NCBI RefSeq assembly: GCF_019857185.1
Contig: NZ_JAHWXP010000002.1
Span: forward strand, 62,001-126,000
Length of the DNA stretch: 64,000 bases
DNA from: Alteriqipengyuania abyssalis
GTDB lineage: Bacteria > Pseudomonadota > Alphaproteobacteria > Sphingomonadales > Sphingomonadaceae
Direction of reading: 5' to 3'
In this document: in pieces, positions 1-64,000 of the stretch
Numbering within the stretch: position 1 is the stretch's first letter
Layout: each line of letters begins with the position of its first letter
The notes under the pieces: generated by a model
Seen by the model: only the letters and a program-made list of their open reading frames with translations
Databases searched by the model: none
Told to the model about the DNA's origin: nothing
Program-made: the position numbers and the translations under genes

Positions 1-1610
<1,610 letters not shown>

Positions 1611-1630
1611 GCATCAGGCTCAACGGCAAA

Positions 1631-1664
1631 CGAAAGGCCCGGCCAATTTGGCCGGGCCTTTTCG
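1631..1664 (+). terminator. Intrinsic terminator after acnA
   Basis: G+C-rich inverted repeat with arms AAAGGCCCGGCC and GGCCGGGCCTTT around an AATTT loop, followed by TTCG. It lies 21 bases past the acnA stop, the normal place for a Rho-independent terminator. Because the arms begin with A and end with T runs it could also act on the minus-strand gene that ends at 1780. Confidence 0.85.
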
Positions 1665-1779
1665 TATGTGCTGCGAAAATCAAAGGGCGGAGGCTGCTCC
1701 TGGCAAGCCGCCCCCGCCCAGGTCACGGCGCAAGAATGCGCCGTCCCGTTCGTTTGTCGACACGGCGCCGGAGCGCGGT

Positions 1780-3123
1780 TCAGTCGTTGGTCTTGGAAGC
1801 CCACTTGCGGCGGGTGATGACCGCCAGCGCGGCGGCACCGAACAGCAGGCCGACCGGCGGCGCCGGGACCGGATGCCCGCTGCTGCCACCCGATCCGCCG
1901 GTGCTGCTCCAGCCGGAGGAGCTGGGTGGGTGACCCGAACTGCTCGGCGGATGCCCGCTGCTCGAATTGCCCGAACTGGTGCTGACGTCACCCGAGGTCG
2001 AGGAGGAGCTGGAGACGTCCCCCGAGGTCGAGGACGAACTGCTTACGTCACCCGAGGTCGAGGACGAACTGCTGACGTCGCCCGAGGTGGAGGACGAACT
2101 CGAAACGTCGCCCGAGGTCGACGAGGAGCTGGAAACATCACCCGAGGACGAACTGGAAACATCGCCCGAGGACGAGCTCGACACATCACCAGACGACGAA
2201 CTGGAGACGTTACCCGACGAGCTCGAGCTGGTCGAACTGGACGGATTGCCGGACGTGGACGAGGAGGTCGACGACGAGGTGCTGACCCCGCCGGTCGAGG
2301 TACTGACACCGCTCGAGGTGCTCACTCCACCTGTCGAAGTGCTTACGCCGCCGGTCGATGTCGAGACACCTCCGGTCGAAGTGGAAACGCCGCCAGTGGT
2401 CGAGGAACTGCTCGTGGTGGAGGTCAGCCCGCCGGTAGACGTTGATGTCGATCCGCCCGAGGTTGAAGTCGAGGTGGAACCGCCCGAAGTCGAGGTAGAG
2501 GTCGATGCGCCCACATCGATGTCGATGTCGATGCCGCCGCTCGTGCCCGAAGACCCGACCCCGCCGGTCGTGGTACTGATCGAGATGTTGCCGCCGCTGC
2601 CGCCGCCGCCGAAGAAGCCGCCGAAGAAGCCACCGCCGAAACCGCCACCGCCGCCGCCACCGGCGACCGCCACACCGCCACCCTGGCCACCGCCGCCACC
2701 GACGAAACCGCCGCCGACCGGCAGTGCCGCAGGCGCGACCGCAACGACCGTGCGCGAGGCACCATCGCCGTATTGGGCGCAGGCATCCGCCGCAGCGGCA
2801 AGATCCCGGTCGTCATAGGAATAGCTGCCGCGCGCATCATAGACGATCTTCTCGCCCGCCCCGACGCCCGAACCGCCTGCCAGGCTTTCCGGCACGCACT
2901 CGACCGTGCGCCGCACGACCCGCCGCTTGCGCAGCGTGGTGCGCGGCACCTCGCGTTCGACCACGCGGTCTTCCTTGACGTAGCGAAGCGCCGGAGTGTC
3001 CTTGACCGACTTGTAGTCGGTCGCGCCGACCTGTTCCTCTGCCACATGGAGCGCGCCGCCGGCAATGACGGCGGTGCCCGCAGCGGCTGCGGAGAGTTTT
3101 GCGAGGGCGATCTTCATCGACAT
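1780..3123 (-). CDS. Secreted Ser/Thr/Gly-repeat protein with PEP-CTERM-like C-terminus
   Basis: 447 residues from the ATG at 3123 (MSMKIALAKLSAAAAGTA). An upstream in-frame extension to 3210 has no signal-peptide character, so the inner start is preferred. Order of parts: signal peptide (1-~25); a charged stretch with RKRRVVRRTVECVPESLAGG; a Gly-rich tract; Thr/Ser-Gly repeats (STSTSGG, GGVSTSTGG); Ser-rich repeats ending in GDV; a Pro tail. The end reads HPVPAPP, then the hydrophobic GLLFGAAALAVI, then RRKW, which is the layout of PEP-CTERM/exosortase sorting tails in a VPAP variant. This suggests an exported, membrane-sorted or surface protein. No exosortase gene is in the window. Function is unknown; the sorting assignment is an inference from the tail. 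Confidence 0.75.
   Translation of the reverse strand: MSMKIALAKLSAAAAGTAVIAGGALHVAEEQVGATDYKSVKDTPALRYVKEDRVVEREVPRTTLRKRRVVRRTVECVPESLAGGSGVGAGEKIVYDARGSYSYDDRDLAAAADACAQYGDGASRTVVAVAPAALPVGGGFVGGGGGQGGGVAVAGGGGGGGFGGGFFGGFFGGGGSGGNISISTTTGGVGSSGTSGGIDIDIDVGASTSTSTSGGSTSTSTSGGSTSTSTGGLTSTTSSSSTTGGVSTSTGGVSTSTGGVSTSTGGVSTSSGVSTSTGGVSTSSSTSSSTSGNPSSSTSSSSSGNVSSSSSGDVSSSSSGDVSSSSSGDVSSSSSTSGDVSSSSSTSGDVSSSSSTSGDVSSSSSTSGDVSSSSSTSGDVSTSSGNSSSGHPPSSSGHPPSSSGWSSTGGSGGSSGHPVPAPPVGLLFGAAALAVITRRKWASKTND
1985..2206 (-). repeat. Tandem coding repeat: five 30-bp units then three 24-bp units
   Basis: Units start at 1985, 2015, 2045, 2075 and 2105 (30 bp, encoding SSSSSTSGDV-type decapeptides) and at 2135, 2159 and 2183 (24 bp, encoding SSSSSGDV-type octapeptides). 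They lie in frame in the minus-strand secreted protein. The two lengths are multiples of three, so copy-number changes would keep the frame. Because the units lack stops on both strands, a long antisense frame is open opposite; I regard that as a by-product. Confidence 0.9.
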
Positions 3124-3351
3124 AATGCCAGGCTCTTTAAGTTGGAGCGCTTTATAAACCGTTGCCGTCGGCGGTTCCGACGGGCGGAGTGAAAGTGCGC
3201 CTGTATGCATTAGGCGCTATGGTTGGCGTTCATCGCAACGCGGTTAACCAAGAAAATGTTGTTTTTGCGGTCGGATTCGCAAGGCGACGCCACCCAGTCG
3301 GTCGACCTGTCCCATGCTGGCACCCCGACATGGGAAGTGGTTACGTGGGAC

Positions 3352-4395
3352 TCACGGCTTGCCAGCAAACAGGTCGCCCGAATCGCCCCCCGGCGCCTGC
3401 GGGGCAGGCGAATCGAGCCCCAGGTGCTTCCAGCCGCCCGGATTGAGACAACGCCCCCGCGCGGTGCGTGCGACCAGCCCGAGCTGGATCAGGAAGGGCT
3501 CGACCACATCCTCCAGTGTGTCGCGCGGCTCGGCGAGGCCCGCCGCCAGCGTCTCGATCCCCACCGGGCCGCCGCCATAGGTCTCCGCGATCATGGTGAG
3601 GTAGCGGCGGTCCATCGCGTCGAGGCCGAGCGAATCGACCTCCAGCTTGGTCAACGCGCTGTCGGCGACCTGCGCGGTGATGCTCGGCGCGTTGTCGACG
3701 CTGGCAAAGTCGCGCACGCGGCGGAGCAGGCGGCCTGCAACACGCGGTGTGCCGCGTGAACGGCGGGCGATCTCGCGCGCGCCATCGGGTTGGATGCTGA
3801 GGCCCAGCTTGTTTGCGCCGCGCGTCACCACCCGCTCCAGCTCCTCGTGCGTGTAGAAGTTGAGGCGCACCGGAATGCCGAAGCGATCGCGCAAGGGTGT
3901 CGTCAGCAGGCCCTGCCGCGTGGTCGCGCCGATCAGCGTGAAGGGCGGCAGGTCGATCCGGACGGATCGCGCCGAAGGCCCCTCGCCGATCATGAGGTCG
4001 AGCGCGCGGTCCTCCATCGCGGGGTAGAGCACTTCCTCAACCACCGGATTGAGGCGGTGGATCTCGTCGATGAAGAGCACGTCGTGCGGTTCCAGATTGG
4101 TCAGCAGCGCGGCGAGATCGCCCGCTTTGGCGATCACCGGCCCGCTGGTCGAGCGGAACCCCGCCCCCAGCTCGCGCGCGACGATCTGCGCCAGCGTTGT
4201 CTTGCCCAGCCCCGGCGGTCCGAAGAACAGCGTATGATCCATCGCCTCGCCGCGGGTCTTCGCCGCCGCGATGAACACGCCAAGGTTCTCGCGCGCAGCC
4301 TCCTGCCCAATGAACTCGGTGAGGCTTTTGGGCCGCAGCGCCGCATCGGGATCGTCCGGCAGACGTTCGGGCGTGTGGAGGGGCTGGTCGGTCAC
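3352..4395 (-). CDS. ruvB: Holliday junction branch-migration ATPase RuvB
   Basis: Hexameric AAA+ motor that, with RuvA, drives branch migration of Holliday junctions in recombination repair. 347 residues, normal length. Visible are Walker [10 protein letters not shown] near residue 60, Walker B with DEIHR near 110, the arginine-finger region [18 protein letters not shown], and the C-terminal winged-helix domain ([22 protein letters not shown]). The start is a GTG at 4395 reading [15 protein letters not shown]. It lies downstream of ruvA and the DsrE-like gene on the same strand, but a GIY-YIG gene on the opposite strand is lodged between them, so co-transcription with ruvA may be interrupted. 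Confidence 0.97.
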
Positions 4396-4409
4396 ACCGC
4401 CCCCATAAC

Positions 4410-4436
4410 GTCATGCTGAACTTGTTTCAGCATCCA
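4410..4436 (+). repeat. Palindromic element, left of GIY-YIG gene
   Basis: 27-base element with stem ATGCTGAA / TTCAGCAT around a 5-base CTTGT loop, closed by GTC and CCA. A second copy lies inverted at 4784-4810. The two differ only at four positions, and these form two compensatory base-pair changes (T-A to C-G and G-C to C-G), so the hairpin rather than the bare sequence is conserved. It sits between the ruvB start and the GIY-YIG start. Confidence 0.8.
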
Positions 4437-4457
4437 GCCAGCGGCAATCTCCGCCTT

Positions 4458-4793
4458 ATGCCGACCGAGAAGCAGCCCTGCGTCTACATCCTCGCGAGTA
4501 AGCCCTTCGGCACGCTCTACATCGGCGTCACCTCCGATCTGGTTGCCCGCCTGTGGCAGCACCGCGAGGGCGCGGTCGAGGGGTTTACCAAAAGCTACGC
4601 CGTGCATCGGTTGGCCCACTTCGAATTGTTCGACACGATGGAATCGGCGATCAAGCGCGAGAAGCAGCTCAAGAACTGGCACCGCGACTGGAAGCTCAAC
4701 CTGATCGCCCGCGAGAACCCGGACTGGCGCGACCTGTCGCTCGGCCTGGGCTTCGAGCCGATTCTTCCGGACGAGCGGCAGGCTGGACCCTGA
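4458..4793 (+). CDS. GIY-YIG family nuclease, single-domain
   Basis: 111 residues from the ATG at 4458 (MPTEKQPCVYILASKPFGT). A longer frame from 4413 only reads through the flanking palindrome, and the last residues (RQAGP) also run into the right palindrome. GIY-YIG features: VYILA as the GIY element, LYIGVTSDLVARLWQH with the YIG and the conserved Arg, and a later REKQLKNW helix carrying the catalytic Glu. Small stand-alone members (UPF0213/YhbQ-like) are DNA endonucleases of poorly known role. It is on the opposite strand to the ruvA/DsrE/ruvB genes around it and is bracketed by an inverted pair of palindromes, which suggests insertion as a small mobile unit; that is an inference. Confidence 0.85.
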   Translation: MPTEKQPCVYILASKPFGTLYIGVTSDLVARLWQHREGAVEGFTKSYAVHRLAHFELFDTMESAIKREKQLKNWHRDWKLNLIARENPDWRDLSLGLGFEPILPDERQAGP

Positions 4794-4810
4794 AACAAGT
4801 TCAGGGTGAC
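4784..4810 (-). repeat. Palindromic element, right of GIY-YIG gene (inverted copy)
   Basis: Inverted partner of the element at 4410-4436: stem ACCCTGAA / TTCAGGGT with the same CTTGT loop when read on the minus strand. It overlaps the last codons and stop of the GIY-YIG gene. The stem differs from the left copy by two compensated base pairs. Confidence 0.8.
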
Positions 4811-4827
4811 GGGAGGGGTGGTGAGGC

Positions 4828-5364
4828 TCAAAACGGGTTCACCGTATAGCCCTGCTGCTGGAGCAGCGCGTGGGCGGTCATGGCGGAGAGGGCGAGTTCC
4901 ACGCCGGGGATCAGTTCGGACTTCGCCACGCCCTGCCCGGCCGCGCTCTGGCCGCAGACGATGAAGCGCACGCCCTGGTCGATCATTGCGCGCACCGCAG
5001 CGCCCGAGGGGTTCGCTTCGCCGCGATCGCGCGCTACCCAAGCGGCGTCGGTGAGCAGGTCGAGCACCGCAGCGCCGTGGACGACCACCGCCGCGCGGTT
5101 TTGCATCGGCGCAACCCCGGCGCGCGCGTGCATGTTGATGAGGCGCGCCGCGCTCTCGAACCCGCGGTTGAGCTTGCCCTCCTCGGCAGCGCGCGACACG
5201 TCGAACGCCACGTGGAAGCTCGCGTTCTCGGGAATGGCGAAGTCGGCATCGGGCACGTCCGCCACGGGGCCGAAGTCTTCGAACACCGGGCCGTAGGAGA
5301 CGTCCTGCGCCGCCGCAGGCGCGCCGACCGCCAGAGCTACAACCGCCATCAGTGTCACTCTCAT
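4828..5364 (-). CDS. Secreted DsrE-family protein
   Basis: 178 residues with a signal peptide (MRVTLMAVVALAVGAPAAA then QDVSYG). The start at 5364 is chosen because GGAG lies 6 bases upstream; ATGs at 5370 and 5376 are in frame and the latter overlaps the ruvA stop as TGATG. The mature part matches periplasmic DsrE/DsrF-like sulfur-relay domains: AFDVSRAAEEGKLNRGFESA, NMHARAGV, AVVVHGAAVLDLL and a C-terminal GVRFIVCGQSA with a single Cys in the usual active position. These proteins are thought to handle sulfur or redox groups, but no partner is nearby. The exact role is unknown. It is probably translated with ruvA. Confidence 0.8.
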   Translation of the reverse strand: MRVTLMAVVALAVGAPAAAQDVSYGPVFEDFGPVADVPDADFAIPENASFHVAFDVSRAAEEGKLNRGFESAARLINMHARAGVAPMQNRAAVVVHGAAVLDLLTDAAWVARDRGEANPSGAAVRAMIDQGVRFIVCGQSAAGQGVAKSELIPGVELALSAMTAHALLQQQGYTVNPF

Positions 5365-5375
5365 ACCCATCTCCA

Positions 5376-5975
5376 TCACCCCGCCGCCTTCTTCAGCGCC
5401 ACGCGGATCAGCTCGCCCTCGCTCGCGCCTTCGCCCAGCTCGCCCATTGCTTCGGCCACGGCCTTGGCGGCGATCGCGGGCTTGAAGCCCAGGTTCTCCA
5501 GCGCGGAGACCGCGTCCGCGCTCGCCCCGCCTTTGGGAGCGGCCATCGCCACCCCGCCCGGGGCGACGGGCAGCGCGCCCGCCTTGTCGTGCAACTCGTT
5601 GACGATCCGGCCTGCCAGCTTGGGCCCGACGCCGTTCGCCCGCGCGACCATCGCCGCGTCGCCGCTGGCGCAGGCCGCCTGCACCTCGCCTGCCGACAGG
5701 ACGGAGAGGATCGCCAGCGCGACCTTGCTGCCCACGCCCTGCACCGATGTGAGCAGGCGGAACCAGTCGCGCTCCGCCGCTTCGGCGAACCCGAGCAGGC
5801 GCATGTCGTTCTCGCTCACCTGCAGGTCGGTGAACAGCCGCGCCTCGCCGCCTTCCGATCCCAACGCGTCGAGCGTGCGGGTCGAGCAGTGGACGAGGTA
5901 GCCCACCCCGCCCACGTCGATCACCGCCCAGTCCGGGCCGGTCGCGTCTAGCGTTCCTGTGAGCTTTGCAATCAT
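5376..5975 (-). CDS. ruvA: Holliday junction DNA-binding subunit RuvA
   Basis: Tetrameric junction-binding partner of RuvB. 199 residues from the ATG at 5975 ([20 protein letters not shown]), normal length. The N-terminal OB fold contains [10 protein letters not shown]; the helix-hairpin-helix region reads [17 protein letters not shown] and [15 protein letters not shown]; the last ~50 residues form the small RuvB-contacting domain ([18 protein letters not shown]). The upstream neighbour is divergent aroC, so the usual ruvC is not adjacent. The stop overlaps the possible start of the DsrE-like gene. Confidence 0.97.
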
Positions 5976-6047
5976 GGTTTGTTCCTGCCCTACTCCGACT
6001 CGCATTGCCAGCGCTGCGCGCGGATTTGCCACATCGGCACAGCGGGC

Positions 6048-6086
6048 CTGACACACCTGACACACCTGACACACTGTCCAAGGGTT
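6048..6086. repeat. (CTGACACAC)3 plus GTCCAAGGGTT element
   Basis: Three head-to-tail CTGACACAC units (6048, 6057, 6066) followed by TGTCCAAGGGTT, in the ruvA-aroC divergent intergenic region. The same composite, with two units and GTCCAGGGGT, recurs at 50546-50574 in the same orientation. No coding role is visible. Confidence 0.8.
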
Positions 6087-6267
6087 GAAATCCACTCGAT
6101 CAGTGAGCGCAGTTTGATCGCGTGAAGCGATCACTTGCGAGGAACCCGCTGAACCGACGATGGCAAAGAGCAGCAGCGACCCTATCGCGCCCCTGCGGAG
6201 TAGGAAAATGCCCTTGCCCGGTGCGGGGCGTGGACAGCACCGGGCTGTTGAGGCAACGCTTCGCGTC

Positions 6268-7356
6268 ATGAGCTGGAACACATTCGGGCGGGTCTTCCGC
6301 TTCACCACCTGGGGGGAAAGCCATGGGCCTGCGATCGGCGCGGTGGTCGACGGGTGCCCGCCGGGCATCGCGCTAACCGAGGACGACATCCAGCCGTGGC
6401 TCGACAGGCGCAAGCCGGGGCAGAGTAAGTTCACCACCCAGCGGCGCGAGCCCGATGCGGTGCGCATTCTCTCGGGCGTGTTTGAGGGCCAAGACGGAAA
6501 ACAGCGCACGACCGGCACGCCGATTTCGCTGATGATCGAGAATGTCGATCAGCGCTCGAAGGACTATTCCAACGTCGCGCAGGCCTATCGCCCCGGCCAC
6601 GCCGACTACACCTATGATGCCAAGTACGGCTTCCGCGACTATCGCGGCGGCGGGCGCTCGAGCGCGCGGGAGACCGCGATGCGCGTGGCGGCGGGTGCGG
6701 TCGCGCGGCTGGTCGTGCCGCAGGTGAGCATCCTCGCTTACGTGGCAGAGATCGGTGGCGACCGGATCGACCCGGCCAAATTCGACGCCGACCAGATCGG
6801 GCAAAACCCCTTCTGGTGCCCCGACGCCGACGCCGCGACGCGCTGGGAAAAACTGGTCTATGACGCGCGCAAGGCAGGCTCCTCGCTCGGCGCGGTGGTC
6901 GAGTGCGTGGCCACCGGCGTGCCCGCAGGCTGGGGCGCGCCGCTCTACGCCAAGCTCGACAGCGAGCTGGCGGCGGCGATGATGAGCATCAACGCGGTCA
7001 AGGGCGTGGAGATCGGCGACGGCTTCGACGCCGCGCGCCTCTCGGGCGAACAGAACGCCGACCCGATGCGGCCTTCGGCAGGCGGCGACCCGCCCGAGTT
7101 CACCGCCAACCACGCGGGCGGCATCGCAGGCGGCATCGCCACCGGCCAGCCGGTCACCTGCCGCGTGGCGTTTAAGCCTACATCATCGATCCTGACCCCG
7201 GTCGACACGATCACCCGCGAGGGAGAGGCAACCCAGATTAGCACCAAAGGCCGCCACGACCCCTGCGTCGGCATCCGCGGCGTGCCCGTGGTCGAAGCGA
7301 TGATGGCCTGCGTGCTGGCAGACCAGGCGCTGCTGCATCGGGCGCAGTGCGGGTAG
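6268..7356 (+). CDS. aroC: Chorismate synthase
   Basis: Last step of the shikimate pathway: converts 5-enolpyruvylshikimate-3-phosphate to chorismate using reduced FMN. 362 residues from the ATG at 6268 ([20 protein letters not shown]), which gives the family's standard N-terminus; the frame is open further upstream but without family similarity. Signatures: [48 protein letters not shown], and near the C-terminus [19 protein letters not shown]. The last codons and stop lie inside a 25-bp direct repeat (7342-7366) that recurs at 7741-7765 after the barstar-like gene. Confidence 0.97.
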
Positions 7357-7366
7357 GGATCGTTCG
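7342..7366 (+). repeat. 25-bp direct repeat, left copy (aroC 3' end)
   Basis: Identical over 25 bases to 7741-7765. It contains the last codons and stop of aroC and an AGGGA ribosome-binding motif, which in the right copy serves the GNAT gene. Bases immediately outside differ (G versus A to the left, C versus G to the right), so the repeat has sharp limits. Confidence 0.9.
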
Positions 7367-7414
7367 CGAACTCACCCTCGCTGCTGTTACGATTGAAGGG
7401 CTACCACAACCAGC

Positions 7415-7717
7415 ATGGCTCACGAGTTTGAAGGTGAACACTATCGTATCTGCATCGATGCCCATGTGACTTCAAAAGACGCGTTGTTCAGCCGCGTCAC
7501 TGATACCGCATACCTAGGCTACAGTTCCTTCACGGGATGGGACGCTTTCATGGACATGTTTCATTCTCGCCTCAGCAATAGCGTCATCCAGATCGAGATC
7601 GAAAACAGAGATCTGTGCGGTTTGCCGGAGCGAGACAGATCGACCTGGGTCGAGGTTCTCGATGAGCTCAAAGACGAGTTCCCCGACAAGATTAGGCTGG
7701 TTCAGTCAAATGGGTAA
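7415..7717 (+). CDS. Barstar-like (barnase-inhibitor family) protein
   Basis: 100 residues, no signal peptide or membrane segment. The arrangement resembles barstar: a short N-terminal strand (YRICIDA), a helix, the motif GYSSFTGWDAFMDMF in the place of barstar's Tyr-Gly-Asn-Trp-Asp-type helix start, a strand (SVIQIEIEN), a long helix (TWVEVLDELKDEF) and a last strand (KIRLV). Barstar relatives neutralise secreted or contact-delivered RNases, so an immunity/antitoxin role is likely, but no toxin gene is near. The DNA is visibly A+T-richer than its neighbours, with codons such as AAA, AGA and TTG. It lies alone between two perfect 25-bp repeats, which points to acquisition. The family assignment is from pattern only. 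Confidence 0.55.
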   Translation: MAHEFEGEHYRICIDAHVTSKDALFSRVTDTAYLGYSSFTGWDAFMDMFHSRLSNSVIQIEIENRDLCGLPERDRSTWVEVLDELKDEFPDKIRLVQSNG

Positions 7718-7740
7718 AGAAGGGGTGCCTCCTCCAGTGA

Positions 7741-7765
7741 GCGCAGTGCGGGTAGGGATCGTTCG
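7741..7765 (+). repeat. 25-bp direct repeat, right copy
   Basis: Perfect copy of 7342-7366, ending immediately before the GTG start of the GNAT gene and supplying its AGGGA ribosome-binding site. Together the two copies delimit a 374-base unit (7367-7740) carrying the barstar-like gene. Confidence 0.9.
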
Positions 7766-8290
7766 GTGACCGGCGGCGATGGCGCGCAGATGCAGATCGC
7801 GCCGATGGAGCCCGGCGATATTCCCGAAGCGCTCACGATCCAGTCGCAGGCCTATCCCGCGTCGCTTCAGGAAGACGCCGCGGTGTTCGCCGCGCGGCTG
7901 GCCCTCTCACCGTCCTTTTGCTTCACCGCCCGCCGGGCGGGCGCGATGGTCGGGTATCTGATCGCCCATGGGTGGGAGCGGGCGAACCCGCCCGCGATCG
8001 GCACTCTGTCTGGCCCTGCCGGGGCGAGCGACGTGCTCTATATCCACGACCTCGCCATCGCGCCGGGTGCGCGCGGTCTTCGGCTGGGCGAGCGACTGGT
8101 CGCGCACGCTTTCGACGCCGCCCGGGCCAGCGGGCTTGGCGAGGCGGAGCTGGTCGCGGTGGAAGGCGCGCACGGCTTCTGGCACCGGCTCGGCTTTCGC
8201 GAGGGCCACGCGCCCGCAATCGCGGCGAAGCTTGCATCCTACGGTGCTGAGGCGCGCTGGATGCGGCGGGACGATCTGGCTGCGGAATAG
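7766..8290 (+). CDS. GNAT family N-acetyltransferase
   Basis: 174 residues. The GTG at 7766 is preferred because AGGGA sits 7 bases upstream; an ATG at 7790 (MQIAPMEPGDIPEA) is a weaker alternative. The fold is typical of GNAT enzymes: beta-1/alpha-1 IAPMEPGDIPEALTIQSQAY, strand VLYIHDLAIAPGARGLRLG with the acetyl-CoA pyrophosphate loop (G-A-R-G-L-R-L-G), and the C-terminal EGAHGFWHRLGF. The substrate cannot be told. Without the barstar unit its start would follow the aroC stop within about 10 bases, so it was probably co-transcribed with aroC originally. Confidence 0.85.
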   Translation: MTGGDGAQMQIAPMEPGDIPEALTIQSQAYPASLQEDAAVFAARLALSPSFCFTARRAGAMVGYLIAHGWERANPPAIGTLSGPAGASDVLYIHDLAIAPGARGLRLGERLVAHAFDAARASGLGEAELVAVEGAHGFWHRLGFREGHAPAIAAKLASYGAEARWMRRDDLAAE

Positions 8291-8312
8291 GGCGCGCGCT
8301 GCCGCAGGGTCG

Positions 8313-9713
8313 CTATCTCCGGTTTCGCGCAACCAGATCGGCCAGAAGGGCGTCGAGCTCTTCGCGGTCCAGATAGCGCCCGTCGCGGATCACCGCTGCG
8401 ATCTGCCGCGTGTTCGCGATATCCTCGAACGGATCGGCATCGAGCAGGACCAGATCGGCCCTTTTGCCCACGGCAATCGTCCCACGGTCATCCTCGACAC
8501 CCAGAAACTCGGCGGCGAGCCGGGTGGAGCCTTCCAGGATCAGGCGATTGTCCAGCCCCGCCTGCGCCAGCGCCTCGAACTCGTCGTGCAGCGAGAAGCC
8601 GGGTGCAACTCCGGGAATACCGGCATCGGTTCCCGTCAGCACGGGGATACCACCCTGTGCGAAGGCGCGGACCAGCGGGCCGTTGAAGTCCACGATGCTC
8701 TGCGCGTAGGCGATATATCCCTCGCTCGACTGGGCAGCGTAGGGATTGGAATTGACGGAAAGATCGTAGAGCTGCGGCGGCAGCACATACAGATCTTCGC
8801 GCGAGGCGAGCGAGTCCGGGTCGCGCGCGATTTGCGCGATCCGATCGTTGGCGGTGAGCGTGGTGACAAGCGCCGTGCGGTTTTTGCTGGCCATCTCCAC
8901 GTAGGATGGAATTGCCGCGACGTCGGGCGAGCGGGTTTGCTGCGCGAATTCCTCTGCATGGACGACCAGGTCGTAACCGGGCTTGAAGAAGGCCTCGGTG
9001 ATCCCCTCGCCCCGCTGCGGGATATGGCCGACGACCCGGATGTTCCGCGCGCGTGCCTCCTCCACGATGGCGGTAAAGGTCGGCAGATCGAGATGGCCAT
9101 ACACCTTCACGAACTCGAACCCGTCGGCTGCTGCGTCTTTGACCGCCTGCCGCCCCTGCGCGGGCGAGCCTGCACTATGCGTAATCCCGAAGGGCAGGAC
9201 CGGATCGTTGCTGTCGATCATGGTCGCCATGGCCACGTGCGGGCCAAGGATACGACCACTCTCGATCGCGATCCGCTGCCCCACGGTCTCGGGCATGGCG
9301 GCCAGGTCGAACACCTGAAGCACGCCGTTGACGATGTAGGGCGTGAAGGCGTCCTGCATGTTGGCTGTACCATCTTCGGGCACCGGACTGCGCGCCAGCA
9401 GGCGCAGCATGCGCTCGTTTCCGATATGCACATGCATGTCGCTGAAACCCGGGACCAGCCATTTGCCCGTCCCGTCGATCCGGTTCGCATCCTTCGGACC
9501 GCCTGCGTCTGCGGCATGTGCGATGGAGACGATCCGACCTCCTTCGATAACCACGGTGCGGTTGGGCAGCACGCCGCCCTCCTTGGTCATCGGGATCACG
9601 GTGACATTCTCGATCACGAGCGTCTCGCCGGCGGCTGCCCGGGCAGGCGGCGACGCGGCCAGCGGGGCGGTCGCGAGCGCGATCATCGCGAGGAAGGCCA
9701 GGCATCTCAACAT
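8313..9713 (-). CDS. Secreted amidohydrolase family protein
   Basis: 466 residues from the ATG at 9713, with a signal peptide (MLRCLAFLAMIALATAPLAA, cleavage near SPPARAAA). Metal-dependent amidohydrolase fold: N-terminal beta-sandwich part, metal motif GFSDMHVHIGNE (H-x-H), a Lys in FEFVKVYGHLD that may be carboxylated, GHIPQRGEG and VVHAEEF supplying further His, and the catalytic Asp in GTDAGIPGVAPG. The C-terminus returns to the sandwich (GTIAVGKRADLVLLDADP). Related secreted enzymes are imidazolonepropionase- or prolidase-like; the substrate is not predictable. It is divergent from a TetR regulator with a shared operator-like repeat, so repression by that TetR is likely. Confidence 0.85.
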   Translation of the reverse strand: MLRCLAFLAMIALATAPLAASPPARAAAGETLVIENVTVIPMTKEGGVLPNRTVVIEGGRIVSIAHAADAGGPKDANRIDGTGKWLVPGFSDMHVHIGNERMLRLLARSPVPEDGTANMQDAFTPYIVNGVLQVFDLAAMPETVGQRIAIESGRILGPHVAMATMIDSNDPVLPFGITHSAGSPAQGRQAVKDAAADGFEFVKVYGHLDLPTFTAIVEEARARNIRVVGHIPQRGEGITEAFFKPGYDLVVHAEEFAQQTRSPDVAAIPSYVEMASKNRTALVTTLTANDRIAQIARDPDSLASREDLYVLPPQLYDLSVNSNPYAAQSSEGYIAYAQSIVDFNGPLVRAFAQGGIPVLTGTDAGIPGVAPGFSLHDEFEALAQAGLDNRLILEGSTRLAAEFLGVEDDRGTIAVGKRADLVLLDADPFEDIANTRQIAAVIRDGRYLDREELDALLADLVARNRR

Positions 9714-9796
9714 CGTCGAAGTCCTCCTTGGCTGCAGGTTCGGCGGTTCGAGCTGGGCCGGTCCTGGCAGCGTTTCCAAAAATCTGGCTTGTCACT

Positions 9797-9827
9797 GTCT
9801 AGATTCCTTATCGCGACCTATCTAGAC
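9797..9827. promoter_or_regulatory. Operator-like inverted repeat between amidohydrolase and TetR
   Basis: Perfect 8-bp inverted repeat GTCTAGAT (9797-9804) and ATCTAGAC (9820-9827) with a 15-base spacer, each arm holding TCTAGA. It lies between the divergent starts at 9713 and 9885, where TetR-family regulators usually bind. Binding itself is inferred. Confidence 0.55.
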
Positions 9828-9884
9828 GCTGTCAAGTTCCTCCGCTAGTGGGGGTCAAACGGGAGACATTGCTGGTTGGGCGAG

Positions 9885-10490
9885 ATGACGGACAAGACCT
9901 ATCATCATGGAAATCTGGCTGTCGAGCTGCTGCAGGCGGCGGAGCGAGAGCTGGTCCTGAACGGGATCGAGGCGTTTTCCCTGCGGGCGGTGGCGAAGCG
10001 TGCCGGTGTCAGCCATGGTGCCCCCGCCTATCATTTCAAAAGCGCCAGAGGATTGCTGACCGCGCTCGCCGCGACCGGATACGAGCGGCTGGTGGAGGCG
10101 CAGGAAGCGCGCCAGTCCCACGCCGGGAGCGCCCCGAAGGAGCAGCTTATTGCGATCGGCCTGGGCTATCTCGATTTTGCCGAGGCCAATCCGGACCTTT
10201 TTAGGCTGATGTTCTCGTCCGAGAAGCCCGACAGGGGCGATGCCCATTTCGACATCGCAGCGAAAGCCGCCTTCGGAAAACTGCTCGATGGCGTGCGCGA
10301 GGTATTGGGCCGCGATCCTTCGGCCCACCCGTCTGCCATGACGCAGGTCGCCGCATCATGGGCGATGGTCCACGGCCTGGCCGACCTAATCATTTCGGGG
10401 CGGCTCGACGGGCCGCTGGCGCTGAAAGAGATTTCGGGACCGGATCGGGAGATGCTGTTGTCGCGCATCCTGTTGAAAGCCCTGGCGTAA
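9885..10490 (+). CDS. TetR/AcrR family transcriptional regulator
   Basis: 201 residues from the ATG at 9885 (MTDKTYHHGNLAVELLQAA); a TTG three codons earlier is possible. The N-terminal helix-turn-helix reads FSLRAVAKRAGVSHGAPAYHFKSARGLL, the canonical TetR DNA-binding pattern including the Tyr-His-x-Phe segment. The C-terminal ligand domain (LGYLDFAEANPDLFRLMFSS) matches the WHG-type domain. The effector is unknown. It probably represses the divergent secreted amidohydrolase and itself through the repeat at 9797-9827. Confidence 0.9.
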   Translation: MTDKTYHHGNLAVELLQAAERELVLNGIEAFSLRAVAKRAGVSHGAPAYHFKSARGLLTALAATGYERLVEAQEARQSHAGSAPKEQLIAIGLGYLDFAEANPDLFRLMFSSEKPDRGDAHFDIAAKAAFGKLLDGVREVLGRDPSAHPSAMTQVAASWAMVHGLADLIISGRLDGPLALKEISGPDREMLLSRILLKALA

Positions 10491-10576
10491 CGCTGGCCGC
10501 GCAGGGGAGGGAAAATCGCGGCACGATGCGTCCGGCCCGCTCATTATCGGGACCCTCGAAAAGTTCCACAAATTTG

Positions 10577-10613
10577 ATCGATAATTCCGATTGCCGCCAT
10601 CGCCACAAATCGC
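10577..10613. promoter_or_regulatory. Phased OxyR-like site upstream of ahpC
   Basis: Four quarter-sites at 11-base spacing: ATCG (10577), CGAT (10588), ATCG (10599) and a degenerate TCGC (10610), each separated by exactly 7 bases. This is the OxyR tetrameric layout ATAG-N7-CTAT-N7-ATAG-N7-CTAT with C for A in the third place. It lies about 60 bases before the ahpC start. The assignment is by architecture only. Confidence 0.45.
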
Positions 10614-10674
10614 TTTTGTGCGTTGCAGCAGTCCCTATCTAGGCGTCGAGTTCAAACCCCCAGAGGAGACATTC

Positions 10675-11241
10675 ATGGGTATCATCGGAAGCCAGATCAA
10701 ACCGTTCAAAGCCACCGCATTCCAGGCCGGCAAGGACTTCTTCGAAGTCACCGACGAGGACGTGAAGGGCAAGTGGGCGATCTTCTTCTTCTACCCGGCG
10801 GATTTCACCTTCGTGTGCCCGACCGAGCTGGAAAACCTCGGCGAGCAGTACGACATGCTCCAGAAGATGGGCGTGGAAGTCTATGCCGTCAGCACCGACA
10901 CGCATTTCAGCCACAAGGCATGGCACGACACCTCCGACAAGATCGGCAAGCTGAAGTTCCCGTTCCTCGGCGACCAGCTGCACACGCTGTCGAAGAACTT
11001 CGACGTGCTGCGTGAGGAAATGGGCCTCGCCGACCGTGCGACCTTCGTGGTCGATCCCGACGGTGTGATCCAGATCATGGAACAGACCTGCGAAGGCGTG
11101 GGCCGCAATGCCAACGAACTCGCCCGCAAGATCAAGGCGGCGCAGTACGTGCGCGAGAACCCCGGCCAGGTCTGCCCGGCCGCGTGGGAAGAAGGCAGCG
11201 AGACGCTGGCTCCCTCGCTCGACCTCGTCGGCAAGATCTAA
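10675..11241 (+). CDS. ahpC: Alkyl hydroperoxide reductase subunit C (2-Cys peroxiredoxin)
   Basis: 188 residues from the ATG at 10675 ([19 protein letters not shown]), preceded by AGAGGAG. It reduces H2O2 and organic peroxides in the cytosol. The peroxidatic Cys is in [20 protein letters not shown] (near residue 47) and the resolving Cys in [11 protein letters not shown] (near 166), as in bacterial AhpC. Its reductase AhpF follows about 180 bases downstream, with a palindromic repeat element in between. A phased OxyR-like site precedes it. Confidence 0.97.
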
Positions 11242-11295
11242 GCGATACTACCGGAGGCTCGGCACACGCCGGGCCTCCACTCCCCCCGCCCTCCT

Positions 11296-11401
11296 CGTCA
11301 TCGCGAGGAGTGAAACGACAAAGCGATCCATGTTCGAACCGGTCCAGGCCGACCCGTTCGATGATGGATTGCCACGCCGCTTCCCGCGGCTCGCAATAAC
11401 G
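11296..11401. repeat. REP/MITE-like inverted-repeat element between ahpC and ahpF
   Basis: Imperfect inverted repeat of about 35 bases per arm: left arm starts CGTCATCGCGAGGAGTGAAA (11296) and ends GCGATCCA (11330); right arm starts TGGATTGCCACG (11365) and ends CTCGCAATAACG (11401). The ends CGTCAT(C/T)GCGAG match a palindrome family I recognise as common in alphaproteobacterial intergenic regions. It may attenuate or stabilise the ahpC mRNA relative to ahpF. Confidence 0.75.
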
Positions 11402-11425
11402 CATTTTTCGATGGAGTCCTTTCCC

Positions 11426-13015
11426 ATGCTCGACGCACAGATGACCGATCAGCTGAAGCAGTACCTGCAAAACCTGCGCGAGCCGGTGGAGCTCGTCGCA
11501 TCGCTGGGGGACGACGAAACGTCGGCGAAGACGCGCGAGCTGCTCGAAGAAATCGCCGCGCTGCACGACCTCGTCAGCGTGGACTTGGGCGGCGACCACG
11601 AACGCAAGCCCAGCTTCATCATCCGTCGTGGCAATGACGCCGAAAAGTGGGTCCGCTTTGCCGGCCTGCCGATGGGCCACGAGTTCACCTCGCTGGTGCT
11701 CGCGCTGCTGTGGGCGGGCGGCCATCCGCCCAAGGTCGATGCCGATGTGCTGGAGGATATCCGCCGGATCGAGACCGATCTGGAGTTCGAGATGTTCTTC
11801 TCGCTCTCGTGCCACAACTGCCCGGATGTAGTTCAGGCGCTCACGCTGATGGCGCTGGAGAACAGCCGCATCACCGCAACGCTGATCGAGGGCGGCGCGT
11901 ACAAGGACGAGGTCGAGGCGCGCGACATCATGGCCGTGCCCGCGACCTTCCTCAACGGCGAGAGTTTCTATAACGGCAAGATCGAGCTCCCGCAGATCCT
12001 CGAACGGCTCGATACCGGCGCGGGCGCGAAGGCTGCGGCCAAGCTCAACGAGCGCGAGCCGTACGAAGTGCTGGTGATCGGCGGCGGGCCTGCCGGGGTC
12101 GCGACCTCGGTCTACACCGCGCGCAAGGGTTTCCGCACCGGCATAGCTGCCGAACGCTTCGGCGGGCAGCTGCAGGACACGCTCGGGATCGAGAACCTGC
12201 CCGGCACCGCCTATACCGAGGGCCCCAAGCTTTCCGCCGACCTCGACGAGCAGGTCAGGGAAAACGAGATCGACAAGATCGACCTCGTCCAGGCCGAGGA
12301 GCTGATCCCCGCCAAGCAGGAGGGCGGCATGCACAAGGTCCGCTTCGCCAATGGCGGCGAGCTGACCGCGCGTGCGATCATCCTCGCCACCGGTGCCCGC
12401 TGGCGCAATCTGGGCGTCCCGGGCGAGCAGGAATACCGCAACAAGGGCGTGGCCTACTGCCCGCACTGCGACGGCCCGCTGTTCAAGGGCAAGCGGATCG
12501 CGGTGATCGGCGGCGGCAACTCGGGCGTCGAGGCGGCGATCGACCTCGCCAAGATCGTCGACCACGTGACGCTGATCGAATTCGACACCCAGCTGCGCGC
12601 CGATGCGGTGCTTGTGAGCAAGCTCAAGAGCCTCGATAATGTCGAGATCGTCACCAACGGCCAGACGACTGAGATCACCGGCGACGGCAGCCGCGTTAAC
12701 GGCCTGATCGTGAAGGACCGCGACAGCGGCGAAGAACGCACTATCGAGCTGGCGGGCGTGTTCGTCCAGATCGGCCTCGTCCCCAACACCGAATGGCTGA
12801 AGGACTCCGGGCTCGAACTGTCGAAGCACGGCGAGATCGTCACCGACGAGCGCGGCGCAACCAACCTGCCCGGCATCTTCGGTGCGGGCGATGCGACGAC
12901 CGTACCCTACAAGCAGATCGTGGTCGCGATGGGCCAGGGCGCAAAAGCAGGCCTGACCGCGTTCGACTACCTCATCCGCACCGAACCGGCGGACGAGATC
13001 GCGCAAGCCGCGTAA
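11426..13015 (+). CDS. ahpF: Alkyl hydroperoxide reductase subunit F
   Basis: 529-residue flavoprotein that passes electrons from NADH to AhpC. The ATG at 11426 (MLDAQMTDQLKQYLQNLREP) is chosen because GGAG lies at 11413-11416; an in-frame ATG at 11411 has no site. Order: tandem thioredoxin-like N-terminal domain with redox motif SLSCHNCPDV (near residue 130), FAD motif VIGGGPAGVATSVYTARKG (near 215), disulfide CPHCDGP (near 345), NAD motif VIGGGNSGVEAAIDLAKI, and the C-terminal FAD motif GIFGAGDATTVPYKQI. Length and motif order are normal. It works with AhpC encoded just upstream. Confidence 0.97.
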   Translation: MLDAQMTDQLKQYLQNLREPVELVASLGDDETSAKTRELLEEIAALHDLVSVDLGGDHERKPSFIIRRGNDAEKWVRFAGLPMGHEFTSLVLALLWAGGHPPKVDADVLEDIRRIETDLEFEMFFSLSCHNCPDVVQALTLMALENSRITATLIEGGAYKDEVEARDIMAVPATFLNGESFYNGKIELPQILERLDTGAGAKAAAKLNEREPYEVLVIGGGPAGVATSVYTARKGFRTGIAAERFGGQLQDTLGIENLPGTAYTEGPKLSADLDEQVRENEIDKIDLVQAEELIPAKQEGGMHKVRFANGGELTARAIILATGARWRNLGVPGEQEYRNKGVAYCPHCDGPLFKGKRIAVIGGGNSGVEAAIDLAKIVDHVTLIEFDTQLRADAVLVSKLKSLDNVEIVTNGQTTEITGDGSRVNGLIVKDRDSGEERTIELAGVFVQIGLVPNTEWLKDSGLELSKHGEIVTDERGATNLPGIFGAGDATTVPYKQIVVAMGQGAKAGLTAFDYLIRTEPADEIAQAA

Positions 13016-13122
13016 GTCCCTCCCCTGCAACGCATTTTGCTTGTCGAATTTTTCGGGCAGATGTATTTTCGATCCCGTCCGGCTTCGGCGCGGACGGGAT
13101 CGTTCAGGGGGAAAATCCGAAT

Positions 13123-13791
13123 ATGAAGTTCAGTCAGTGCGCGCTCGCGGGCGCGCTGGTGGCATTGGCCGTGCCCGCCTCGGCTCACGCCGAAGGCAAA
13201 TCGCTGCAACTCGCCAAGGTCGTGCTCGACACCGAAACCGCACCGATCGAAGCACGCGTGAAGGGCGGCACGCTGTGCGTCTTTCCGAGCAATATCGAGC
13301 TGCCCAAGGAAAAGAAGACGCAGGATTTCGAGCGTTACGACCGTCTGGTTTCGGACGCGCTGGGCACCGGCGAAGTCGCGGTAGTCTCCGACTCGGATGA
13401 TCTGTTTGCTGCAGAATCGGACGACAAGGGCGACATCCTGCTGGGCGCGGTGATGGCGCCGACCGCAATCAACATCTGCTCCTCGGTCAACGGCTTCAAG
13501 GGCACGATCGATATCAAGGTCCAATGGCAGTTCTACGACCGGGGGAGCGCGAAGGTGGTCGAAACGCTGACGACAGAGGGCTCGGGCACACTGGCGAAAT
13601 TCTCGAACAGCGGGTTCGAGGAGATGTGGGATGCCGCCTTCGTCGATGCGCTCCGCAAGGTGCAGCAGGCGGGCGTGATCGACCGGGTGCTGGCAACTGG
13701 CGCGACGGTGGACTCGGTCGAACCGGCGGCGGGCGATCCCACGCAGGCCGAAGTGCTCGACGAGCCGCAGGACGTCGCACCCGCTACCTGA
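13123..13791 (+). CDS. Secreted protein of unknown function
   Basis: 222 residues from the ATG at 13123, preceded by GGGGGAAA. The signal peptide is MKFSQCALAGALVALAVPASAHA, cleaved before EGKS. The mature part has a domain with GGTLCVFPSNIELPKEKK and later NICSSVNGFKGTIDIKVQWQ, with two Cys that could pair, and ends in an acidic/Pro tail (AEVLDEPQDVAPAT). I recognise no family. It lies between ahpF and katG but has its own terminator-like hairpin, so any link with peroxide defence is only positional. Confidence 0.7.
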   Translation: MKFSQCALAGALVALAVPASAHAEGKSLQLAKVVLDTETAPIEARVKGGTLCVFPSNIELPKEKKTQDFERYDRLVSDALGTGEVAVVSDSDDLFAAESDDKGDILLGAVMAPTAINICSSVNGFKGTIDIKVQWQFYDRGSAKVVETLTTEGSGTLAKFSNSGFEEMWDAAFVDALRKVQQAGVIDRVLATGATVDSVEPAAGDPTQAEVLDEPQDVAPAT

Positions 13792-13814
13792 GCCCAGACC
13801 ACACCGAACGCATG

Positions 13815-13851
13815 AGCGCCGCCATTCGCAAGCCGGATGGCGGCGCTTTGC
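13815..13851 (+). terminator. Intrinsic terminator-like hairpin
   Basis: Perfect 11-bp stem AGCGCCGCCAT / ATGGCGGCGCT with a loop of 11 bases and a TTGCATTT tail, 23 bases after the stop of the secreted protein. Confidence 0.7.
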
Positions 13852-13907
13852 ATTTGGGCTTGCACGAGTCGCGCCATCGCTCAGGGTGATTAGTCAAAGC
13901 CAATTAA

Positions 13908-16202
<2,295 letters not shown>

Positions 16203-16230
16203 TCGGCCTCGCATAGAGACCCAGACGAAG

Positions 16231-16264
16231 AAGGCCCTCGGCAGCAATGCCGGGGGCCTTTTGC
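16231..16264 (+). terminator. Intrinsic terminator after katG
   Basis: 13-bp stem AAGGCCCTCGGCA / TGCCGGGGGCCTT (one G-T pair) with a GCAA loop, then TTGC. It lies 28 bases after the katG stop. Confidence 0.85.
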
Positions 16265-16375
16265 TTGTGCGGGAAAAGCGAAGACAGTGAACGGTTTTCA
16301 CGGCTGCGCGATCGCGGAACAGGACTGCGCCCCGCGCGCTATCCCCCTGTTACCCCAAAAGGAAAGCTGCGCGCC

Positions 16376-17908
16376 ATGGCCAAGACCGTCCCCCCCACCA
16401 CCACCGATGCCGGTATCCCCGTCCAGAGCGACGAGCATTCGCTGACCATCAGCCCCGATGGCCCGATCGTGCTCAACGATCACTACCTGATCGAGCAGAT
16501 GGCCAACTTCAATCGCGAGCGGATTCCCGAGCGCCAGCCGCACGCCAAGGGCTCGGGCGCGTTCGGCACGTGGAAGACCACCGCCGACGTCTCGAAATAC
16601 ACCAAGGCCAAGATCTTCCAGCCCGGTGCCGAGTGCGAGGTCGCGATGCGTTTCTCCACCGTGGCGGGCGAGCGCGGCAGCCCCGATACATGGCGCGATC
16701 CGCGTGGCTTCTCGGTCAAGTTCTACACCGAGGATGGCAATTTCGACATGGTCGGCAACAACACGCCGATCTTCTTCATTCGCGATCCGCTGAAGTTTCA
16801 GCACTTCATCCGTTCGCAGAAGCGCCGTGCGGATAACGGCCTGCGCGATCACGACATGATGTGGGATTTCTGGACGCTGAGCCCCGAAAGCGCGCACCAG
16901 GTCACCTATCTGATGGGCGACCGCGGCGTGCCGAAGAACTGGCGTGAGATGAACGGCTATTCCAGCCACACCTACATGCTGATCAACGAGGACGGCGAGA
17001 AGTTCTGGGTCAAGTTCCACTTCCACACCAATGTCGGCGACGAGAGCGGCAACGCCCACCTGACGCAGGACGAGGCGGTGAAGAAGGCGGGCGAGGACAG
17101 CGACTACCACCGGCGCGACCTGTTCGACGCGATTGCCGACGGCGATTTTCCCAGCTGGACGCTCAAATGGCAAATCATGCCATTCGAGGATGCCAAGACC
17201 TACCGCATCAACCCGTTCGACCTGACCAAGACCTGGCCGCACGCGGATTATCCGCTGATTGAGGTCGGCACGCTGACGCTCAACGAAAACCCGGTCGACT
17301 GGGATACGCAGATCGAACAGCTCGCGTTCGAACCGAACAACATGGTGCCCGGCATTGGCCTGTCGCCCGACAAGATGCTGCTGGCGCGCGGCTTCTCCTA
17401 TTCGGATGCGCACCGCGCGCGGCTGGGCGTCAACTACAAGCAGATCCCGGTCAACGCGGCGAAGAATGCGGAGGTCAACTCTTACAGCCGCGCCGGGCAC
17501 ATGCGCACGCAGAACGCGGTCGATCCGGTCTACGCGCCCAATTCCTACGGCGGCCCCGCCGCGCAGCCGCAGGTCGGCGGCGAGGCGACGTGGTATTCCG
17601 ATGGCGACATGGTGCGGCAGGCCTATACCCTGCGCGAGGATGACGACGACTGGTCGCAGGCCCGCGCATTGGTGAACGACGTGATGGACGACGCACAGCG
17701 CGACCGCTTCGTCTCCAACGTCTCCGGCCACCTCGCCGACGGCGTGAGCGAGAAGGTGCTCGTGCGCGCCTTCGAATACTGGAAGAACGTCGACAAGACG
17801 ATCGGCCAGCGGATCGAGGACAAGGTCCGCGACATGATCGGCGGCAAGTCGACCGCGCCCGGAATGGCGAGCGCGGACTCGATCAAGCAGCGGCAGGGTG
17901 CCCAATAG
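16376..17908 (+). CDS. katA: Monofunctional haem catalase (small-subunit type)
   Basis: 510 residues from the ATG at 16376 ([20 protein letters not shown]). Dismutates H2O2. The distal His lies in [16 protein letters not shown], the distal Asn in [17 protein letters not shown], and the proximal haem-ligand Tyr in [15 protein letters not shown]. The length fits the small-subunit clade 3 enzymes. The frame is open further upstream, to about 16247, but without family similarity and through the katG terminator. It gives the cell a second catalase beside KatG, with AhpCF nearby. Confidence 0.97.
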
Positions 17909-17921
17909 GCCCTGATGGTCG

Positions 17922-17957
17922 ATGTCGGTGGGCGAGCGCAAAATCGCCCATCGACAT
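17922..17957 (+). terminator. Hairpin after katA
   Basis: 14-bp near-perfect stem (ATGTCGGTGGGCGA / TCGCCCATCGACAT, one G-T pair) with an 8-base loop, 14 bases after the katA stop. There is no T-run after it, so it may be an mRNA 3' stabiliser or Rho-assisted end rather than a classic terminator. Confidence 0.5.
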
Positions 17958-18006
17958 GGCCGCCAAGCCTGTTAATGCGAGCCCTTCGCAAAAAGGAAGG
18001 CATATT

Positions 18007-18525
18007 ATGCGCACATTGAAGTTCCTCGTCCCCGTCGCCGCATCCGCACTGGCGCTCGCCGCCTGCTCGGAAGCTCCCGAAGCGACCACCGATGAAACAG
18101 CCGCGACCGATACCGCGACGCCCGACGCAGATGCGGTCGAGTCGCCCGACGCCGCCTCCACCGTGCTCAACGCCAATGACGCGACCGAGAGCGAACTCGC
18201 CGCTGTCGACGGCGTTTCGCCCGAACTCGCCGCCGCGATCGTCGCCGGTCAGCCCTATGCCAGCGTCACCGATCTCGACGCCAAGCTGAAGGAAACGCTG
18301 AGCGAGGACGAAGCCAAGGCCGTGCTGGTCAACGTGTTCGTGCCGATCAACCTGAACTCCGCCAGCGAAGAGGAAATCCGCCTCGTCCCCGGCATGACCG
18401 ACAAGATGGTCCACGAGTTCGAGGAATACCGCCCCTACGCCGACATGGGCGTGTTCGATCGCGAGATCGGCAAGTATGTCGACGAAGCGGAAGTCGCGCG
18501 CTTCCGCCAGTACGTCACGCTTTGA
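18007..18525 (+). CDS. Helix-hairpin-helix lipoprotein (ComEA-like)
   Basis: 172 residues from the ATG at 18007, with AAGGAAGG just upstream. Lipoprotein signal: MRTLKFLVPVAASALALAAC with lipobox LAAC, so the mature protein is anchored by Cys20. An acidic, Ala/Thr-rich linker (SEAPEATTDETAATDTATPD) precedes two HhH-like modules: LNANDATESELAAVDGVSPELAAAIV and INLNSASEEEIRLVPGMTDKMVHEFEEYR. The second has the ComEA-type N-x-N-x-A pattern, which usually binds DNA non-specifically. The mature part is very acidic, so binding to DNA is not assured. Its 3' end overlaps the convergent MsrQ-like gene by 11 bases. Confidence 0.8.
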   Translation: MRTLKFLVPVAASALALAACSEAPEATTDETAATDTATPDADAVESPDAASTVLNANDATESELAAVDGVSPELAAAIVAGQPYASVTDLDAKLKETLSEDEAKAVLVNVFVPINLNSASEEEIRLVPGMTDKMVHEFEEYRPYADMGVFDREIGKYVDEAEVARFRQYVTL

Positions 18526-19117
18526 CGCTGGCGCTGGCTGAGCGTTTCTGACGCCATTGCAGCCAGACCCTGACGATCTCGATCGCCGCCAGTATCGCGA
18601 TGTTGATATAGGCGGTGGTCGGATCGAAGGCGGACAGCGCCCAGTGCACGAACACCAGCACCGCGGCAGGATAGACCAGCCGGTGCAGCGTCTTCCATGA
18701 GCGCTTGAGCATCCGCATCGACGCATCGTTGGACGTGATCGCCAGCGGTATGAACAACGCCAGCGCGACCCATCCGGCAAGGACGTAAGGCGTCGACGCC
18801 TCATCCCAGATGATCGCGGGATCGGCCTTGCGCCACAGATAGATGATCGTGTGCCCGGCGGCATAGGCGAAGCTCGCCACGCCGAGATCGCGCCGCTTGC
18901 GCATCAGATACTGCACGAACCGGTTGCGGCGCAGTGCCAGCCGCAGGGGCGTCACCGCGAGGGTGACCATCAGCAGCCACGCTGCCCAGTCCCCGCTATC
19001 GCCGATGATGTGTCCGTAGCCGTAGAGGTCCGGCGTGAACCACCAGCGCCCAAGCATCCACACACCGGGCAGAGCGAGGATCAGACATAGGAACGGGCGC
19101 GAGCGTAGCAGCGCCAT
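18515..19117 (-). CDS. MsrQ/YedZ-like ferric-reductase-type haem membrane protein
   Basis: 200 residues, about six transmembrane segments (for example GDWAAWLLMVTLAVTPLRLAL, PYVLAGWVALALFIPLAIT). Haem-ligand His residues lie in AAGHTIIYLWR and KTLHRLVYPAAVLVFVHWA. This is the MsrQ pattern, the haem b subunit that passes electrons from quinol to the periplasmic methionine-sulfoxide reductase MsrP. msrP is normally adjacent but is not present here, so the partner is unknown. It is followed on the same strand by the smr and mltA genes upstream, with start and stop of neighbours almost touching. Confidence 0.8.
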   Translation of the reverse strand: MALLRSRPFLCLILALPGVWMLGRWWFTPDLYGYGHIIGDSGDWAAWLLMVTLAVTPLRLALRRNRFVQYLMRKRRDLGVASFAYAAGHTIIYLWRKADPAIIWDEASTPYVLAGWVALALFIPLAITSNDASMRMLKRSWKTLHRLVYPAAVLVFVHWALSAFDPTTAYINIAILAAIEIVRVWLQWRQKRSASASVKA

Positions 19118-19731
19118 CAGCGACCTCTCCTCAGAACAATATACAGCGCGCCCTCGCCCCCGTGACGGCGGTGTGCGGAGCGCACGGCGGCGATCGAGCC
19201 GCCATGTTCGCTCGCTGCGAGCCAGTCGAGGATCTTGGCGCGGATCGCGCCGCGCCGTTCGCCCCGGTCGGCAGCGTCCCCGCCGCGCGGCTTGCCGGTG
19301 ACCACCAGCACGGTGCGCGCGTCCATGCTGCGTGCCTGCGCCATCCCATCCATCAATCGGTCATAGGCGCGCTCCAGCCCGTGGCCGTGTAGGTCGAGGC
19401 TGACATCGGGCGCGATCTCGCCCGCCTTCAGGCGGCGGTCCCAGTGGGAGTCCAATCCAGACTGGGTGGCAGGGCGGGAAAGCCCTCCCCCGCGCGGGGG
19501 AGGGTTGGGAGGGGGCGTTCTGCGGGTTGTGGGAGCAGCCCCCCCACCCCCGGCCCCTCCCCCACGGGGAGGGGGTGAGGTCGGCGGCACACGAGCAGGA
19601 GGCCCTTCGCCTTCGGGCTTCGAGCGCTTTGCGTTCGATCTCGCTCCAGCATGCAAGGGCTTCACACTCGCCGCCAGCGCGGCCCACGCAGCAGCTTCCT
19701 CCTCCGACAATCCGCGCGGCGCGTGTCTCAT
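19117..19731 (-). CDS. Smr/MutS2 domain protein with repeat-derived linker
   Basis: 204 residues from the ATG at 19731, which overlaps the mltA stop as ATGA; longer reading is only the mltA antiframe. N-terminal helix RGLSEEEAAAWAALAASVKPL, a Pro/Gly/Arg linker of about 40 residues, then an Smr nuclease-like domain with the hallmark DLHGHGLERAYDRL, TVLVVTGKPRGG and AHRRHGGEGALYIVLRR. Smr domains nick branched DNA or cleave RNA; stand-alone members like this have unknown targets. The linker (about residues 50-86) is coded by two C/G-rich hairpins of an intergenic repeat family, evidently inserted in frame. Confidence 0.85.
   Translation of the reverse strand: MRHAPRGLSEEEAAAWAALAASVKPLHAGARSNAKRSKPEGEGPPARVPPTSPPPRGGGAGGGGAAPTTRRTPPPNPPPRGGGLSRPATQSGLDSHWDRRLKAGEIAPDVSLDLHGHGLERAYDRLMDGMAQARSMDARTVLVVTGKPRGGDAADRGERRGAIRAKILDWLAASEHGGSIAAVRSAHRRHGGEGALYIVLRRGR
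19475..19580. repeat. Double-hairpin repeat inserted in frame in smr
   Basis: Two perfect hairpins, 19483-19504 (CCCTCCCCC / GGGGGAGGG around GCGC) and 19554-19574 (CCCCTCCCC / GGGGAGGGG around CAC), separated by a TTGGGAGGGGG stretch. The motif CTCCCAACC also forms the inverted repeat at 30747-30816, so this is a dispersed element. It encodes the Pro/Gly/Arg linker of the Smr protein. Confidence 0.7.
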
Positions 19732-20915
19732 CGCCCGGTCAGGCGTGCGACGGTCCCCTTGGGCAGGAGCACCAGCGCAGTGCCGCGCGCGCTCATTCCG
19801 CCGGCGATCTCGCGTGCGTCGCCGCCATTGCCCCAGAAGGTGTCGAACCGGTTGGGTCCCTTGATCGCGCCGCCGGTATCCTGCGCCACCCACATGCCGG
19901 AGGCGACCGGGCGGTCCATCTCCAGCACCACGGGCGCGCCATAGGGCACGAAGCGGGGATCGACCGCAACGCTATTCTGCCGCGTGACCGGCACGCCGAG
20001 CGAGCCGAGCGGGCCGGAGGTGTCGAGTTCGCGGAAGAAGATCCAGCTCTCGTTCTCGCGCATCAGTGCGCGGCCTTCCTCCGGGTTGTCGCGGATGTAG
20101 TGGACGATGCCCTGCATCGATCCGGGGTACTGGCCCGGCCCGTCGCCCAGCAGCCCGCGCTCGCGCATCAGCCCGCCGATCCCGGTATAGCCGCGCCCGT
20201 TCTGCCCCGCATAACCGATCCGCATCCGGCTGCCGTCGGGCAGGCGCAGCAGACCCGAACCCTGGATCTGGAGGAAGAACATCTCGACCGGATCGGCCGC
20301 CCACGCGATTTCGAGGCCGCGCCCGGCGAGCGCGCCGTCCTCTATCTCTGCGCGGGAATAGTAAGGCACGAACTCGCCCGTATCGTCGTAACGGCCGAGC
20401 GGCGGGCGCCCCTCGCGCTCGCTTTCGGGCATGTCGGCGGGCCATGCGCGCACCAGATCTTCGGGCAGGCGGTAGACGGGTACGTCGTAGCCTGCGCGGC
20501 GTGTGCGGCTGCCGAGGATCTCGGGCTCGAAATAGCCGGTTGCGAAGGCCGCGCCGTCGCTGATCCGGGCGGTTTCGAAGTAGGTTTCGAAGAAGGTCAG
20601 CGCGTCACCATCCCACCGCAGCGCGGCGGTGCAGACCGGCAGCCAGTCCTCGGGCCGGGTCAGGCCGCTCGCGTCGGCCTTCTCGGACGGCCAGTTGCAA
20701 CTGGAGCGGAATGCGGTGAGCGCGGCGGAGGCGTCGGCCGCATCGAGGCGGAGCGAGCGGAACGCAGGCCCCGGCGCGACTCCGGCAGCCACCGCGCTCT
20801 CGAAAGCGGGCGGCGCGGGCTTGTCGATCGGCGGGAAAGGCGGCTTGTCGGCACCCGGGCCGACGCAGCTCGAGAGAGCGACCAGCGCCGCGAGCGGCCA
20901 TATCCACTTGAACAT
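19728..20915 (-). CDS. mltA: Membrane-bound lytic murein transglycosylase A
   Basis: 395-residue lipoprotein (MFKWIWPLAALVALSSC, lipobox LSSC). It cleaves peptidoglycan between MurNAc and GlcNAc to 1,6-anhydro products in the periplasm. MltA domain: FFETYFETARISDG, GYFEPEILGSR, then IQGSGLLRLPDGSRMRIGYAGQNG. The C-terminal 3D domain has Asp residues in VDPRFVPYGAPV, VAQDTGGAIKGPNRFDTFWG. Length is normal. It is the first gene of mltA-smr-msrQ on this strand, with an ATGA overlap to smr. Confidence 0.93.
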   Translation of the reverse strand: MFKWIWPLAALVALSSCVGPGADKPPFPPIDKPAPPAFESAVAAGVAPGPAFRSLRLDAADASAALTAFRSSCNWPSEKADASGLTRPEDWLPVCTAALRWDGDALTFFETYFETARISDGAAFATGYFEPEILGSRTRRAGYDVPVYRLPEDLVRAWPADMPESEREGRPPLGRYDDTGEFVPYYSRAEIEDGALAGRGLEIAWAADPVEMFFLQIQGSGLLRLPDGSRMRIGYAGQNGRGYTGIGGLMRERGLLGDGPGQYPGSMQGIVHYIRDNPEEGRALMRENESWIFFRELDTSGPLGSLGVPVTRQNSVAVDPRFVPYGAPVVLEMDRPVASGMWVAQDTGGAIKGPNRFDTFWGNGGDAREIAGGMSARGTALVLLPKGTVARLTGR

Positions 20916-20990
20916 CGCGCTCTCCCCCCGGCTTTATGGATCGGGCCGGGCCGAGCGTGCGACCCGGGCCCCCAAGTCTCAGCCTTCGCC

Positions 20991-21653
20991 TCAGCCTTCG
21001 TCGGTTTCGACCAGCTGCCAGTCCGGCGTGCGCGAGTCGACGCGGCGGGCAAACGTCCAGATGTCGCGGCTCTCGATCGCATCGTCGAGCGATCCGGCCA
21101 CCATGTTGCCATCGCGGTCGTGGGTGACGGCTGCGATATCGGCCACGAAGCGCACCGTGATCCGCGCTTCCTTGCGCTCCAGCTCGGCATCGCGGATGGT
21201 TGCGTCCTCGATCCGGATCAGCCGGTTATCCAGCGTTTCGCCCGCTTCCTCGCGCGCGTCGATCGCCTGCGCGAAGCCCTGATAGACCGAGTCGTCGCAC
21301 AGCTCGCGCAGCGTTTCCTTGTCGCCCTTCCAGTAGGCTTCCAGGATCATGCCATAGGCACCCTTCGCCCCTTCGAGGAAGCTGGTGATGTCGAACCCGC
21401 GATCTGCCGCGATGATCGACTGCACGCCGCGTTCCACCACCGGCAGCACGTCGGGCTTGGCTTCCTGTTCGGTCACCGCGCGCGGCGGAGCCTGCGTGGT
21501 CTGCGGTGCGGCTGCCAGCCCCGCCTTGTCCTTCGCATCGAAGCGATGCGGCACGGGCTCTTCCTCATGCTCGGCCCGGCGGCCGAGAACCGAATAGAGC
21601 CGCAGCCCCAGAAAGACTGCGATCATGGCGAGAATGACGATTTCGTAGATCAC
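20991..21653 (-). CDS. Tim44/TimA-family putative adaptor protein
   Basis: 220 residues from a GTG at 21653. A single N-terminal transmembrane helix (MIYEIVILAMIAVFLGLRLY) is followed by a charged, Pro-rich linker and a C-terminal Tim44-like domain (ITSFLEGAKGAYGMILEAYWKGDKETL through SRDIWTFARRV). The bacterial homologues sit in the inner membrane opposite secB, and the family is related to the mitochondrial import subunit Tim44. The molecular role in bacteria is not established. It is divergent from secB, a pairing conserved in alphaproteobacteria, and upstream of mltA on the same strand. Confidence 0.88.
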   Translation of the reverse strand: MIYEIVILAMIAVFLGLRLYSVLGRRAEHEEEPVPHRFDAKDKAGLAAAPQTTQAPPRAVTEQEAKPDVLPVVERGVQSIIAADRGFDITSFLEGAKGAYGMILEAYWKGDKETLRELCDDSVYQGFAQAIDAREEAGETLDNRLIRIEDATIRDAELERKEARITVRFVADIAAVTHDRDGNMVAGSLDDAIESRDIWTFARRVDSRTPDWQLVETDEG

Positions 21654-21910
21654 TGAATGGGGTACCTGATCCTGCGGGCCTTTGTGGCCGACCGCGAAGC
21701 CGACCGAGCCCTGTATTCGTGTAATGGGCCTTCAATCCCACACATAGGGCGCGATATCAAATGCACAACGGCTGCCTAAGTATCCCGCTGCGGCGGTTCG
21801 TGCCCGTTGCGGGGCGGGAAAGCGGCTGCTAGGCGGCGTGTCACCGACCACGCGGGCGCAAGGTCAAGCTGCCGCCCGGGTATCCCAACCTTTCGAAAGA
21901 GTGCTCTTCC

Positions 21911-22438
21911 ATGGCCGACGAAGGCGACGTTCTGACCGATCTCAACACCCCGTCCAGCGGCAATGGCGCGGACAACCGCCCGACCGCGGGCTTCATCACG
22001 CAGTATATCAAGGATCTCTCGGTCGAGAATCCGAACTCTCCGGCCAGCTTCCAGTGGCAGGACGCGCCGCAGATCGACCTGCAGTTCAACATCGGCGCGA
22101 ACCCGGTGAACGACGAGATCAGCGAAGTCGAACTGAAGATCAACGCGACCGCCAATTGCGAAAACGGACAGCTTTACGTGATCGAGCTGGTCTATGCCGG
22201 CCTCGTCGGCGTGCGCAACATGCCCGAAGACCAGATGCACATGTTCCTGTTCGCAGAAGCGCCGCGCATCCTGTTTCCCTTCGCCCGCCGTGTGGTTGCC
22301 GATGCGACCCGCGATCTGGGCTTCCAGCCGCTGATGGTCGATCCGATCGACTTCAGCGGGCTGTACCTGCAGCGCCTTCAGGAAAAGCAGGCGGAAGACG
22401 CCGCTGCGGGCGGCGCGGCACCGGGCGGCAACGCCTGA
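21911..22438 (+). CDS. secB: Protein-export chaperone SecB
   Basis: 175 residues. It holds unfolded precursor proteins for the SecA/SecYEG translocase. Conserved SecB stretches: FITQYIKDLSVENPNSPASF, then EVELKINATA, AGLVGVRNMPEDQMHMFLF, EAPRILFPFARRVVADATRDLGF and PLMVDPIDFSGLY. The C-terminal tail is Ala/Gly-rich as in alphaproteobacterial forms. It is divergent from the Tim44-like gene and followed by murJ 38 bases later. Confidence 0.96.
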   Translation: MADEGDVLTDLNTPSSGNGADNRPTAGFITQYIKDLSVENPNSPASFQWQDAPQIDLQFNIGANPVNDEISEVELKINATANCENGQLYVIELVYAGLVGVRNMPEDQMHMFLFAEAPRILFPFARRVVADATRDLGFQPLMVDPIDFSGLYLQRLQEKQAEDAAAGGAAPGGNA

Positions 22439-22476
22439 CCACCGCCCGGCAGGGGGGCCAGTAGGGAGGCGGGCGG

Positions 22477-24081
22477 ATGAGCCTGCTCAGGAATGTCGGG
22501 ACGATCGGCGGGCTGACGCTGGTCAGTCGCTTTGCCGGGCTCGCGCGGGAGATGATCTTCTCCCGCGTGCTCGGTGCCAATGCCGTCACCGACGCCTGGT
22601 TTCAGGCGTTCATTATCCCCAACGTCTTCCGCCGCATGTTCGCGGAAGGGGCGTTTTCGGCCGCCTTCGTGCCGATGTTCTCCAAGCGGTTGCATGGAGA
22701 GGGCGGGATCGAGGAAGCGCGCAGCTTCTCCAATGACGTACTGAGCGTGTTCCTGCCGGTGCTGATCGCGGTCTGCGCGGTCATGATGCTGGCGATGCCG
22801 CTGGTCATTCGCCTGCTCGGCGATGGCGATTCCTCGCCCGCCGACTTCGCGATGGAAGTCGACTTCGCGCGGATCATGTTCCCCTACATCGCGCTGGTCA
22901 GCATGGTGACGCTGTTCACCGGAATGCTCAATTCGGTCAGCCGCTTCGCGCCCGGGGCAAGCTTTCCGATCATCCTCAACCTGGTGCTGATCGCGAACCT
23001 GCTGATCGGCGATCATGCCATTTCGCAATGGGGCTGGACCACGCGTCAGGTGGGCTACACCCAGGCCTGGGCGGTGACGGTGGGCGGTGCGATCCAGCTC
23101 GCCTGGCTCTATTACTGGACCCGGGTGGAGGGCTTCCGGCCCAGGCTGCTGTGGCCGCGTATCACGCCCGAGGTGAAGCGCCTGTCGATCATCGCGTTTC
23201 CCGCAGCGATCGGCGGCGGCGCGTACCAGATCAACACGCTGGTCCAGCTCTACTTCCTCAACCAGCTCGACAGCGGCTCGATCAGCTACATGAATTACGC
23301 CGACCGGCTGAACCAGCTGCCGCTGGGGATCATCGGCATCGCGCTGTCGACCGCGATCCTGCCCACATTGTCCAAGTTCGTCGGCGCGAAGAACCGGGCG
23401 GGCACCGATCGCATCCAGTCCGATGCGATCGAGCTCGCCATGCTGCTCACGATCCCCGCGGCCGTCGCCCTCGCCATCTGTGCCGAACCCTTCGTCACGA
23501 TGATCTTCCAGGGCGGCCGCTTCAGCCTCGAACAGGCGGCGCTGACCGGCAATGTGCTGGCTGCGCTGGTCCTCGGCCTGCCCGCATACGTTCTGGTGAA
23601 GGTGCTGGTGCCCAATTTCTACGCCCGGTCGGACACGCGCACGCCGGTCTATGCCGCGTTTATCTCGCTGGTCGTGTTCGCGGCGATGAACGTCGCGACG
23701 ATCGGCCGGTTCGGCGTGGTCGGGGTCGCCTTTGCCAGCGTGGTCGGCGCTTGGATCAATGTCGGCTACCTCTATGCCGTGCTGGTCCGGCGCGACTATT
23801 ACCGCATCCCGTTGAAGCTGGTCGGGCGGATCGCGCGCCAGCTGGTTGCCGCTGCCGCAATGGGCGCTGCCCTGTGGTTCACGCGCGACCTGCTGACCGG
23901 GTGGTACGATGCGGGCCTGTTCGCGCGGGCTGGCGCGCTCGCCGCGCTCGTGATCTGCGCGGGCGCAGTCTATTTCGGGATCGCCTTTGCGATCGGCGCG
24001 ATCGACCGCCAGCGCATCACCACGCTGACCCGCAAGACCCCGGTGCCCGCAAGCGACGGGCCGGACGATGTTGCCGAATAG
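22477..24081 (+). CDS. murJ: Lipid II flippase MurJ
   Basis: 534 residues, about 14 transmembrane segments. It flips lipid-linked peptidoglycan precursor across the inner membrane. The MurJ N-terminus is clear (LLRNVGTIGGLTLVSRFAGL, then AREMIFSRVLGANAVTDAWF with central Arg residues, and FAEGAFSAAFVP), as are later motifs GGGAYQINTLVQLYFL and DRLNQLPLGIIGIALSTAIL. The start follows a strong purine-rich site (GGGAGGCGGGCGG). It lies between secB and trpS on the same strand. Confidence 0.95.
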   Translation: MSLLRNVGTIGGLTLVSRFAGLAREMIFSRVLGANAVTDAWFQAFIIPNVFRRMFAEGAFSAAFVPMFSKRLHGEGGIEEARSFSNDVLSVFLPVLIAVCAVMMLAMPLVIRLLGDGDSSPADFAMEVDFARIMFPYIALVSMVTLFTGMLNSVSRFAPGASFPIILNLVLIANLLIGDHAISQWGWTTRQVGYTQAWAVTVGGAIQLAWLYYWTRVEGFRPRLLWPRITPEVKRLSIIAFPAAIGGGAYQINTLVQLYFLNQLDSGSISYMNYADRLNQLPLGIIGIALSTAILPTLSKFVGAKNRAGTDRIQSDAIELAMLLTIPAAVALAICAEPFVTMIFQGGRFSLEQAALTGNVLAALVLGLPAYVLVKVLVPNFYARSDTRTPVYAAFISLVVFAAMNVATIGRFGVVGVAFASVVGAWINVGYLYAVLVRRDYYRIPLKLVGRIARQLVAAAAMGAALWFTRDLLTGWYDAGLFARAGALAALVICAGAVYFGIAFAIGAIDRQRITTLTRKTPVPASDGPDDVAE

Positions 24082-24106
24082 ACTGCGTGTGATAAGGCTC
24101 GCCGCC

Positions 24107-24196
24107 ATGGACCGGATTGCTCAGCCAGTGAACACTGCACCGCGCCGCTTTGCAACGCGCGGGCGGGCGGCCTGGCGATGGCTGGGTCAGCGTTGA
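24107..24196 (+). CDS. Possible 29-codon leader peptide before trpS
   Basis: Small frame MDRIAQPVNTAPRRFATRG... ending WRWLGQR, with two UGG codons (24173 and 24179) separated by one codon, 15 codons before... just upstream of two adjacent perfect 6-bp hairpins: GGTCAG/CTGACC (24185-24203) and GCCGGG/CCCGGC (24204-24221). A weak AAGG lies 9 bases before the ATG. A Trp-rich leader before tryptophanyl-tRNA synthetase suggests attenuation, but no T-run follows and short G+C-rich frames often contain Trp by chance. Confidence 0.3.
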   Translation: MDRIAQPVNTAPRRFATRGRAAWRWLGQR

Positions 24197-24262
24197 TCTG
24201 ACCGCCGGGGGCCAACCCGGCACCAAGCCATTATCCGTTCGATTTTCGAAAGATCTCTCATC

Positions 24263-25279
24263 ATGCGCGTAGTTTCGGGCATCCAGCCCACCGGCAACCT
24301 TCACCTCGGCAATTATCTCGGCGCGATCCGCAACTGGGTGCGGATGCAGGACGAGATGGATGCGGACAGCGAGTGTCTGTTCTTCCTCGCCGATCTGCAC
24401 GCGATCTCGATGTCGCACGAACCCGCCGAACTGCGCCGCGCCACGCTGGAAATGGCCGCCGCGCTGGTCGCCTGCGGGATCGATCCCGATCGCTCGATCC
24501 TGTTCAACCAGGCGCAGGTGCCCCAGCACGCAGAGCTGCAATGGCTGCTCAACGGCACCGCGCGGATGGGCTGGCTGAACCGGATGACGCAGTGGAAGGA
24601 CAAGGCGGGCAAGAACCGCGAAGGCGCATCGGTCGCGCTGTTCACCTACCCGGTGTTGCAGGCCGCCGACGTGCTGGTCCACCAGGCGACCCACGTGCCC
24701 GTCGGCGACGATCAGAAGCAGCATCTGGAGCTGGCGCGCGACATCGCGCAGAAGTTCAACAACGACTTCTGCACTGAAGACGCCCCGCTGTTCACCCTGC
24801 CCGAACCGATCACTCCGCCCGATGCGGCGCGGATCATGAGCCTGCGCGACGGCAGCAAGAAGATGTCCAAATCCGATCCGTCGGACATGAGCCGGATCAA
24901 CCTGTCCGACGATCCGGACGAGGTGATGAAGAAGGTCAAGAAGGCCAAGACCGATCCCGAATCGCTGCCTTCGGAGCGCGACGGGCTCGAAGGCCGCGCA
25001 GAAGCGCTCAACCTCGTCACCATCTACGCCGCGCTGACCGACCGGAGCGTGGATGACGTGCTGGCCGAACATGGCGGGCAGGGCTTCGGCGCGTTCAAGC
25101 CTGCGCTGGGCGAGGTGCTGATCGAAACGCTGCGGCCGATCTCGGCACGGTTCAACCAACTGCTCGAAGATCGCGAGGCGCTCGACGCGATCCTCGCACG
25201 CGGCGCAGCGAGGGCACGCGACCGCGCCGCGCCCACGCTGGCTGCGACCTACGAAGCGCTCGGACTCGTCCGTGGCTGA
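24263..25279 (+). CDS. trpS: Tryptophanyl-tRNA synthetase
   Basis: Class I aminoacyl-tRNA synthetase that charges tRNA-Trp; 338 residues, normal length. The start MRVVSGIQPTGNLHLGNYLG contains the HIGH-equivalent (TGNLHLGNY), and SLRDGSKKMSKSDPSD contains the KMSKS loop. TYPVLQAADVLVHQATHVPVG with GDDQKQHLELARDIA is the Trp-pocket/ATP region. It is separated from murJ by 181 bases that hold a possible Trp-codon leader peptide and two hairpins. Confidence 0.97.
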   Translation: MRVVSGIQPTGNLHLGNYLGAIRNWVRMQDEMDADSECLFFLADLHAISMSHEPAELRRATLEMAAALVACGIDPDRSILFNQAQVPQHAELQWLLNGTARMGWLNRMTQWKDKAGKNREGASVALFTYPVLQAADVLVHQATHVPVGDDQKQHLELARDIAQKFNNDFCTEDAPLFTLPEPITPPDAARIMSLRDGSKKMSKSDPSDMSRINLSDDPDEVMKKVKKAKTDPESLPSERDGLEGRAEALNLVTIYAALTDRSVDDVLAEHGGQGFGAFKPALGEVLIETLRPISARFNQLLEDREALDAILARGAARARDRAAPTLAATYEALGLVRG

Positions 25280-25422
25280 TCGTAAATCGCGATAAGCCGA
25301 GGAAAGTTAAGGACTTCAAGAGGTTAAAGCGGCGTTCAGGGGAACCTGTCTAACAGGTGAAGCGTATTGTCATGCGGGGGGCATCCCCACGGAGCGCCTC
25401 CCCTCACCCAGGGGCACTTGCC

Positions 25423-26070
25423 ATGATCAAACAACGTTTTCTCGCTGCCGTCGGCGCGCTGGGCATTCTCGGCGCCGGGCTGACCGCTTGTGCGACCGGC
25501 TTCCAGGCCGACGTCTCCCGCTTTCAGGCGCAGCTGCCTGCGCCGCAGGGCCAGACCTTCGCCGTGGTCGCGGACGACCCCGCGCTCGCCGGCGGGATCG
25601 AATTCGGCCAGTACGCCCAGCTGGTGAGCGGTGAAATGGCCCGGCTGGGCTACGTCCCCGGCACGCCTGCCAATGCCGATCTGATCGTGCGGTTCGACTA
25701 CGATGTCGATAACGGGCGCGAACGCTTGCGCTCGACCGGGACCGGCTTCCGCGATCCCTTCTACGATCCCTGGTATCGTTACCGCGCCGGGGCCTTCGTC
25801 CCGCGCGGCTACTGGGGCTACGGCTACTACGATCCGTGGCTCTCCAGCAGCAGCCGGATCGACAGCTACACCGTCTATACCAGCGAGATCGACCTCGACA
25901 TCGACGACCGGCGGACCGGCCAGCGGCTGTTCGAAGGCACGGCCAAGGCCGTATCGCCCAGCGACAACCTGCAATATCTGGTGCCCAACCTGGTCGAAGC
26001 GATGTTCACCGGCTTCCCGGGCAATTCGGGCGAGACAGTGCGCATCTCGATCAAGCCGGAAGAGCGGTAA
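25423..26070 (+). CDS. DUF4136-type lipoprotein
   Basis: 215 residues from the ATG at 25423 (MIKQRFLAAVGALGILGAGL then TACA), a lipoprotein signal with Cys near 24. The domain carries FAVVADDPALAGGIEFGQYA, AQLVSGEMARLGYV, DLIVRFDYDVDNG, a Tyr/Trp/Gly-rich insertion (FYDPWYRYRAG, GYWGYGYYDPW) and the end [21 protein letters not shown]4136 proteins are small envelope lipoproteins of unknown function. A related lipoprotein with the same FPGNSGET end is encoded at 59977. The in-frame extension upstream is not needed. Confidence 0.85.
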   Translation: MIKQRFLAAVGALGILGAGLTACATGFQADVSRFQAQLPAPQGQTFAVVADDPALAGGIEFGQYAQLVSGEMARLGYVPGTPANADLIVRFDYDVDNGRERLRSTGTGFRDPFYDPWYRYRAGAFVPRGYWGYGYYDPWLSSSSRIDSYTVYTSEIDLDIDDRRTGQRLFEGTAKAVSPSDNLQYLVPNLVEAMFTGFPGNSGETVRISIKPEER

Positions 26071-26087
26071 GGCAACGGTCGGGAGGC

Positions 26088-26516
26088 GTGGTACGGTTAT
26101 GGAGCTTCGTGGCGATCGCGACTCTCCTCGGCCTTGGCCTGTCGGTCGACGCTTACGCGTGCCGGACCAACCCGCCGCCCGAACAGGAACTCGCCCGGGG
26201 GTATGAAGCCGGCGCGATCAAGGCCATCGCACTCGTTCGCGTCGATACCACGCACTACGCCAGTGCGGCGAGTCGGGACGCGCACCAGTGGAGTGCACAT
26301 GGGCGGGTCGTAAGATCCCTTCTGGGAACGGATTTGCCCGCCGAAATCGAGTTCGGACCCGGGCCGTGCGTCGGGCGCCGTGCGCCGGAGCCCGAGCCGG
26401 GCGATGCGTGGGTGGTTTATTTGTGGATCGATCATACTGGCCAGTATGTATCCTGGCTCGCCTTGACGCTGGACGAAGCGCGGGAGTTCGATCCCGTTCT
26501 AAACGGTCGCCTCTAG
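26088..26516 (+). CDS. Small secreted protein, unknown function
   Basis: About 142 residues from a GTG at 26088 (VVRLWSFVAIATLLGLGLSV then DAYAC), which gives a signal peptide with an Arg near its start; a GTG at 26109 with GGAG 4 bases upstream is the alternative. The mature part has Cys in YACRTNPP and GPGPCVGRR and a strand-rich middle (AIKAIALVRVDTTHYA, PAEIEFGPGPC, AWVVYLWIDHTGQYVSWLAL). No family recognised. It follows the DUF4136 gene by 17 bases and is convergent with dut. Confidence 0.6.
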   Translation: MVRLWSFVAIATLLGLGLSVDAYACRTNPPPEQELARGYEAGAIKAIALVRVDTTHYASAASRDAHQWSAHGRVVRSLLGTDLPAEIEFGPGPCVGRRAPEPEPGDAWVVYLWIDHTGQYVSWLALTLDEAREFDPVLNGRL

Positions 26517-26538
26517 CGTCCTGTCACAGCGCACGTTT

Positions 26539-26997
26539 CTACAGCGTGGCGTGGCCGCCGGTCGAGCCGAAGCCGCCTGCCCCGCGCTGCGTCTCATCCA
26601 GATCGCCGACCTCGGCAAAGGCCGCACGGGTGACGGGGGCGAGGACCAGCTGCGCCACGCGGTCGCCGCGGCGGATCGCAAAGCTCTCGTCGCCGTGGTT
26701 GATCAGCAGCACCTTGAGCTCGCCGCGATAGTCCGAATCGATCGTGCCGGGCGCATTGGGCACGGAGATGCCGTGTTTGAACGCGAGGCCCGAGCGCGGG
26801 CGCACCTGAATCTCGTACCCCTGTGGAATCGCGACCGCGAAGCCCGTGGCGACGGCATGGCGCGCGCCGGGAGCGAGATCGACATCCTCCGCCGCGCACA
26901 CGTCCATTCCCGCCGCGCCATCGGTGGCGTAGACGGGGAGCGGCAGGCCTTCGCCATGCTCGAGGCGCAGAATCGCCACGCCGACCGTATCAGTCAT
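26539..26997 (-). CDS. dut: dUTP diphosphatase
   Basis: 152-residue trimeric enzyme that hydrolyses dUTP to dUMP, keeping uracil out of DNA. Three ATGs in a row (27003, 27000, 26997); the last has GGAG 7 bases upstream and is chosen. The five dUTPase motifs are visible: [49 protein letters not shown] and the C-terminal [11 protein letters not shown]. It overlaps the coaBC stop by 8 bases, so the two are translationally linked. Confidence 0.97.
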
Positions 26998-28387
26998 CAT
27001 CATTCTCCAGCGCCAGCGCGATCCGTTCGACCAGCCGCATGGCGACCTCTTCCTTGGGCATTTGCGGCCAGTCCTCGACGCCGTCTTCGGTGACGAGGTG
27101 GATGGTGTTGTGCGCCCCGCCCATCACGCTCTGGCCCACGCCGCCGGACACATCATTGGCGATGATCCAGTCGGCCTTCTTGCGCGCGCGCTTGGCCTGC
27201 GCGTTCTCGACCACATCGTCGGTCTCCGCAGCGAAGCCGATCAGCAGGCCGGGACGAGCGTCCGAAGCGCCCAGCGTGGCGAGGATATCGGGGTTCTCGG
27301 CCAGCTCGAGCGCGGGTGGAGCGTCGCCGCGCTTCTTCATCTTGCTCTCTGCCACATCGCGCGTGCGCCAGTCGGCGACGGCGGCGGCCATGATCGCGAT
27401 ATCGGCGGGCAGGTTTTCGCGCACCGCAGCCGCCATGTCGCGCGCGGTCTGCACGTCGACGCGGGTGACACCGGGCGGCGTCGCCAGCTCCACCGGGCCC
27501 GCGACCAGCGTCACCCGCGCGCCTGCCGCAGCGGCAGCGGCGGCAATCGCGAAGCCCTGTTTCCCGCTGGAGCGGTTGGCGATGTAGCGCACCGGATCGA
27601 TCGGCTCATGCGTCGGCCCGGCGGTCACCAGCACGTGGCGGCCCGCCAGCGGTGCCCCGTCGAAATGGTAGAAAGCGCCGCGATCCTCTTCGCGCGCAGC
27701 CGCAACCGCGCCGCCTTTCTCTGCCAGCAGCGTGTCCGGCTGCGGCGACGCCTTGCGCCCCCCGCGCGGAATCAGCGATGCGATCAGCCCGCCGAGGCTG
27801 CCCTGACGCTCGCGCTCGCGCGTCCCGGTGCCGGTATCCTGCCCCGCCCAGCTGGCGATCGCATTCCAGATCGCGGGCGGTTCGGGCAGACGCCCTGCGC
27901 CGTATTCGCCGCAGGCCATCGGCCCTTCGTCGGGATCGAGCACGATCACGCCCGCCTCTCGCAGCCGCGCGACATTGGCCTGCACTGCGGCGTGGCTCCA
28001 CATGCGCACGTTCATCGCGGGCACCGCCATCACCGGCTTGTCCGTCGCGAGCAGCAGCGTGGTCGCCAGATCGTCCGCAATACCCGCCGCCATCTTGGCG
28101 AGCATGTTCGCGGTCGCAGGGCACACCACCACCAGATCCGCCTCGCGGCTAAGCTGGATATGGCCCATCTCGACCTCGTTCCTGAGATCCCACAACGTGG
28201 TGTGGACGGGATTTTCGCTGAGCGCGGCTAGCGTCATCGGAGTGACGAAGTGCGATCCGCCCTCGGTCAGCACGCAGGTGACGCTGCCGCCGTTCTTGCG
28301 GATCAGGCGAATCAGCTCGCACGACTTGTAGGCCGCGATCCCGCCGCCGATCACCAGCAGCACCTTGATGCCGCTCGGCGCCGCCAT
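26990..28387 (-). CDS. coaBC: Bifunctional phosphopantothenoylcysteine decarboxylase/synthetase CoaBC
   Basis: 465 residues; two consecutive steps of coenzyme A synthesis. N-terminal flavin decarboxylase (CoaC): [20 protein letters not shown], active-site His in [28 protein letters not shown] and the Cys flap [17 protein letters not shown]-terminal synthetase (CoaB): [46 protein letters not shown]. The linker between the domains (about residues 185-245, with [11 protein letters not shown] and [11 protein letters not shown]) is longer than in E. coli (total 406). The start overlaps the ubiB stop as TGATG and the stop overlaps dut. Confidence 0.97.
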
Positions 28388-29949
28388 CAGCCGATCACTC
28401 CCAAAGCGAACAGGCCCGCCATCAGGCCCGCGCCGCCCAGCACCAGCGCCGCCTGGCCAAGCCAGCCGGGGCCGTTGCTTTCACGCGCGCGCCGATCCCA
28501 CATCAGCTCGATCTCGGGCAGCGGAGCAGGCTCGGGCGCGCCACCCTTGGGCGGGTATTTCTCCTCGAGCCGGCGAACCAGCCCGGGGATGCGCTGCAGC
28601 GTGTCGAAATCCTCGCGCAGGCGCTCGGCAATCGCGGCCTCGGGGCCCAGCTCGTCGCGAATCCAGCTGCGCACGAAGGGCGCGGAGACATCCCACATGT
28701 TGATCTTGGGATTGAGCTGGGTCGCGATCCCTTCGACCATCACCATCGTCTTTTGCAGCAGCAGCAGGTGCGGCTGGGTCTGCATGTCGAAGTCGCGGGT
28801 GATCGCGAACAGCCCGTCGAGCATCTGACCGACCGACAGCTCGCTTACCGGCTTGCCGCGCATCGGTTCGCCTACCGCGCGCAAGGCGGTGGCGAACTCG
28901 CCGACCGAGTGGTGGCTGGGCACATATTGCGCTTCGAAGTGAATTTCCGCGACACGGCGGTAATTGCCCGTGGTCAGGCCGTAGAGAATCTCCGCCAGCC
29001 ATTGCCGCGCGCGCCGGTCGATCCGGCCCATGATCCCGAAATCGATCGCCGCGATCGTGCCGTCGGGTTCGACGAACAGGTTCCCCTGGTGCATGTCGGC
29101 ATGGAAATAGCCGTAGCTTATCGCCTGGGTGAGGAAGGCGAGCACCAGCCGCTCGGCCAGCTGCTCCAGATCGTGCCCGGCAGCGACCAGCCCTTCGCGG
29201 TCGCTCATCTTGATGCCGTCGATCCACTCGATCGTCATCACGCGGCCATTGGTCCGGTCCCAGTCGACCGCGGGGATGCGATATCCGGCGAAGCCCTTCA
29301 TCGCCTCGGCCAGCTCGCTCGCGGCAGCAGCCTCGCGCCGCAGGTCGAGCTCGGTATTGGTCCAGCGCTTGAAGTTGGCGATTGTCAGCGCGGGGCGCAG
29401 GCGCGCGGCCTCGCCGCCCATCGCCTCGACATGCGCGGCAGCCCATTCATAGGTCGCGATGTCGCGCGCGAACTGCTCGCGGATACCCGGGCGCAGCATC
29501 TTGACCGCGACCTGCCGCCCGTCAGTGGTGATCGCGCGGTGGACCTGCGCGATCGACGCCGCGCCGACCGGCTTGGGGTCGATCTCCGCAAACAGCGCGT
29601 CGACCGGCTGGGCAAAGGTCGATTCGATCACCGGCCGCAGGCTCTCGAACGGGACCGGCGGCAGGTTGTCCTGCAAGGACAGCAGGTTGAGCGCCGCCTC
29701 GTCCCCGACCAGATCGGGCCGTGTGGCGAGCGACTGGCCCAGCTTGATCGCCGCCGGACCGATCGCGCGGAATGCGCCCGCATAATCGGGTGTTGCGGGC
29801 TGGCGCGTGCCGAACCGGGCGAGCCTGACCAGCCGCTTGACCGGGGCGGGCGTGTTGGGATCGCTCTCGATCCCGCGCAGCGCGCCGTGACGCGCGGCGG
29901 TCCGCCCCCATTTCAGCAGGCGCCAGATATGGCGAGACGGGCGTGTCAC
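28387..29949 (-). CDS. ubiB: UbiB family ubiquinone-biosynthesis ATPase/kinase-like protein
   Basis: 520 residues from a GTG at 29949 (MTRPSRHIWRLLKWGRTAAR). Atypical protein-kinase-like (ADCK/ABC1) membrane protein needed for ubiquinone synthesis. Visible: KxGQ motif in AAIKLGQSLATRP, the Ala-rich loop GAASIAQVHRA, the Lys strand VAVKMLRPGI, ExD motif ELDLRREAAAA, HADMHQGNLFV catalytic-loop-like and AIDFGIMGRID. The C-terminus has a transmembrane pair (LGQAALVLGGAGLMAGLFALG). It lies between ubiE and coaBC, the usual alphaproteobacterial order. Confidence 0.96.
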   Translation of the reverse strand: MTRPSRHIWRLLKWGRTAARHGALRGIESDPNTPAPVKRLVRLARFGTRQPATPDYAGAFRAIGPAAIKLGQSLATRPDLVGDEAALNLLSLQDNLPPVPFESLRPVIESTFAQPVDALFAEIDPKPVGAASIAQVHRAITTDGRQVAVKMLRPGIREQFARDIATYEWAAAHVEAMGGEAARLRPALTIANFKRWTNTELDLRREAAAASELAEAMKGFAGYRIPAVDWDRTNGRVMTIEWIDGIKMSDREGLVAAGHDLEQLAERLVLAFLTQAISYGYFHADMHQGNLFVEPDGTIAAIDFGIMGRIDRRARQWLAEILYGLTTGNYRRVAEIHFEAQYVPSHHSVGEFATALRAVGEPMRGKPVSELSVGQMLDGLFAITRDFDMQTQPHLLLLQKTMVMVEGIATQLNPKINMWDVSAPFVRSWIRDELGPEAAIAERLREDFDTLQRIPGLVRRLEEKYPPKGGAPEPAPLPEIELMWDRRARESNGPGWLGQAALVLGGAGLMAGLFALGVIG

Positions 29950-29953
29950 GCGA

Positions 29954-30685
29954 TCAGATTTTCCAGCCGGAATGAATGTTCACGGCCCCGCCGAGGATCG
30001 TCTCGACACGGGTCTGCGTAAAGCCCGCCGCCTTGATCATCGCCTCGAACTCGGGCGGGCGCGGGAAGCGGCGGATCGATTCGGCGAGGTAGCGATAGCT
30101 TTCCTCGTCATTGGCGATCAGCTTGCCCATCAGCGGCATCAGCCGGTGCGAGTAGAGGTCGTAAACCTCCTTGAAGCCGGGCCAGTCGGTGCTGGAGAAC
30201 TCCATGCAGTAGAACCGCCCGCCATGCTTCAGCACCCGGTGCGCCTCGGCCAGCGCCTTGTCGATATGGGTCACGTTACGAATGCCGAACACGATCGTGT
30301 AGGCATCGAACTGCCGGTCGGAGAAAGTCAGTTCCTCGGCGTTCTGGCACGACCAGACGAGGCCATCGATCCCGCGCTCCATCGCCCGCTCGACGCCCAC
30401 GTCGAGCATGTCCTGGTTGATGTCGGACACGATCACGTCCGCGCCGCAATCGGCCATGCGGAAGGCGATGTCGCCCGTGCCGCCCGCCATGTCGAGAATC
30501 GCCTCGCCCGGCTGCGGTTTGACCCGCCGCACGAAGCGGTCCTTCCACAATCGGTGCATCCCGCCCGACATCGCATCGTTCATCACGTCGTACTTGGCGG
30601 CGACGCTGGAAAAGACGCCGCCAACGCGCGCAGTCTTCTCATCGGGGCTGACATCTTCGTAGCCGAAGGAAACGGTATCGCTCAT
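29954..30685 (-). CDS. ubiE: Ubiquinone/menaquinone C-methyltransferase UbiE
   Basis: 243-residue SAM-dependent enzyme that methylates the ring carbon of the benzoquinol intermediate. Start ATG at 30685 (MSDTVSFGYEDVSPDEKTAR). The SAM-binding motif I is ILDMAGGTGDIAFRM; family signatures follow: YDVMNDAMSGGMHRLWKDRFV and NVTHIDKALAEAHRVLKHGGRF. It is the first gene of ubiE-ubiB-coaBC-dut; ubiB starts 4 bases after its stop. It is divergent from mutM, with a 27-bp perfect inverted repeat between them. Confidence 0.97.
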   Translation of the reverse strand: MSDTVSFGYEDVSPDEKTARVGGVFSSVAAKYDVMNDAMSGGMHRLWKDRFVRRVKPQPGEAILDMAGGTGDIAFRMADCGADVIVSDINQDMLDVGVERAMERGIDGLVWSCQNAEELTFSDRQFDAYTIVFGIRNVTHIDKALAEAHRVLKHGGRFYCMEFSSTDWPGFKEVYDLYSHRLMPLMGKLIANDEESYRYLAESIRRFPRPPEFEAMIKAAGFTQTRVETILGGAVNIHSGWKI

Positions 30686-30746
30686 GGAATTGGGCCTTAG
30701 GGGGAAAGGTTTGTGGCGTCTATTCGCTAGCTTGGTTTGATCGGCA

Positions 30747-30816
30747 CCAGCCCTCTCCCCCTCCCAACCACCCATGGCATCATCCTGTCGGGTGGTTGGG
30801 AGGGGGAGAGGGCTGG
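30747..30816. repeat. 27-bp perfect inverted repeat between ubiE and mutM
   Basis: Arms 30747-30773 and 30790-30816 are exact reverse complements, rich in CCCTC and CCCAACCACCC, with a 16-base loop. It lies between divergent genes, so it cannot be a terminator of either. The CTCCCAACC core is shared with the repeat inside smr (19475-19580). Confidence 0.85.
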
Positions 30817-30875
30817 CACCGCCTCCGGCGAACCGCCATATCTACCTCGACACGTTCCCAATCGCCGGAAAACCA

Positions 30876-31691
30876 ATGCCCGAACTTCCCGAGGTCGAGA
30901 CCACCGTGCGCGGGCTCGCCCTTCATCTGGAAAACCGCACCATCACCGCCGCGCGCACCGCCCGGCCCGACATGCGCAGGCCCTTTCCCGAAGGACTGGG
31001 GCAGGCGCTGGTCGGCGCGCGGGTCACTTCGCTGGGGCGGCGCGCCAAGTTCGGCCTGATCCATACCGACCGCGACCAGACGCTGATCTTCCATCTGGGG
31101 ATGAGCGGGCGCTGGCGGATCGATCCCGACCAGCCCGACCGGCACGACCACCTGCTGATCGAAACCGAATCGAATCGATTCGCGCTCAACGATCCACGGC
31201 GATTCGGCTGGGTCGATCTGGTCGATACTGCTGCGCTCGACGCGTGGCCCAGCTTCGTCACCATGGGCCCCGAACCGCTCGGCCCCGATCTTACCGCCGC
31301 CCATCTGCGCGCCGCGCTGGCGGGCCGCAGGCAGGCGATCAAGCTGCTCCTGCTCGACCAGCGAATCGTCGCAGGCCTCGGCAATATCTACGTGTGCGAG
31401 GCGCTGTGGCGCGCACGGATCAGCCCGAAGCGTGCAGGTGGCCGCGTCTCGCTCGCGGCGCTGGAACGGCTGGTTACGGCGATTCGCGAGGTGCTGGAGC
31501 AATCGATTCGCGATGGCGGATCGACCTTGCGCGATTATGCCCGGCCCGATGGCGAGCTGGGCTATTTCTCCACCCGGTTCGACGTCTATGGCCGCACCGG
31601 CGAATCGTGCCGGCGCGAGGATGGCGGCCACATCGCCCGGATCGAACAGGGCGGTCGCAGCACCTGGTATTGCCCGGTCTGCCAGAGGTAG
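30876..31691 (+). CDS. mutM: Formamidopyrimidine-DNA glycosylase (Fpg/MutM)
   Basis: 271 residues from the ATG at 30876. Removes 8-oxoguanine and formamidopyrimidines and nicks the strand. The processed N-terminus MPELPEVETTVRGLALHLEN has the catalytic Pro2 and Glu3; the conserved Lys is in RRAKFGLIHT; the helix-two-turn-helix is LLLDQRIVAGLGNIYVCEALW; the C-terminal zinc finger runs from the Cys in GRTGESCRREDGG to WYCPVCQR. Residues match the family closely. The frame is open upstream through the inverted repeat, but the Pro2 requirement fixes this start. Confidence 0.98.
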   Translation: MPELPEVETTVRGLALHLENRTITAARTARPDMRRPFPEGLGQALVGARVTSLGRRAKFGLIHTDRDQTLIFHLGMSGRWRIDPDQPDRHDHLLIETESNRFALNDPRRFGWVDLVDTAALDAWPSFVTMGPEPLGPDLTAAHLRAALAGRRQAIKLLLLDQRIVAGLGNIYVCEALWRARISPKRAGGRVSLAALERLVTAIREVLEQSIRDGGSTLRDYARPDGELGYFSTRFDVYGRTGESCRREDGGHIARIEQGGRSTWYCPVCQR

Positions 31692-31709
31692 GCTTTCGGC
31701 CAATTTCCT

Positions 31710-31738
31710 TGACGAGCCGGACACCGCGCCCTATGTGC
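31710..31738 (+). promoter_or_regulatory. Candidate sigma-70 promoter for rpsT
   Basis: TTGACG (31710-31715) and TATGTG (31733-31738) with a 17-base spacer, about 90 bases before the rpsT start. The −35 is near consensus and the −10 is weaker. Confidence 0.45.
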
Positions 31739-31826
31739 GCGCCCTTCCGGCGAGCAATCGCCGCTTCCAGGCATTGATTTTAAAAGCAGTTGGCTGCGCG
31801 CTTCGCGGCCAGAGACAAGGACGACC

Positions 31827-32087
31827 ATGGCCAATACGCCGCAAGCCCGCAAACGCATCCGTCGCAACGAGCGTCGCGCCGAAATCAACGGTGCGCGTAT
31901 GAGCCGCATCCGCACCTTCCTCAAGAAGGTCGAGAGCGCGATCGAAGGCGGCGACAAGGAAACCGCCCAGACCGCCCTTCGCGCTGCTCAGCCCGAGCTG
32001 GCGCGCGGCGTTGCCCGCGGCGTTCTCCACAAGAACACCGCCTCGCGCAAGATGAGCCGGCTTTCCAAGCGGGTTGCCGCTCTCTAA
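31827..32087 (+). CDS. rpsT: 30S ribosomal protein S20
   Basis: 86 residues, highly basic: [40 protein letters not shown] and the end [19 protein letters not shown], as in bacterial S20, which binds 16S rRNA. A promoter candidate precedes and a terminator hairpin follows. rpsT upstream of dnaA is a common alphaproteobacterial order. Confidence 0.97.
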
Positions 32088-32529
32088 GCTGCTTTCAGAT
32101 TACAATCTGACCGCGTTTTCGGGGTCGTCGCCGTGTGCGACGGCCCCTTTTGGTTTTGTCTTAAAACCGACGCACAGGCTTCGCGATTCGGCCTAGGAAT
32201 CCCGCCGATTCGAGGGGCTATCCGAGGCGAAAGAACAGCGTTTACAGCGCCTTAAACGGAAGGCTGCGGCTCACACCACTGTCAATTTCTTTATTTCAAA
32301 TTCGCTACCATTTCGCGCTTGCCCATCGGCCCCCAGACCTGTCTATTGATCGTCACCGCCGGGGAGGGACACCGCGGCTGGGACTAAATCGAAGATGGCC
32401 GGTGGGGGGCCTCAACACTGCTCGCGATGACACGCGATTCCGGTGAAGGGGGCGCTGTATCCATCGAATGTAAACAGGGAACCCCGGAGGCGGCACGCGC
32501 TTCCGGAAGCGGAGGTCTATTAGCAAGTC
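32088..32529. other. rpsT-dnaA intergenic region (442 bases)
   Basis: Holds the rpsT terminator at its left end and otherwise presumably the dnaA promoter and leader. Four GANTC sites (32185, 32197, 32207 and 32436) are present, three of them within 27 bases. I see no good DnaA box (TTATCCACA), no convincing coding frame and no recognisable RNA gene. The dnaA start is preceded by GGAGGTCTATTAGCAAGTC, whose GGAGG is 14 bases from the ATG. Confidence 0.6.
32121..32152 (+). terminator. Intrinsic terminator after rpsT
   Basis: 11-bp stem GGGGTCGTCGC / GCGACGGCCCC (one G-T pair) with a 5-base loop, followed by TTTTGG. It lies 34 bases after the rpsT stop. Confidence 0.85.
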
Positions 32530-33984
32530 ATGGCACGTATTCCCGATACGAACGGTGCCGCGCGCAAGCGGGCCAAAGGCGAAGGCGAGGACATGGAGCG
32601 CGTGGCGCTGGCCGCGGACTGGGACGATATCAGCACCGGCCTGCGCAAGGATCTTGGCCATCAGCTGCACAGCCAGTGGATCAAGCCGATCCAGCTGGGC
32701 GAGTTCGACTCCGAAACCGGCACGCTGGCGCTGTACCTGCCGTCGGAATTCGCCGCCGAGTGGGTCCGCAAGCATTTCGCCGACCGTCTCTCGCTCGCGT
32801 GGAAGATCATGCGCTCCGAGATCAAGACCGTCGCGATCGAGGTGCACCCCAGTCGCAAGCGGATGGCCGATATCTCGCTGGGCGATTCGCGTCGCCCGGC
32901 CAACGACGGGCCCGAACTGCGCGTGGTGTCCGATGGCGGCTTCGGCGATCCTGGCTTCAGCAGCGTCGGCCTCGACGCCTCGCTGACCTTCGCCGCCTTC
33001 GTCACCGGCGATGCCAACGTGCTCGCGCGCAATGCAGCGCAGCGGATGGCCGCGAACGAGAAGCCGCAGTTCTCGCCGCTCTACATCAAGGCGGCGACCG
33101 GCCAGGGCAAGACGCACCTGCTGCACGCGATCGGCCACCAGTTCCTCAGCCAGCACCCGCGTGCGCGGATCTTCTACTGTTCGGCAGAGCGCTTCATGGT
33201 CGAGTTCGTCCAGGCGCTGAAGCAGAACCGGATGATCGAGTTCAAGACGCGCCTGCGCGGGTTCGACCTGCTGCTGGTGGACGATCTGCAGTTCATCATC
33301 GGCAAGGCCAGCGCGCAGGAAGAGCTGCTCTACACGATCGATCACCTGCTGTCGGAGGGCAAGCGACTGGTCTTCGCCGCCGACCGCGCCCCGCAGGCGC
33401 TCGATTCGGTCGAACCGCGCCTGCTCAGCCGCCTCTCAATGGGTCTGGTCGCGGACATCCAGCCCGCCGACCTCGAGCTGCGCCGCTCGATCCTCGAATC
33501 GAAGCTGACCCGGTTCGCGCCCTTGAGCGTGCCCGACGATGTGGTCGACTTTCTCGCCCGCACGATCACCCGCAATGTGCGCGAGCTGGTCGGCGGCCTC
33601 AACAAGCTGATCGCCTATGCCCAGCTGACCGGCCAGCCGGTCTCGCTGCAGCTGGCCGAGGAACAGCTGACCGATATCCTTTCGGCCAATCGCCGCCGGA
33701 TCACGATCGACGAGATCCAGCGCACCGTGTGCCAGTTCTACCGCATCGACCGCAGCGAGATGAGCAGCAAGCGCCGCACTCGTGCGGTGGTCCGTCCGCG
33801 CCAGGTCGCGATGTACCTGTCCAAGGTGCTGACCCCGCGCAGCTATCCCGAAATCGGGCGCAAGTTCGGCGGGCGCGACCACTCGACGGTGATCCACGCG
33901 GTCAAGCTGATCGAAGACCTGCGCACTCGCGATGCGGACATGGATGGCGACGTGCGCAGCCTGCTGCGCCAGCTCGAAAGCTGA
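32530..33984 (+). CDS. dnaA: Chromosomal replication initiator DnaA
   Basis: 484 residues. ATP-dependent initiator that opens oriC. Domain I: WDDISTGLRKDLGHQLHSQW. Domain III AAA+: TFAAFVTGDANVLARNAAQR, Walker A in KAATGQGKTHLLHAIGH (the usual G-x-x-G-x-G-K-T is here A-T-G-Q-G-K-T), Walker B LLLVDDLQFI, sensor region PRLLSRLSMGLV. Domain IV DNA-binding: VRPRQVAMYLSKVLTPRSYP and GRKFGGRDHSTVIHAVK. The Walker A has Gln where most DnaA have Leu/Val before Gly-Lys. Followed by a structured repeat region before the DUF983 gene. Confidence 0.97.
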   Translation: MARIPDTNGAARKRAKGEGEDMERVALAADWDDISTGLRKDLGHQLHSQWIKPIQLGEFDSETGTLALYLPSEFAAEWVRKHFADRLSLAWKIMRSEIKTVAIEVHPSRKRMADISLGDSRRPANDGPELRVVSDGGFGDPGFSSVGLDASLTFAAFVTGDANVLARNAAQRMAANEKPQFSPLYIKAATGQGKTHLLHAIGHQFLSQHPRARIFYCSAERFMVEFVQALKQNRMIEFKTRLRGFDLLLVDDLQFIIGKASAQEELLYTIDHLLSEGKRLVFAADRAPQALDSVEPRLLSRLSMGLVADIQPADLELRRSILESKLTRFAPLSVPDDVVDFLARTITRNVRELVGGLNKLIAYAQLTGQPVSLQLAEEQLTDILSANRRRITIDEIQRTVCQFYRIDRSEMSSKRRTRAVVRPRQVAMYLSKVLTPRSYPEIGRKFGGRDHSTVIHAVKLIEDLRTRDADMDGDVRSLLRQLES

Positions 33985-33993
33985 CCACACCTC

Positions 33994-34090
33994 CCACAGG
34001 CTGCCAATAGCCGATCGACAGATTGCACACCGATTGTCGACAGACCCATCCACAGGTCTGTCGACAGGTCGGCCACAGGCTGCCAACAGC
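33994..34090. repeat. Structured repeats downstream of dnaA
   Basis: Two 18-base direct repeats (33994-34011 and 34073-34090, one mismatch, core CCACAGGCTGCCAA) flank a perfect 12-bp inverted repeat: TGTCGACAGACC (34035-34046) and GGTCTGTCGACA (34055-34066) around CATCCACA. The loop and direct repeats hold CCACA motifs reminiscent of partial DnaA boxes. There is no T-tail, so it is not a classic terminator. Confidence 0.75.
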
Positions 34091-34096
34091 GTGTCC

Positions 34097-34522
34097 ATGG
34101 CCGATCCCCCGCCTTGCCCACAGCGAGTCGACTTGCCCGCCACGCTCGGCGCCGCGCTGCTGCGGGGCTTGCGCAGCACCTGCCCGCGCTGCGGCGAGGG
34201 GCGGCTGTTTCGCAAGTGGATCAAGCCGGTCGATGCCTGCCCGCATTGCGCGCAGGACTGGTCGGTCCAGCAGGCGGATGACTTCCCCGCCTATATCGGC
34301 ATCTTCGTGGTCGGGCATCTGCTCGCGCCGGTCGTGATCGCAATGATCGGGACCTACGACATGTCGCCGATCCTGACGCTGGCGATCATCCTGCCGGTCG
34401 CGGTGGCGATGCTGCTGGCAATGCTCCAGCCGGTAAAGGGCGGCGTGATCGCCTTCCTGTGGTGGTTCGGCATCGGCAGCTTCGTGCAGGAGCGGCGCGA
34501 AGAGGATTCCGACAAACCGTGA
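34097..34522 (+). CDS. DUF983 family zinc-ribbon membrane protein
   Basis: 141 residues from the ATG at 34097 (MADPPPCPQRVDLPATLGAA). A zinc-ribbon-like N-terminal part has two Cys pairs in TCPRCGEGRLFRKW and DACPHCAQDW; two transmembrane helices follow (YIGIFVVGHLLAPVVIAMIG, LTLAIILPVAVAMLLAML), then KGGVIAFLWWFGIG. This is the DUF983 arrangement; some members are linked to cytochrome oxidase genes but the role is not established. Its stop overlaps the GTG start of the ThiF-type gene (GTGA). Confidence 0.87.
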   Translation: MADPPPCPQRVDLPATLGAALLRGLRSTCPRCGEGRLFRKWIKPVDACPHCAQDWSVQQADDFPAYIGIFVVGHLLAPVVIAMIGTYDMSPILTLAIILPVAVAMLLAMLQPVKGGVIAFLWWFGIGSFVQERREEDSDKP

Positions 34523-35292
34523 CCATCGCACCCGAACGGCTGGAGCGTTTTGCGCGCCATATCGTGCTGCCCGAAGTGGGCGGCGCGGGGCAGGCCGCGC
34601 TGGCGGACATGCATGTCGCGCTGATCGGCCTGGGCGGAATCGGCAGCCCGGCGCTGCAATATCTCGCGGGCGCAGGCGTGGGCCGTTTCACACTGGTCGA
34701 TTCGGGCGATGTCGAGCTGTCCAACCTCCAGCGCCAGACGATCTACACCACCCGCGACATCGGCCATGCCAAGGCGGTCGCCGCACGCCGCTGGCTCGCC
34801 AATTTCGACAATGGCCTGACCGCCGATGTGCGCGACGACCGGATCGATGCGGGCAATGCGGCAGCGTTGATCGAGGATGCGGATCTTGTGCTCGACGGGA
34901 CGGACAATTTCGCCACCCGCCTCGCCGTGTCGGACGCGTGCGTTGCGGCGCGTGTGCCGCTGCTCTCGGCCGCGGTGGGTCGCTTCCAGGGCCAGGTCGG
35001 CGCGTTTGCGGGGCACCTGCCCGAGCACGCCTGCTACCGCTGCTTCGTCGGCGATGCCTTCGATACCGAGGATTGCGACACCTGCGCCGAAGACGGCGTG
35101 CTGGGCGCGATGGTCGGCTGGGTCGGCAGCTTCGCGGCCATGCAGGCGATCCGCGTGCTGCTGTGCGGAGTGAGCGCGCTGGGCGATCCGCAATGGGGCA
35201 CGCTGCACCTGATGGAGGGGCTCAGCCCCGCGATGCGAAGCTTCCAGATCGCCAAGGACCCTGCGTGCAAAGGCTGCGGCTCAGCCGCCTAG
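34519..35292 (+). CDS. HesA/MoeB/ThiF family adenylyltransferase
   Basis: 257 residues from the GTG at 34519, overlapping the upstream stop. E1-like enzyme that adenylates the C-terminus of a ThiS/MoaD-type sulfur carrier. N-terminal FARHIVLPEVGGAGQAAL; nucleotide motif ALIGLGGIGSPALQYLAGAG; VDSGDVELSNLQRQTIY with the catalytic Arg; DLVLDGTDNFATRLAVSDAC; two CxxC zinc pairs (HACYRCFVGD and DPACKGCGS). It lacks a rhodanese domain. Whether it serves molybdopterin (MoeB) or thiamine (ThiF) cannot be decided from context. Confidence 0.9.
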   Translation: MTIAPERLERFARHIVLPEVGGAGQAALADMHVALIGLGGIGSPALQYLAGAGVGRFTLVDSGDVELSNLQRQTIYTTRDIGHAKAVAARRWLANFDNGLTADVRDDRIDAGNAAALIEDADLVLDGTDNFATRLAVSDACVAARVPLLSAAVGRFQGQVGAFAGHLPEHACYRCFVGDAFDTEDCDTCAEDGVLGAMVGWVGSFAAMQAIRVLLCGVSALGDPQWGTLHLMEGLSPAMRSFQIAKDPACKGCGSAA

Positions 35293-35994
35293 CAGCTCGT
35301 CCAGCCACGCGGGCACCAGTTCCCCCGCCCTGCCCTGGCGCGATTCGTCGAACCAGTGCGAGCCTTCGCTGCGTTCGAGATTGAGCTCCAGCGTGCGTGC
35401 GCCGTAAGCCGCAGCCTCCTGCACGAAACCTGCCGCAGGATAGACCGCGCCGCTGGTCCCGATCGAGACGAACAGGTCCGCACTGGCCAGTGCGGCGTAG
35501 ATACGCTCCATCTCGTAGGGCATCTCGCCGAACCACACGATGTCGGGCCGCAACGCGGGCGCCCCGCACGCCTCGCAGGGCGGCGCATCGCCGAGCGGAC
35601 CGTGCCACTCCATACGCGCGCGGCACGCCGTACACAGCGCGCTGCGCAGCCGCCCGTGCATGTGGAGCACGCTCTTTGCGCCAGCGCGCTCATGCAGGTC
35701 GTCGACGTTCTGGGTGACGATCAGCAAGCTGTGCGAGTCGTCACGCGGCCATTCGGACTCGAGCCGGGCGAGCGCCCGATGCGCCGCATTGGGCTCCACC
35801 GTGTCGAGCGCCGCGCGGCGCGCATCGTAGAACCCCTGCACCAGCGCCGGGTTGCGCGCGAACGCCTCCGGCGTTGCGACATCCTCTATCCGGTGCTTCT
35901 CCCACAGCCCACCCGCATCGCGGAACGTATCGATCCCGCTTTCTGCGGAAATTCCTGCGCCGGTCAGGATGACGATGTTGCGAATGTCTGCCAT
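35281..35994 (-). CDS. cobB: NAD-dependent protein deacylase of the Sir2 family
   Basis: 237 residues from the ATG at 35994 (MADIRNIVILTGAGISAESG). Removes acyl groups from lysines using NAD+. Signatures: GAGISAESGIDTFRDAGGLW, TQNVDDLHERAG, the catalytic His in VLHMHGRLRS, four zinc Cys (ALCTACRAR and PPCEACGAPA), and IVWFGEMPYEM. The Tyr/Arg pair in GFYDARRAALD fits the class III (SIRT5/CobB) desuccinylase-type pocket. It overlaps the convergent ThiF-like gene by 12 bases. Confidence 0.93.
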   Translation of the reverse strand: MADIRNIVILTGAGISAESGIDTFRDAGGLWEKHRIEDVATPEAFARNPALVQGFYDARRAALDTVEPNAAHRALARLESEWPRDDSHSLLIVTQNVDDLHERAGAKSVLHMHGRLRSALCTACRARMEWHGPLGDAPPCEACGAPALRPDIVWFGEMPYEMERIYAALASADLFVSIGTSGAVYPAAGFVQEAAAYGARTLELNLERSEGSHWFDESRQGRAGELVPAWLDELLGG

Positions 35995-36027
35995 GCACCC
36001 ATCAAACACCGGCAAGGCGCGAGGGCA

Positions 36028-36756
36028 ATGGCAGCAATCGGAATCATCGGGCGCGACGGGCGCATGGGGCAGGCAATCGCTGCGGCTATCGAGGGCGGCG
36101 AGCACACGCTGGCGGGCGCGGTCGACAAGGGCGAGGATGTCGCCGGCCTCGCCGATCGCAGCGAGGTGCTGATCGACTTCTCCGCACCGCAGGCGCTCGA
36201 GAGCAATCTGCACGCCGCCGTCGGCGCGGGGGTTCCGCTGCTGATCGGCACGACCGGGCTGGAGGAAGCGCATCACACCGCGATCGACAATGCTGCGCGC
36301 GCGGTCGCGGTGCTGCAGACGGGCAATACCTCGCTCGGCGTGACCATGCTCGCGCGGCTGGTGCGCGAAGCGGCAGGGGCGCTGGCGCAGGGCTGGGATG
36401 TCGAGATCGTCGAGATGCACCACCGCGCGAAGGTAGACGCGCCGTCGGGCACCGCGCTGCTGCTGGGCGAGGCGGCGGCGAGCGGGCGCGGGATCGACCT
36501 TCCCGGGCATTCAGAGCGCGGTCGCGACGGACACACCGGCGCACGCAGTGAAGGGGCGATTGGCTTCGCGAGCCTGCGTGGTGGCACGGTCGCGGGCGAG
36601 CACAGCGTGATCCTCGCAGGCGAGAACGAGCGAATCGTGCTCAGCCACGTGGCCGAGGATCGCACGCTGTTCGCCCGCGGCGCGCTGACCGGGGCGGCGT
36701 GGCTGATCGGCAAGCAGTCGGGCCGCTATTCGATGGAAGACGTGCTCGGGCTCTAG
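36028..36756 (+). CDS. dapB: 4-hydroxy-tetrahydrodipicolinate reductase
   Basis: 242 residues from the ATG at 36028. NAD(P)H-dependent step in lysine/diaminopimelate synthesis. The nucleotide motif is IGIIGRDGRMGQAIAAAIEG; catalytic signature EIVEMHHRAKVDAPSGTALL with the His/Lys pair; GFASLRGGTVAGEHSVILAG toward the C-terminus. Length slightly below E. coli DapB (273), as common in this group. It is divergent from the sirtuin with 33 bases between, and nth starts 5 bases after its stop. Confidence 0.96.
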   Translation: MAAIGIIGRDGRMGQAIAAAIEGGEHTLAGAVDKGEDVAGLADRSEVLIDFSAPQALESNLHAAVGAGVPLLIGTTGLEEAHHTAIDNAARAVAVLQTGNTSLGVTMLARLVREAAGALAQGWDVEIVEMHHRAKVDAPSGTALLLGEAAASGRGIDLPGHSERGRDGHTGARSEGAIGFASLRGGTVAGEHSVILAGENERIVLSHVAEDRTLFARGALTGAAWLIGKQSGRYSMEDVLGL

Positions 36757-36760
36757 TGGC

Positions 36761-37411
36761 ATGACCAAGGACCAGATCTTCGAGTTCTTTCGCCGGCTGG
36801 CAGAGGGCAATCCTTCGCCCGAGACCGAGCTGGAATATGGCAATGCCTACCAGTTGCTGGTGGCGGTGACGCTGAGCGCGCAGGCGACCGATGTCGGCGT
36901 CAATAAGGCGACCCGCGCGCTGTTTGCTCAGGTGCAAACCCCTCAGCAGATGCTCGATCTGGGCGAGGATGGGCTGAAGGAGCACATCAAGACGATCGGT
37001 CTGTTCAACTCCAAGGCGAAGAACGTGATCGCGATGGCGCGGCTGCTGGTCGACGAACATGGCGGCGAAGTGCCGCAGACGCGCGAGGAACTCGTCACCC
37101 TGCCCGGCGTCGGCCGCAAGACCGCCAATGTCGTGCTCAACTGCGCCTTCGGGCAGGAGACCTTCGCGGTCGACACGCATATTTTCCGCGTCGGCAACCG
37201 TACCGGGCTCGCCAAGGGCAAGACGCCCGAGCAGGTCGAGGCGAAGCTGGAAAAGCGCGTGCCGGGCCCGTTTCGCCTCCACGCGCACCACTGGCTGATC
37301 CTGCACGGCCGCTACGTATGCAAGGCGCGCACGCCCGAATGCTGGCACTGCGAGCTCGTCGACCTGTGCAGCTTCCGCAAGAAGGTGCTTGAGAAGCCGA
37401 AGGGCCGCTAG
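36761..37411 (+). CDS. nth: Endonuclease III
   Basis: 216 residues. DNA glycosylase/AP lyase for oxidised pyrimidines. Helix-hairpin-helix LVTLPGVGRKTANVVLNCAFG with the catalytic Lys, catalytic Asp in FAVDTHIFRVGNRTGLAKGK, and the four-Cys [4Fe-4S] loop C-x6-C-x2-C-x5-C running from YVCKARTPECWHCE to LCSF. Normal length. It shares a transcript with dapB (5-base gap). Confidence 0.97.
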   Translation: MTKDQIFEFFRRLAEGNPSPETELEYGNAYQLLVAVTLSAQATDVGVNKATRALFAQVQTPQQMLDLGEDGLKEHIKTIGLFNSKAKNVIAMARLLVDEHGGEVPQTREELVTLPGVGRKTANVVLNCAFGQETFAVDTHIFRVGNRTGLAKGKTPEQVEAKLEKRVPGPFRLHAHHWLILHGRYVCKARTPECWHCELVDLCSFRKKVLEKPKGR

Positions 37412-37680
37412 CGGTCGGGCTTCCCGTCGAGGCAGATGGTATCGCCGGGCTGCAGCGTTGCCTGCGGGCTGATGCCTTCGAGATAGATCAGCGTCTCGGC
37501 TTCCTGCTGGTTCATCCCCATCGCCGTCGCGTGGGCCATCAGCTGCGGCACGGTGAAGCCCGCACCGTCCTGCGGCACGGTGATCAGCGTGCCGCCGCAG
37601 CCCGCATTGCCGCCTTGGGTACAGGCCCCCAGCAGCACGAGCGCCGCACCCGTCGCGAGAATCCGGAGGCTAGACATCAT
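37408..37680 (-). CDS. Small lipoprotein, unknown function
   Basis: 90 residues (89 if the second ATG at 37677 is used). Lipoprotein signal MMSSLRILATGAALVLLGAC with lipobox LGAC; the mature part is only ~70 residues with Cys in NAGCGGTL and DTICLDGK and reads GAGFTVPQLMAHATAMGMNQ. The pattern is LysM-like in its end (LQPGDTICLDG) but too short to name. It overlaps the end of the symporter gene by 11 bases and the nth stop by 4, so it is probably co-transcribed with the symporter. Confidence 0.7.
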   Translation of the reverse strand: MMSSLRILATGAALVLLGACTQGGNAGCGGTLITVPQDGAGFTVPQLMAHATAMGMNQQEAETLIYLEGISPQATLQPGDTICLDGKPDR

Positions 37681-38908
37681 CCGCGCTGATCAGTTCCTCG
37701 CGGTCCAGCTCGCCGGTCATATTGGCCACCGTCACCGCCACCGCCGCGTCGCCGCTGACATTGGTGGTGGTGCGCATCATGTCCATGATCCGGTCCACGC
37801 CGGCAACGAAGGCGATCGTTTCCAGCGGCACGCCGACCGCGCCGAACACCAGCGCCATCATGATCAGCCCCGCACCGGGAATACCCGCCGCGCCGACCGC
37901 GCCCAACGTCGCGAGGATCGAGATCAGGAAATACTGGCCCCAGCTCAGGTCCACGCCGAAGACCTGTGCGCCGAAAAGCGTCGCAAGGCCGAGGTACATC
38001 GCGGTACCATTCATGTTGATCGTCGCGCCCAGCGCGATCACGAAGCTGGCGACCGAGTTGGAGACGCCGAGATTGCGCTCCGCACAGCGCAGCGTCACCG
38101 GCAGCGTCGCGTTGGAGCTGGCGGTGGAATAGCTCACTGCCATCGCGTCCACGATCCCGCGGAAGAAACCGATCACCGGCAGGCGCGCGATCAGCTTGAT
38201 CATCGCCGAATACATCACGAAGATGATCAGCAGGCAGCCGAGGTAGTTGAGGCCGACCAGCTTGCCGAGCGCAATCAGCGCGTCGAAGCCCAGCGTGCCC
38301 GCAACCCAAGCCATCAGTGCGAAGACGCCGAACGGGGTCAACTCCATCACCACCATGGTGACATTCTGCATCACCACCGCGCCCGAATCGAAGATCTTCT
38401 GGACCGGCGATCCCTCTTCCTTCGACATCAGAATGCCGATGCCGATCAGCAGGGAAAAGACGATCAGCGGCAGCACGTTGACGTCCGCCATCACCTGCAC
38501 CGGGCTCTGTGGCACGATGCCGAGGATCATCTCACGCCATGTCGTCTCGTTCGGCGCAGGCGTCGGCCCCAGGTCGAGCCCGGCTGTATCGACCCCGATG
38601 CCCGGCTGGATCACCGTCCCGAGAAAGAGCCCGAGCCATACTGCGATCTGGCCGGTTATCACGAAGATCAGCAGCGCACGGCCGCCCACGGCGCCGAGCT
38701 TGCGCAGATCGCCGATCGCCGCAACGCCCGAGACCAGGCTGAAGAAGATCAGGGGCACGACCAGCATCTTGATAAAGGCGATGAAGACGTCGCCGATGAT
38801 CTTGATGCTTTCCGCGTCGGGGCCCCACAGTCGGCCGGTGATGATGCCGAGCACAAGTGCGGCGATCACCCGTTGCCACAGCGGAATGGCGAACCAGGCC
38901 TTGAACAT
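37670..38908 (-). CDS. Dicarboxylate/amino acid:cation symporter (DAACS family)
   Basis: 412 residues, GltP/DctA-type secondary transporter of the inner membrane that moves dicarboxylates or acidic amino acids with Na+ or H+. Family features: KMLVVPLIFFSLVSGVAAIG, the Ser-rich hairpin SYSTASSNATLPVTLRCAE, the cation/substrate helix ALGATINMNGTAMYLGLATLF, the second hairpin around AAGIPGAGLIMMALV, and GVDRIMDMMRTTTNVSGDAA with the substrate-binding Asp/Arg-Thr region. The final substrate is not decidable. Confidence 0.93.
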   Translation of the reverse strand: MFKAWFAIPLWQRVIAALVLGIITGRLWGPDAESIKIIGDVFIAFIKMLVVPLIFFSLVSGVAAIGDLRKLGAVGGRALLIFVITGQIAVWLGLFLGTVIQPGIGVDTAGLDLGPTPAPNETTWREMILGIVPQSPVQVMADVNVLPLIVFSLLIGIGILMSKEEGSPVQKIFDSGAVVMQNVTMVVMELTPFGVFALMAWVAGTLGFDALIALGKLVGLNYLGCLLIIFVMYSAMIKLIARLPVIGFFRGIVDAMAVSYSTASSNATLPVTLRCAERNLGVSNSVASFVIALGATINMNGTAMYLGLATLFGAQVFGVDLSWGQYFLISILATLGAVGAAGIPGAGLIMMALVFGAVGVPLETIAFVAGVDRIMDMMRTTTNVSGDAAVAVTVANMTGELDREELISADDV

Positions 38909-38977
38909 TCACTTCCCCCTAGAATTCCTAGCTGCCCCTAGTGCCGTTGCCGAAGGGAGACGGCAAGCCTTGCGCGT

Positions 38978-40111
38978 TCAGCTCTCCAGTGCGGCGCGTG
39001 CAATTCGCGCGTAGATCCGCGCAAGAACGGCAAGATCCGCGACGGCCACCGCTTCGTCCGTCTTGTGCATGGTCGCGTTGACCAGCCCGAACTCGATCAC
39101 CGGACAGACGCTGCGCAGGAACCGGGCGTCCGACGTCCCCCCGCTGGTGGAGGCTTCGGGCACAACACCCGTCTCCGCCTCCACCGCAGCGGCGATCATG
39201 CCGGAAAACTGGCCCGGCGGCGTCAGGAAGGGCTCGCCCGAGATCACCGGCCGCACGTCGACCTGGTGGCGGGCGCAGATCGCGGTAACCTTTTCGCTCA
39301 GCGAGGCGCCCGAGTGCAGGTCGTTGAAGCGGATCGAGAGGCGTGCGCGGGCCTCGCCCGGGATCACGTTATGCGCGGGATTGCCGACCTCGATATCGGT
39401 GATCTCGAGATTGCTCGGCTGGAACCAGTCGGTCCCTTCGTCAAGCACCAGCGCCTCGAGTTCCGCCATCGCCGCGACGAGCCGCGGGATCGGATTGTCG
39501 GCGAGGTGCGGATAGGCGACGTGGCCCTGGGTGCCCTTGGCGCTGAGCCACATGTTGACCGAACCGCGTCGCCCAATCTTCATCATGTCGCCCAGACGGT
39601 TGACGCTGGTGGGTTCGCCGACGAGGCACAGGTCGGGCGCATGATCGTTCGCGCGCATGAAATCGATCAGCGCGCGGGTGCCGTGCAGCGCAGGCCCTTC
39701 CTCGTCACCGGTGATGACGAAGCTGATCGTCCCGGCATCGGCGGGCACATCGGCGACTGCGGCGATCATGCAGGCGATCGCGCCCTTCATGTCGACCGCG
39801 CCGCGCCCGTAGAGCAGGTCGCCGCGCTGTTCGGGCGCAAATGCACCGCTTTCCCAGCCCTCGCCCGGCGGGACCACATCGAGGTGCCCGGCAAAAGCGA
39901 AGTGCTTCGGCCCCGCTCCGGTGCGGATCGCGAACAGGTTCTCGACCGGGGCCTCGTCCGACCCGGCAGGCCCGCTACCGCGCGTGAAGCGATGGACGGT
40001 AAAGCCGAGCGGCTCCAGCATCGCCTGCATCTCATCGAATACCGCGCCCGTTGCCGGGGTGACGCTGGGCGCGGCGATCAGCCGCTTGGCGAGGTCGAGA
40101 ACATCAGTCAT
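38978..40111 (-). CDS. dapE: Succinyl-diaminopimelate desuccinylase
   Basis: 377 residues; M20 di-zinc hydrolase in the succinyl branch of lysine/mDAP synthesis. Metal residues: His in FAFAGHLDVVPPGEGWES, bridging Asp in YGRGAVDMKGAIACM, Glu pair in VITGDEEGPALHG, later EPTSVNRLGD and the C-terminal His in NATMHKTDEAVAV. Start MTDVLDLAKRLIAAPSVTP. It lies in the same window as dapB, although not in one operon. Confidence 0.95.
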   Translation of the reverse strand: MTDVLDLAKRLIAAPSVTPATGAVFDEMQAMLEPLGFTVHRFTRGSGPAGSDEAPVENLFAIRTGAGPKHFAFAGHLDVVPPGEGWESGAFAPEQRGDLLYGRGAVDMKGAIACMIAAVADVPADAGTISFVITGDEEGPALHGTRALIDFMRANDHAPDLCLVGEPTSVNRLGDMMKIGRRGSVNMWLSAKGTQGHVAYPHLADNPIPRLVAAMAELEALVLDEGTDWFQPSNLEITDIEVGNPAHNVIPGEARARLSIRFNDLHSGASLSEKVTAICARHQVDVRPVISGEPFLTPPGQFSGMIAAAVEAETGVVPEASTSGGTSDARFLRSVCPVIEFGLVNATMHKTDEAVAVADLAVLARIYARIARAALES

Positions 40112-40140
40112 GTCTGCTGCGCTAGCAGGAGACTTCGCCG

Positions 40141-40593
40141 ATGCCCAAGCTCGATCTCGACGCGATCCCTCAGACCAACGCCACTGGATACCCCGCGCCC
40201 TATAGCGAGGTCGTGAAGGGGCGCTGGTATCGCCGAATCGCCACGGCCGTCGGGCTGGAGGATTTCGGTGTCAGCCATGTCGTGCTGGAACCAGGCGCGT
40301 GGTCGTCGCAACGGCACTGGCACGAGGGCGAGGACGAGATCGTCATCATGCTTTCGGGCGAGGCAGTGCTGGTCGACGATACGGGTGAGACACCGATGCG
40401 CGCCGGCGACATCGCAGCCTTTCCCAAGAACGATGGCAACGGCCATGTCTTGCAGAATCGTGCGGAGGAGCCGTGCTGTTTCGTCGCAGTCGGCAGGCCC
40501 GCTACCACCGATTGTCACTACCCCGATATCGACATGCATCTGTTCGCCGGTGCGGACGAGCAACGGCGCAAGGACGGATCGCGCTTCGAATGA
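40141..40593 (+). CDS. Cupin domain protein
   Basis: 150 residues. A single cupin_2 barrel: first motif HWHEGEDEIVIMLSGEAVLV with the metal His/His/Glu, second motif GDIAAFPKNDGNGHVLQN with its His. Other conserved text: RWYRRIATAVGLEDFGVSHV. Such proteins bind a metal and may be isomerases, dioxygenases or sugar-binding; no specific role can be given. Its start is only 29 bases from the divergent dapE start. Confidence 0.88.
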   Translation: MPKLDLDAIPQTNATGYPAPYSEVVKGRWYRRIATAVGLEDFGVSHVVLEPGAWSSQRHWHEGEDEIVIMLSGEAVLVDDTGETPMRAGDIAAFPKNDGNGHVLQNRAEEPCCFVAVGRPATTDCHYPDIDMHLFAGADEQRRKDGSRFE

Positions 40594-40603
40594 TCCTAGC
40601 GGA

Positions 40604-41473
40604 CTAGTCCCGCGCGGGCTCGGGCAGAGGGCCCGGCTCCATCGCGCGGTCGAGCAGCTCCGCAATGCGCAGACCCGCCTGGGTCACGTGGCGCTCCGAT
40701 ACCGGAATTGCCGCTTCGATCGCCTGCTGCGTCAGCACGGTCTCATCCGGCAGCGGGCCGTCGAGCGGGCTGCGACCGAAGGCGTTGGGATAGACAAAGT
40801 CGCGCGCAGTCTCCCAGCTCTCCCGGCCCCAGTCGGCAGGCGTGCCACCCGCGAGCTCGGCACGCTCGGCGGCGGTGTAGCGGCGGACCAGAGAGGGCCG
40901 CGCGCTGGTGATCGCGCGTTCGGCCAGCGGGCCGTCCCAGATCCAGTGAAGGTTTAGGCCCGGCGCGATGCCATAAGCCGCTTCGCGGTCGTTGCCGCCC
41001 CGGTCGTCCAGATCGCCCGAATGCAGCGGCATGTGGATGTCGCCGGTGAAGTGGACCACGAAGGCGAGCGCCTGCAGGCGCACATTGGCGGGCAGGCTCT
41101 CGTCGGCGAGAATGCGGAAGTTCCGCTCGATCTGCGCGCTTACGCAATTGCCGCCCGAGCAGTTCTTGCGCACGTCGTAGTCTTCGGTCACCGGCTCGGT
41201 CTGGTAATGCCAGGCCGAGGTATAGCCCCAGCGCCAGCCTTCGCGCCGGATGCAATCGGGCCAGGTCGCCGCCTCCACCAGATTGCCCAGCGGGCAGTCG
41301 GGCGTGCCGATCAGCGGCTCGGCGGCGAACAGCCTGTCGAGCTTTGCGCGCGTCTCGGGCCGGATATTGGCCTGCGCGATCTCTCCGGTGATGCCGTGCG
41401 CGTAATAGCCCCAGGCATGGCCCGCGCTCGGCAGCAGCAAGGCGATTCCCGCCAGCGCAGCGCCGATGCGCAT
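40604..41473 (-). CDS. Secreted S1/P1-type zinc nuclease
   Basis: 289 residues from the ATG at 41473 with a signal peptide (MRIGAALAGIALLLPSAGHA). The mature N-terminus begins WGYYAHGITGEIAQ, where the terminal Trp is itself a zinc ligand in S1/P1 nucleases. Further metal residues lie in AFVVHFTGDIHMPLHSGDLD, DDRGGND and LNLHWIWDGPL. These enzymes degrade single-stranded nucleic acids and remove 3' phosphates outside the cytoplasm, probably for nutrient recovery. All key positions appear present. Confidence 0.93.
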   Translation of the reverse strand: MRIGAALAGIALLLPSAGHAWGYYAHGITGEIAQANIRPETRAKLDRLFAAEPLIGTPDCPLGNLVEAATWPDCIRREGWRWGYTSAWHYQTEPVTEDYDVRKNCSGGNCVSAQIERNFRILADESLPANVRLQALAFVVHFTGDIHMPLHSGDLDDRGGNDREAAYGIAPGLNLHWIWDGPLAERAITSARPSLVRRYTAAERAELAGGTPADWGRESWETARDFVYPNAFGRSPLDGPLPDETVLTQQAIEAAIPVSERHVTQAGLRIAELLDRAMEPGPLPEPARD

Positions 41474-41487
41474 GCCGACCCCGCGCC

Positions 41488-42156
41488 TCAAGCCTGTGGC
41501 ACGCTTTCGTATTGTTCGATGACCCATTGTTCGTCCTCGGCGGCGGCAATCCATTGCTGGAGCCAGTCGTGCGTCCAGACCGCCTGCATGTAGCTGTCGG
41601 CGAAGCCCGGTACACCGAAGCCATAGGTGATGAAACGGCTGACTACGGGGGCGTAGAAAATATCCGCCGCGCCGAAGGTGCCGAACAGGAACGGCCCGCC
41701 ACTGCCGAACCGCGCACGCGCCTCTGCCCACAGGCCGAGGATGCGCACGACATCGTGCCGGGTGCCTTCGGAAATCTTCACGTCCGTGTGCCGGGCGCGG
41801 ATATTCATCGGGCATTCGCGCCGCAGCGACAGGTACGAGCTGTGCATTTCGGCAACCATCGCGCGGGCCATCGCGCGCGCCGCGTCTTCCTTCGGCCAGA
41901 AGCGGTCGCGCCCGACCTTGTCGGCCAGATATTCGAGGATCGCGAGACTGTCCCACACGACCGCCTCGTTATCCCACAGCACCGGCACCTTGCCGGACGA
42001 GGGCGTGAGGTCGCCTTCCTTCTGCTTGAGCGCGTCCCAATCCTCGCCGAACAGCGGGACCAGCAGCTCTTCGAAGGAGAGGCCCGCCTGCTTGCACGCC
42101 AGCCAGCCCCGCAGGCTCCAGCTGGAATAGTTCTTGTTGCCGATAATCAGTTTCAT
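41488..42156 (-). CDS. Glutathione S-transferase family protein
   Basis: 222 residues. Thioredoxin-like N-terminal domain: KLIIGNKNYSSWSLRGWLAC, with the Ser/Tyr region used for glutathione, and SGKVPVLWDNEAVVWDSLAI with the cis-Pro and DS motif. The C-terminal helical domain includes FLFGTFGAADIFYAPVVSRF. This is a cytosolic GST of the YfcF-like/zeta-related type; the substrate is unknown. It lies between the nuclease and engB on the same strand. Confidence 0.9.
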   Translation of the reverse strand: MKLIIGNKNYSSWSLRGWLACKQAGLSFEELLVPLFGEDWDALKQKEGDLTPSSGKVPVLWDNEAVVWDSLAILEYLADKVGRDRFWPKEDAARAMARAMVAEMHSSYLSLRRECPMNIRARHTDVKISEGTRHDVVRILGLWAEARARFGSGGPFLFGTFGAADIFYAPVVSRFITYGFGVPGFADSYMQAVWTHDWLQQWIAAAEDEQWVIEQYESVPQA

Positions 42157-42249
42157 GGGTCTGTCGCGTCGGGCCTTACCGGGATGAACCTCGCGCCTAG
42201 AGCGCCGCCTCGCCGCTGTCGAGCATGGCGGCGATGACAGGCAAGAGGC

Positions 42250-42906
42250 TTACGGGGTCAGCGCGTCGGCCACAATCGCTGCGCGCAACGCCGCGATCCC
42301 CTGTCCCTTTTCGGCGCTCGTCAGGTGGATTTCGGGGTAGGCTGCGGGATGCTTTTTCGCCTCGGCGGCAACCTTGTCGTGGGTTTCGGCCAGCGCGCTC
42401 GCCTTGATCTTGTCGCTCTTGGTCAGGACGATGCGATAGCCCACCGCCGCCTCGTCGAGCATCTTCATCATCTCCCGGTCGGTATCCTTGAGCCCGTGAC
42501 GGCTGTCGACCAGGACGAGGGCGCGCGCCAGCACGGGGCGACCGCGCAGGTAGGTGCGGACCACGTTCTGCCACTTCTCGACCACGCTCTTGGGCGCCTT
42601 GGCAAAGCCATAGCCGGGCATGTCGACCAGCCGGAACTGGGTCGGCTGGCCCACCTCGAAAATATTGAGCTCCTGCGTGCGCCCGGGCGTGACCGAGGCG
42701 CGCGCGATGCCCTTGCGCATAGTCAGCGCGTTGAGCAGCGAGCTTTTGCCCACGTTGGAGCGGCCCGCCAGCGCGATTTCCGGCACGGTCGGTTCGGGCA
42801 GGAACTTGAGCTGCGGGGCGGAGAGCAGGAATTCGACCCGCCCGCTCACCATGCGCGCAGCGGCGACCTCCTCAGGCGTCTGCGGGCCCGGGCCGGGCGC
42901 GCTCAC
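42250..42906 (-). CDS. engB: Ribosome biogenesis GTP-binding protein EngB (YsxC/YihA)
   Basis: 218 residues from the GTG at 42906, which overlaps the yidC stop (GTGA). GTPase needed for 50S assembly. G1 IALAGRSNVGKSSLLNAL, G3 LVDMPGYGFAKAPK, G4 VLTKSDKIK. The N-terminal extension SAPGPGPQTPEEVAAARMVS is slightly long. A longer frame on this strand reads into yidC in another frame and is not real. It belongs to the rpmH-rnpA-yidD-yidC-engB cluster. Confidence 0.95.
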   Translation of the reverse strand: MSAPGPGPQTPEEVAAARMVSGRVEFLLSAPQLKFLPEPTVPEIALAGRSNVGKSSLLNALTMRKGIARASVTPGRTQELNIFEVGQPTQFRLVDMPGYGFAKAPKSVVEKWQNVVRTYLRGRPVLARALVLVDSRHGLKDTDREMMKMLDEAAVGYRIVLTKSDKIKASALAETHDKVAAEAKKHPAAYPEIHLTSAEKGQGIAALRAAIVADALTP

Positions 42907-44660
42907 GCCTTGCTTTCCGACTGGGTCTTGGCTGCCTTTTCTGCCCGTTCCTTCTCCGCCGCCTCCCGCAGCTGCGGATGCTTGGAATAGAGGTACTTCT
43001 GCTGCGCCAGCGTCAGGATGTTGGAGGTGTTCCAGTACAGCAGCAGCCCGGCTGCGAAGGGCGACATCACGAACATCATCACCCACGGCATGATCGAGAA
43101 GACCTGCTGCTGCACCGGGTCCATCGCCGCCGGATTGAGCTTGAAGGTAAGCCACATGGTGCAACCGAGCAGCAGCGCGAGGGGCCCAAGCGCGAGCATG
43201 CCCGGCACCTCGAACGGCAGCATGCCGAACAGGTTGAGGATATGCGCCGGATCGGGCGCGGACAGATCCTTGATCCAGAAGACGAAGGGCTGGTGGCGCA
43301 TCTCGATCGCGAGGATCAGCACCTTGTACAGCGCGAAGAACACCGGGATCTGCAGCAGCATCGGCAGGCATCCGGCAACCGGATTGACGCCGCGTTCCTT
43401 GAACAGCTTCTGCATCTCCTGCTGCTGGGTGACCTTGTCGTCCTTGTGCTTCTCCTGCAGCTTCTTCATTTCCGGCTGGATCGCCTTCATGCTCGCCATG
43501 CTGGAGAAGCCCTTCTGGGCGATCGGGAACATCAGACCGCGCACGATGCAGGTCAGCAGGATGATCGCGACGCCGAAATTGCCGACGACCGAGAAGATCT
43601 GGCGCAGCAGCCACAGGATCGGCTTTTCGAACCAGCGGAACCAGCCCCAGTCGATCGCCAGGCCGAACTGCGCGATGCCGGCATCCTGATACGCGTCGAG
43701 AACGCCGCTTTCCTTCGCGCCCGCGAAGAGCCGCGAAGTGCGGGTGATCTGTCGGCCAGGCTGCAGCGTCGCCGGATTGTAGATCAGGTCGGCGCGGAAC
43801 AGATTGTCGCCGAGCGAGCGGAAACCGGTGTCAGGCGCGCTCCCTGCCTCAGGGATCAGCGCGCCCAGCCAGTAGATGTCCGTAAAGCCGAGCCATGCCG
43901 GGTCGGCCTCGCCAGCGACCACCTTCTGTTCGACCACGTCGTCGTAGTCGGGCCCGTAGTCGACCGTGCCGCCGAAGGTACCGATCGGCCCCGAATGCGA
44001 AATCCAGGTGCTCTTGCTTGCGGTCAGGCTGGTGCGGGTGATGGTCGCGAAGGGGGAGACGACGACGGGCGCGTTGCCGGTGTTGGCAACGGTCTGCTCC
44101 GCGGTGATCATGTAGTTGTCGTCGATCGACAGGCGGATGCGGAAGCGCTGGCCCTGCGCGTTGTCCCACCTGAGATCGATCGGGGTATCGGGCGTCAGCG
44201 CCTCGCCACTCGCCTGCCACACGGTGTCCGCACCGGGCACCTGCGTGCCCTCGCCCACGAAACCGAACTGCGCGAAGTTCTGGATCGGCGTGCCGGCGGG
44301 CGCGAACAGCTGCACCGGGCCGCTATCCTTGTCGACCGTCGCGCGGTGATCCTTGAGCTCGATATCGTCTATCTTCGCGCCGACGAGGTTGATCGAACCT
44401 TCCACGCGCGGCGCGTCGATCGCGACGCGGTTGCCCGCGCTCAGCGCTTCGTCGAGGTCGACCTCTTTCTGAATTGCTGCAGACGCGATTTCGGGGTTTT
44501 CACCTGTGTCCTGTGCAACGCGCTGTTCCGGCGTCGTCGCCCGGTCGACCTGCTCGGTCTCCGGCGGGGTCGGATAGTAATAGGTGACTGCGGCTTCGTA
44601 GCCGAGAATCAGGATGCCGCACAGCACCACGGCGAGGATGAGATTGCGCTGGTTGTCCAA
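42903..44660 (-). CDS. yidC: Membrane protein insertase YidC
   Basis: 585 residues from a TTG at 44660 (MDNQRNLILAVVLCGILILG), with AGGA 9 bases upstream. Inserts membrane proteins alone or with SecYEG. N-terminal transmembrane segment, a large periplasmic beta domain (about 60-350), then the conserved five-helix core: FSVVGNFGVAIILLTCIVRG with the central Arg, FKERGVNPVAGCLPMLLQIP, FMSPFAAGLLLYWNTSNI. Full length. Precedes engB with a 4-base overlap. Confidence 0.97.
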   Translation of the reverse strand: MDNQRNLILAVVLCGILILGYEAAVTYYYPTPPETEQVDRATTPEQRVAQDTGENPEIASAAIQKEVDLDEALSAGNRVAIDAPRVEGSINLVGAKIDDIELKDHRATVDKDSGPVQLFAPAGTPIQNFAQFGFVGEGTQVPGADTVWQASGEALTPDTPIDLRWDNAQGQRFRIRLSIDDNYMITAEQTVANTGNAPVVVSPFATITRTSLTASKSTWISHSGPIGTFGGTVDYGPDYDDVVEQKVVAGEADPAWLGFTDIYWLGALIPEAGSAPDTGFRSLGDNLFRADLIYNPATLQPGRQITRTSRLFAGAKESGVLDAYQDAGIAQFGLAIDWGWFRWFEKPILWLLRQIFSVVGNFGVAIILLTCIVRGLMFPIAQKGFSSMASMKAIQPEMKKLQEKHKDDKVTQQQEMQKLFKERGVNPVAGCLPMLLQIPVFFALYKVLILAIEMRHQPFVFWIKDLSAPDPAHILNLFGMLPFEVPGMLALGPLALLLGCTMWLTFKLNPAAMDPVQQQVFSIMPWVMMFVMSPFAAGLLLYWNTSNILTLAQQKYLYSKHPQLREAAEKERAEKAAKTQSESKA

Positions 44661-44717
44661 GAACTGCGGTCCTGCTGGTAGTCGTAACGCGAAAGGGAGC
44701 GGGGTTGGGCCTTGGCC

Positions 44718-44936
44718 CTAGGGCACCGGGTCCGGGCCGTGGCCACCCCATGGATGACAGCGCATTATACGCTTGAAGCCCAGCCATCCACCCTTGATTG
44801 GCCCATGCTTCTCGATCGCCTCGATCGCATATTGGGAACAGCTCGGCTGAAACCGGCAGGAGGGCGGCAGGATCGCGCTGGGGCCAAGCTGCCAGCCGCG
44901 GATCAGCAGCACCATGACGCGTCTGACCGGCCTCAT
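44718..44936 (-). CDS. yidD: Membrane protein insertion efficiency factor YidD
   Basis: 72 residues from the ATG at 44936, overlapping the rnpA stop (ATGA). Small amphipathic protein that assists YidC. The family pattern is clear: [55 protein letters not shown], with its three conserved Cys. The longer in-frame reading upstream is the rnpA antiframe. Confidence 0.95.
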
Positions 44937-45319
44937 TTCGACTGCTTCCTGCGCGGAGGCCGCCCGCGCTGCCCTTCGCCGCGCGCAGCCTTTGCGAGGG
45001 CGCAGACCAATTCGCTGGAAAGCTTGGCGAAATCGCGTTCCACCCCGCCATCGCGGCCGATCAGCACATGATCGTGATCGGGCAGGCCGTGTTCGGGCAG
45101 ATGGGCCCACAGCAGCTCGCGAAAGCGGCGCTTCATCCGGTTGCGCACAACCGCGTTGCCGATCTTCTTGGTCACCGTGATGCCGTAGCGCATCCCGCGC
45201 CCTTCGTTGGGGCGCACCAGCAGCACGAAACCGCGCGCGGGCACGCGCAGGCCGCGATTCGCCGCGAGGAAATCCGCGCGGGCGGTCAACACATCCTGGC
45301 TGGTTACACGCGTGCTCAT
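44933..45319 (-). CDS. rnpA: Ribonuclease P protein component
   Basis: 128 residues from the ATG at 45319. Protein subunit that helps the RNase P RNA mature tRNA 5' ends. Motifs: [32 protein letters not shown] and [12 protein letters not shown], the RNR box typical of RnpA. The C-terminal tail is Arg/Lys-rich ([15 protein letters not shown]). It lies between rpmH and yidD, the universal order. Confidence 0.96.
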
Positions 45320-45329
45320 GGAACCCGGA

Positions 45330-45360
45330 AAGGCAAACGGGCCCCCGATCGGGAGCCCGC
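45330..45360 (-). terminator. Attenuator-like hairpin between rpmH and rnpA
   Basis: Read on the minus strand, a nearly perfect hairpin of about 10 bp (45338-45359; GCGGGCTCCCG / CGGGGGCCCG, one mismatch) is followed by TTTGCCTTT. It lies 19 bases before the rnpA ATG, after the rpmH stop, so it could lower rnpA transcription relative to rpmH. Confidence 0.45.
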
Positions 45361-45412
45361 AAGCTTGAGCGTCAGGCACAAGAGCCCTCGCTCGCGTAGA
45401 AGCCGAATCGGC

Positions 45413-45547
45413 TTACGCGCAAAGCTTCTTGCGGCCACGCTTGCGGCGTGCGGCGAGAACCTTGCGGCCGCCGGTGGTCGCCTTGCGCGCGAAAAAGCCG
45501 TGGCGACGCGCACGAACGAGATTGCTGGGCTGGAAAGTCCGCTTCAT
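45413..45547 (-). CDS. rpmH: 50S ribosomal protein L34
   Basis: 44 residues: [40 protein letters not shown] and a KLCA end, all as in bacterial L34. Start ATG at 45547 and TAA at 45413-45415. It is the first gene of rpmH-rnpA-yidD-yidC-engB. Confidence 0.97.
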
Positions 45548-45642
45548 GATACCCTCGAAAAACTGGATCGACCAACCGCGCGAGGCGCGAATCGGTCTCA
45601 GGTGCCTCCGACCCGAAAGGCCGGAACTTCAAGCGCGCGCCA

Positions 45643-46488
45643 CTAAGGGATCGCGGCGGTCACGTCAAGATAGGCGATGCGTGGTGCCACCTCCGGCACG
45701 TTGTCGTTCGCGGCGGCACCGATCGTGCGCGCGAGCCATCCGCGCATATTCTGCGCATCGAGCCAGCGGGCGCGGGCGTTGGGCACCGAATTAGTCATCG
45801 CGTAGAAACTGCGCGCGCCCTCGTCGCTCATCCCCATTTCGCGGTAATAGTCGAGGTAATAGCGGTGCTCTGGCGCCCCGGCGGCAAAGTCGCGCGCCTC
45901 GCGCCCGCGGTTGTCGCGCCAGGAATGGACCGCAAAGCGCGCGCCGTCCTCTACCTCGCGCCGGACGCCGGCAAGGAACAGCTCGACCGCGCCCGAGCGG
46001 ACCGATCCACCTGCGGGCACCCGCGTGGTCAGCCCCGCCTCGCGGATCATCCGCCCGACCTCCAGATTAGCTCGATCGTTCTCGGTCCCCGGTGCCTCCA
46101 CCAGGTCGAGCGTGCGCAGCCCGGGATACGCGTTCAGCAATGCGGCGAACTGGCCCGGTGTCGCTGCGTTGGTGGTGCCCACCAGAACCGCGCGCGAAGG
46201 ATCGACCACACGGAACGGGCCGAACGCCGCGATCGCGCTGGGCGCGCGAGCCCGGAAGGACGAAATCGCACGATCGGCAATGGCATATTCCAGCCGCGGC
46301 TCATCGACGAAATCTTCGGCGTAGAGGAATTCGGCCGCCGCATCGTCCTCGTAGAAGCGCGGATCGCTCTCCTCGATCCACTCTTCCGTTTCCGTCACCT
46401 GAATCACCCAGCTCTCGGCCTGCGAGGGGGAAGGGAGCAGGCCGAGAGACGCGATCAGTGCGGGTATGAGGGGGATTTGCCAACGCAC
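45643..46488 (-). CDS. Secreted protein with a ClpP/crotonase-like domain (COG3904-like)
   Basis: 281 residues from a GTG at 46488; a TTG at 46494 is the alternative. Signal peptide MRWQIPLIPALIASLGLLPS then PSQAES. The middle resembles periplasmic ClpP-like proteins: LRTLDLVEAPGTENDRANLE, VGRMIREAGLTTRVP, then GGSVRSGAVELFLAGVRREV where these relatives have their Ser, and FAVHSWRDN. I cannot confirm the catalytic triad. No substrate or partner is visible. It is divergent from comM. Confidence 0.65.
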   Translation of the reverse strand: MRWQIPLIPALIASLGLLPSPSQAESWVIQVTETEEWIEESDPRFYEDDAAAEFLYAEDFVDEPRLEYAIADRAISSFRARAPSAIAAFGPFRVVDPSRAVLVGTTNAATPGQFAALLNAYPGLRTLDLVEAPGTENDRANLEVGRMIREAGLTTRVPAGGSVRSGAVELFLAGVRREVEDGARFAVHSWRDNRGREARDFAAGAPEHRYYLDYYREMGMSDEGARSFYAMTNSVPNARARWLDAQNMRGWLARTIGAAANDNVPEVAPRIAYLDVTAAIP

Positions 46489-46658
46489 CGGCAAATTCTT
46501 GCCGCCCGCCGCGTTACCATCGCCCTCGCGAAAATGGTTGCCACGCCGCTAACCCTTTCAGGGGCCGGGCAGGATTGCCAACTCGACAAGCCAGCGGCGA
46601 CGCGGCAGACATTGCGGGGCTGGCCGCGTGGCGGCCGCTCTTGGGGGAGGGCCTGCTT

Positions 46659-48167
46659 GTGGTCGCGCTGGTGCGCACGGTCGCCTATCTCGGGCTCGAA
46701 GCCCGCAGCGTCGAGGTTCAGTGCCAGCTCGCCTCGGGCCTGCCGCGTTTCTCTGTCGTCGGCCTGCCGGACAAGGCGGTGAGCGAGAGCCGCGAGCGGG
46801 TGCAGGCCGCGCTCGCTGCGATGGGCCTCGCGCTGCCGCCCAAGCGGATCACGGTGAACCTCTCGCCCGCCGACCTGCCCAAGGACGGATCGCATTACGA
46901 CCTGCCGATCGCGCTCGCGCTGCTCGGCGCGATGGGCGTGGTCGATCGCGAACAGCTGGTGGACTTCGTCGCGGTCGGCGAACTCGCGCTGGACGGGCGG
47001 ATCGTCGGTTCGCCCGGCGTCCTGCTCGCCGCTATGCATGCGAGCGAGGCCGAGTGCGGGCTGATCTGCCCCGCTGCGCAGGGCGCGGAGGCCCGCTGGG
47101 CGAGCGGCATCCCGGTGATCGCCGCGCCCGATCTGGTCAGCCTGCTCGGCCATCTGAAGGGCACGCAGCAACTCTCCGCACCGCAGCTAGGCGAGGTCGA
47201 GGAGATGGTGCCGGGACCGGACCTGAAGCAGGTGAAAGGTCAGGAGACGGCCAAGCGCGCGCTGGAGATCGCGGCGGCAGGCGGCCACAACCTGCTGATG
47301 AGCGGGCCGCCAGGTGCGGGCAAGAGCCTGCTCGCCGCATGCCTGCCCGGGATCCTGCCGCCGCTCACGCCAGCCGAAGCGCTGGAGGTGAGCATGGTGC
47401 AGTCGGTCGCAGGCCTGCTGGAGGGCGGCCGGATCAGCCGGTCGCGCCCCTTCCGCGCACCGCACCATTCGGCGAGCATGGCGGCGCTGACCGGCGGCGG
47501 GCTGAAGGTGCGGCCCGGAGAGGTCTCCCTCGCGCATCTGGGCGTGCTGTTCCTCGATGAACTGCCGGAATTCCAGCGGCCTGTTCTCGACAGCCTGCGG
47601 CAGCCGCTCGAGACGGGCAAGGTCGATGTCGCGCGCGCCAATGCGCATGTCACCTTCCCCGCGCGGGTGCAGCTGATCGCGGCGATGAACCCGTGCCGTT
47701 GCGGCCATCTGGGCGATCCCTCGCTCGCCTGCAGCCGCGCGCCCAAGTGCGCCGCCGATTACCAGAGCAAGGTCAGCGGGCCGATGCTCGACCGGATCGA
47801 CCTGCATGTCGAAGTGGAGCCGGTCAGCGCCGCCGACCTCGCGCTGCCCCCACCCGCCGAGGGAAGCGCCGAGGTCGCAGCGCGGGTCGCGGCGGCTCGC
47901 GCGCTGCAGGGCAGGCGCGGCGAAGAGGCCGGCGTGCGTACCAATGCCGAGCTGGACGGCGACATGCTCGAACGCTTCGCCACGCCCGACGAGGCAGGCC
48001 GCACCCTGCTGATGCAGGCGGCGGAGGCGATGCGGCTCTCCGCGCGATCCTATGTACGGATGCTGCGGGTCGCGCGGACCATTGCCGACCTTGCGCACAG
48101 CAAACAGGTCGGCCGGGTCCATGTGGCCGAGGCGCTCAGCTACCGGCGGCAGGCACCGCGCGCCTAG
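46659..48167 (+). CDS. comM: ComM/YifB family Mg-chelatase-like ATPase
   Basis: 502 residues from the GTG at 46659 (MVALVRTVAYLGLEARSVEV), with GGGGGAGG 8 bases upstream; the longer reading from a TTG at 46575 has no family match. N-terminal Lon-protease-like fold (SGLPRFSVVGLPDKAVSESR, VNLSPADLPKDGSHYDLPIA), AAA+ domain with Walker A LLMSGPPGAGKSLLAACLPG and Walker B GVLFLDELPEF, and a Mg-chelatase C-terminal part. A zinc-like cluster of Cys lies in NPCRCGHLGDP...CSRAPKCA. Homologues are helicases that promote branch migration in natural transformation; com genes are otherwise not in the window. Confidence 0.93.
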   Translation: MVALVRTVAYLGLEARSVEVQCQLASGLPRFSVVGLPDKAVSESRERVQAALAAMGLALPPKRITVNLSPADLPKDGSHYDLPIALALLGAMGVVDREQLVDFVAVGELALDGRIVGSPGVLLAAMHASEAECGLICPAAQGAEARWASGIPVIAAPDLVSLLGHLKGTQQLSAPQLGEVEEMVPGPDLKQVKGQETAKRALEIAAAGGHNLLMSGPPGAGKSLLAACLPGILPPLTPAEALEVSMVQSVAGLLEGGRISRSRPFRAPHHSASMAALTGGGLKVRPGEVSLAHLGVLFLDELPEFQRPVLDSLRQPLETGKVDVARANAHVTFPARVQLIAAMNPCRCGHLGDPSLACSRAPKCAADYQSKVSGPMLDRIDLHVEVEPVSAADLALPPPAEGSAEVAARVAAARALQGRRGEEAGVRTNAELDGDMLERFATPDEAGRTLLMQAAEAMRLSARSYVRMLRVARTIADLAHSKQVGRVHVAEALSYRRQAPRA

Positions 48168-48252
48168 CCCCCAGCCCGATCGTGGGAATGGGATTGCAAA
48201 GTTGCGGCCCGCCCCATAGCCCTCCCGCAAAAGACACAGGAGAGGGTGGACT

Positions 48253-50511
48253 ATGAGGATGATCGGTTGGGCGGCATTGGCCGCAGCGGCTGTTACCGGG
48301 GTTGCGGCGCAGGCGCAGGACGATCTCGACGCGACCATCGTACGCACCGACTACGGCATTCCGCATGTCACGGCGGATAGCTGGGAGGGGATCGGCTACG
48401 GCGTCGCCTATGCCTATGCGCAGGACAACTTCTGCCTGCTGGCGGAGGAGTTCGTGACCATCCGGGGCGAACGTTCGCTCTATTTCGGGCCCGAGGGAAA
48501 GGTGCTGCACGGCTCTCAGGAGGTCGACAACCTCAGTTCCGACGTCTTCATGCGCTCCGTGATCGACCTTGAGCGCCTGCGCGCCGGCGCAGGTGCCCAG
48601 GGGCGCGAGGCGAACCTGCTCGCGGCAGGCTATGTCGCCGGATACAACCGCTTCCTGCGCGACGCCGGCACCGATGGCATCCCCGCCGAATGCCGGGGCA
48701 AGCCGTGGGTCAAGCCGATCACCAACGACGACATGCTGCGCCTGACCGAGAAGCAGATGCTGCTGGCGAGCGGGATGCCCTTCCTCCCCGCGATTGCCAA
48801 CGCAGCGCCTCCGGGTGTGCCCGCGCAGGCCTCCGCGATGGACCTGCCCGAGCGCGAGGACATGGGCGTGGGCTCCAACGGCTGGGCCTTCGGCGGAGAC
48901 GTGACGCAAGACGGGCGCGGCCTCGTGATCGGCAACCCGCACTTCCCGTGGCAGGGGCCCAACCGCTTCTGGCAGGTCCACGCCACCATCCCCGGCACGC
49001 TCGACGTGATGGGCAGCACGCTGGCGGGCGGCCCGATCCCGACGCTGGGCTTCAACCGCGACATCGCGTGGACCCACACGGTCACCGCCGCGCGGCACTT
49101 CACGCTGTTCCAGCTGTCGCTCGATCCGGCGGACCCGACCCGGTACCTGGTCGACGGCAAGCCGATGGAGATGACCAGGCGTACCGTCAGCGTGCCGATG
49201 CCCGATGGCGCGGCGCCGGTGGAGCGCACGCTCTATTCGACCATCTACGGCCCGATGGTGGCGATGCCGCAGGTCGGCCTCGCGTGGACCGACACAACGG
49301 CCTTCTCGATGCGCGACGCGAACAGCGCCAACCAGCGCGCGCTGGGCACCTGGGTGCGGATCGCGCAGGCGACCAATGTCGACGACGTGCGCAAGGCCGT
49401 GACCGAGACGCTGGGCATTCCGTGGGTCAACACGATCGTCGCCGACCGTTACGGCAATGCGCTGCACGCCGATGTCACTTCGGTGCCGAACGTCTCGGCC
49501 GAGAAGGTCGCGGAGTGCGCCACGCCCTTCTCCGGCCTCGTCGCCTCGCGCCTGACGCTGCTCGACGGCGCGCGGTCGGAGTGCAACTGGACCATCACCA
49601 AGGGCACGCCCGTCCCCGGCCTGCTGCCCGCCAGCGAGCAGGCGATCCAGCAGCGCCGCGATTCGGTGACCAACAGCAATGACAGCTACTGGCTGAGCAA
49701 TGCGAGCGCGCCCAACAAGCAGCTCTCCCCCATCCTTGGCGCATGGGGCGAGCCTGTGACGCTGCGCACCCGCGCCAACTTCCAGGAGACCGACGCGGTG
49801 CTGGCGATCGGCCCGTTGACCCGCGAGCGCGCGCAGGCGCTGGCCTTCTCCAACCGCAGCCTCGCGGCGGAGATGGTGGTCGACCCGCTGCTCTCCATCT
49901 GCGAGGCCGAACCGGCGGCGAAGGCCGCGTGCGGGGTGCTGGCGGGGTGGGACCGCCGGGTCGAGATCGACAGTCGCGGCGCGTTCCTGTTCACCACCTT
50001 CTGGGACAAGGTGAGCAAGCGCCCCGACCTGTGGAGCACCCCGTTCGACCCCGCCGACCCGGTCAACACCCCGCGTGATCTCAACACGCAAGGCGAGGCT
50101 GGCACCAAGCTGCTCGCCGCGCTGGTCGAGGCGGCGAGCGAGGTCGAGGCGAAGGGCATCGCGCTCGACGCGCCGTGGGGCGAGGTCCAGTTCGCACCGC
50201 GCAACGGGACGCGGATCCCGATCCATGGCGGACCGGGCGATGCGGGCATCCTCAACGTGCAATACGCCAACCCGATCGAGGGCGGGATCACCCCGTTCCA
50301 CGGGACCAGCTACATCCAGATCGTCGGCTTCGACGAGGACGGGCCTGTGGCCGACGCGATCTTGAGCTATTCGCAATCGACCAACCCCGCCTCCCCGCAC
50401 TACGCGGACCAGACCGAGGCCTACGCGATCAAGGCCTGGAACCGCCTGCCCTTCTCGGCAGAGGAGATCGAGGCCGCGCGGCAGGGCGATGTGCTGCGAA
50501 TCGCGGAGTGA
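48253..50511 (+). CDS. Penicillin acylase family protein (PvdQ/AHL-acylase-like)
   Basis: 752 residues from the ATG at 48253, with GGAGAGGG upstream. Signal peptide MRMIGWAALAAAAVTGVAAQ then AQDD. Ntn-hydrolase made as one chain and cut before Ser208 in MGVGSNGWAFGGDV; that Ser would become the new N-terminus and nucleophile. Other signs: TDYGIPHVTADSWEGIGYG (alpha chain) and NPHFPWQGPNRFWQVHATIP, LGFNRDIAWTHTV (beta chain). The family cleaves amide bonds of acylated compounds; PvdQ/aculeacin-acylase relatives remove N-acyl-homoserine lactones or siderophore fatty acids. The substrate here is open; length and order are normal. Confidence 0.9.
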   Translation: MRMIGWAALAAAAVTGVAAQAQDDLDATIVRTDYGIPHVTADSWEGIGYGVAYAYAQDNFCLLAEEFVTIRGERSLYFGPEGKVLHGSQEVDNLSSDVFMRSVIDLERLRAGAGAQGREANLLAAGYVAGYNRFLRDAGTDGIPAECRGKPWVKPITNDDMLRLTEKQMLLASGMPFLPAIANAAPPGVPAQASAMDLPEREDMGVGSNGWAFGGDVTQDGRGLVIGNPHFPWQGPNRFWQVHATIPGTLDVMGSTLAGGPIPTLGFNRDIAWTHTVTAARHFTLFQLSLDPADPTRYLVDGKPMEMTRRTVSVPMPDGAAPVERTLYSTIYGPMVAMPQVGLAWTDTTAFSMRDANSANQRALGTWVRIAQATNVDDVRKAVTETLGIPWVNTIVADRYGNALHADVTSVPNVSAEKVAECATPFSGLVASRLTLLDGARSECNWTITKGTPVPGLLPASEQAIQQRRDSVTNSNDSYWLSNASAPNKQLSPILGAWGEPVTLRTRANFQETDAVLAIGPLTRERAQALAFSNRSLAAEMVVDPLLSICEAEPAAKAACGVLAGWDRRVEIDSRGAFLFTTFWDKVSKRPDLWSTPFDPADPVNTPRDLNTQGEAGTKLLAALVEAASEVEAKGIALDAPWGEVQFAPRNGTRIPIHGGPGDAGILNVQYANPIEGGITPFHGTSYIQIVGFDEDGPVADAILSYSQSTNPASPHYADQTEAYAIKAWNRLPFSAEEIEAARQGDVLRIAE

Positions 50512-50545
50512 GCAAGACCTGTCGGGGCCGGCCGGAGGGTCGGCC

Positions 50546-50574
50546 CTGACACACCTGACACACAGTCCAGGGGT
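50546..50574. repeat. (CTGACACAC)2 plus GTCCAGGGGT element
   Basis: Second copy of the composite at 6048-6086: two CTGACACAC units (50546, 50555) followed by A-GTCCAGGGGT. It lies downstream of the acylase gene and 210 bases before the convergent secreted-protein gene's end. Confidence 0.75.
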
Positions 50575-50720
50575 CAAAAACCTGCGGGCCTTTTCAGGCG
50601 CATTTCCGGCGGGAGATCGACGGTGTGAAAGAGCGCTGTCCGGGGTAGCGCCATGCGCGCGTGTAGGACAGGCTTCGCAATAACCGGGCCGCAGCTTCGC
50701 GGCTAAAAACCCGGCCCCTT

Positions 50721-51551
50721 CTAGTGATAGATGATCGCCTGTCGTTCGAGCAGCATCGCGGGTTCCGGGGTGCCTTCCTGCCATGACACGCGCCATGACT
50801 TGCCGTCTTTTCCCGACGCCCCGAATTCGAACACCACTTGGTAGTCGCGAGTCGGGTCGACCGGTAACCTCTGCCTGAAGCTCGCGCGGCCATCTTCGCG
50901 GATGATCTCGTATCGCGCAGTGTCCAGATCGATCCTGAAGAGCGCGCCCAGCGGCAGGTTGGCCAGCGCTTCCCGCAGGTCGGTGCATGAAGCATCGTCG
51001 ATCGGCTTGCACTCGATCTCGAATTGGAGCGGCGCGGGCCCCCTCGCGGCGCGCATCCTCTCGACCAGACGGCGATAGGCCGCGAGCCTCAGCTCCGGCT
51101 CGCGCGGACTCATGCCCGGGCCCAGCGCAATATAGCCTTCGGTGAGGCGGCAGCTTTCCGCATCGGCCGCAGCGGCGGGAAAGACAACTGCTTCCAGCCG
51201 GGTTGCCTCGATCGAGCCTATCGTGAGATCGGTACCGCCACTGTCCGCGCCCGCCGGCGGCGGGCCACTACTCATCCGGACGGAATAGAGCGTTCTCTCG
51301 CACAGGTCCGGTCCGGTTGGGCGCGGAGCGGTCCGATAGTTTGCGACGAACACGTTGCCGGGGAGCCACTCACGGCGCACCGTGCCCTCGATCACGGTCG
51401 AGAGTATCTCTGGCGGCAGCAGACGATCGGCGATCGCCATCGCGTCGGCACGCTCGACATCCTCCAGCGCAATCGACGGCTCCTCCCCGGCCGCACCACT
51501 CTGGGCCGGAACAAGACAGGCCATGATGCCGAGAAGAAGTCCGCGCTTCAT
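50721..51551 (-). CDS. Secreted protein of unknown function
   Basis: 276 residues from the ATG at 51551 (MKRGLLLGIMACLVPAQSGA then AGEE), a signal peptide. The mature part contains DLCERTLYSVRMSS, SCRLTEGYIALGPG and CKPIDDASCTDLREALANL, with paired Cys that could form disulfides, and a C-terminal beta region (DPTRDYQVVFEFGASGKDGK). I recognise no family. It lies on the minus strand between the acylase and the LysR gene; no operon partner. Confidence 0.65.
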   Translation of the reverse strand: MKRGLLLGIMACLVPAQSGAAGEEPSIALEDVERADAMAIADRLLPPEILSTVIEGTVRREWLPGNVFVANYRTAPRPTGPDLCERTLYSVRMSSGPPPAGADSGGTDLTIGSIEATRLEAVVFPAAAADAESCRLTEGYIALGPGMSPREPELRLAAYRRLVERMRAARGPAPLQFEIECKPIDDASCTDLREALANLPLGALFRIDLDTARYEIIREDGRASFRQRLPVDPTRDYQVVFEFGASGKDGKSWRVSWQEGTPEPAMLLERQAIIYH

Positions 51552-51636
51552 GTATGGAAGGGAACACATTCCCCATCGGCCGACAAGCGAATTGAACGGG
51601 ATAGCTTGCGGAGCACCGGCTACGCCGTGCCTCCCG

Positions 51637-52551
51637 CTACCCAGCCTCTCCCTCCAACGTCTCCCGCGCCTCGTGCGCGATCCGTTCGGCGATCTCGGCG
51701 AACATTGCTTCGAGCGGGGAGCCGCGGCGCCAGACGGCTGCGATCGATCGGCTGGCGGACCAGTCCTCCACCTCTATCCGGCGGACCGAGTTGTTCGCGC
51801 TTGCATCGGACAGCAGGTAGAGTTCGGGCAGCAGCGCCAGCCCCAGACCGCTGGCGGCCATCTGGCAGATCGAATCGAGGCTGGTGCCCTCGTAATCGCC
51901 CAGCACCTGCGCGCCGAGCTCTTCCGCCGTGCGCATCACCTGCCGGTGGTGGTGGTGCCGCTTGTCCAGCCCCAGCAGCGCCGCCCCGGCGAGATCGGCG
52001 CGAGTGACGCTCGCCCGGTCGAACAGCGGATCGTCGGGCGGGGCGACCAGTACCAGCCGCTCGCGAAACAGCGGCTGGAGCTCGATATCGTCGCCGGTCA
52101 GCGGCAGGGGGGCGAGCATCAGGTCGAGATGGCCGCGCCGCAGATCGTCCAGCTGCTCGTCCGGAATGCCGTCGCGCACGTGCATCCGCACATCGGGATA
52201 GGCGCGGTGCAGGCGCGCAATCACCACCGGCATCAGATAGGGGCCGAGCGTGGGCGTCACCCCGAAACGGATCGTGCCGACCAGCCCGCCCGAGGCCTGC
52301 GCGGCGAGCTTGCGGATATCGTCGACCCCGATCAGCACCTGCCGCGCCCGCTCGACCACCTGCCGCCCCACCGGAGTCGGGATCGCCCCGGTCGATGTGC
52401 GCTCGATGAGATCGCACCCCAGCCGCACCTCCAGCTGCTTTACCTGCTGGCTCAGCGTCGGCTGCGTCACGTTGAGCGCATTGGCAGCACGACCGAAATG
52501 ACCGTGATCGTCGAGCGCGACGAGATATTCGAGCTGGCGGAGCGAAACCAT
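51637..52551 (-). CDS. LysR-family regulator, OxyR-like in its DNA-binding domain
   Basis: 304 residues from the ATG at 52551. N-terminal [43 protein letters not shown] closely resembles OxyR. The effector domain (GGLVGTIRFGVTPTLGPYLM, PDVRMHVRDGIPDEQLDDLR) lacks a Cys pair: where OxyR has Cys199 and Cys208, this protein reads GLDKRHHHHRQVMRTAEEL. So a redox-sensing OxyR function is doubtful; another ligand is more likely. A GATAG-N7-CTATC palindrome lies just upstream, and DUF465/nhaA are divergent from it. Confidence 0.88.
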   Translation of the reverse strand: MVSLRQLEYLVALDDHGHFGRAANALNVTQPTLSQQVKQLEVRLGCDLIERTSTGAIPTPVGRQVVERARQVLIGVDDIRKLAAQASGGLVGTIRFGVTPTLGPYLMPVVIARLHRAYPDVRMHVRDGIPDEQLDDLRRGHLDLMLAPLPLTGDDIELQPLFRERLVLVAPPDDPLFDRASVTRADLAGAALLGLDKRHHHHRQVMRTAEELGAQVLGDYEGTSLDSICQMAASGLGLALLPELYLLSDASANNSVRRIEVEDWSASRSIAAVWRRGSPLEAMFAEIAERIAHEARETLEGEAG

Positions 52552-52556
52552 ACGGC

Positions 52557-52573
52557 GATAGATAGTGCCTATC
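52557..52573. promoter_or_regulatory. LysR/OxyR-type palindrome between LysR gene and DUF465-nhaA
   Basis: GATAG-N7-CTATC, a perfect 5-bp palindrome with 7-base spacer matching the OxyR half-operator ATAG-N7-CTAT. It lies 6-22 bases upstream of the LysR ATG and ~75 bases before the divergent DUF465 gene. Two TCAATTG repeats (52594 region) lie further on. Autoregulation is the natural reading. Confidence 0.5.
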
Positions 52574-52647
52574 GGATCAGCTCTGCAAATCAATTGGTAT
52601 CAATTGCAGTGCGGCCCTAGGTTGTTACCAGCACAAGGAGAGCAAGC

Positions 52648-52827
52648 ATGAGCCAGCCACGCCTCGACAACCTGCGCCAGCGCCACCGCGCGCTGGATCG
52701 TCTGATCGACACCACCCGCGCGCTGGCGCGGCAGGAAGAGGTCAAGCGGCTCAAGCGGCTGCGGCTCCGCCTGAAGGACAGGATCGCCGCGCTTTCGCAG
52801 CCCGATCGCACCACGGCCAAGGGATAG
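52648..52827 (+). CDS. YdcH/DUF465 family small protein
   Basis: 59 residues with AAGGAG 6-7 bases upstream. Sequence MSQPRLDNLRQRHRALDRLI, then TTRALARQEEVKRLKRLRLR, LKDRIAALSQ: two charged amphipathic helices, a coiled-coil hairpin, as in DUF465. The function of the family is unknown. It precedes nhaA by 7 bases, so the two are an operon divergent from the LysR gene. Confidence 0.85.
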   Translation: MSQPRLDNLRQRHRALDRLIDTTRALARQEEVKRLKRLRLRLKDRIAALSQPDRTTAKG

Positions 52828-52834
52828 GCATTTC

Positions 52835-54037
52835 ATGATCGTATCGGCAGCAGCCGCCCTGCGCGACTTCCTGAAGCAGGAAAGCGCGGGCGGCATCGTC
52901 CTCATCGCCGCCGCGGCGCTCGCGCTGCTGGCGGCGAACACCATGTTCTCGGGCAGCTATTTCGGTGCGCTCGACACGCCCGTCAGCGTGGCGGTCGGCA
53001 GCTTCGCGATCGACAAGCCGCTGCTGCTGTGGATCAACGACGGGCTGATGGCGGTGTTCTTCTTCCTCGTCGGGCTGGAGGTGAAGCGCGAGGTGGTGGA
53101 AGGCCAGCTGTCGAGCTGGAACCAGGCCTCGCTCCCGCTGGTCGCGGCGATCGGCGGGATGGCGATGCCTGCGCTGATCTTCGTCGGCCTCAACATGGGC
53201 AGCCCGGCCAATATCTCCGGCTGGGCGATTCCTGCCGCGACCGACATCGCCTTCGCGCTGGGCATCCTCTCGCTGCTCGGCCCGCGGGTGCCGGTGGCGC
53301 TCAAGGCGCTGCTGCTGGCGATCGCGGTGATCGACGATATCGGCGCGATCACCATCATCGCGCTGTTCTATTCCGGCTCGATCGACACCGCGATGCTGGG
53401 CGGCGGCGCGCTGGCGCTGGCGGCGATGATCGTGCTCAACCGGTTCAAGGTCGCATCGAGCATTCCCTACATTCTGTTCGCGATCGTGCTGTGGGTGTTC
53501 ATCCTCAAGTCGGGCGTCCACGCCACGCTGGCGGGCGTCGCCGCGGCGATGACCATCCCGATGCGTGCGCGCGACGGATCGCAGCCGCTCGAGAGGATGG
53601 AGCATTTCCTGCACCCGTGGGTCGCCTTCCTGGTGATCCCGATCTTCGGCTTCGCCAATGCGGGCGTTTCGCTGGGCGGGCTGGAATTTGCCGACCTGCT
53701 CGCGCCGCTGCCGCTGGGCATCGCGCTGGGCCTGCTGATCGGCAAGCAGATCGGCATCTTCGGCTTCGCCTTCCTCGCGGTGAAGACCGGGCTGGCGCGC
53801 CTGCCGGAGAATGTCGGCTGGCGACAGGTCCACGGCGTCTCGCTGCTCGCCGCGATCGGTTTCACCATGAGCCTGTTCATCGGCAACCTCGCGTTCGACA
53901 GCGCGGCGCAGGTGGATGCGGTCAAGATCGGGGTGCTGTCCGGCTCCGTGATCGCCGCGCTGGCCGGGTTCTTCCTGCTCAAGGCGGGCCTGCCCGCTGC
54001 GGCAGACATGCGGGAGGAACAGACCGCCCCCGCCTGA
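52835..54037 (+). CDS. nhaA: Na+/H+ antiporter NhaA
   Basis: 400 residues, about 12 transmembrane segments. Exchanges Na+ for H+ at the inner membrane, important in salt and alkaline stress. Family signatures: LWINDGLMAVFFFLVGLEVK with EVKRE, GWAIPAATDIAFALGILSLL with the Ala-Thr-Asp-Ile core, LAIAVIDDIGAITIIALFY with the Asp163/164-type pair, and SLLAAIGFTMSLFIGNLAF with the Lys300 region upstream. Normal length. It is co-transcribed with DUF465 and may be under control of the adjacent LysR regulator. Confidence 0.96.
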   Translation: MIVSAAAALRDFLKQESAGGIVLIAAAALALLAANTMFSGSYFGALDTPVSVAVGSFAIDKPLLLWINDGLMAVFFFLVGLEVKREVVEGQLSSWNQASLPLVAAIGGMAMPALIFVGLNMGSPANISGWAIPAATDIAFALGILSLLGPRVPVALKALLLAIAVIDDIGAITIIALFYSGSIDTAMLGGGALALAAMIVLNRFKVASSIPYILFAIVLWVFILKSGVHATLAGVAAAMTIPMRARDGSQPLERMEHFLHPWVAFLVIPIFGFANAGVSLGGLEFADLLAPLPLGIALGLLIGKQIGIFGFAFLAVKTGLARLPENVGWRQVHGVSLLAAIGFTMSLFIGNLAFDSAAQVDAVKIGVLSGSVIAALAGFFLLKAGLPAAADMREEQTAPA

Positions 54038-54146
54038 TCCTTTCCCCTTCGCCCGGGTTCCCCTCCCCGAACCCTTGCCCGGGCGACGGTTTGCGCGCGG
54101 CAGGTCAGGCTTGACCTTGCCGCGCGCAGGCCGGACCACGGCGGGC

Positions 54147-55259
54147 ATGACCAAACCCGTTACCCTCTGGGGCCTGCCGCATTCCCTCTACACCGGCCGC
54201 GCGCGCAGCTATCTGCGCAAGCAGCGCATCGCCTATGTCGAGCGCCCGCCGACCGATCCCGAGTTCGCCAGCCGGGTGATGCCCACGATCGGCCGCGCGA
54301 TCATCCCGGTGGTGGAGCTGGCGGACGGGACGATCATCCAGGATACGGTCGACATCATCGACCATTTCGAGCGCGAGGGGACAGCGCAAGGCCCGGTGCC
54401 CCACCCCGCCTGCCCCGCCGACGCACGCCTGCTGGCGCTGGCGCATCTGTTCGAGCTCTACGCGGTCGACGGCCTCACCCGCCACGCGATGCACTATCGC
54501 TGGAGCTATCTGGGTGAGCAGGAGGCTTTCCTGCGTCACGCCTTCGCGACCGGCAGCGATGCAAGCCGCGCCGAGGCGACGATGGGGCGGATGCATTCCT
54601 ACCTGCCGATGCTGGGCGTCGATGCGGCAACGATTCCCGCGATCGAGGAGAGCTATCACGAGCTGCTCGCCGCGCTGGACGCGCATTTCGCGGTGTATCA
54701 GTTCCTGCTGGGCGCGAGCCCCAGTATTGCCGACTACGCCATGTTCGGCCCGCTGTTCGCACATCTGGGGCGCGATCCGGTACCGCTGGCGATCATGCAG
54801 CGCGAGGCACCGCACGTGTTCCGCTGGGTCGAGCGGATGCATGCGCCCGATCTCGACAGCGTGGACTATCCCACGCCCGCACCCGAGTTCCCCGATGACG
54901 AAGTGCCCGAAACACTTGCGCCGCTGCTCGCGCAGATCGGCCGCGAACTGATCCCCGACCTGACCGACCGGCTCACCTTCCTGCGCGACTACGTGGCGCA
55001 GCATCAGCCCAAGGCCGGCGATCCGGTGACGGACAGGCCGCACCGCCGCGTGATCGGGACGGTCGAGACCTCGTTCCGCGACGTGGCCTATACCGGCGGT
55101 GTGCAGCCTTACACCTTCTTCCTGTGGCAGCGGCTGATCGATGCGGGACGGCATCCAGAGGCGAGGGCGCTGTTCGCCAAACATGATCTGACGGCGTTTA
55201 TCGACATCGACCTGCCGATCCGCGTCGAACGTCGCGACCAGATCGAGGTGTGGGGCTGA
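54147..55259 (+). CDS. Glutathione S-transferase family protein, two-domain, 370 aa
   Basis: 370 residues from the ATG at 54147 (MTKPVTLWGLPHSLYTGRAR). N-terminal GST thioredoxin fold: PHSLYTGRARSYLRKQRIAY and AIIPVVELADGTIIQDTVDI. C-terminal helical domain includes LLGASPSIADYAMFGPLFAH with the N-capping Ser/Asp. A C-terminal extra part (about 230-370, with RVIGTVETSFRDVAYTGGVQ, YTFFLWQRLIDAG) is not typical of GSTs and suggests an added domain. The function is unknown. It follows nhaA by 110 bases. Confidence 0.82.
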   Translation: MTKPVTLWGLPHSLYTGRARSYLRKQRIAYVERPPTDPEFASRVMPTIGRAIIPVVELADGTIIQDTVDIIDHFEREGTAQGPVPHPACPADARLLALAHLFELYAVDGLTRHAMHYRWSYLGEQEAFLRHAFATGSDASRAEATMGRMHSYLPMLGVDAATIPAIEESYHELLAALDAHFAVYQFLLGASPSIADYAMFGPLFAHLGRDPVPLAIMQREAPHVFRWVERMHAPDLDSVDYPTPAPEFPDDEVPETLAPLLAQIGRELIPDLTDRLTFLRDYVAQHQPKAGDPVTDRPHRRVIGTVETSFRDVAYTGGVQPYTFFLWQRLIDAGRHPEARALFAKHDLTAFIDIDLPIRVERRDQIEVWG

Positions 55260-55363
55260 AGCAAGCCCAATAGGCCGCCCGGGCAAACCTGACAGGGTTT
55301 GTAACTGGAGCCCCGCGGCGCCCCGGCTACCTTGCGAACTCCACTTCGCCGGGAGCTTCATCC

Positions 55364-55885
55364 ATGAGTATCGCCTTCGCCCTCGGGCTCGCCCTGTCGC
55401 CTGCCCTTGCCTTGCAGAGCCTGACCATCGTCGACGGGCCCAAGCCCGACGCGAACGGCATGGCGGTCGACTATGGCAACGGCGTGTGCCGGGTCAGCGT
55501 GTTCGGCACGGATGGCGATGGCGAGCAAATCCGGGCCGAATTCTCGCGCCGGTTGCGCGACGGCAATCTGGGCGTGTCGCTCTACGGCCCGTTCATCCGG
55601 AAATTCCGCCAGGCCGATCCCGACGCGAACTATCCCGTCACGGTGGTGTTCGACACGGGCAGCAGCGCGCCCTCGCGCTCGGGCGGATACGATGTCGGCG
55701 GGTTCGAGGAATATGCCTGGGCCGGCTGGGGTCCGGGTGCGGCATCGGATGCCACCTACGCCGCATTGAAGGGGGCGAGCTCGTTCTCCGTCGAAATGGA
55801 TGGGAACAGCTACGGCCCCTTCACCTGGACCGGTACGGGCGCGGTGTGGACCGCGCTGGACGATTGCGAGACCGATAACAGCTGA
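55364..55885 (+). CDS. Secreted protein of unknown function
   Basis: 173 residues. Signal peptide MSIAFALGLALSPALA. The mature part is beta-rich and contains two Cys (NGVCRVSVFG and LDDCETDNS) that probably pair; motif GGFEEYAWAGWGPGAASDAT is Gly/Ala rich. Preceded by GGGAGC. I recognise no family. Its stop overlaps the start of the next secreted protein (TGATG), so the two form an operon. Confidence 0.65.
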   Translation: MSIAFALGLALSPALALQSLTIVDGPKPDANGMAVDYGNGVCRVSVFGTDGDGEQIRAEFSRRLRDGNLGVSLYGPFIRKFRQADPDANYPVTVVFDTGSSAPSRSGGYDVGGFEEYAWAGWGPGAASDATYAALKGASSFSVEMDGNSYGPFTWTGTGAVWTALDDCETDNS

Positions 55886-56799
55886 TGCCGTCCCGGCTGG
55901 TCCCGTTCGTCCTTGCCCTGCTGCTGCTGTCGACTGGAGGGGTCGCGGCAGCGCAGGGCAACGATACGCAAGGCGCACGCGCGCAATGGTGGTCCAGCCT
56001 GGAGGCGTGCAGTTCGCAGAACCGGCCCGCATGCGACCGGGCTGTGGAGCTTGCCGCGCAGCTGTTCGAACGCACCGACCGCGATGTCGCAACCACCTGG
56101 ATGAAGGCCTGCCTCGCCGGGGATCAGGACCGCTGCGAAATCGGCTACCGCCGGTTCAAGAACACGACTTTCGCGGAAGACCCGCACCCCATCTCCCACA
56201 TGTTCGCGCGCGTTTCCTGCTTTGCGGGAATATCCGATCTGTGCCGCCCGTGGGACGATTTCGAAACCACCGATCCGGGCAAGCGCGCGCTGGTGATGGC
56301 GGACATGTGCATGCAGGGCGCATTGCCCGACACGTGTTATCGCGCGCTGGCGTACTTCCGGAACGAGAAGGGCTTCTACAACGCGATCACCTACGACCTC
56401 GCGGAAACGCTGTGCGAGCGGTACGAATCGGGCAGCGCCTGCCGCGTCTGGGCGGAGGCGCTGGAGGCCAACTGGGATCATCGCCGCGCCTACCGGTTTC
56501 ATCGCAAGGCTTGCGAGACCGGATTGCAGGAAAGCTGCCCCGACGCCGCGCGGCTGAAGAAGCGCGTCGACTACGAAGATCGCCAGGCAGACGCCGCCCG
56601 AGAGGCGCAGGTGCGGCGCGAGGCGGCTGCACAGCAGGCCAGCGCATGGCGATCGCAGGCCTATAATGCGGGCTACACCTCGCCCGGCACCTACCGCGCG
56701 CCGACCACACCATTCGGCAGCTCGGCGCGCGATATCGCGAACTGGCAGCGGTACGAGAAGAACCTGTGCCTGGGCAATCCGGTCAACAAGTACTGCTGA
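55885..56799 (+). CDS. Secreted Cys-rich protein, Sel1-like repeats
   Basis: 304 residues with a signal peptide (MPSRLVPFVLALLLLSTGGV then AAAQ). About a dozen Cys occur in a regular pattern resembling degenerate Sel1/TPR-like helical repeats: LEACSSQNRPACDRAVELAA, MKACLAGDQDRCEIGY, VSCFAGISDLCRPWDD, KACETGLQESCPDAA. The C-terminus is Gln/Ala-rich then GSSARDIANWQRYEKNLCLG. Cys-linked helical repeats suggest an envelope scaffold protein. It overlaps the upstream secreted gene. Confidence 0.7.
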   Translation: MPSRLVPFVLALLLLSTGGVAAAQGNDTQGARAQWWSSLEACSSQNRPACDRAVELAAQLFERTDRDVATTWMKACLAGDQDRCEIGYRRFKNTTFAEDPHPISHMFARVSCFAGISDLCRPWDDFETTDPGKRALVMADMCMQGALPDTCYRALAYFRNEKGFYNAITYDLAETLCERYESGSACRVWAEALEANWDHRRAYRFHRKACETGLQESCPDAARLKKRVDYEDRQADAAREAQVRREAAAQQASAWRSQAYNAGYTSPGTYRAPTTPFGSSARDIANWQRYEKNLCLGNPVNKYC

Positions 56800-56850
56800 G
56801 AGAAAGGGCTACGTCGCAAGCCCGAAATGCCGCATCGGCGGGCGCTGGCG

Positions 56851-57828
56851 TTAGATAAGCCCGGCGGTGAAGGCGATATAGAGCGCGTAACCGGCCACCA
56901 GCGCCAGACCTTCGATTCGCGAGAGCCTCGCGCCGGTCCACGCCATCGCCATCACCGCTAGCGAGATCGCGATCAGCAGCGGCAGATCGAAGCCGAGGAT
57001 CGATTCGGGCACCGTCGTGGGGGCGATCGTCCCCGTGACCCCGCCGATGAACAGCACGTTGTAGATGTTTGACCCGAGCACGTTGCCCAGCGCGACTTCG
57101 GACTGCTTGCGCAGCGCAGCGACTGCCGAGGTCACCAGTTCAGGGAGCGAGGTGCCGACCGCCACGATGGTCAGGCCGACCAGCGTCTCCGACATGCCGA
57201 ATTCTCTGGCGATGGTGACCGCCGCATTGACCAGCAGCGTGCCGCCCCCGACGATGCAGGCCAGCCCCGCCAGCAGGAAGGCGAGCGACACGGCCCAGCC
57301 GGACTGGCGCTGCGTCTGGGTACCGAGCGCGGGGTCGATATTCTCCAGCGCCGCCGCCTTGTCGAACGCGGCGCTGTGCGCGGCGGCGCGCTTTTCCTGC
57401 CGGTAGGCGAGCACGAGGTAGCCGACCATCAGCACGATCAGCGTCAGCCCGGCCACCCTGCCCAGCCCGGTGGTCAGACCGAGTGCCAGCAGCGCGACCG
57501 CCGCCAGCACGCCGACACCGCCATCGCGCCACAGCGTGCCGCGCGCGACCGCTATCGGGGCAAGCAGCACCGCCACGCCGAGGATGAGCATGCTGTTGGC
57601 GATGTTGGAGCCGACGATATTGCCCAGCGCAATGCCGGGCGAGCCTGCGAGGGCCGCCTGCACGCTCGCGGCGAGTTCGGGCATCGAGGTGCCCATGCCG
57701 ACGATGGTCAGGCCGATCATCAGCGGCGATACGCCCAGCTTGCCCGCGATCGCGACCGCGCCGCGCACCAGCAGCTCGCCGCCCACCACCAGCAGGACGA
57801 GGCCCGCAATCAGGAGAAGAATAGTCAT
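56851..57828 (-). CDS. Calcium/sodium antiporter (CaCA, YrbG-like)
   Basis: 325 residues from the ATG at 57828, about 10 transmembrane segments. Two inverted alpha repeats typical of Ca2+/cation antiporters: GMGTSMPELAASVQAALAG, ALGNIVGSNIANSMLILGVA in the first, and VAVGTSLPELVTSAVAALRK, VALGNVLGSNIYNVLFIGGV in the second, each with the ion-binding Glu and Asn. It is an inner-membrane Na+/Ca2+ exchanger by family. Its start overlaps the stop of the upstream small membrane gene (ATGA). Confidence 0.93.
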   Translation of the reverse strand: MTILLLIAGLVLLVVGGELLVRGAVAIAGKLGVSPLMIGLTIVGMGTSMPELAASVQAALAGSPGIALGNIVGSNIANSMLILGVAVLLAPIAVARGTLWRDGGVGVLAAVALLALGLTTGLGRVAGLTLIVLMVGYLVLAYRQEKRAAAHSAAFDKAAALENIDPALGTQTQRQSGWAVSLAFLLAGLACIVGGGTLLVNAAVTIAREFGMSETLVGLTIVAVGTSLPELVTSAVAALRKQSEVALGNVLGSNIYNVLFIGGVTGTIAPTTVPESILGFDLPLLIAISLAVMAMAWTGARLSRIEGLALVAGYALYIAFTAGLI

Positions 57829-58076
57829 GGGAGGAAATCCAGCATGACGCGCAGGCCACCCAGCAGGGCGGCGGCGGCGGTGGCCTTGGCTGCTCTGGCA
57901 TTGAGGATCTGCGCGCGGTTGAGGGCGACGACCAGCCGGTTGATATCGGCATAGTCGAAGGTTTCGTGCTTGCTGACCCGGCGCACGCGCTTGCCGCTCG
58001 CGCGTAGCCAGAAACACGCGGAGAGAACGGCCGCGACTACGATCGCCGCATCGAGGAGATAGACGATGGCCTGCAT
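57825..58076 (-). CDS. Small membrane protein
   Basis: 83 residues from the ATG at 58076 (a GTG one codon earlier is also open). One N-terminal transmembrane segment (AIVYLLDAAIVVAAVLSACFWL), then RASGKRVRRVSKHETFDYAD and an Ala-rich helix ending in LLGGLRVMLDFLP. No family recognised. It is translationally coupled to the Ca2+/Na+ antiporter through an ATGA overlap. Confidence 0.65.
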   Translation of the reverse strand: MQAIVYLLDAAIVVAAVLSACFWLRASGKRVRRVSKHETFDYADINRLVVALNRAQILNARAAKATAAAALLGGLRVMLDFLP

Positions 58077-58349
58077 CACAGGCGATTCGCCTTACGGGAC
58101 GGCGCTACCGAAGGTGCGCGGGGAGATGAGTGCCAGAAGGACATGGGAAACGGACCGGGTTGAGCTGCGGAGAACATCTCGTTCCGACATCACGAGCGCG
58201 CCAAACGCGCTCGCCAGAGGGGCCCGGTAACGTTACGTCTTTTATAATTCGCGGTAGTGCCCTGCGCAATCAAGATCGATGCGCGAACAGCGCCTTGCGC
58301 CAATCCGCCTGGCCTGCCTTACGCCCTGTCAGATCGGGCGCGCAGTCGG

Positions 58350-58892
58350 TTACTCCGCCGCTTCGCGCGGCAGGTCCTGCTCGGCATCGCCATCAGCAGG
58401 GGCACCTTCGCGGCGGTTGCGCCCGGCTTCGGGCAGATCCTTGCGGGCCATCATGTTGAGGTCCGCCGGGCCCAGAATGCGCCCGTCATGCGCCAGCATC
58501 GCGACCGGGCCGATCGGCATGCGGTCGCGCTCGTCGACGATCACCGGGTCCATGCCGATGCCTTCGACACCGTATTTGAGGCCCCAGTGACGCAGCGAGA
58601 CCATCGCGGGTAGCAGGTCGAAGCCCTTCTCGGTCAGCGCATATTCCACCCGGCGGCGATCCTGTTCGTCCTGCACCCGGTCGAGAATGCCGTGTTCGAC
58701 CAGCCGACTGAGCCGGTTGGACAGGATATTGCGGGCAATGCCCAGCTCGCTCAGGAATTCCTCGAAGTGGTGCACGCCGTTGAAGCTGGCGCGCAGGATC
58801 ATGAAGCTCCAGCGTTCGCCCATCACCTCCAGCGCGGCGGGCAGCCCGCAGGCGCTCAGCTCCTTCAGCGGTTCGCGAACGTCTGTACCCAT
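58350..58892 (-). CDS. HxlR family winged-helix regulator
   Basis: 180 residues from the ATG at 58892 (MGTDVREPLKELSACGLPAA) with AGAGG 6 bases upstream; a TTG five codons earlier is also open. The HxlR winged helix is plain: GERWSFMILRASFNGVHHFE, EFLSELGIARNILSNRLSRL, with the characteristic N-terminal Cys (ELSACGLP) that in HypR/YodB-type regulators senses disulfide or quinone stress. The C-terminal part is longer than the ~110-residue core and charged. It is divergent from the CC_3452-like gene. Confidence 0.9.
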   Translation of the reverse strand: MGTDVREPLKELSACGLPAALEVMGERWSFMILRASFNGVHHFEEFLSELGIARNILSNRLSRLVEHGILDRVQDEQDRRRVEYALTEKGFDLLPAMVSLRHWGLKYGVEGIGMDPVIVDERDRMPIGPVAMLAHDGRILGPADLNMMARKDLPEAGRNRREGAPADGDAEQDLPREAAE

Positions 58893-59055
58893 CGTCAACC
58901 TCTCCAAATGGCAGGCTTACCCCAAATGTGCGGGGTCACAAAATTGAAACTCGGTTTTTAGTTGCAACCTGCAACCTAGTACGATAGGTAGTGATTCGCA
59001 ACCTAAACTGTCCGGGCAGTTCTGCGGCCCGATTATTGCCAAACAGGAGATCGAG

Positions 59056-59403
59056 ATGACCAACCGCGTGAACCCCCTTCGCCAGCTTGCCATCGGCAGC
59101 GTTGCCGTGCTGACCACCGCGCTCACCTTCGGCGCCACGGTGACCCCGGCCCCGGCCTACGCCCAGTCCGGTGCCTATTACCGCGCCACGCTGCAGCAGC
59201 CGGTCGAAAAGCGGACCGAGATCATCCGCGGCGGCACCTTCATCTGCTCGGGCACCGTGTGCGTCGGCACCAAGGCCCGCTCGCGCCCCGAACTGGTGTG
59301 CAAGAAGCTGGCCGGCGAATTCGGCCCGGTCGCGAGCTTCTCGGTCGCGGGCAAGGACGTGGACGAGGCAACCCTCGCCAGCTGCAAGACCGAAGAAGCC
59401 TGA
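59056..59403 (+). CDS. CC_3452-family secreted protein
   Basis: 115 residues, with AGGAGATCGAG upstream. Signal peptide through PAPAYAQS. The family core is visible: YYRATLQQPVEKRTEIIRGG, TFICSGTVCVGTKARSRPEL, VCKKLAGEFGPVASFSVAGK, and a final Cys in ASCKTEEA; four Cys form likely disulfides. CC_3452 proteins are widespread in Sphingomonadales and Caulobacterales but have no known function. It is divergent from an HxlR regulator and has its own terminator. Confidence 0.82.
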   Translation: MTNRVNPLRQLAIGSVAVLTTALTFGATVTPAPAYAQSGAYYRATLQQPVEKRTEIIRGGTFICSGTVCVGTKARSRPELVCKKLAGEFGPVASFSVAGKDVDEATLASCKTEEA

Positions 59404-59450
59404 TCGAACGATCCACCTGCCGGTCGGCCTCCCAGACGACCGGCAAAGGA

Positions 59451-59486
59451 AAAGCCCTCCGGCCATCATGGCCTGGAGGGCTTTTT
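59451..59486 (+). terminator. Intrinsic terminator after the CC_3452-like gene
   Basis: Stem AAAGCCCTCCGGCC / GGCC-T-GGAGGGCTTT with an ATCAT loop and a run of T. One bulged T interrupts the right arm. It lies 47 bases after the stop. Confidence 0.85.
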
Positions 59487-59586
59487 CATGGCGTCGCCAA
59501 TAGACGCAGCAAAGGGAACGCGGGGCCCGATGGCCCCACGCTCCGCTCGCGAAACTCTATCCGATGATAGCAGCCACCGGGGCGAA

Positions 59587-59712
59587 TCAGCCCTGGCGCG
59601 CCTTCATCCGCTTGTTCGTCTTGTTGATCACATAGGTCCGGCCGCGACGACGGATCACGCGGTTATCGCGGTGACGGTTCTTGAGCGACTTGAGGCTGTT
59701 GCGAATCTTCAT
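59587..59712 (-). CDS. rpmJ: 50S ribosomal protein L36
   Basis: 41 residues, [20 protein letters not shown], then [20 protein letters not shown] and a final G. This is the zinc-free L36 type (YkgO-like): the four Cys/His zinc ligands are absent. Start ATG at 59712, TGA at 59587-59589. Confidence 0.93.
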
Positions 59713-59976
59713 GGCACTACCCTGGAAAAATCATCGACCGAAAAAAATCGACTGCAAAAGAAACGGCACCGCAGAACAGCCTGCGATGCCGGCATCATTG
59801 CCGCGCTATCTAGCCACGAAGGCTTCAAAGTCAAGCATCGCGGACGCGAGCACCGGCGCGGCCCACGCGACGAGGCGCGCGACAGGGCACGCTTTGCCCG
59901 GTCCATGCGTTATCGCCATGCCAGACCCGGTTTCGCGCCGGAATTCAAGCACTATCGCCAGAGGATGCCCACCGCC

Positions 59977-60597
59977 ATGATCGCCCGCCACAGGACTTTC
60001 GCCCTTATCGCAGCGATCGCCACGCTGCCGCTTTCCGCATGCACCACCGCGCGCCCTGCCGGCCCGATCGAGGTGACCCGCTTCATCGCGCCCGATTCGC
60101 GCGCGCAGCTGGGCGACACCACGCTCAGGGTGGAAACCGCGCCCGGATCGCAAGAGCAGGGCCTCGCGATGCTGCCTTACACGCAGGCTGTGGCGCGCGA
60201 GCTGAGCACGTTCGGCTATGCCGAGAACGCTCGACCTTCAGCGCGGCAGCTCGCCAGCGTCAGTGTCGAGCGCGAGCAGCTGACCGAAGGCGGGCGGCGC
60301 AGCCCGGTCTCGGTCGGCGCGGGCGGATCGGCAGGCAGCTACGGCAGCGGCGTAGGGCTGGGCGTCGGCATCAATCTGGGCGGCGGCGCGGACGAGCGAG
60401 TGATCACCCGCCTCTCTGTCAGTCTTCGCGACGTGACAAGCGGCACCGTGTTGTGGGAAGGGCGCGCGCGACTCGACGCGCCGGTCGGCTCCCGTCTTGC
60501 ACAAAGCGATGCAGCGGCAGCGGCTCTCGCCGAGGCGCTGTTCCGGGGCTTCCCCGGCAACAGCGGTGAAACCATCGAAGTGGAGGTCAATCCTTGA
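59977..60597 (+). CDS. DUF4136-like lipoprotein
   Basis: 206 residues from the ATG at 59977 ([20 protein letters not shown] then AC), lipobox LSAC. Mature part: [40 protein letters not shown], a Gly-rich turn ([15 protein letters not shown]) and [18 protein letters not shown], ending [20 protein letters not shown]. The end and general layout match the lipoprotein at 25423. Envelope location is clear, function is not. Its stop overlaps the TTG start of the M14 carboxypeptidase, with GGAGG in its last codons serving as ribosome-binding site. Confidence 0.82.
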
Positions 60598-61733
60598 GCA
60601 ATATCACCATCGACACAGGCTTCGACAGCGGCAGCATCGAGGTCATGACCGTGCATCAGGCGAGCGCGATGCTGCGTCTGAAGAACGACCACCAGAGCGA
60701 GTTCAAGCAGTGGTTCCACTTCCGCGTCGCCAATACCGGCGGGCGCGAGCTGGTGATCAAGATCGTCGGCCTGAACGACAGCGCCTATCCGGCGGGCTGG
60801 CCCGATTACAACGCCTGCGTCAGCGAAGACCGCGCCTTCTGGGGCCGCGCACCCTCCACCTTCGACAAGGACGAGGAAGGCGGCACGCTGACGATCCGCT
60901 TCACCCCGACCTGCGATCTGGTGTGGTTCGCCTATTTCGCGCCGTTCTCGATGGAACGGCACCACGATCTGGTCGCCGAATGCGCGAGCACCGAAGGCGT
61001 GACCTACCGCAAGCTGGGCGAAACGCTCGACGGGCAGCCGCTCGACTGCCTCGAAATGGGCGAGGGCGAGACGCAGGTGTGGCTCTACGGCCGCCAGCAC
61101 CCGGGCGAGAGCATGGCCGAATGGTGGATGGAAGGCGCGCTCGAAGTGCTCGGCAATCCGGCGGATACGCTGGGCCGCGCGCTGCGCGAGAAGTGCCGGT
61201 TCCACGTGGTGCCCAACTGCAACCCCGACGGCAGCCGCCGCGGCCATCTGCGGACCAATGCCAAGGGCGTGAACCTCAACCGCGAATGGGCCGAACCCAC
61301 CGCCGAAAATTCGCCCGAAGTGCTCGCGATCCGCAATGCGATGGACGACACCGGGGTGCATTTCGCGATGGACGTCCACGGCGACGAGGCGATCGACGCG
61401 GTGTTCCTCGCCGGGTTCGAGGGCATTCCGAGCTGGAGCGACGAGCATGGCGAGCGGTTCTATCGCTACCAGCGCATTCTCGAACGCCGCAGCCCCGATT
61501 TCCAGACCGCCAAGGGCTATCCCAAGTCCGGTCCGGGCAAGGCCAACCTGACGATCAGCACCAACCAGGTGGCGGAGCGCTATGCCGCGACCGCAATGAC
61601 GCTGGAGATGCCGTTCAAGGACAATGCCGACTATCCCGACGAACTGCAGGGATGGAGCCCCGAACGCTCCAAGCTGCTCGCCCGCGATTGCCTCGGCGCG
61701 CTGCTCGAATGGCTCGAGAGCGACGAGGGGTAG
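60594..61733 (+). CDS. M14-family zinc carboxypeptidase (cytosolic carboxypeptidase-like)
   Basis: 379 residues from a TTG at 60594; GGAGG at 60582-60586 is 7 bases upstream, which fixes this unusual start. N-terminal beta-rich domain (about 1-130: [40 protein letters not shown]) resembles that of cytosolic carboxypeptidases. Zinc ligands HxxE in [16 protein letters not shown] and His in [15 protein letters not shown]; catalytic Glu in [10 protein letters not shown]; Arg in [20 protein letters not shown]. No signal peptide, so cytosolic. Substrates of bacterial members are unknown. Confidence 0.9.
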
Positions 61734-61757
61734 CGCCCGTTCTGATCAACCGCCCAT

Positions 61758-61834
61758 CCTGAGCCTGTCGAAGGATCGCCCTTTCTTTCATGCCTGGCTC
61801 CGAAGAAGAAAGGCAGCCCTTCGACAGGCTCAGG
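61758..61834. repeat. Inverted-repeat element between M14 gene and cdd
   Basis: Perfect 17-bp arms CCTGAGCCTGTCGAAGG (61758-61774) and its complement (61818-61834), with an inner CTTTCTT / AAGAAAG pair. The core TTCGACAGGCTCAGG is a palindrome I recognise as common in sphingomonad intergenic regions. It lies between convergent genes and may serve as a bidirectional terminator. Confidence 0.75.
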
Positions 61835-61863
61835 GCAAGCGGATTAGTTTGTCAGAGCAAAGT

Positions 61864-62280
61864 CTAATCCAGATGCGCCGGGCCGAAGCCGTGCGGCAGC
61901 AGGTCCGACAGGCGCAGTTCCATCACCTCATGCGCGCCGACGCACAGGATCGCCGGGTCCGTACCGCCGAGCTGGGCGATTTCGTTGAGCACCTGGCGGC
62001 AGCGCCCGCACGGGGTGATCGGGGCATCGCCGCCCTTGCCCTTCGGCCCGGTCACCGCGAGCCGCTCCAGCCCGCCGCGCCGCCCTTCGGCCAGCGCCTT
62101 GGCGACCGCGACCGTCTCCGCGCAGAGCGACAGGCCGTAGCTCGCGTTCTCGATATTGGTGCCGGTGATGATCGCCCCGTCGGCAAAGCGCAGCGCGGCG
62201 CCGACCGGATAGTCCGAATAGGGCGCATAGGCCGTGGCCGCCGCCTCGCGCGCTGCGGCAATCAGTTCGTCATCATTCAC
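61864..62280 (-). CDS. cdd: Cytidine deaminase
   Basis: 138 residues from the GTG at 62280, overlapping the GH25-like stop (GTGA); an ATG at 62298 is in frame. Deaminates cytidine and deoxycytidine for pyrimidine salvage. Zinc motifs: TNIENASYGLSLCAETVAVA (C-A-E) and TPCGRCRQVLNEI (P-C-x-x-C); YAPYSDYPVGAALRFADG at the start. Homotetrameric size. Confidence 0.94.
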   Translation of the reverse strand: MNDDELIAAAREAAATAYAPYSDYPVGAALRFADGAIITGTNIENASYGLSLCAETVAVAKALAEGRRGGLERLAVTGPKGKGGDAPITPCGRCRQVLNEIAQLGGTDPAILCVGAHEVMELRLSDLLPHGFGPAHLD

Positions 62281-62978
62281 GGTCGCACCACCATCCATTC
62301 GATCGGCTCCTCGCTACCGGGGCCCACATAATTCTCGTTCGCGGTCCACAGCAGCCAGGGCCGCCCGCCATAATCCGGCTCGAACCGCGTGCGCACCAGC
62401 CACAGGTTACGCTCGATCCGCGCGGCGACGCCGTGCGCGGCCTCGAACTCGCGGCTCACCTTGAGGATCGCCGGCTTGCCCGCATGGGCCTCTATCTGGT
62501 TGGCAAGGATCGTCAGCTCGCTGCGCACCTGCCCGCTATCGACCGGATCGATGCAGTCCGCGCCGGGATCGCTTAGCTCGATCGCAGGCGGCAGCAGCGC
62601 GGGATCGCGCGGTACGATGGTGACGAAGTTGGCCGACTGCCCGTCTGCCGGGACACACGGATCGAATCGGTGGACCGCACCGACCTCCAGCCCCGCCTTG
62701 CGCGCGGCGACCAGCGCGCGGGTGAATTCCGCCGACCGCTCGCCATCGCCCGCGCTGGCGGAGAGATAGACGAAATCGGCGCCGCTGCCTTTCAGCACCT
62801 CGAAATTGACGCCCGCAGTGCCACGCGAAAGGTCCACGCCCTGTTCGGGAAACGCGCTTTCCTCGGGCCGCCAGTGGCGCAGATCCTGATAGAGCCACAC
62901 GGCAACGCCCACCGGCGCCGCGATCAGCAGCACCAGCAGCGCCTTGAACCACAGCGGGCGCTTGGTCTTGCGGGCCAT
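62277..62978 (-). CDS. GH25 (lysozyme-like) membrane-anchored protein, active site degenerate
   Basis: 233 residues from the ATG at 62978 (MARKTKRPLWFKALLVLLIA), a single N-terminal membrane anchor. The rest follows the GH25 fold: QGVDLSRGTAGVNFEVLKGS, FVYLSASAGDGERSAEFTRA, GLEVGAVHRFDPC. In active GH25 muramidases the catalytic Asp-x-Glu follows a leucine-rich strand; here PAIELSDPGADC has Glu-x-Ser, and the T-E-G of the first loop reads S-A-G. So catalysis is doubtful and a binding role is possible. It overlaps cdd and follows UPF0262 closely. Confidence 0.7.
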   Translation of the reverse strand: MARKTKRPLWFKALLVLLIAAPVGVAVWLYQDLRHWRPEESAFPEQGVDLSRGTAGVNFEVLKGSGADFVYLSASAGDGERSAEFTRALVAARKAGLEVGAVHRFDPCVPADGQSANFVTIVPRDPALLPPAIELSDPGADCIDPVDSGQVRSELTILANQIEAHAGKPAILKVSREFEAAHGVAARIERNLWLVRTRFEPDYGGRPWLLWTANENYVGPGSEEPIEWMVVRP

Positions 62979-62985
62979 TGTGCGC

Positions 62986-63468
62986 CTAGCCACGAATGTG
63001 CAGGACGCAGATCAGCGTGAACAGCCGCCGCGCAGTCGCGAAATCGGTTTCGACCTTGCCCTCCAGCCGCTCGACCAGCAGCTCGGCGGCGCGGTTGTGG
63101 ACGCCGCGGCGGGCCATGTCGATCGTCTCGATCTCCGCCGGGGTCGCCTTGCGAATCGCCTGATAATAGCTGTCGCAGATCGCGAAATAGTCGCGGATGG
63201 AGCGGCGGAAGCGCGCCAGGCCCAGCAGGATCGTCTCCAGCTCGTCGCCATCCTCGGTCGTGACATCGAGCGCGAGCCGGTCGTCGCGCACCGACAGCGC
63301 GAGATGATAGGGGCCGTGCGCCCCGCGCTGTGCAGAACGGACCGGCTTGAAGGTGTTCTCCTCGATCAGATCGAAGATCGCCACCCGTCGCTCCTGCTCG
63401 ACATCGGCATTGCGCCACAGGATCGTCGAGTCGTCGAGCGAGATGTTAGAGATGCGATAATCGGCCAT
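62986..63468 (-). CDS. UPF0262 family protein
   Basis: 160 residues: MADYRISNISLDDSTILWRN, RAIFDLIEEN-type strand (VAIFDLIEENTFKPV), PYHLALSVRDDRLALDVTTE, GLARFRRSIRDYFAICDSYY, QAIRKATPAEIETIDMARRG, GVHNRAAELLVERLEGKVET and FTLICVLHIRG. UPF0262 is an alphaproteobacterial family of unknown function, often next to hisD/hisG; here it is upstream of the GH25-like and cdd genes on the same strand. Confidence 0.93.
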   Translation of the reverse strand: MADYRISNISLDDSTILWRNADVEQERRVAIFDLIEENTFKPVRSAQRGAHGPYHLALSVRDDRLALDVTTEDGDELETILLGLARFRRSIRDYFAICDSYYQAIRKATPAEIETIDMARRGVHNRAAELLVERLEGKVETDFATARRLFTLICVLHIRG

Positions 63469-63610
63469 GTCGTTACGGGTTGCCTTCGCAGACTATCGGG
63501 GCCTCGGGCAAGGCGCTTAACGCTTGTGCGCGATATTCACAGGGGGGCGAGGCATTTCTCCTGGTCGGATCGCTTGCGGGCTGCCGCCGCCTCGCACAAG
63601 AAGCGGGGCA

Positions 63611-64000
63611 ATGTCCGATAGCAGTCTGATCCTCGATTCCGCCCCCGCCAGTTCCGCAGGCGACGCCCCCGCCACCGCCATTGGCGAGGAAGGCCGCTCG
63701 CTGCCCTCCAACGTGGAGGCCGAGGCCGCCTTCCTTGGCGCGGTGCTGATCGACAATTCGGTCTACGAGGAACTGCCCAACCCGCTGCGGCCCGAGCATT
63801 TCTTCGTCCCCGCGCACCGCCTGATCATGGAACGCGTGCTGACCATGATGGAGCGTGGGGCAACGGCCAGCCCGGTGACGCTCAAGCCCTATTTCGATGG
63901 TAACGAGCATCTCGAACCGCTCGGCGGGACGACCTATCTCGCGCGGCTGACCGCGGACGGTCACGGCCTGCTCGCCACGCGCCAGCTGGCCGAACAGATC
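63611..64000 (+). CDS. dnaB: Replicative DNA helicase DnaB, N-terminal part (3' end outside window)
   Basis: The first 130 residues are in the window, from the ATG at 63611 (MSDSSLILDSAPASSAGDAP). The N-terminal DnaB domain is plain: LPSNVEAEAAFLGAVLIDNS, LRPEHFFVPAHRLIMERVLT and GGTTYLARLTADGHGLLATR. The protein unwinds the fork and contacts primase through this domain. The ATPase domain lies beyond the edge. It is divergent from UPF0262. Confidence 0.95.
   Translation, partial: MSDSSLILDSAPASSAGDAPATAIGEEGRSLPSNVEAEAAFLGAVLIDNSVYEELPNPLRPEHFFVPAHRLIMERVLTMMERGATASPVTLKPYFDGNEHLEPLGGTTYLARLTADGHGLLATRQLAEQI

Follow-up and report, generated by a model that had tools for sequence, protein, structure and literature searches.

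A small GIY-YIG nuclease gene between CGTC-tagged hairpin repeats in Alteriqipengyuania abyssalis: a probable partner of a REPIN-like repeat family

Results

The GIY-YIG unit between DsrE and ruvB

In Alteriqipengyuania abyssalis (genome G000), a small GIY-YIG nuclease gene lies between ruvB and a DsrE-family gene, within a stretch of 64,000 nucleotides (contig NZ_JAHWXP010000002.1, positions 62,001 to 126,000) that we refer to as the window. The features at the locus are as follows.

3352-4395, minus strand: ruvB, neighbor (profile match)
4409-4811, plus strand: whole unit of 403 bp, from CGTC tag to GACG tag; GIY-YIG gene flanked by two tag-outward REP arms
4409-4436, plus strand: left REP arm, 'ATG-type' end; tag CGTC 4409-4412, stem 4413-4420/4426-4433, loop CTTGT, tail CCA
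4458-4793, plus strand: GIY-YIG nuclease gene, 111 aa; start ATG at 4458, PF01541 E 8.3e-15, protein match 4458-4790
4784-4811, minus strand: right REP arm, inverted, 'ACC-type' end; TGG tail 4784-4786, stem 4787-4794/4800-4807, loop ACAAG, GACG tag 4808-4811
4828-5364, minus strand: DsrE-family gene, neighbor (profile match)
5376-5975, minus strand: ruvA, neighbor (profile match)

The initial annotation of this DNA had placed the gene between two inverted palindromes, on the strand opposite to ruvA-DsrE-ruvB. Both points were borne out, the gene being on the plus strand and its three neighbors on the minus strand, and the extent of the palindromes was refined to 28 nt each, spanning 4409-4811. 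Each arm consists of a tag, an 8-bp stem, a 5-nt loop and a CCA tail, with the tags facing outward. The left arm reads CGTC-ATGCTGAA-CTTGT-TTCAGCAT-CCA and the right arm, from outside to inside, CGTC-ACCCTGAA-CTTGT-TTCAGGGT-CCA; the four differing positions make up two compensated base pairs, as had been claimed. Together with their inner flanks (4402-4445 and 4775-4818), the arms are 80% complementary over 44 nt. The last codons and the stop codon (4791-4793) of the GIY-YIG gene fall within the right arm, and the start of an alternative longer frame, from 4413, would fall within the left arm. The window contains 13 perfect hairpins with stems of at least 8 bp, no excess over Markov-shuffled windows (mean 11.7), and one case of two matching hairpins in inverted orientation less than 1 kb apart, which none of 30 shuffled windows contained.

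Two other features of the window were recorded. At 1780-3210 on the minus strand there is a 476-aa frame of Gly/Ser/Thr repeats, with a long frame also on the opposite strand; its C-terminus presumably resembles a PEP-CTERM sorting signal. At 19483-19574 there are two neighboring G+C-rich hairpins with CCTCCCCC arms, and similar fillers are found at site S4 in G060 and G006.

The GIY-YIG protein

The catalytic GIY-YIG residues are present in the protein, with Y10, Y21, R31, H35, E68 and N87 invariant or near-invariant; we take these to correspond to residues of I-TevI. A search of NCBIfam with the window protein returned no family. By sequence profile, the nearest solved structures were 1zg2 (E 3.8e-10), 1ywl (2.6e-7) and 1yd6 (UvrC; 0.002). 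Employing an AlphaFold model (mean pLDDT 82, pTM 0.74) in Foldseek, we found no structure match at E 0.001 or better; the best was the UPF0213 protein 1zg2 (E 1.9e-3, probability 1.00), followed by Slx1 and UvrC domains. The nearest solved relatives are therefore UPF0213, UvrC-N and Slx1 nucleases, none of which, to our knowledge, is repeat-associated; Slx1 and UvrC are structure- or damage-specific nucleases. Among congeneric copies of the window gene, dN/dS was 0.15-0.32 (six pairs of four copies, the copies of G060 and G061 having been missed by the search pattern), which indicates that the protein is under purifying selection.

Purifying selection, the nearest folds and the long residence at the ruvB locus described below are all points in favor of a domesticated processor, a protein that cuts or resolves hairpins, in extruded DNA or RNA, for the host while the repeats spread otherwise. 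We consider this unlikely, though it deserves more weight than the other alternatives discussed below, because it leaves unexplained why the gene lies inside a unit with the repeats' own ends and why the hairpin types are clade-specific.

A genome-wide family of two-armed repeats

A search of G000 with a 29-nt pattern, allowing up to 3 mismatches, found 15 copies, and the reversed control found none. Two copies form the arms of the window unit, and those remaining mark eight gene-free sites. Five of these sites hold full pairs, tag-outward and 90-93 bp long, two hold pairs (112 and 115 bp) in which one arm has an additional ~21 nt, and one (S8) holds a 91-bp hybrid of a window-type arm and an arm of another REP type, resembling that of the L005 unit. 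The solo copies envisaged in the initial annotation thus exist as gene-free copies, but mostly as ~91-bp inverted pairs and not as single hairpins. Wherever both arms are window-type in G000, the pair combines the ATG and ACC kinds (8/8; seven gene-free, one gene-bearing), with one mixed arm at S3. Pairs with two ACC arms were found at the window-unit orthologue in G063 and, in G001, at one gene-free pair and the gene-bearing pair, so that ATG/ACC pairing is a strong tendency and no rule.

Folded as single-stranded DNA, all eight gene-free units tested beat each of their 200 shuffles (z -4.3 to -10.1). In 53 distinct arms of the window-type family, 96% of stem cells pair and five of the eight base pairs have changed on both sides; the covariation score was reached by none of 500 shuffles. 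The two arm sequences of the window are two end types of a genome-wide repeat family, with no locus-specific change. Covariation as a local adaptation of the ruvB locus was therefore rejected: the compensated pairs do keep the fold, as the initial annotation held, but for the most part they reflect an asymmetric element whose two ends differ in sequence.

A similar additional stretch of ~21 nt is found beside the loop, at the same place, in three REP arms, L014 (S6), L065 (S7) and L254. At S7 it is common to G000, G060 and G065 and absent from G059, G062 and G006. The S6 unit (L014 1410-1522, with its congeners) apparently lies within a reading frame, its 72- and 93-bp differences from the empty form being multiples of three.

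Of 15 gene-free pairs fetched from G001, 12 were exactly 91 bp, one was 92 bp and two were 100 bp, all in unrelated flanks. Their spacer is conserved and found in both directions, and the AT-type arm stands on one fixed side of it in 12/12 orientable pairs. With arm type tied to spacer orientation in this way, the units must be copies of a single, asymmetric element. None of 33 elements showed a target duplication of 3-8 bp; a 2-bp duplication was found in one of the 33, below the shuffled mean of 1.74. A pyrimidine precedes the tag in 28/33 elements, and the base after is a purine in 29/33. The target site duplication of DDE insertion sequences and MITEs is absent here, and an ordinary IS/MITE with target duplication was rejected on this ground.

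Most small GIY-YIG genes are bracketed in the family and in many phyla

PF01541 has seven matches in G000, UvrC and six small genes. All six small genes are bracketed by inverted hairpins, of six different types, and UvrC is unbracketed. We scored bracketing by local (Smith-Waterman) alignment, in which the 450 bp to the left were compared with the inverted 450 bp to the right, with a threshold of at least 15. In 59 family genomes, 44/54 small GIY-YIG loci reached the threshold, compared to 1/108 displaced windows, taken from within the same loci, and 0/21 UvrC loci. The 55 family loci (29 from the initial search, the next 20 by score with one carrying an internal stop skipped, and 6 of G000 itself) were drawn from a longer list of matches; L039, cut by a contig end, was left out of the 54-locus scoring and scored 30 separately. 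Among the ten loci below 15, five (L027, L041, L101, L104 and L105) are bracketed by eye and five (L017, L018, L019, L021 and L044) are bare.

A scan of named genomes from many phyla gave 80 loci, of which 7 were dropped for short flanks. The threshold was reached by 45/73 loci versus 1/139 displaced windows, or by 42/73 versus 0/139 when hairpins were required in both arms; roughly half or more of the 28 loci below 15 look bare. Bracketed loci, going by the titles of their records, include those of Planctomycetes (L132), Riflebacteria (L126), Uhrbacteria (L158), Gallionella (L159), Methylomonas (L160), Endozoicomonas (L156) and a deltaproteobacterial MAG (L180), with binning errors possible because several of the bracketed loci sit on MAG contigs. 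In 41 loci with stems in both arms, a GTC tag faces outward on both sides in 36 and is present in either direction in 40. The initial annotation had asked whether element and GIY-YIG gene are associated across genomes; the association holds in the family and in many phyla, and its absence is rejected.

Some loci depart from the single-arm arrangement. L125, L159 and L185 have a whole two-armed unit on each side of the GIY-YIG gene, and at L327 (G016:C1:508690-509330) two further arms, in the opposite direction, flank the gene-bearing unit. In L016-L021, a second GIY-YIG clade runs in frame into the downstream gene, and some of the C-termini are translated repeat sequence; the downstream gene is presumably a tRNA methyltransferase (TrmJ-like).

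Hairpin type follows the protein clade, and distant copies follow the gene

In a tree of 55 proteins, the CTGAAC-type arm was found in 10/12 rows of the window clade and in no row outside it; the exceptions are L107, with another arm type, and L044, with none. When the arms of each protein were compared with those of the nearest protein from a different genome, similarity was 0.68 (N=50, the armless L017, L018, L019, L021 and L044 being omitted from the 55), compared to permutation means of 0.35 (free) and 0.40 (within genome), and none of 5000 permutations reached this value in either scheme. The arms are physically linked to the gene, so this result describes a unit with a common history; a test on copies elsewhere in the genome is independent of linkage.

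We therefore counted the core CTGAACTYGTTTCAG, which is present in 31/59 family genomes (1 control hit). Carriers were defined as the 16 genomes with a match to the window protein at E<=3e-37, a cutoff chosen after inspection of the list. The core was found in 15/16 window-clade carriers versus 16/43 others (Fisher 9e-5, Mann-Whitney 7e-7, p values that are optimistic because the cutoff was post hoc and the genomes are related). After removal of copies within 450 bp of the gene, with 2 further copies subtracted for a second gene in G021, it was still found in 13/16 carriers versus 16/43 others (Mann-Whitney 5e-5 and Fisher 0.003, equally optimistic). Copy numbers reach 60 in carriers and at most 12 in the others. 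The sole carrier without the core, G008, has a gene with no arms. L107, the best clade match of G021, has arms of a different type, and the gene of G031 has no exact core within 450 bp. The 16 of 43 genomes with window-type REPs hold them without an intact clade gene, some with a broken copy; the non-carrier G033 has two gene fragments between cores at 668038 and 668407. Non-carriers with other GIY-YIG relatives have slightly more window-type REPs (p 0.02), so that specificity may be loose.

A second clade gave a similar result. Its pattern GCGGGGRCCTCAGGC is present in 4/59 genomes, G016 (16 copies), G002 (6), G026 (1) and G033 (1), and its cognate protein, at 74% identity or more, in exactly three of these four (Fisher 1.2e-4; identities 100, 80 and 74% in G002, G016 and G026, with no other protein above 55%). 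Dependence of copies at other genomic sites on the cognate gene is seen in two clades.

Shared history alone would have gene and hairpins side by side by descent, the hairpins being terminators or regulators. The hairpins do lie just before the gene and at its end, and related units inherit both; this reading is nevertheless exceedingly improbable given that dependence and given that many phyla have the same kind of bracket made of unrelated hairpin sequences.

Turnover between congeners and age of the window copy

We compared 10 congeneric genomes, including G000, at about 85-95% identity. The sister GIY-YIG unit G2 (412 bp, L002) is present in G000, G061 and G059. It is absent from G060, G062, G063, G065 and G006, which have a short direct interval, and by reading from G066; G064 has a different REPIN at the site. 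The empty site looks clean, with ~15 bp beside it that differ and hide the exact junctions. At S7, a window-type REPIN is present in six genomes, and three other kinds occupy the same intergenic gap in G063, G061 and G064. At S6, the unit is present in G000, G065 and G063 and replaced by a 19-bp stretch in five others. Sites S1 and S5, poorly anchored in several congeners, were left out of this comparison.

The DsrE neighbor is present in 8/10 congeneric genomes, and in 6 of these 8, G000 included, the unit lies between DsrE and ruvB, in G061 behind another gene. The two remaining DsrE-bearing congeners have other genes in the interval, and no clean empty site was found at the ruvB locus in the eight. 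The window's own copy is therefore an old resident, and its recent insertion was rejected. Of the small mobile unit proposed in the initial annotation, mobility is suggested by the empty sites of G2 and by REPIN turnover but not by the window's own copy, which is not freshly mobile; nor do all relatives carry the gene without an empty site, since two of the eight lack it and G2 has an empty site. The DsrE-ruvB gap (window 4396-4830) is a hot spot, with other small genes in L048, L049 and L052.

In G063, an ACC-type arm has replaced the ATG-type arm of the window unit and the flank on the other side is unchanged, as expected from gene conversion. This, and membership of the GIY-YIG family, would suit a homing nuclease that cuts palindromes or empty alleles and spreads by gene conversion from a homologous copy. 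GIY-YIG homing endonucleases of the I-TevI type share the catalytic domain and its residues with the window protein, but the latter, at 111 aa, has no intron and no long DNA-binding domain, and the repeats occupy non-homologous sites. The 91-bp units lie in unrelated flanks in G001 and G016, where allelic homing alone cannot place them; movement solely into homologous empty alleles would thus not apply to the repeats, a deduction that does not extend to the gene. We regard homing as very unlikely.

Discussion

In the best reading, the window unit belongs to a REPIN-like family of palindromic repeats with CGTC tags and is the member that carries a gene. CGTC-tagged REPs are described by Di Nocera, De Gregorio and Rocco (2013, PMC3733652) as among the commonest palindromic repeats of Alphaproteobacteria, present also in other phyla and apparently without a dedicated transposase; their mover was left open. 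The window family shares with them the CGTC/TGTC tag, 8-bp stem, 5-nt loop and CCA tail, the predominance of dimers, often heterodimers, and the strongest representation in Alphaproteobacteria (PMC3733652). By the features given there, it has the unpaired tag at one end (CGTC, where TGTC or CCTC also qualify), a stem of 8 bp (8-9 bp), a loop of 5 nt (4-5 nt), a CCA tail (CCA-like) and A-T-rich first two pairs (first pair A-T in 49/53 arms; second T-A in 33 and C-G in 16), and it forms mostly inverted dimers, tag-outward in our reading, with heterodimers common. The main text of PMC3733652 reports no associated transposase and does not contain the term 'GIY-YIG', whereas here a clade-specific GIY-YIG gene lies between the arms.

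The initial annotation had likened the arrangement to REP/RAYT systems, and the comparison fits well; palindromes flank a nuclease gene, gene-free copies exist and the two are associated across genomes. As in REPIN/RAYT systems, short paired palindromes are distributed genome-wide, one or a few resident enzyme genes are flanked by the same palindromes, and there is no target duplication. The difference lies in tag and enzyme, GTAG and a Y1 HUH transposase there, CGTC and a GIY-YIG protein here. The window unit has no GTAG tag, and a search of G000 with PF01797 (Y1_Tnp) gave no match, so there is no repeat-flanked Y1 gene.

On the same evidence, a RAYT or other Y1 transposase was rejected as the mover in G000. 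The gene might still be a passenger, cargo in a unit moved by another trans-acting enzyme such as a Y1 (RAYT-type) transposase; Di Nocera et al. (PMC3733652) suggested that a wide range of transposases might serve CGTC REPs, and Y1_Tnp is present in 12/59 family genomes. PF01797 is, however, absent from G000 and from the five REP-richest genomes (G001, G002, G016, G021 and G050) as well as from 23/31 core-bearing genomes, and it is not associated with REP presence (p 0.34). None of 33 elements has a duplication of at least 3 bp, which makes an ordinary DDE transposase less likely. Together with the specificity between gene and hairpin, this makes the passenger reading decidedly doubtful.

We found no report linking GIY-YIG proteins to REPs in searches of open-licence PubMed Central papers. 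The repeat class, the enzyme domain and the REPIN/RAYT logic are each already known; this suggests, short of proof of absence, that the pairing of GIY-YIG and REP is the new part.

Judged from comparative sequence evidence, the GIY-YIG protein is probably a dedicated, and likely mobilizing, partner nuclease of CGTC REPINs; we hold any one cutting scheme with less confidence. The nuclease would recognize and bind the hairpin of its own family through the stem, the asymmetric loop, the CGTC foot and the CCA tail. It most likely nicks at the tag, with the hairpin extruded as a cruciform or single-stranded, and this cutting would be the cause of movement. Host repair would then copy the ~91-bp unit with its two arms into a new site, or re-join it there, and no target duplication would arise. 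Completion by host repair is the weakest step, because GIY-YIG enzymes are hydrolases and we know of no member that rejoins DNA. As with RAYT genes, the nuclease gene would tend to remain in place and only the short units would move.

We lean, slightly, toward a broader reading, in which small GIY-YIG nucleases drive hairpin-ended mobile units across phyla. Each clade would mobilize a CGTC (or related) palindrome of its own, in the form of an asymmetric unit of ~91 bp that has two arms and inserts without target duplication, and the whole would be a counterpart of REPIN/RAYT built on another enzyme. If true, the enzyme reported as missing from CGTC REPs would be found, and many proteins whose sole annotation is 'GIY-YIG nuclease' would be explained. 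A gene travelling with CGTC REPs, with the hairpin matched clade by clade, makes the question of their mover directly testable, and many natural nuclease-hairpin pairs are available for comparison of specificity. If the enzyme moves the REPs, the chemistry of this mobile element would be that of a GIY-YIG hydrolase, not of an HUH or DDE enzyme.
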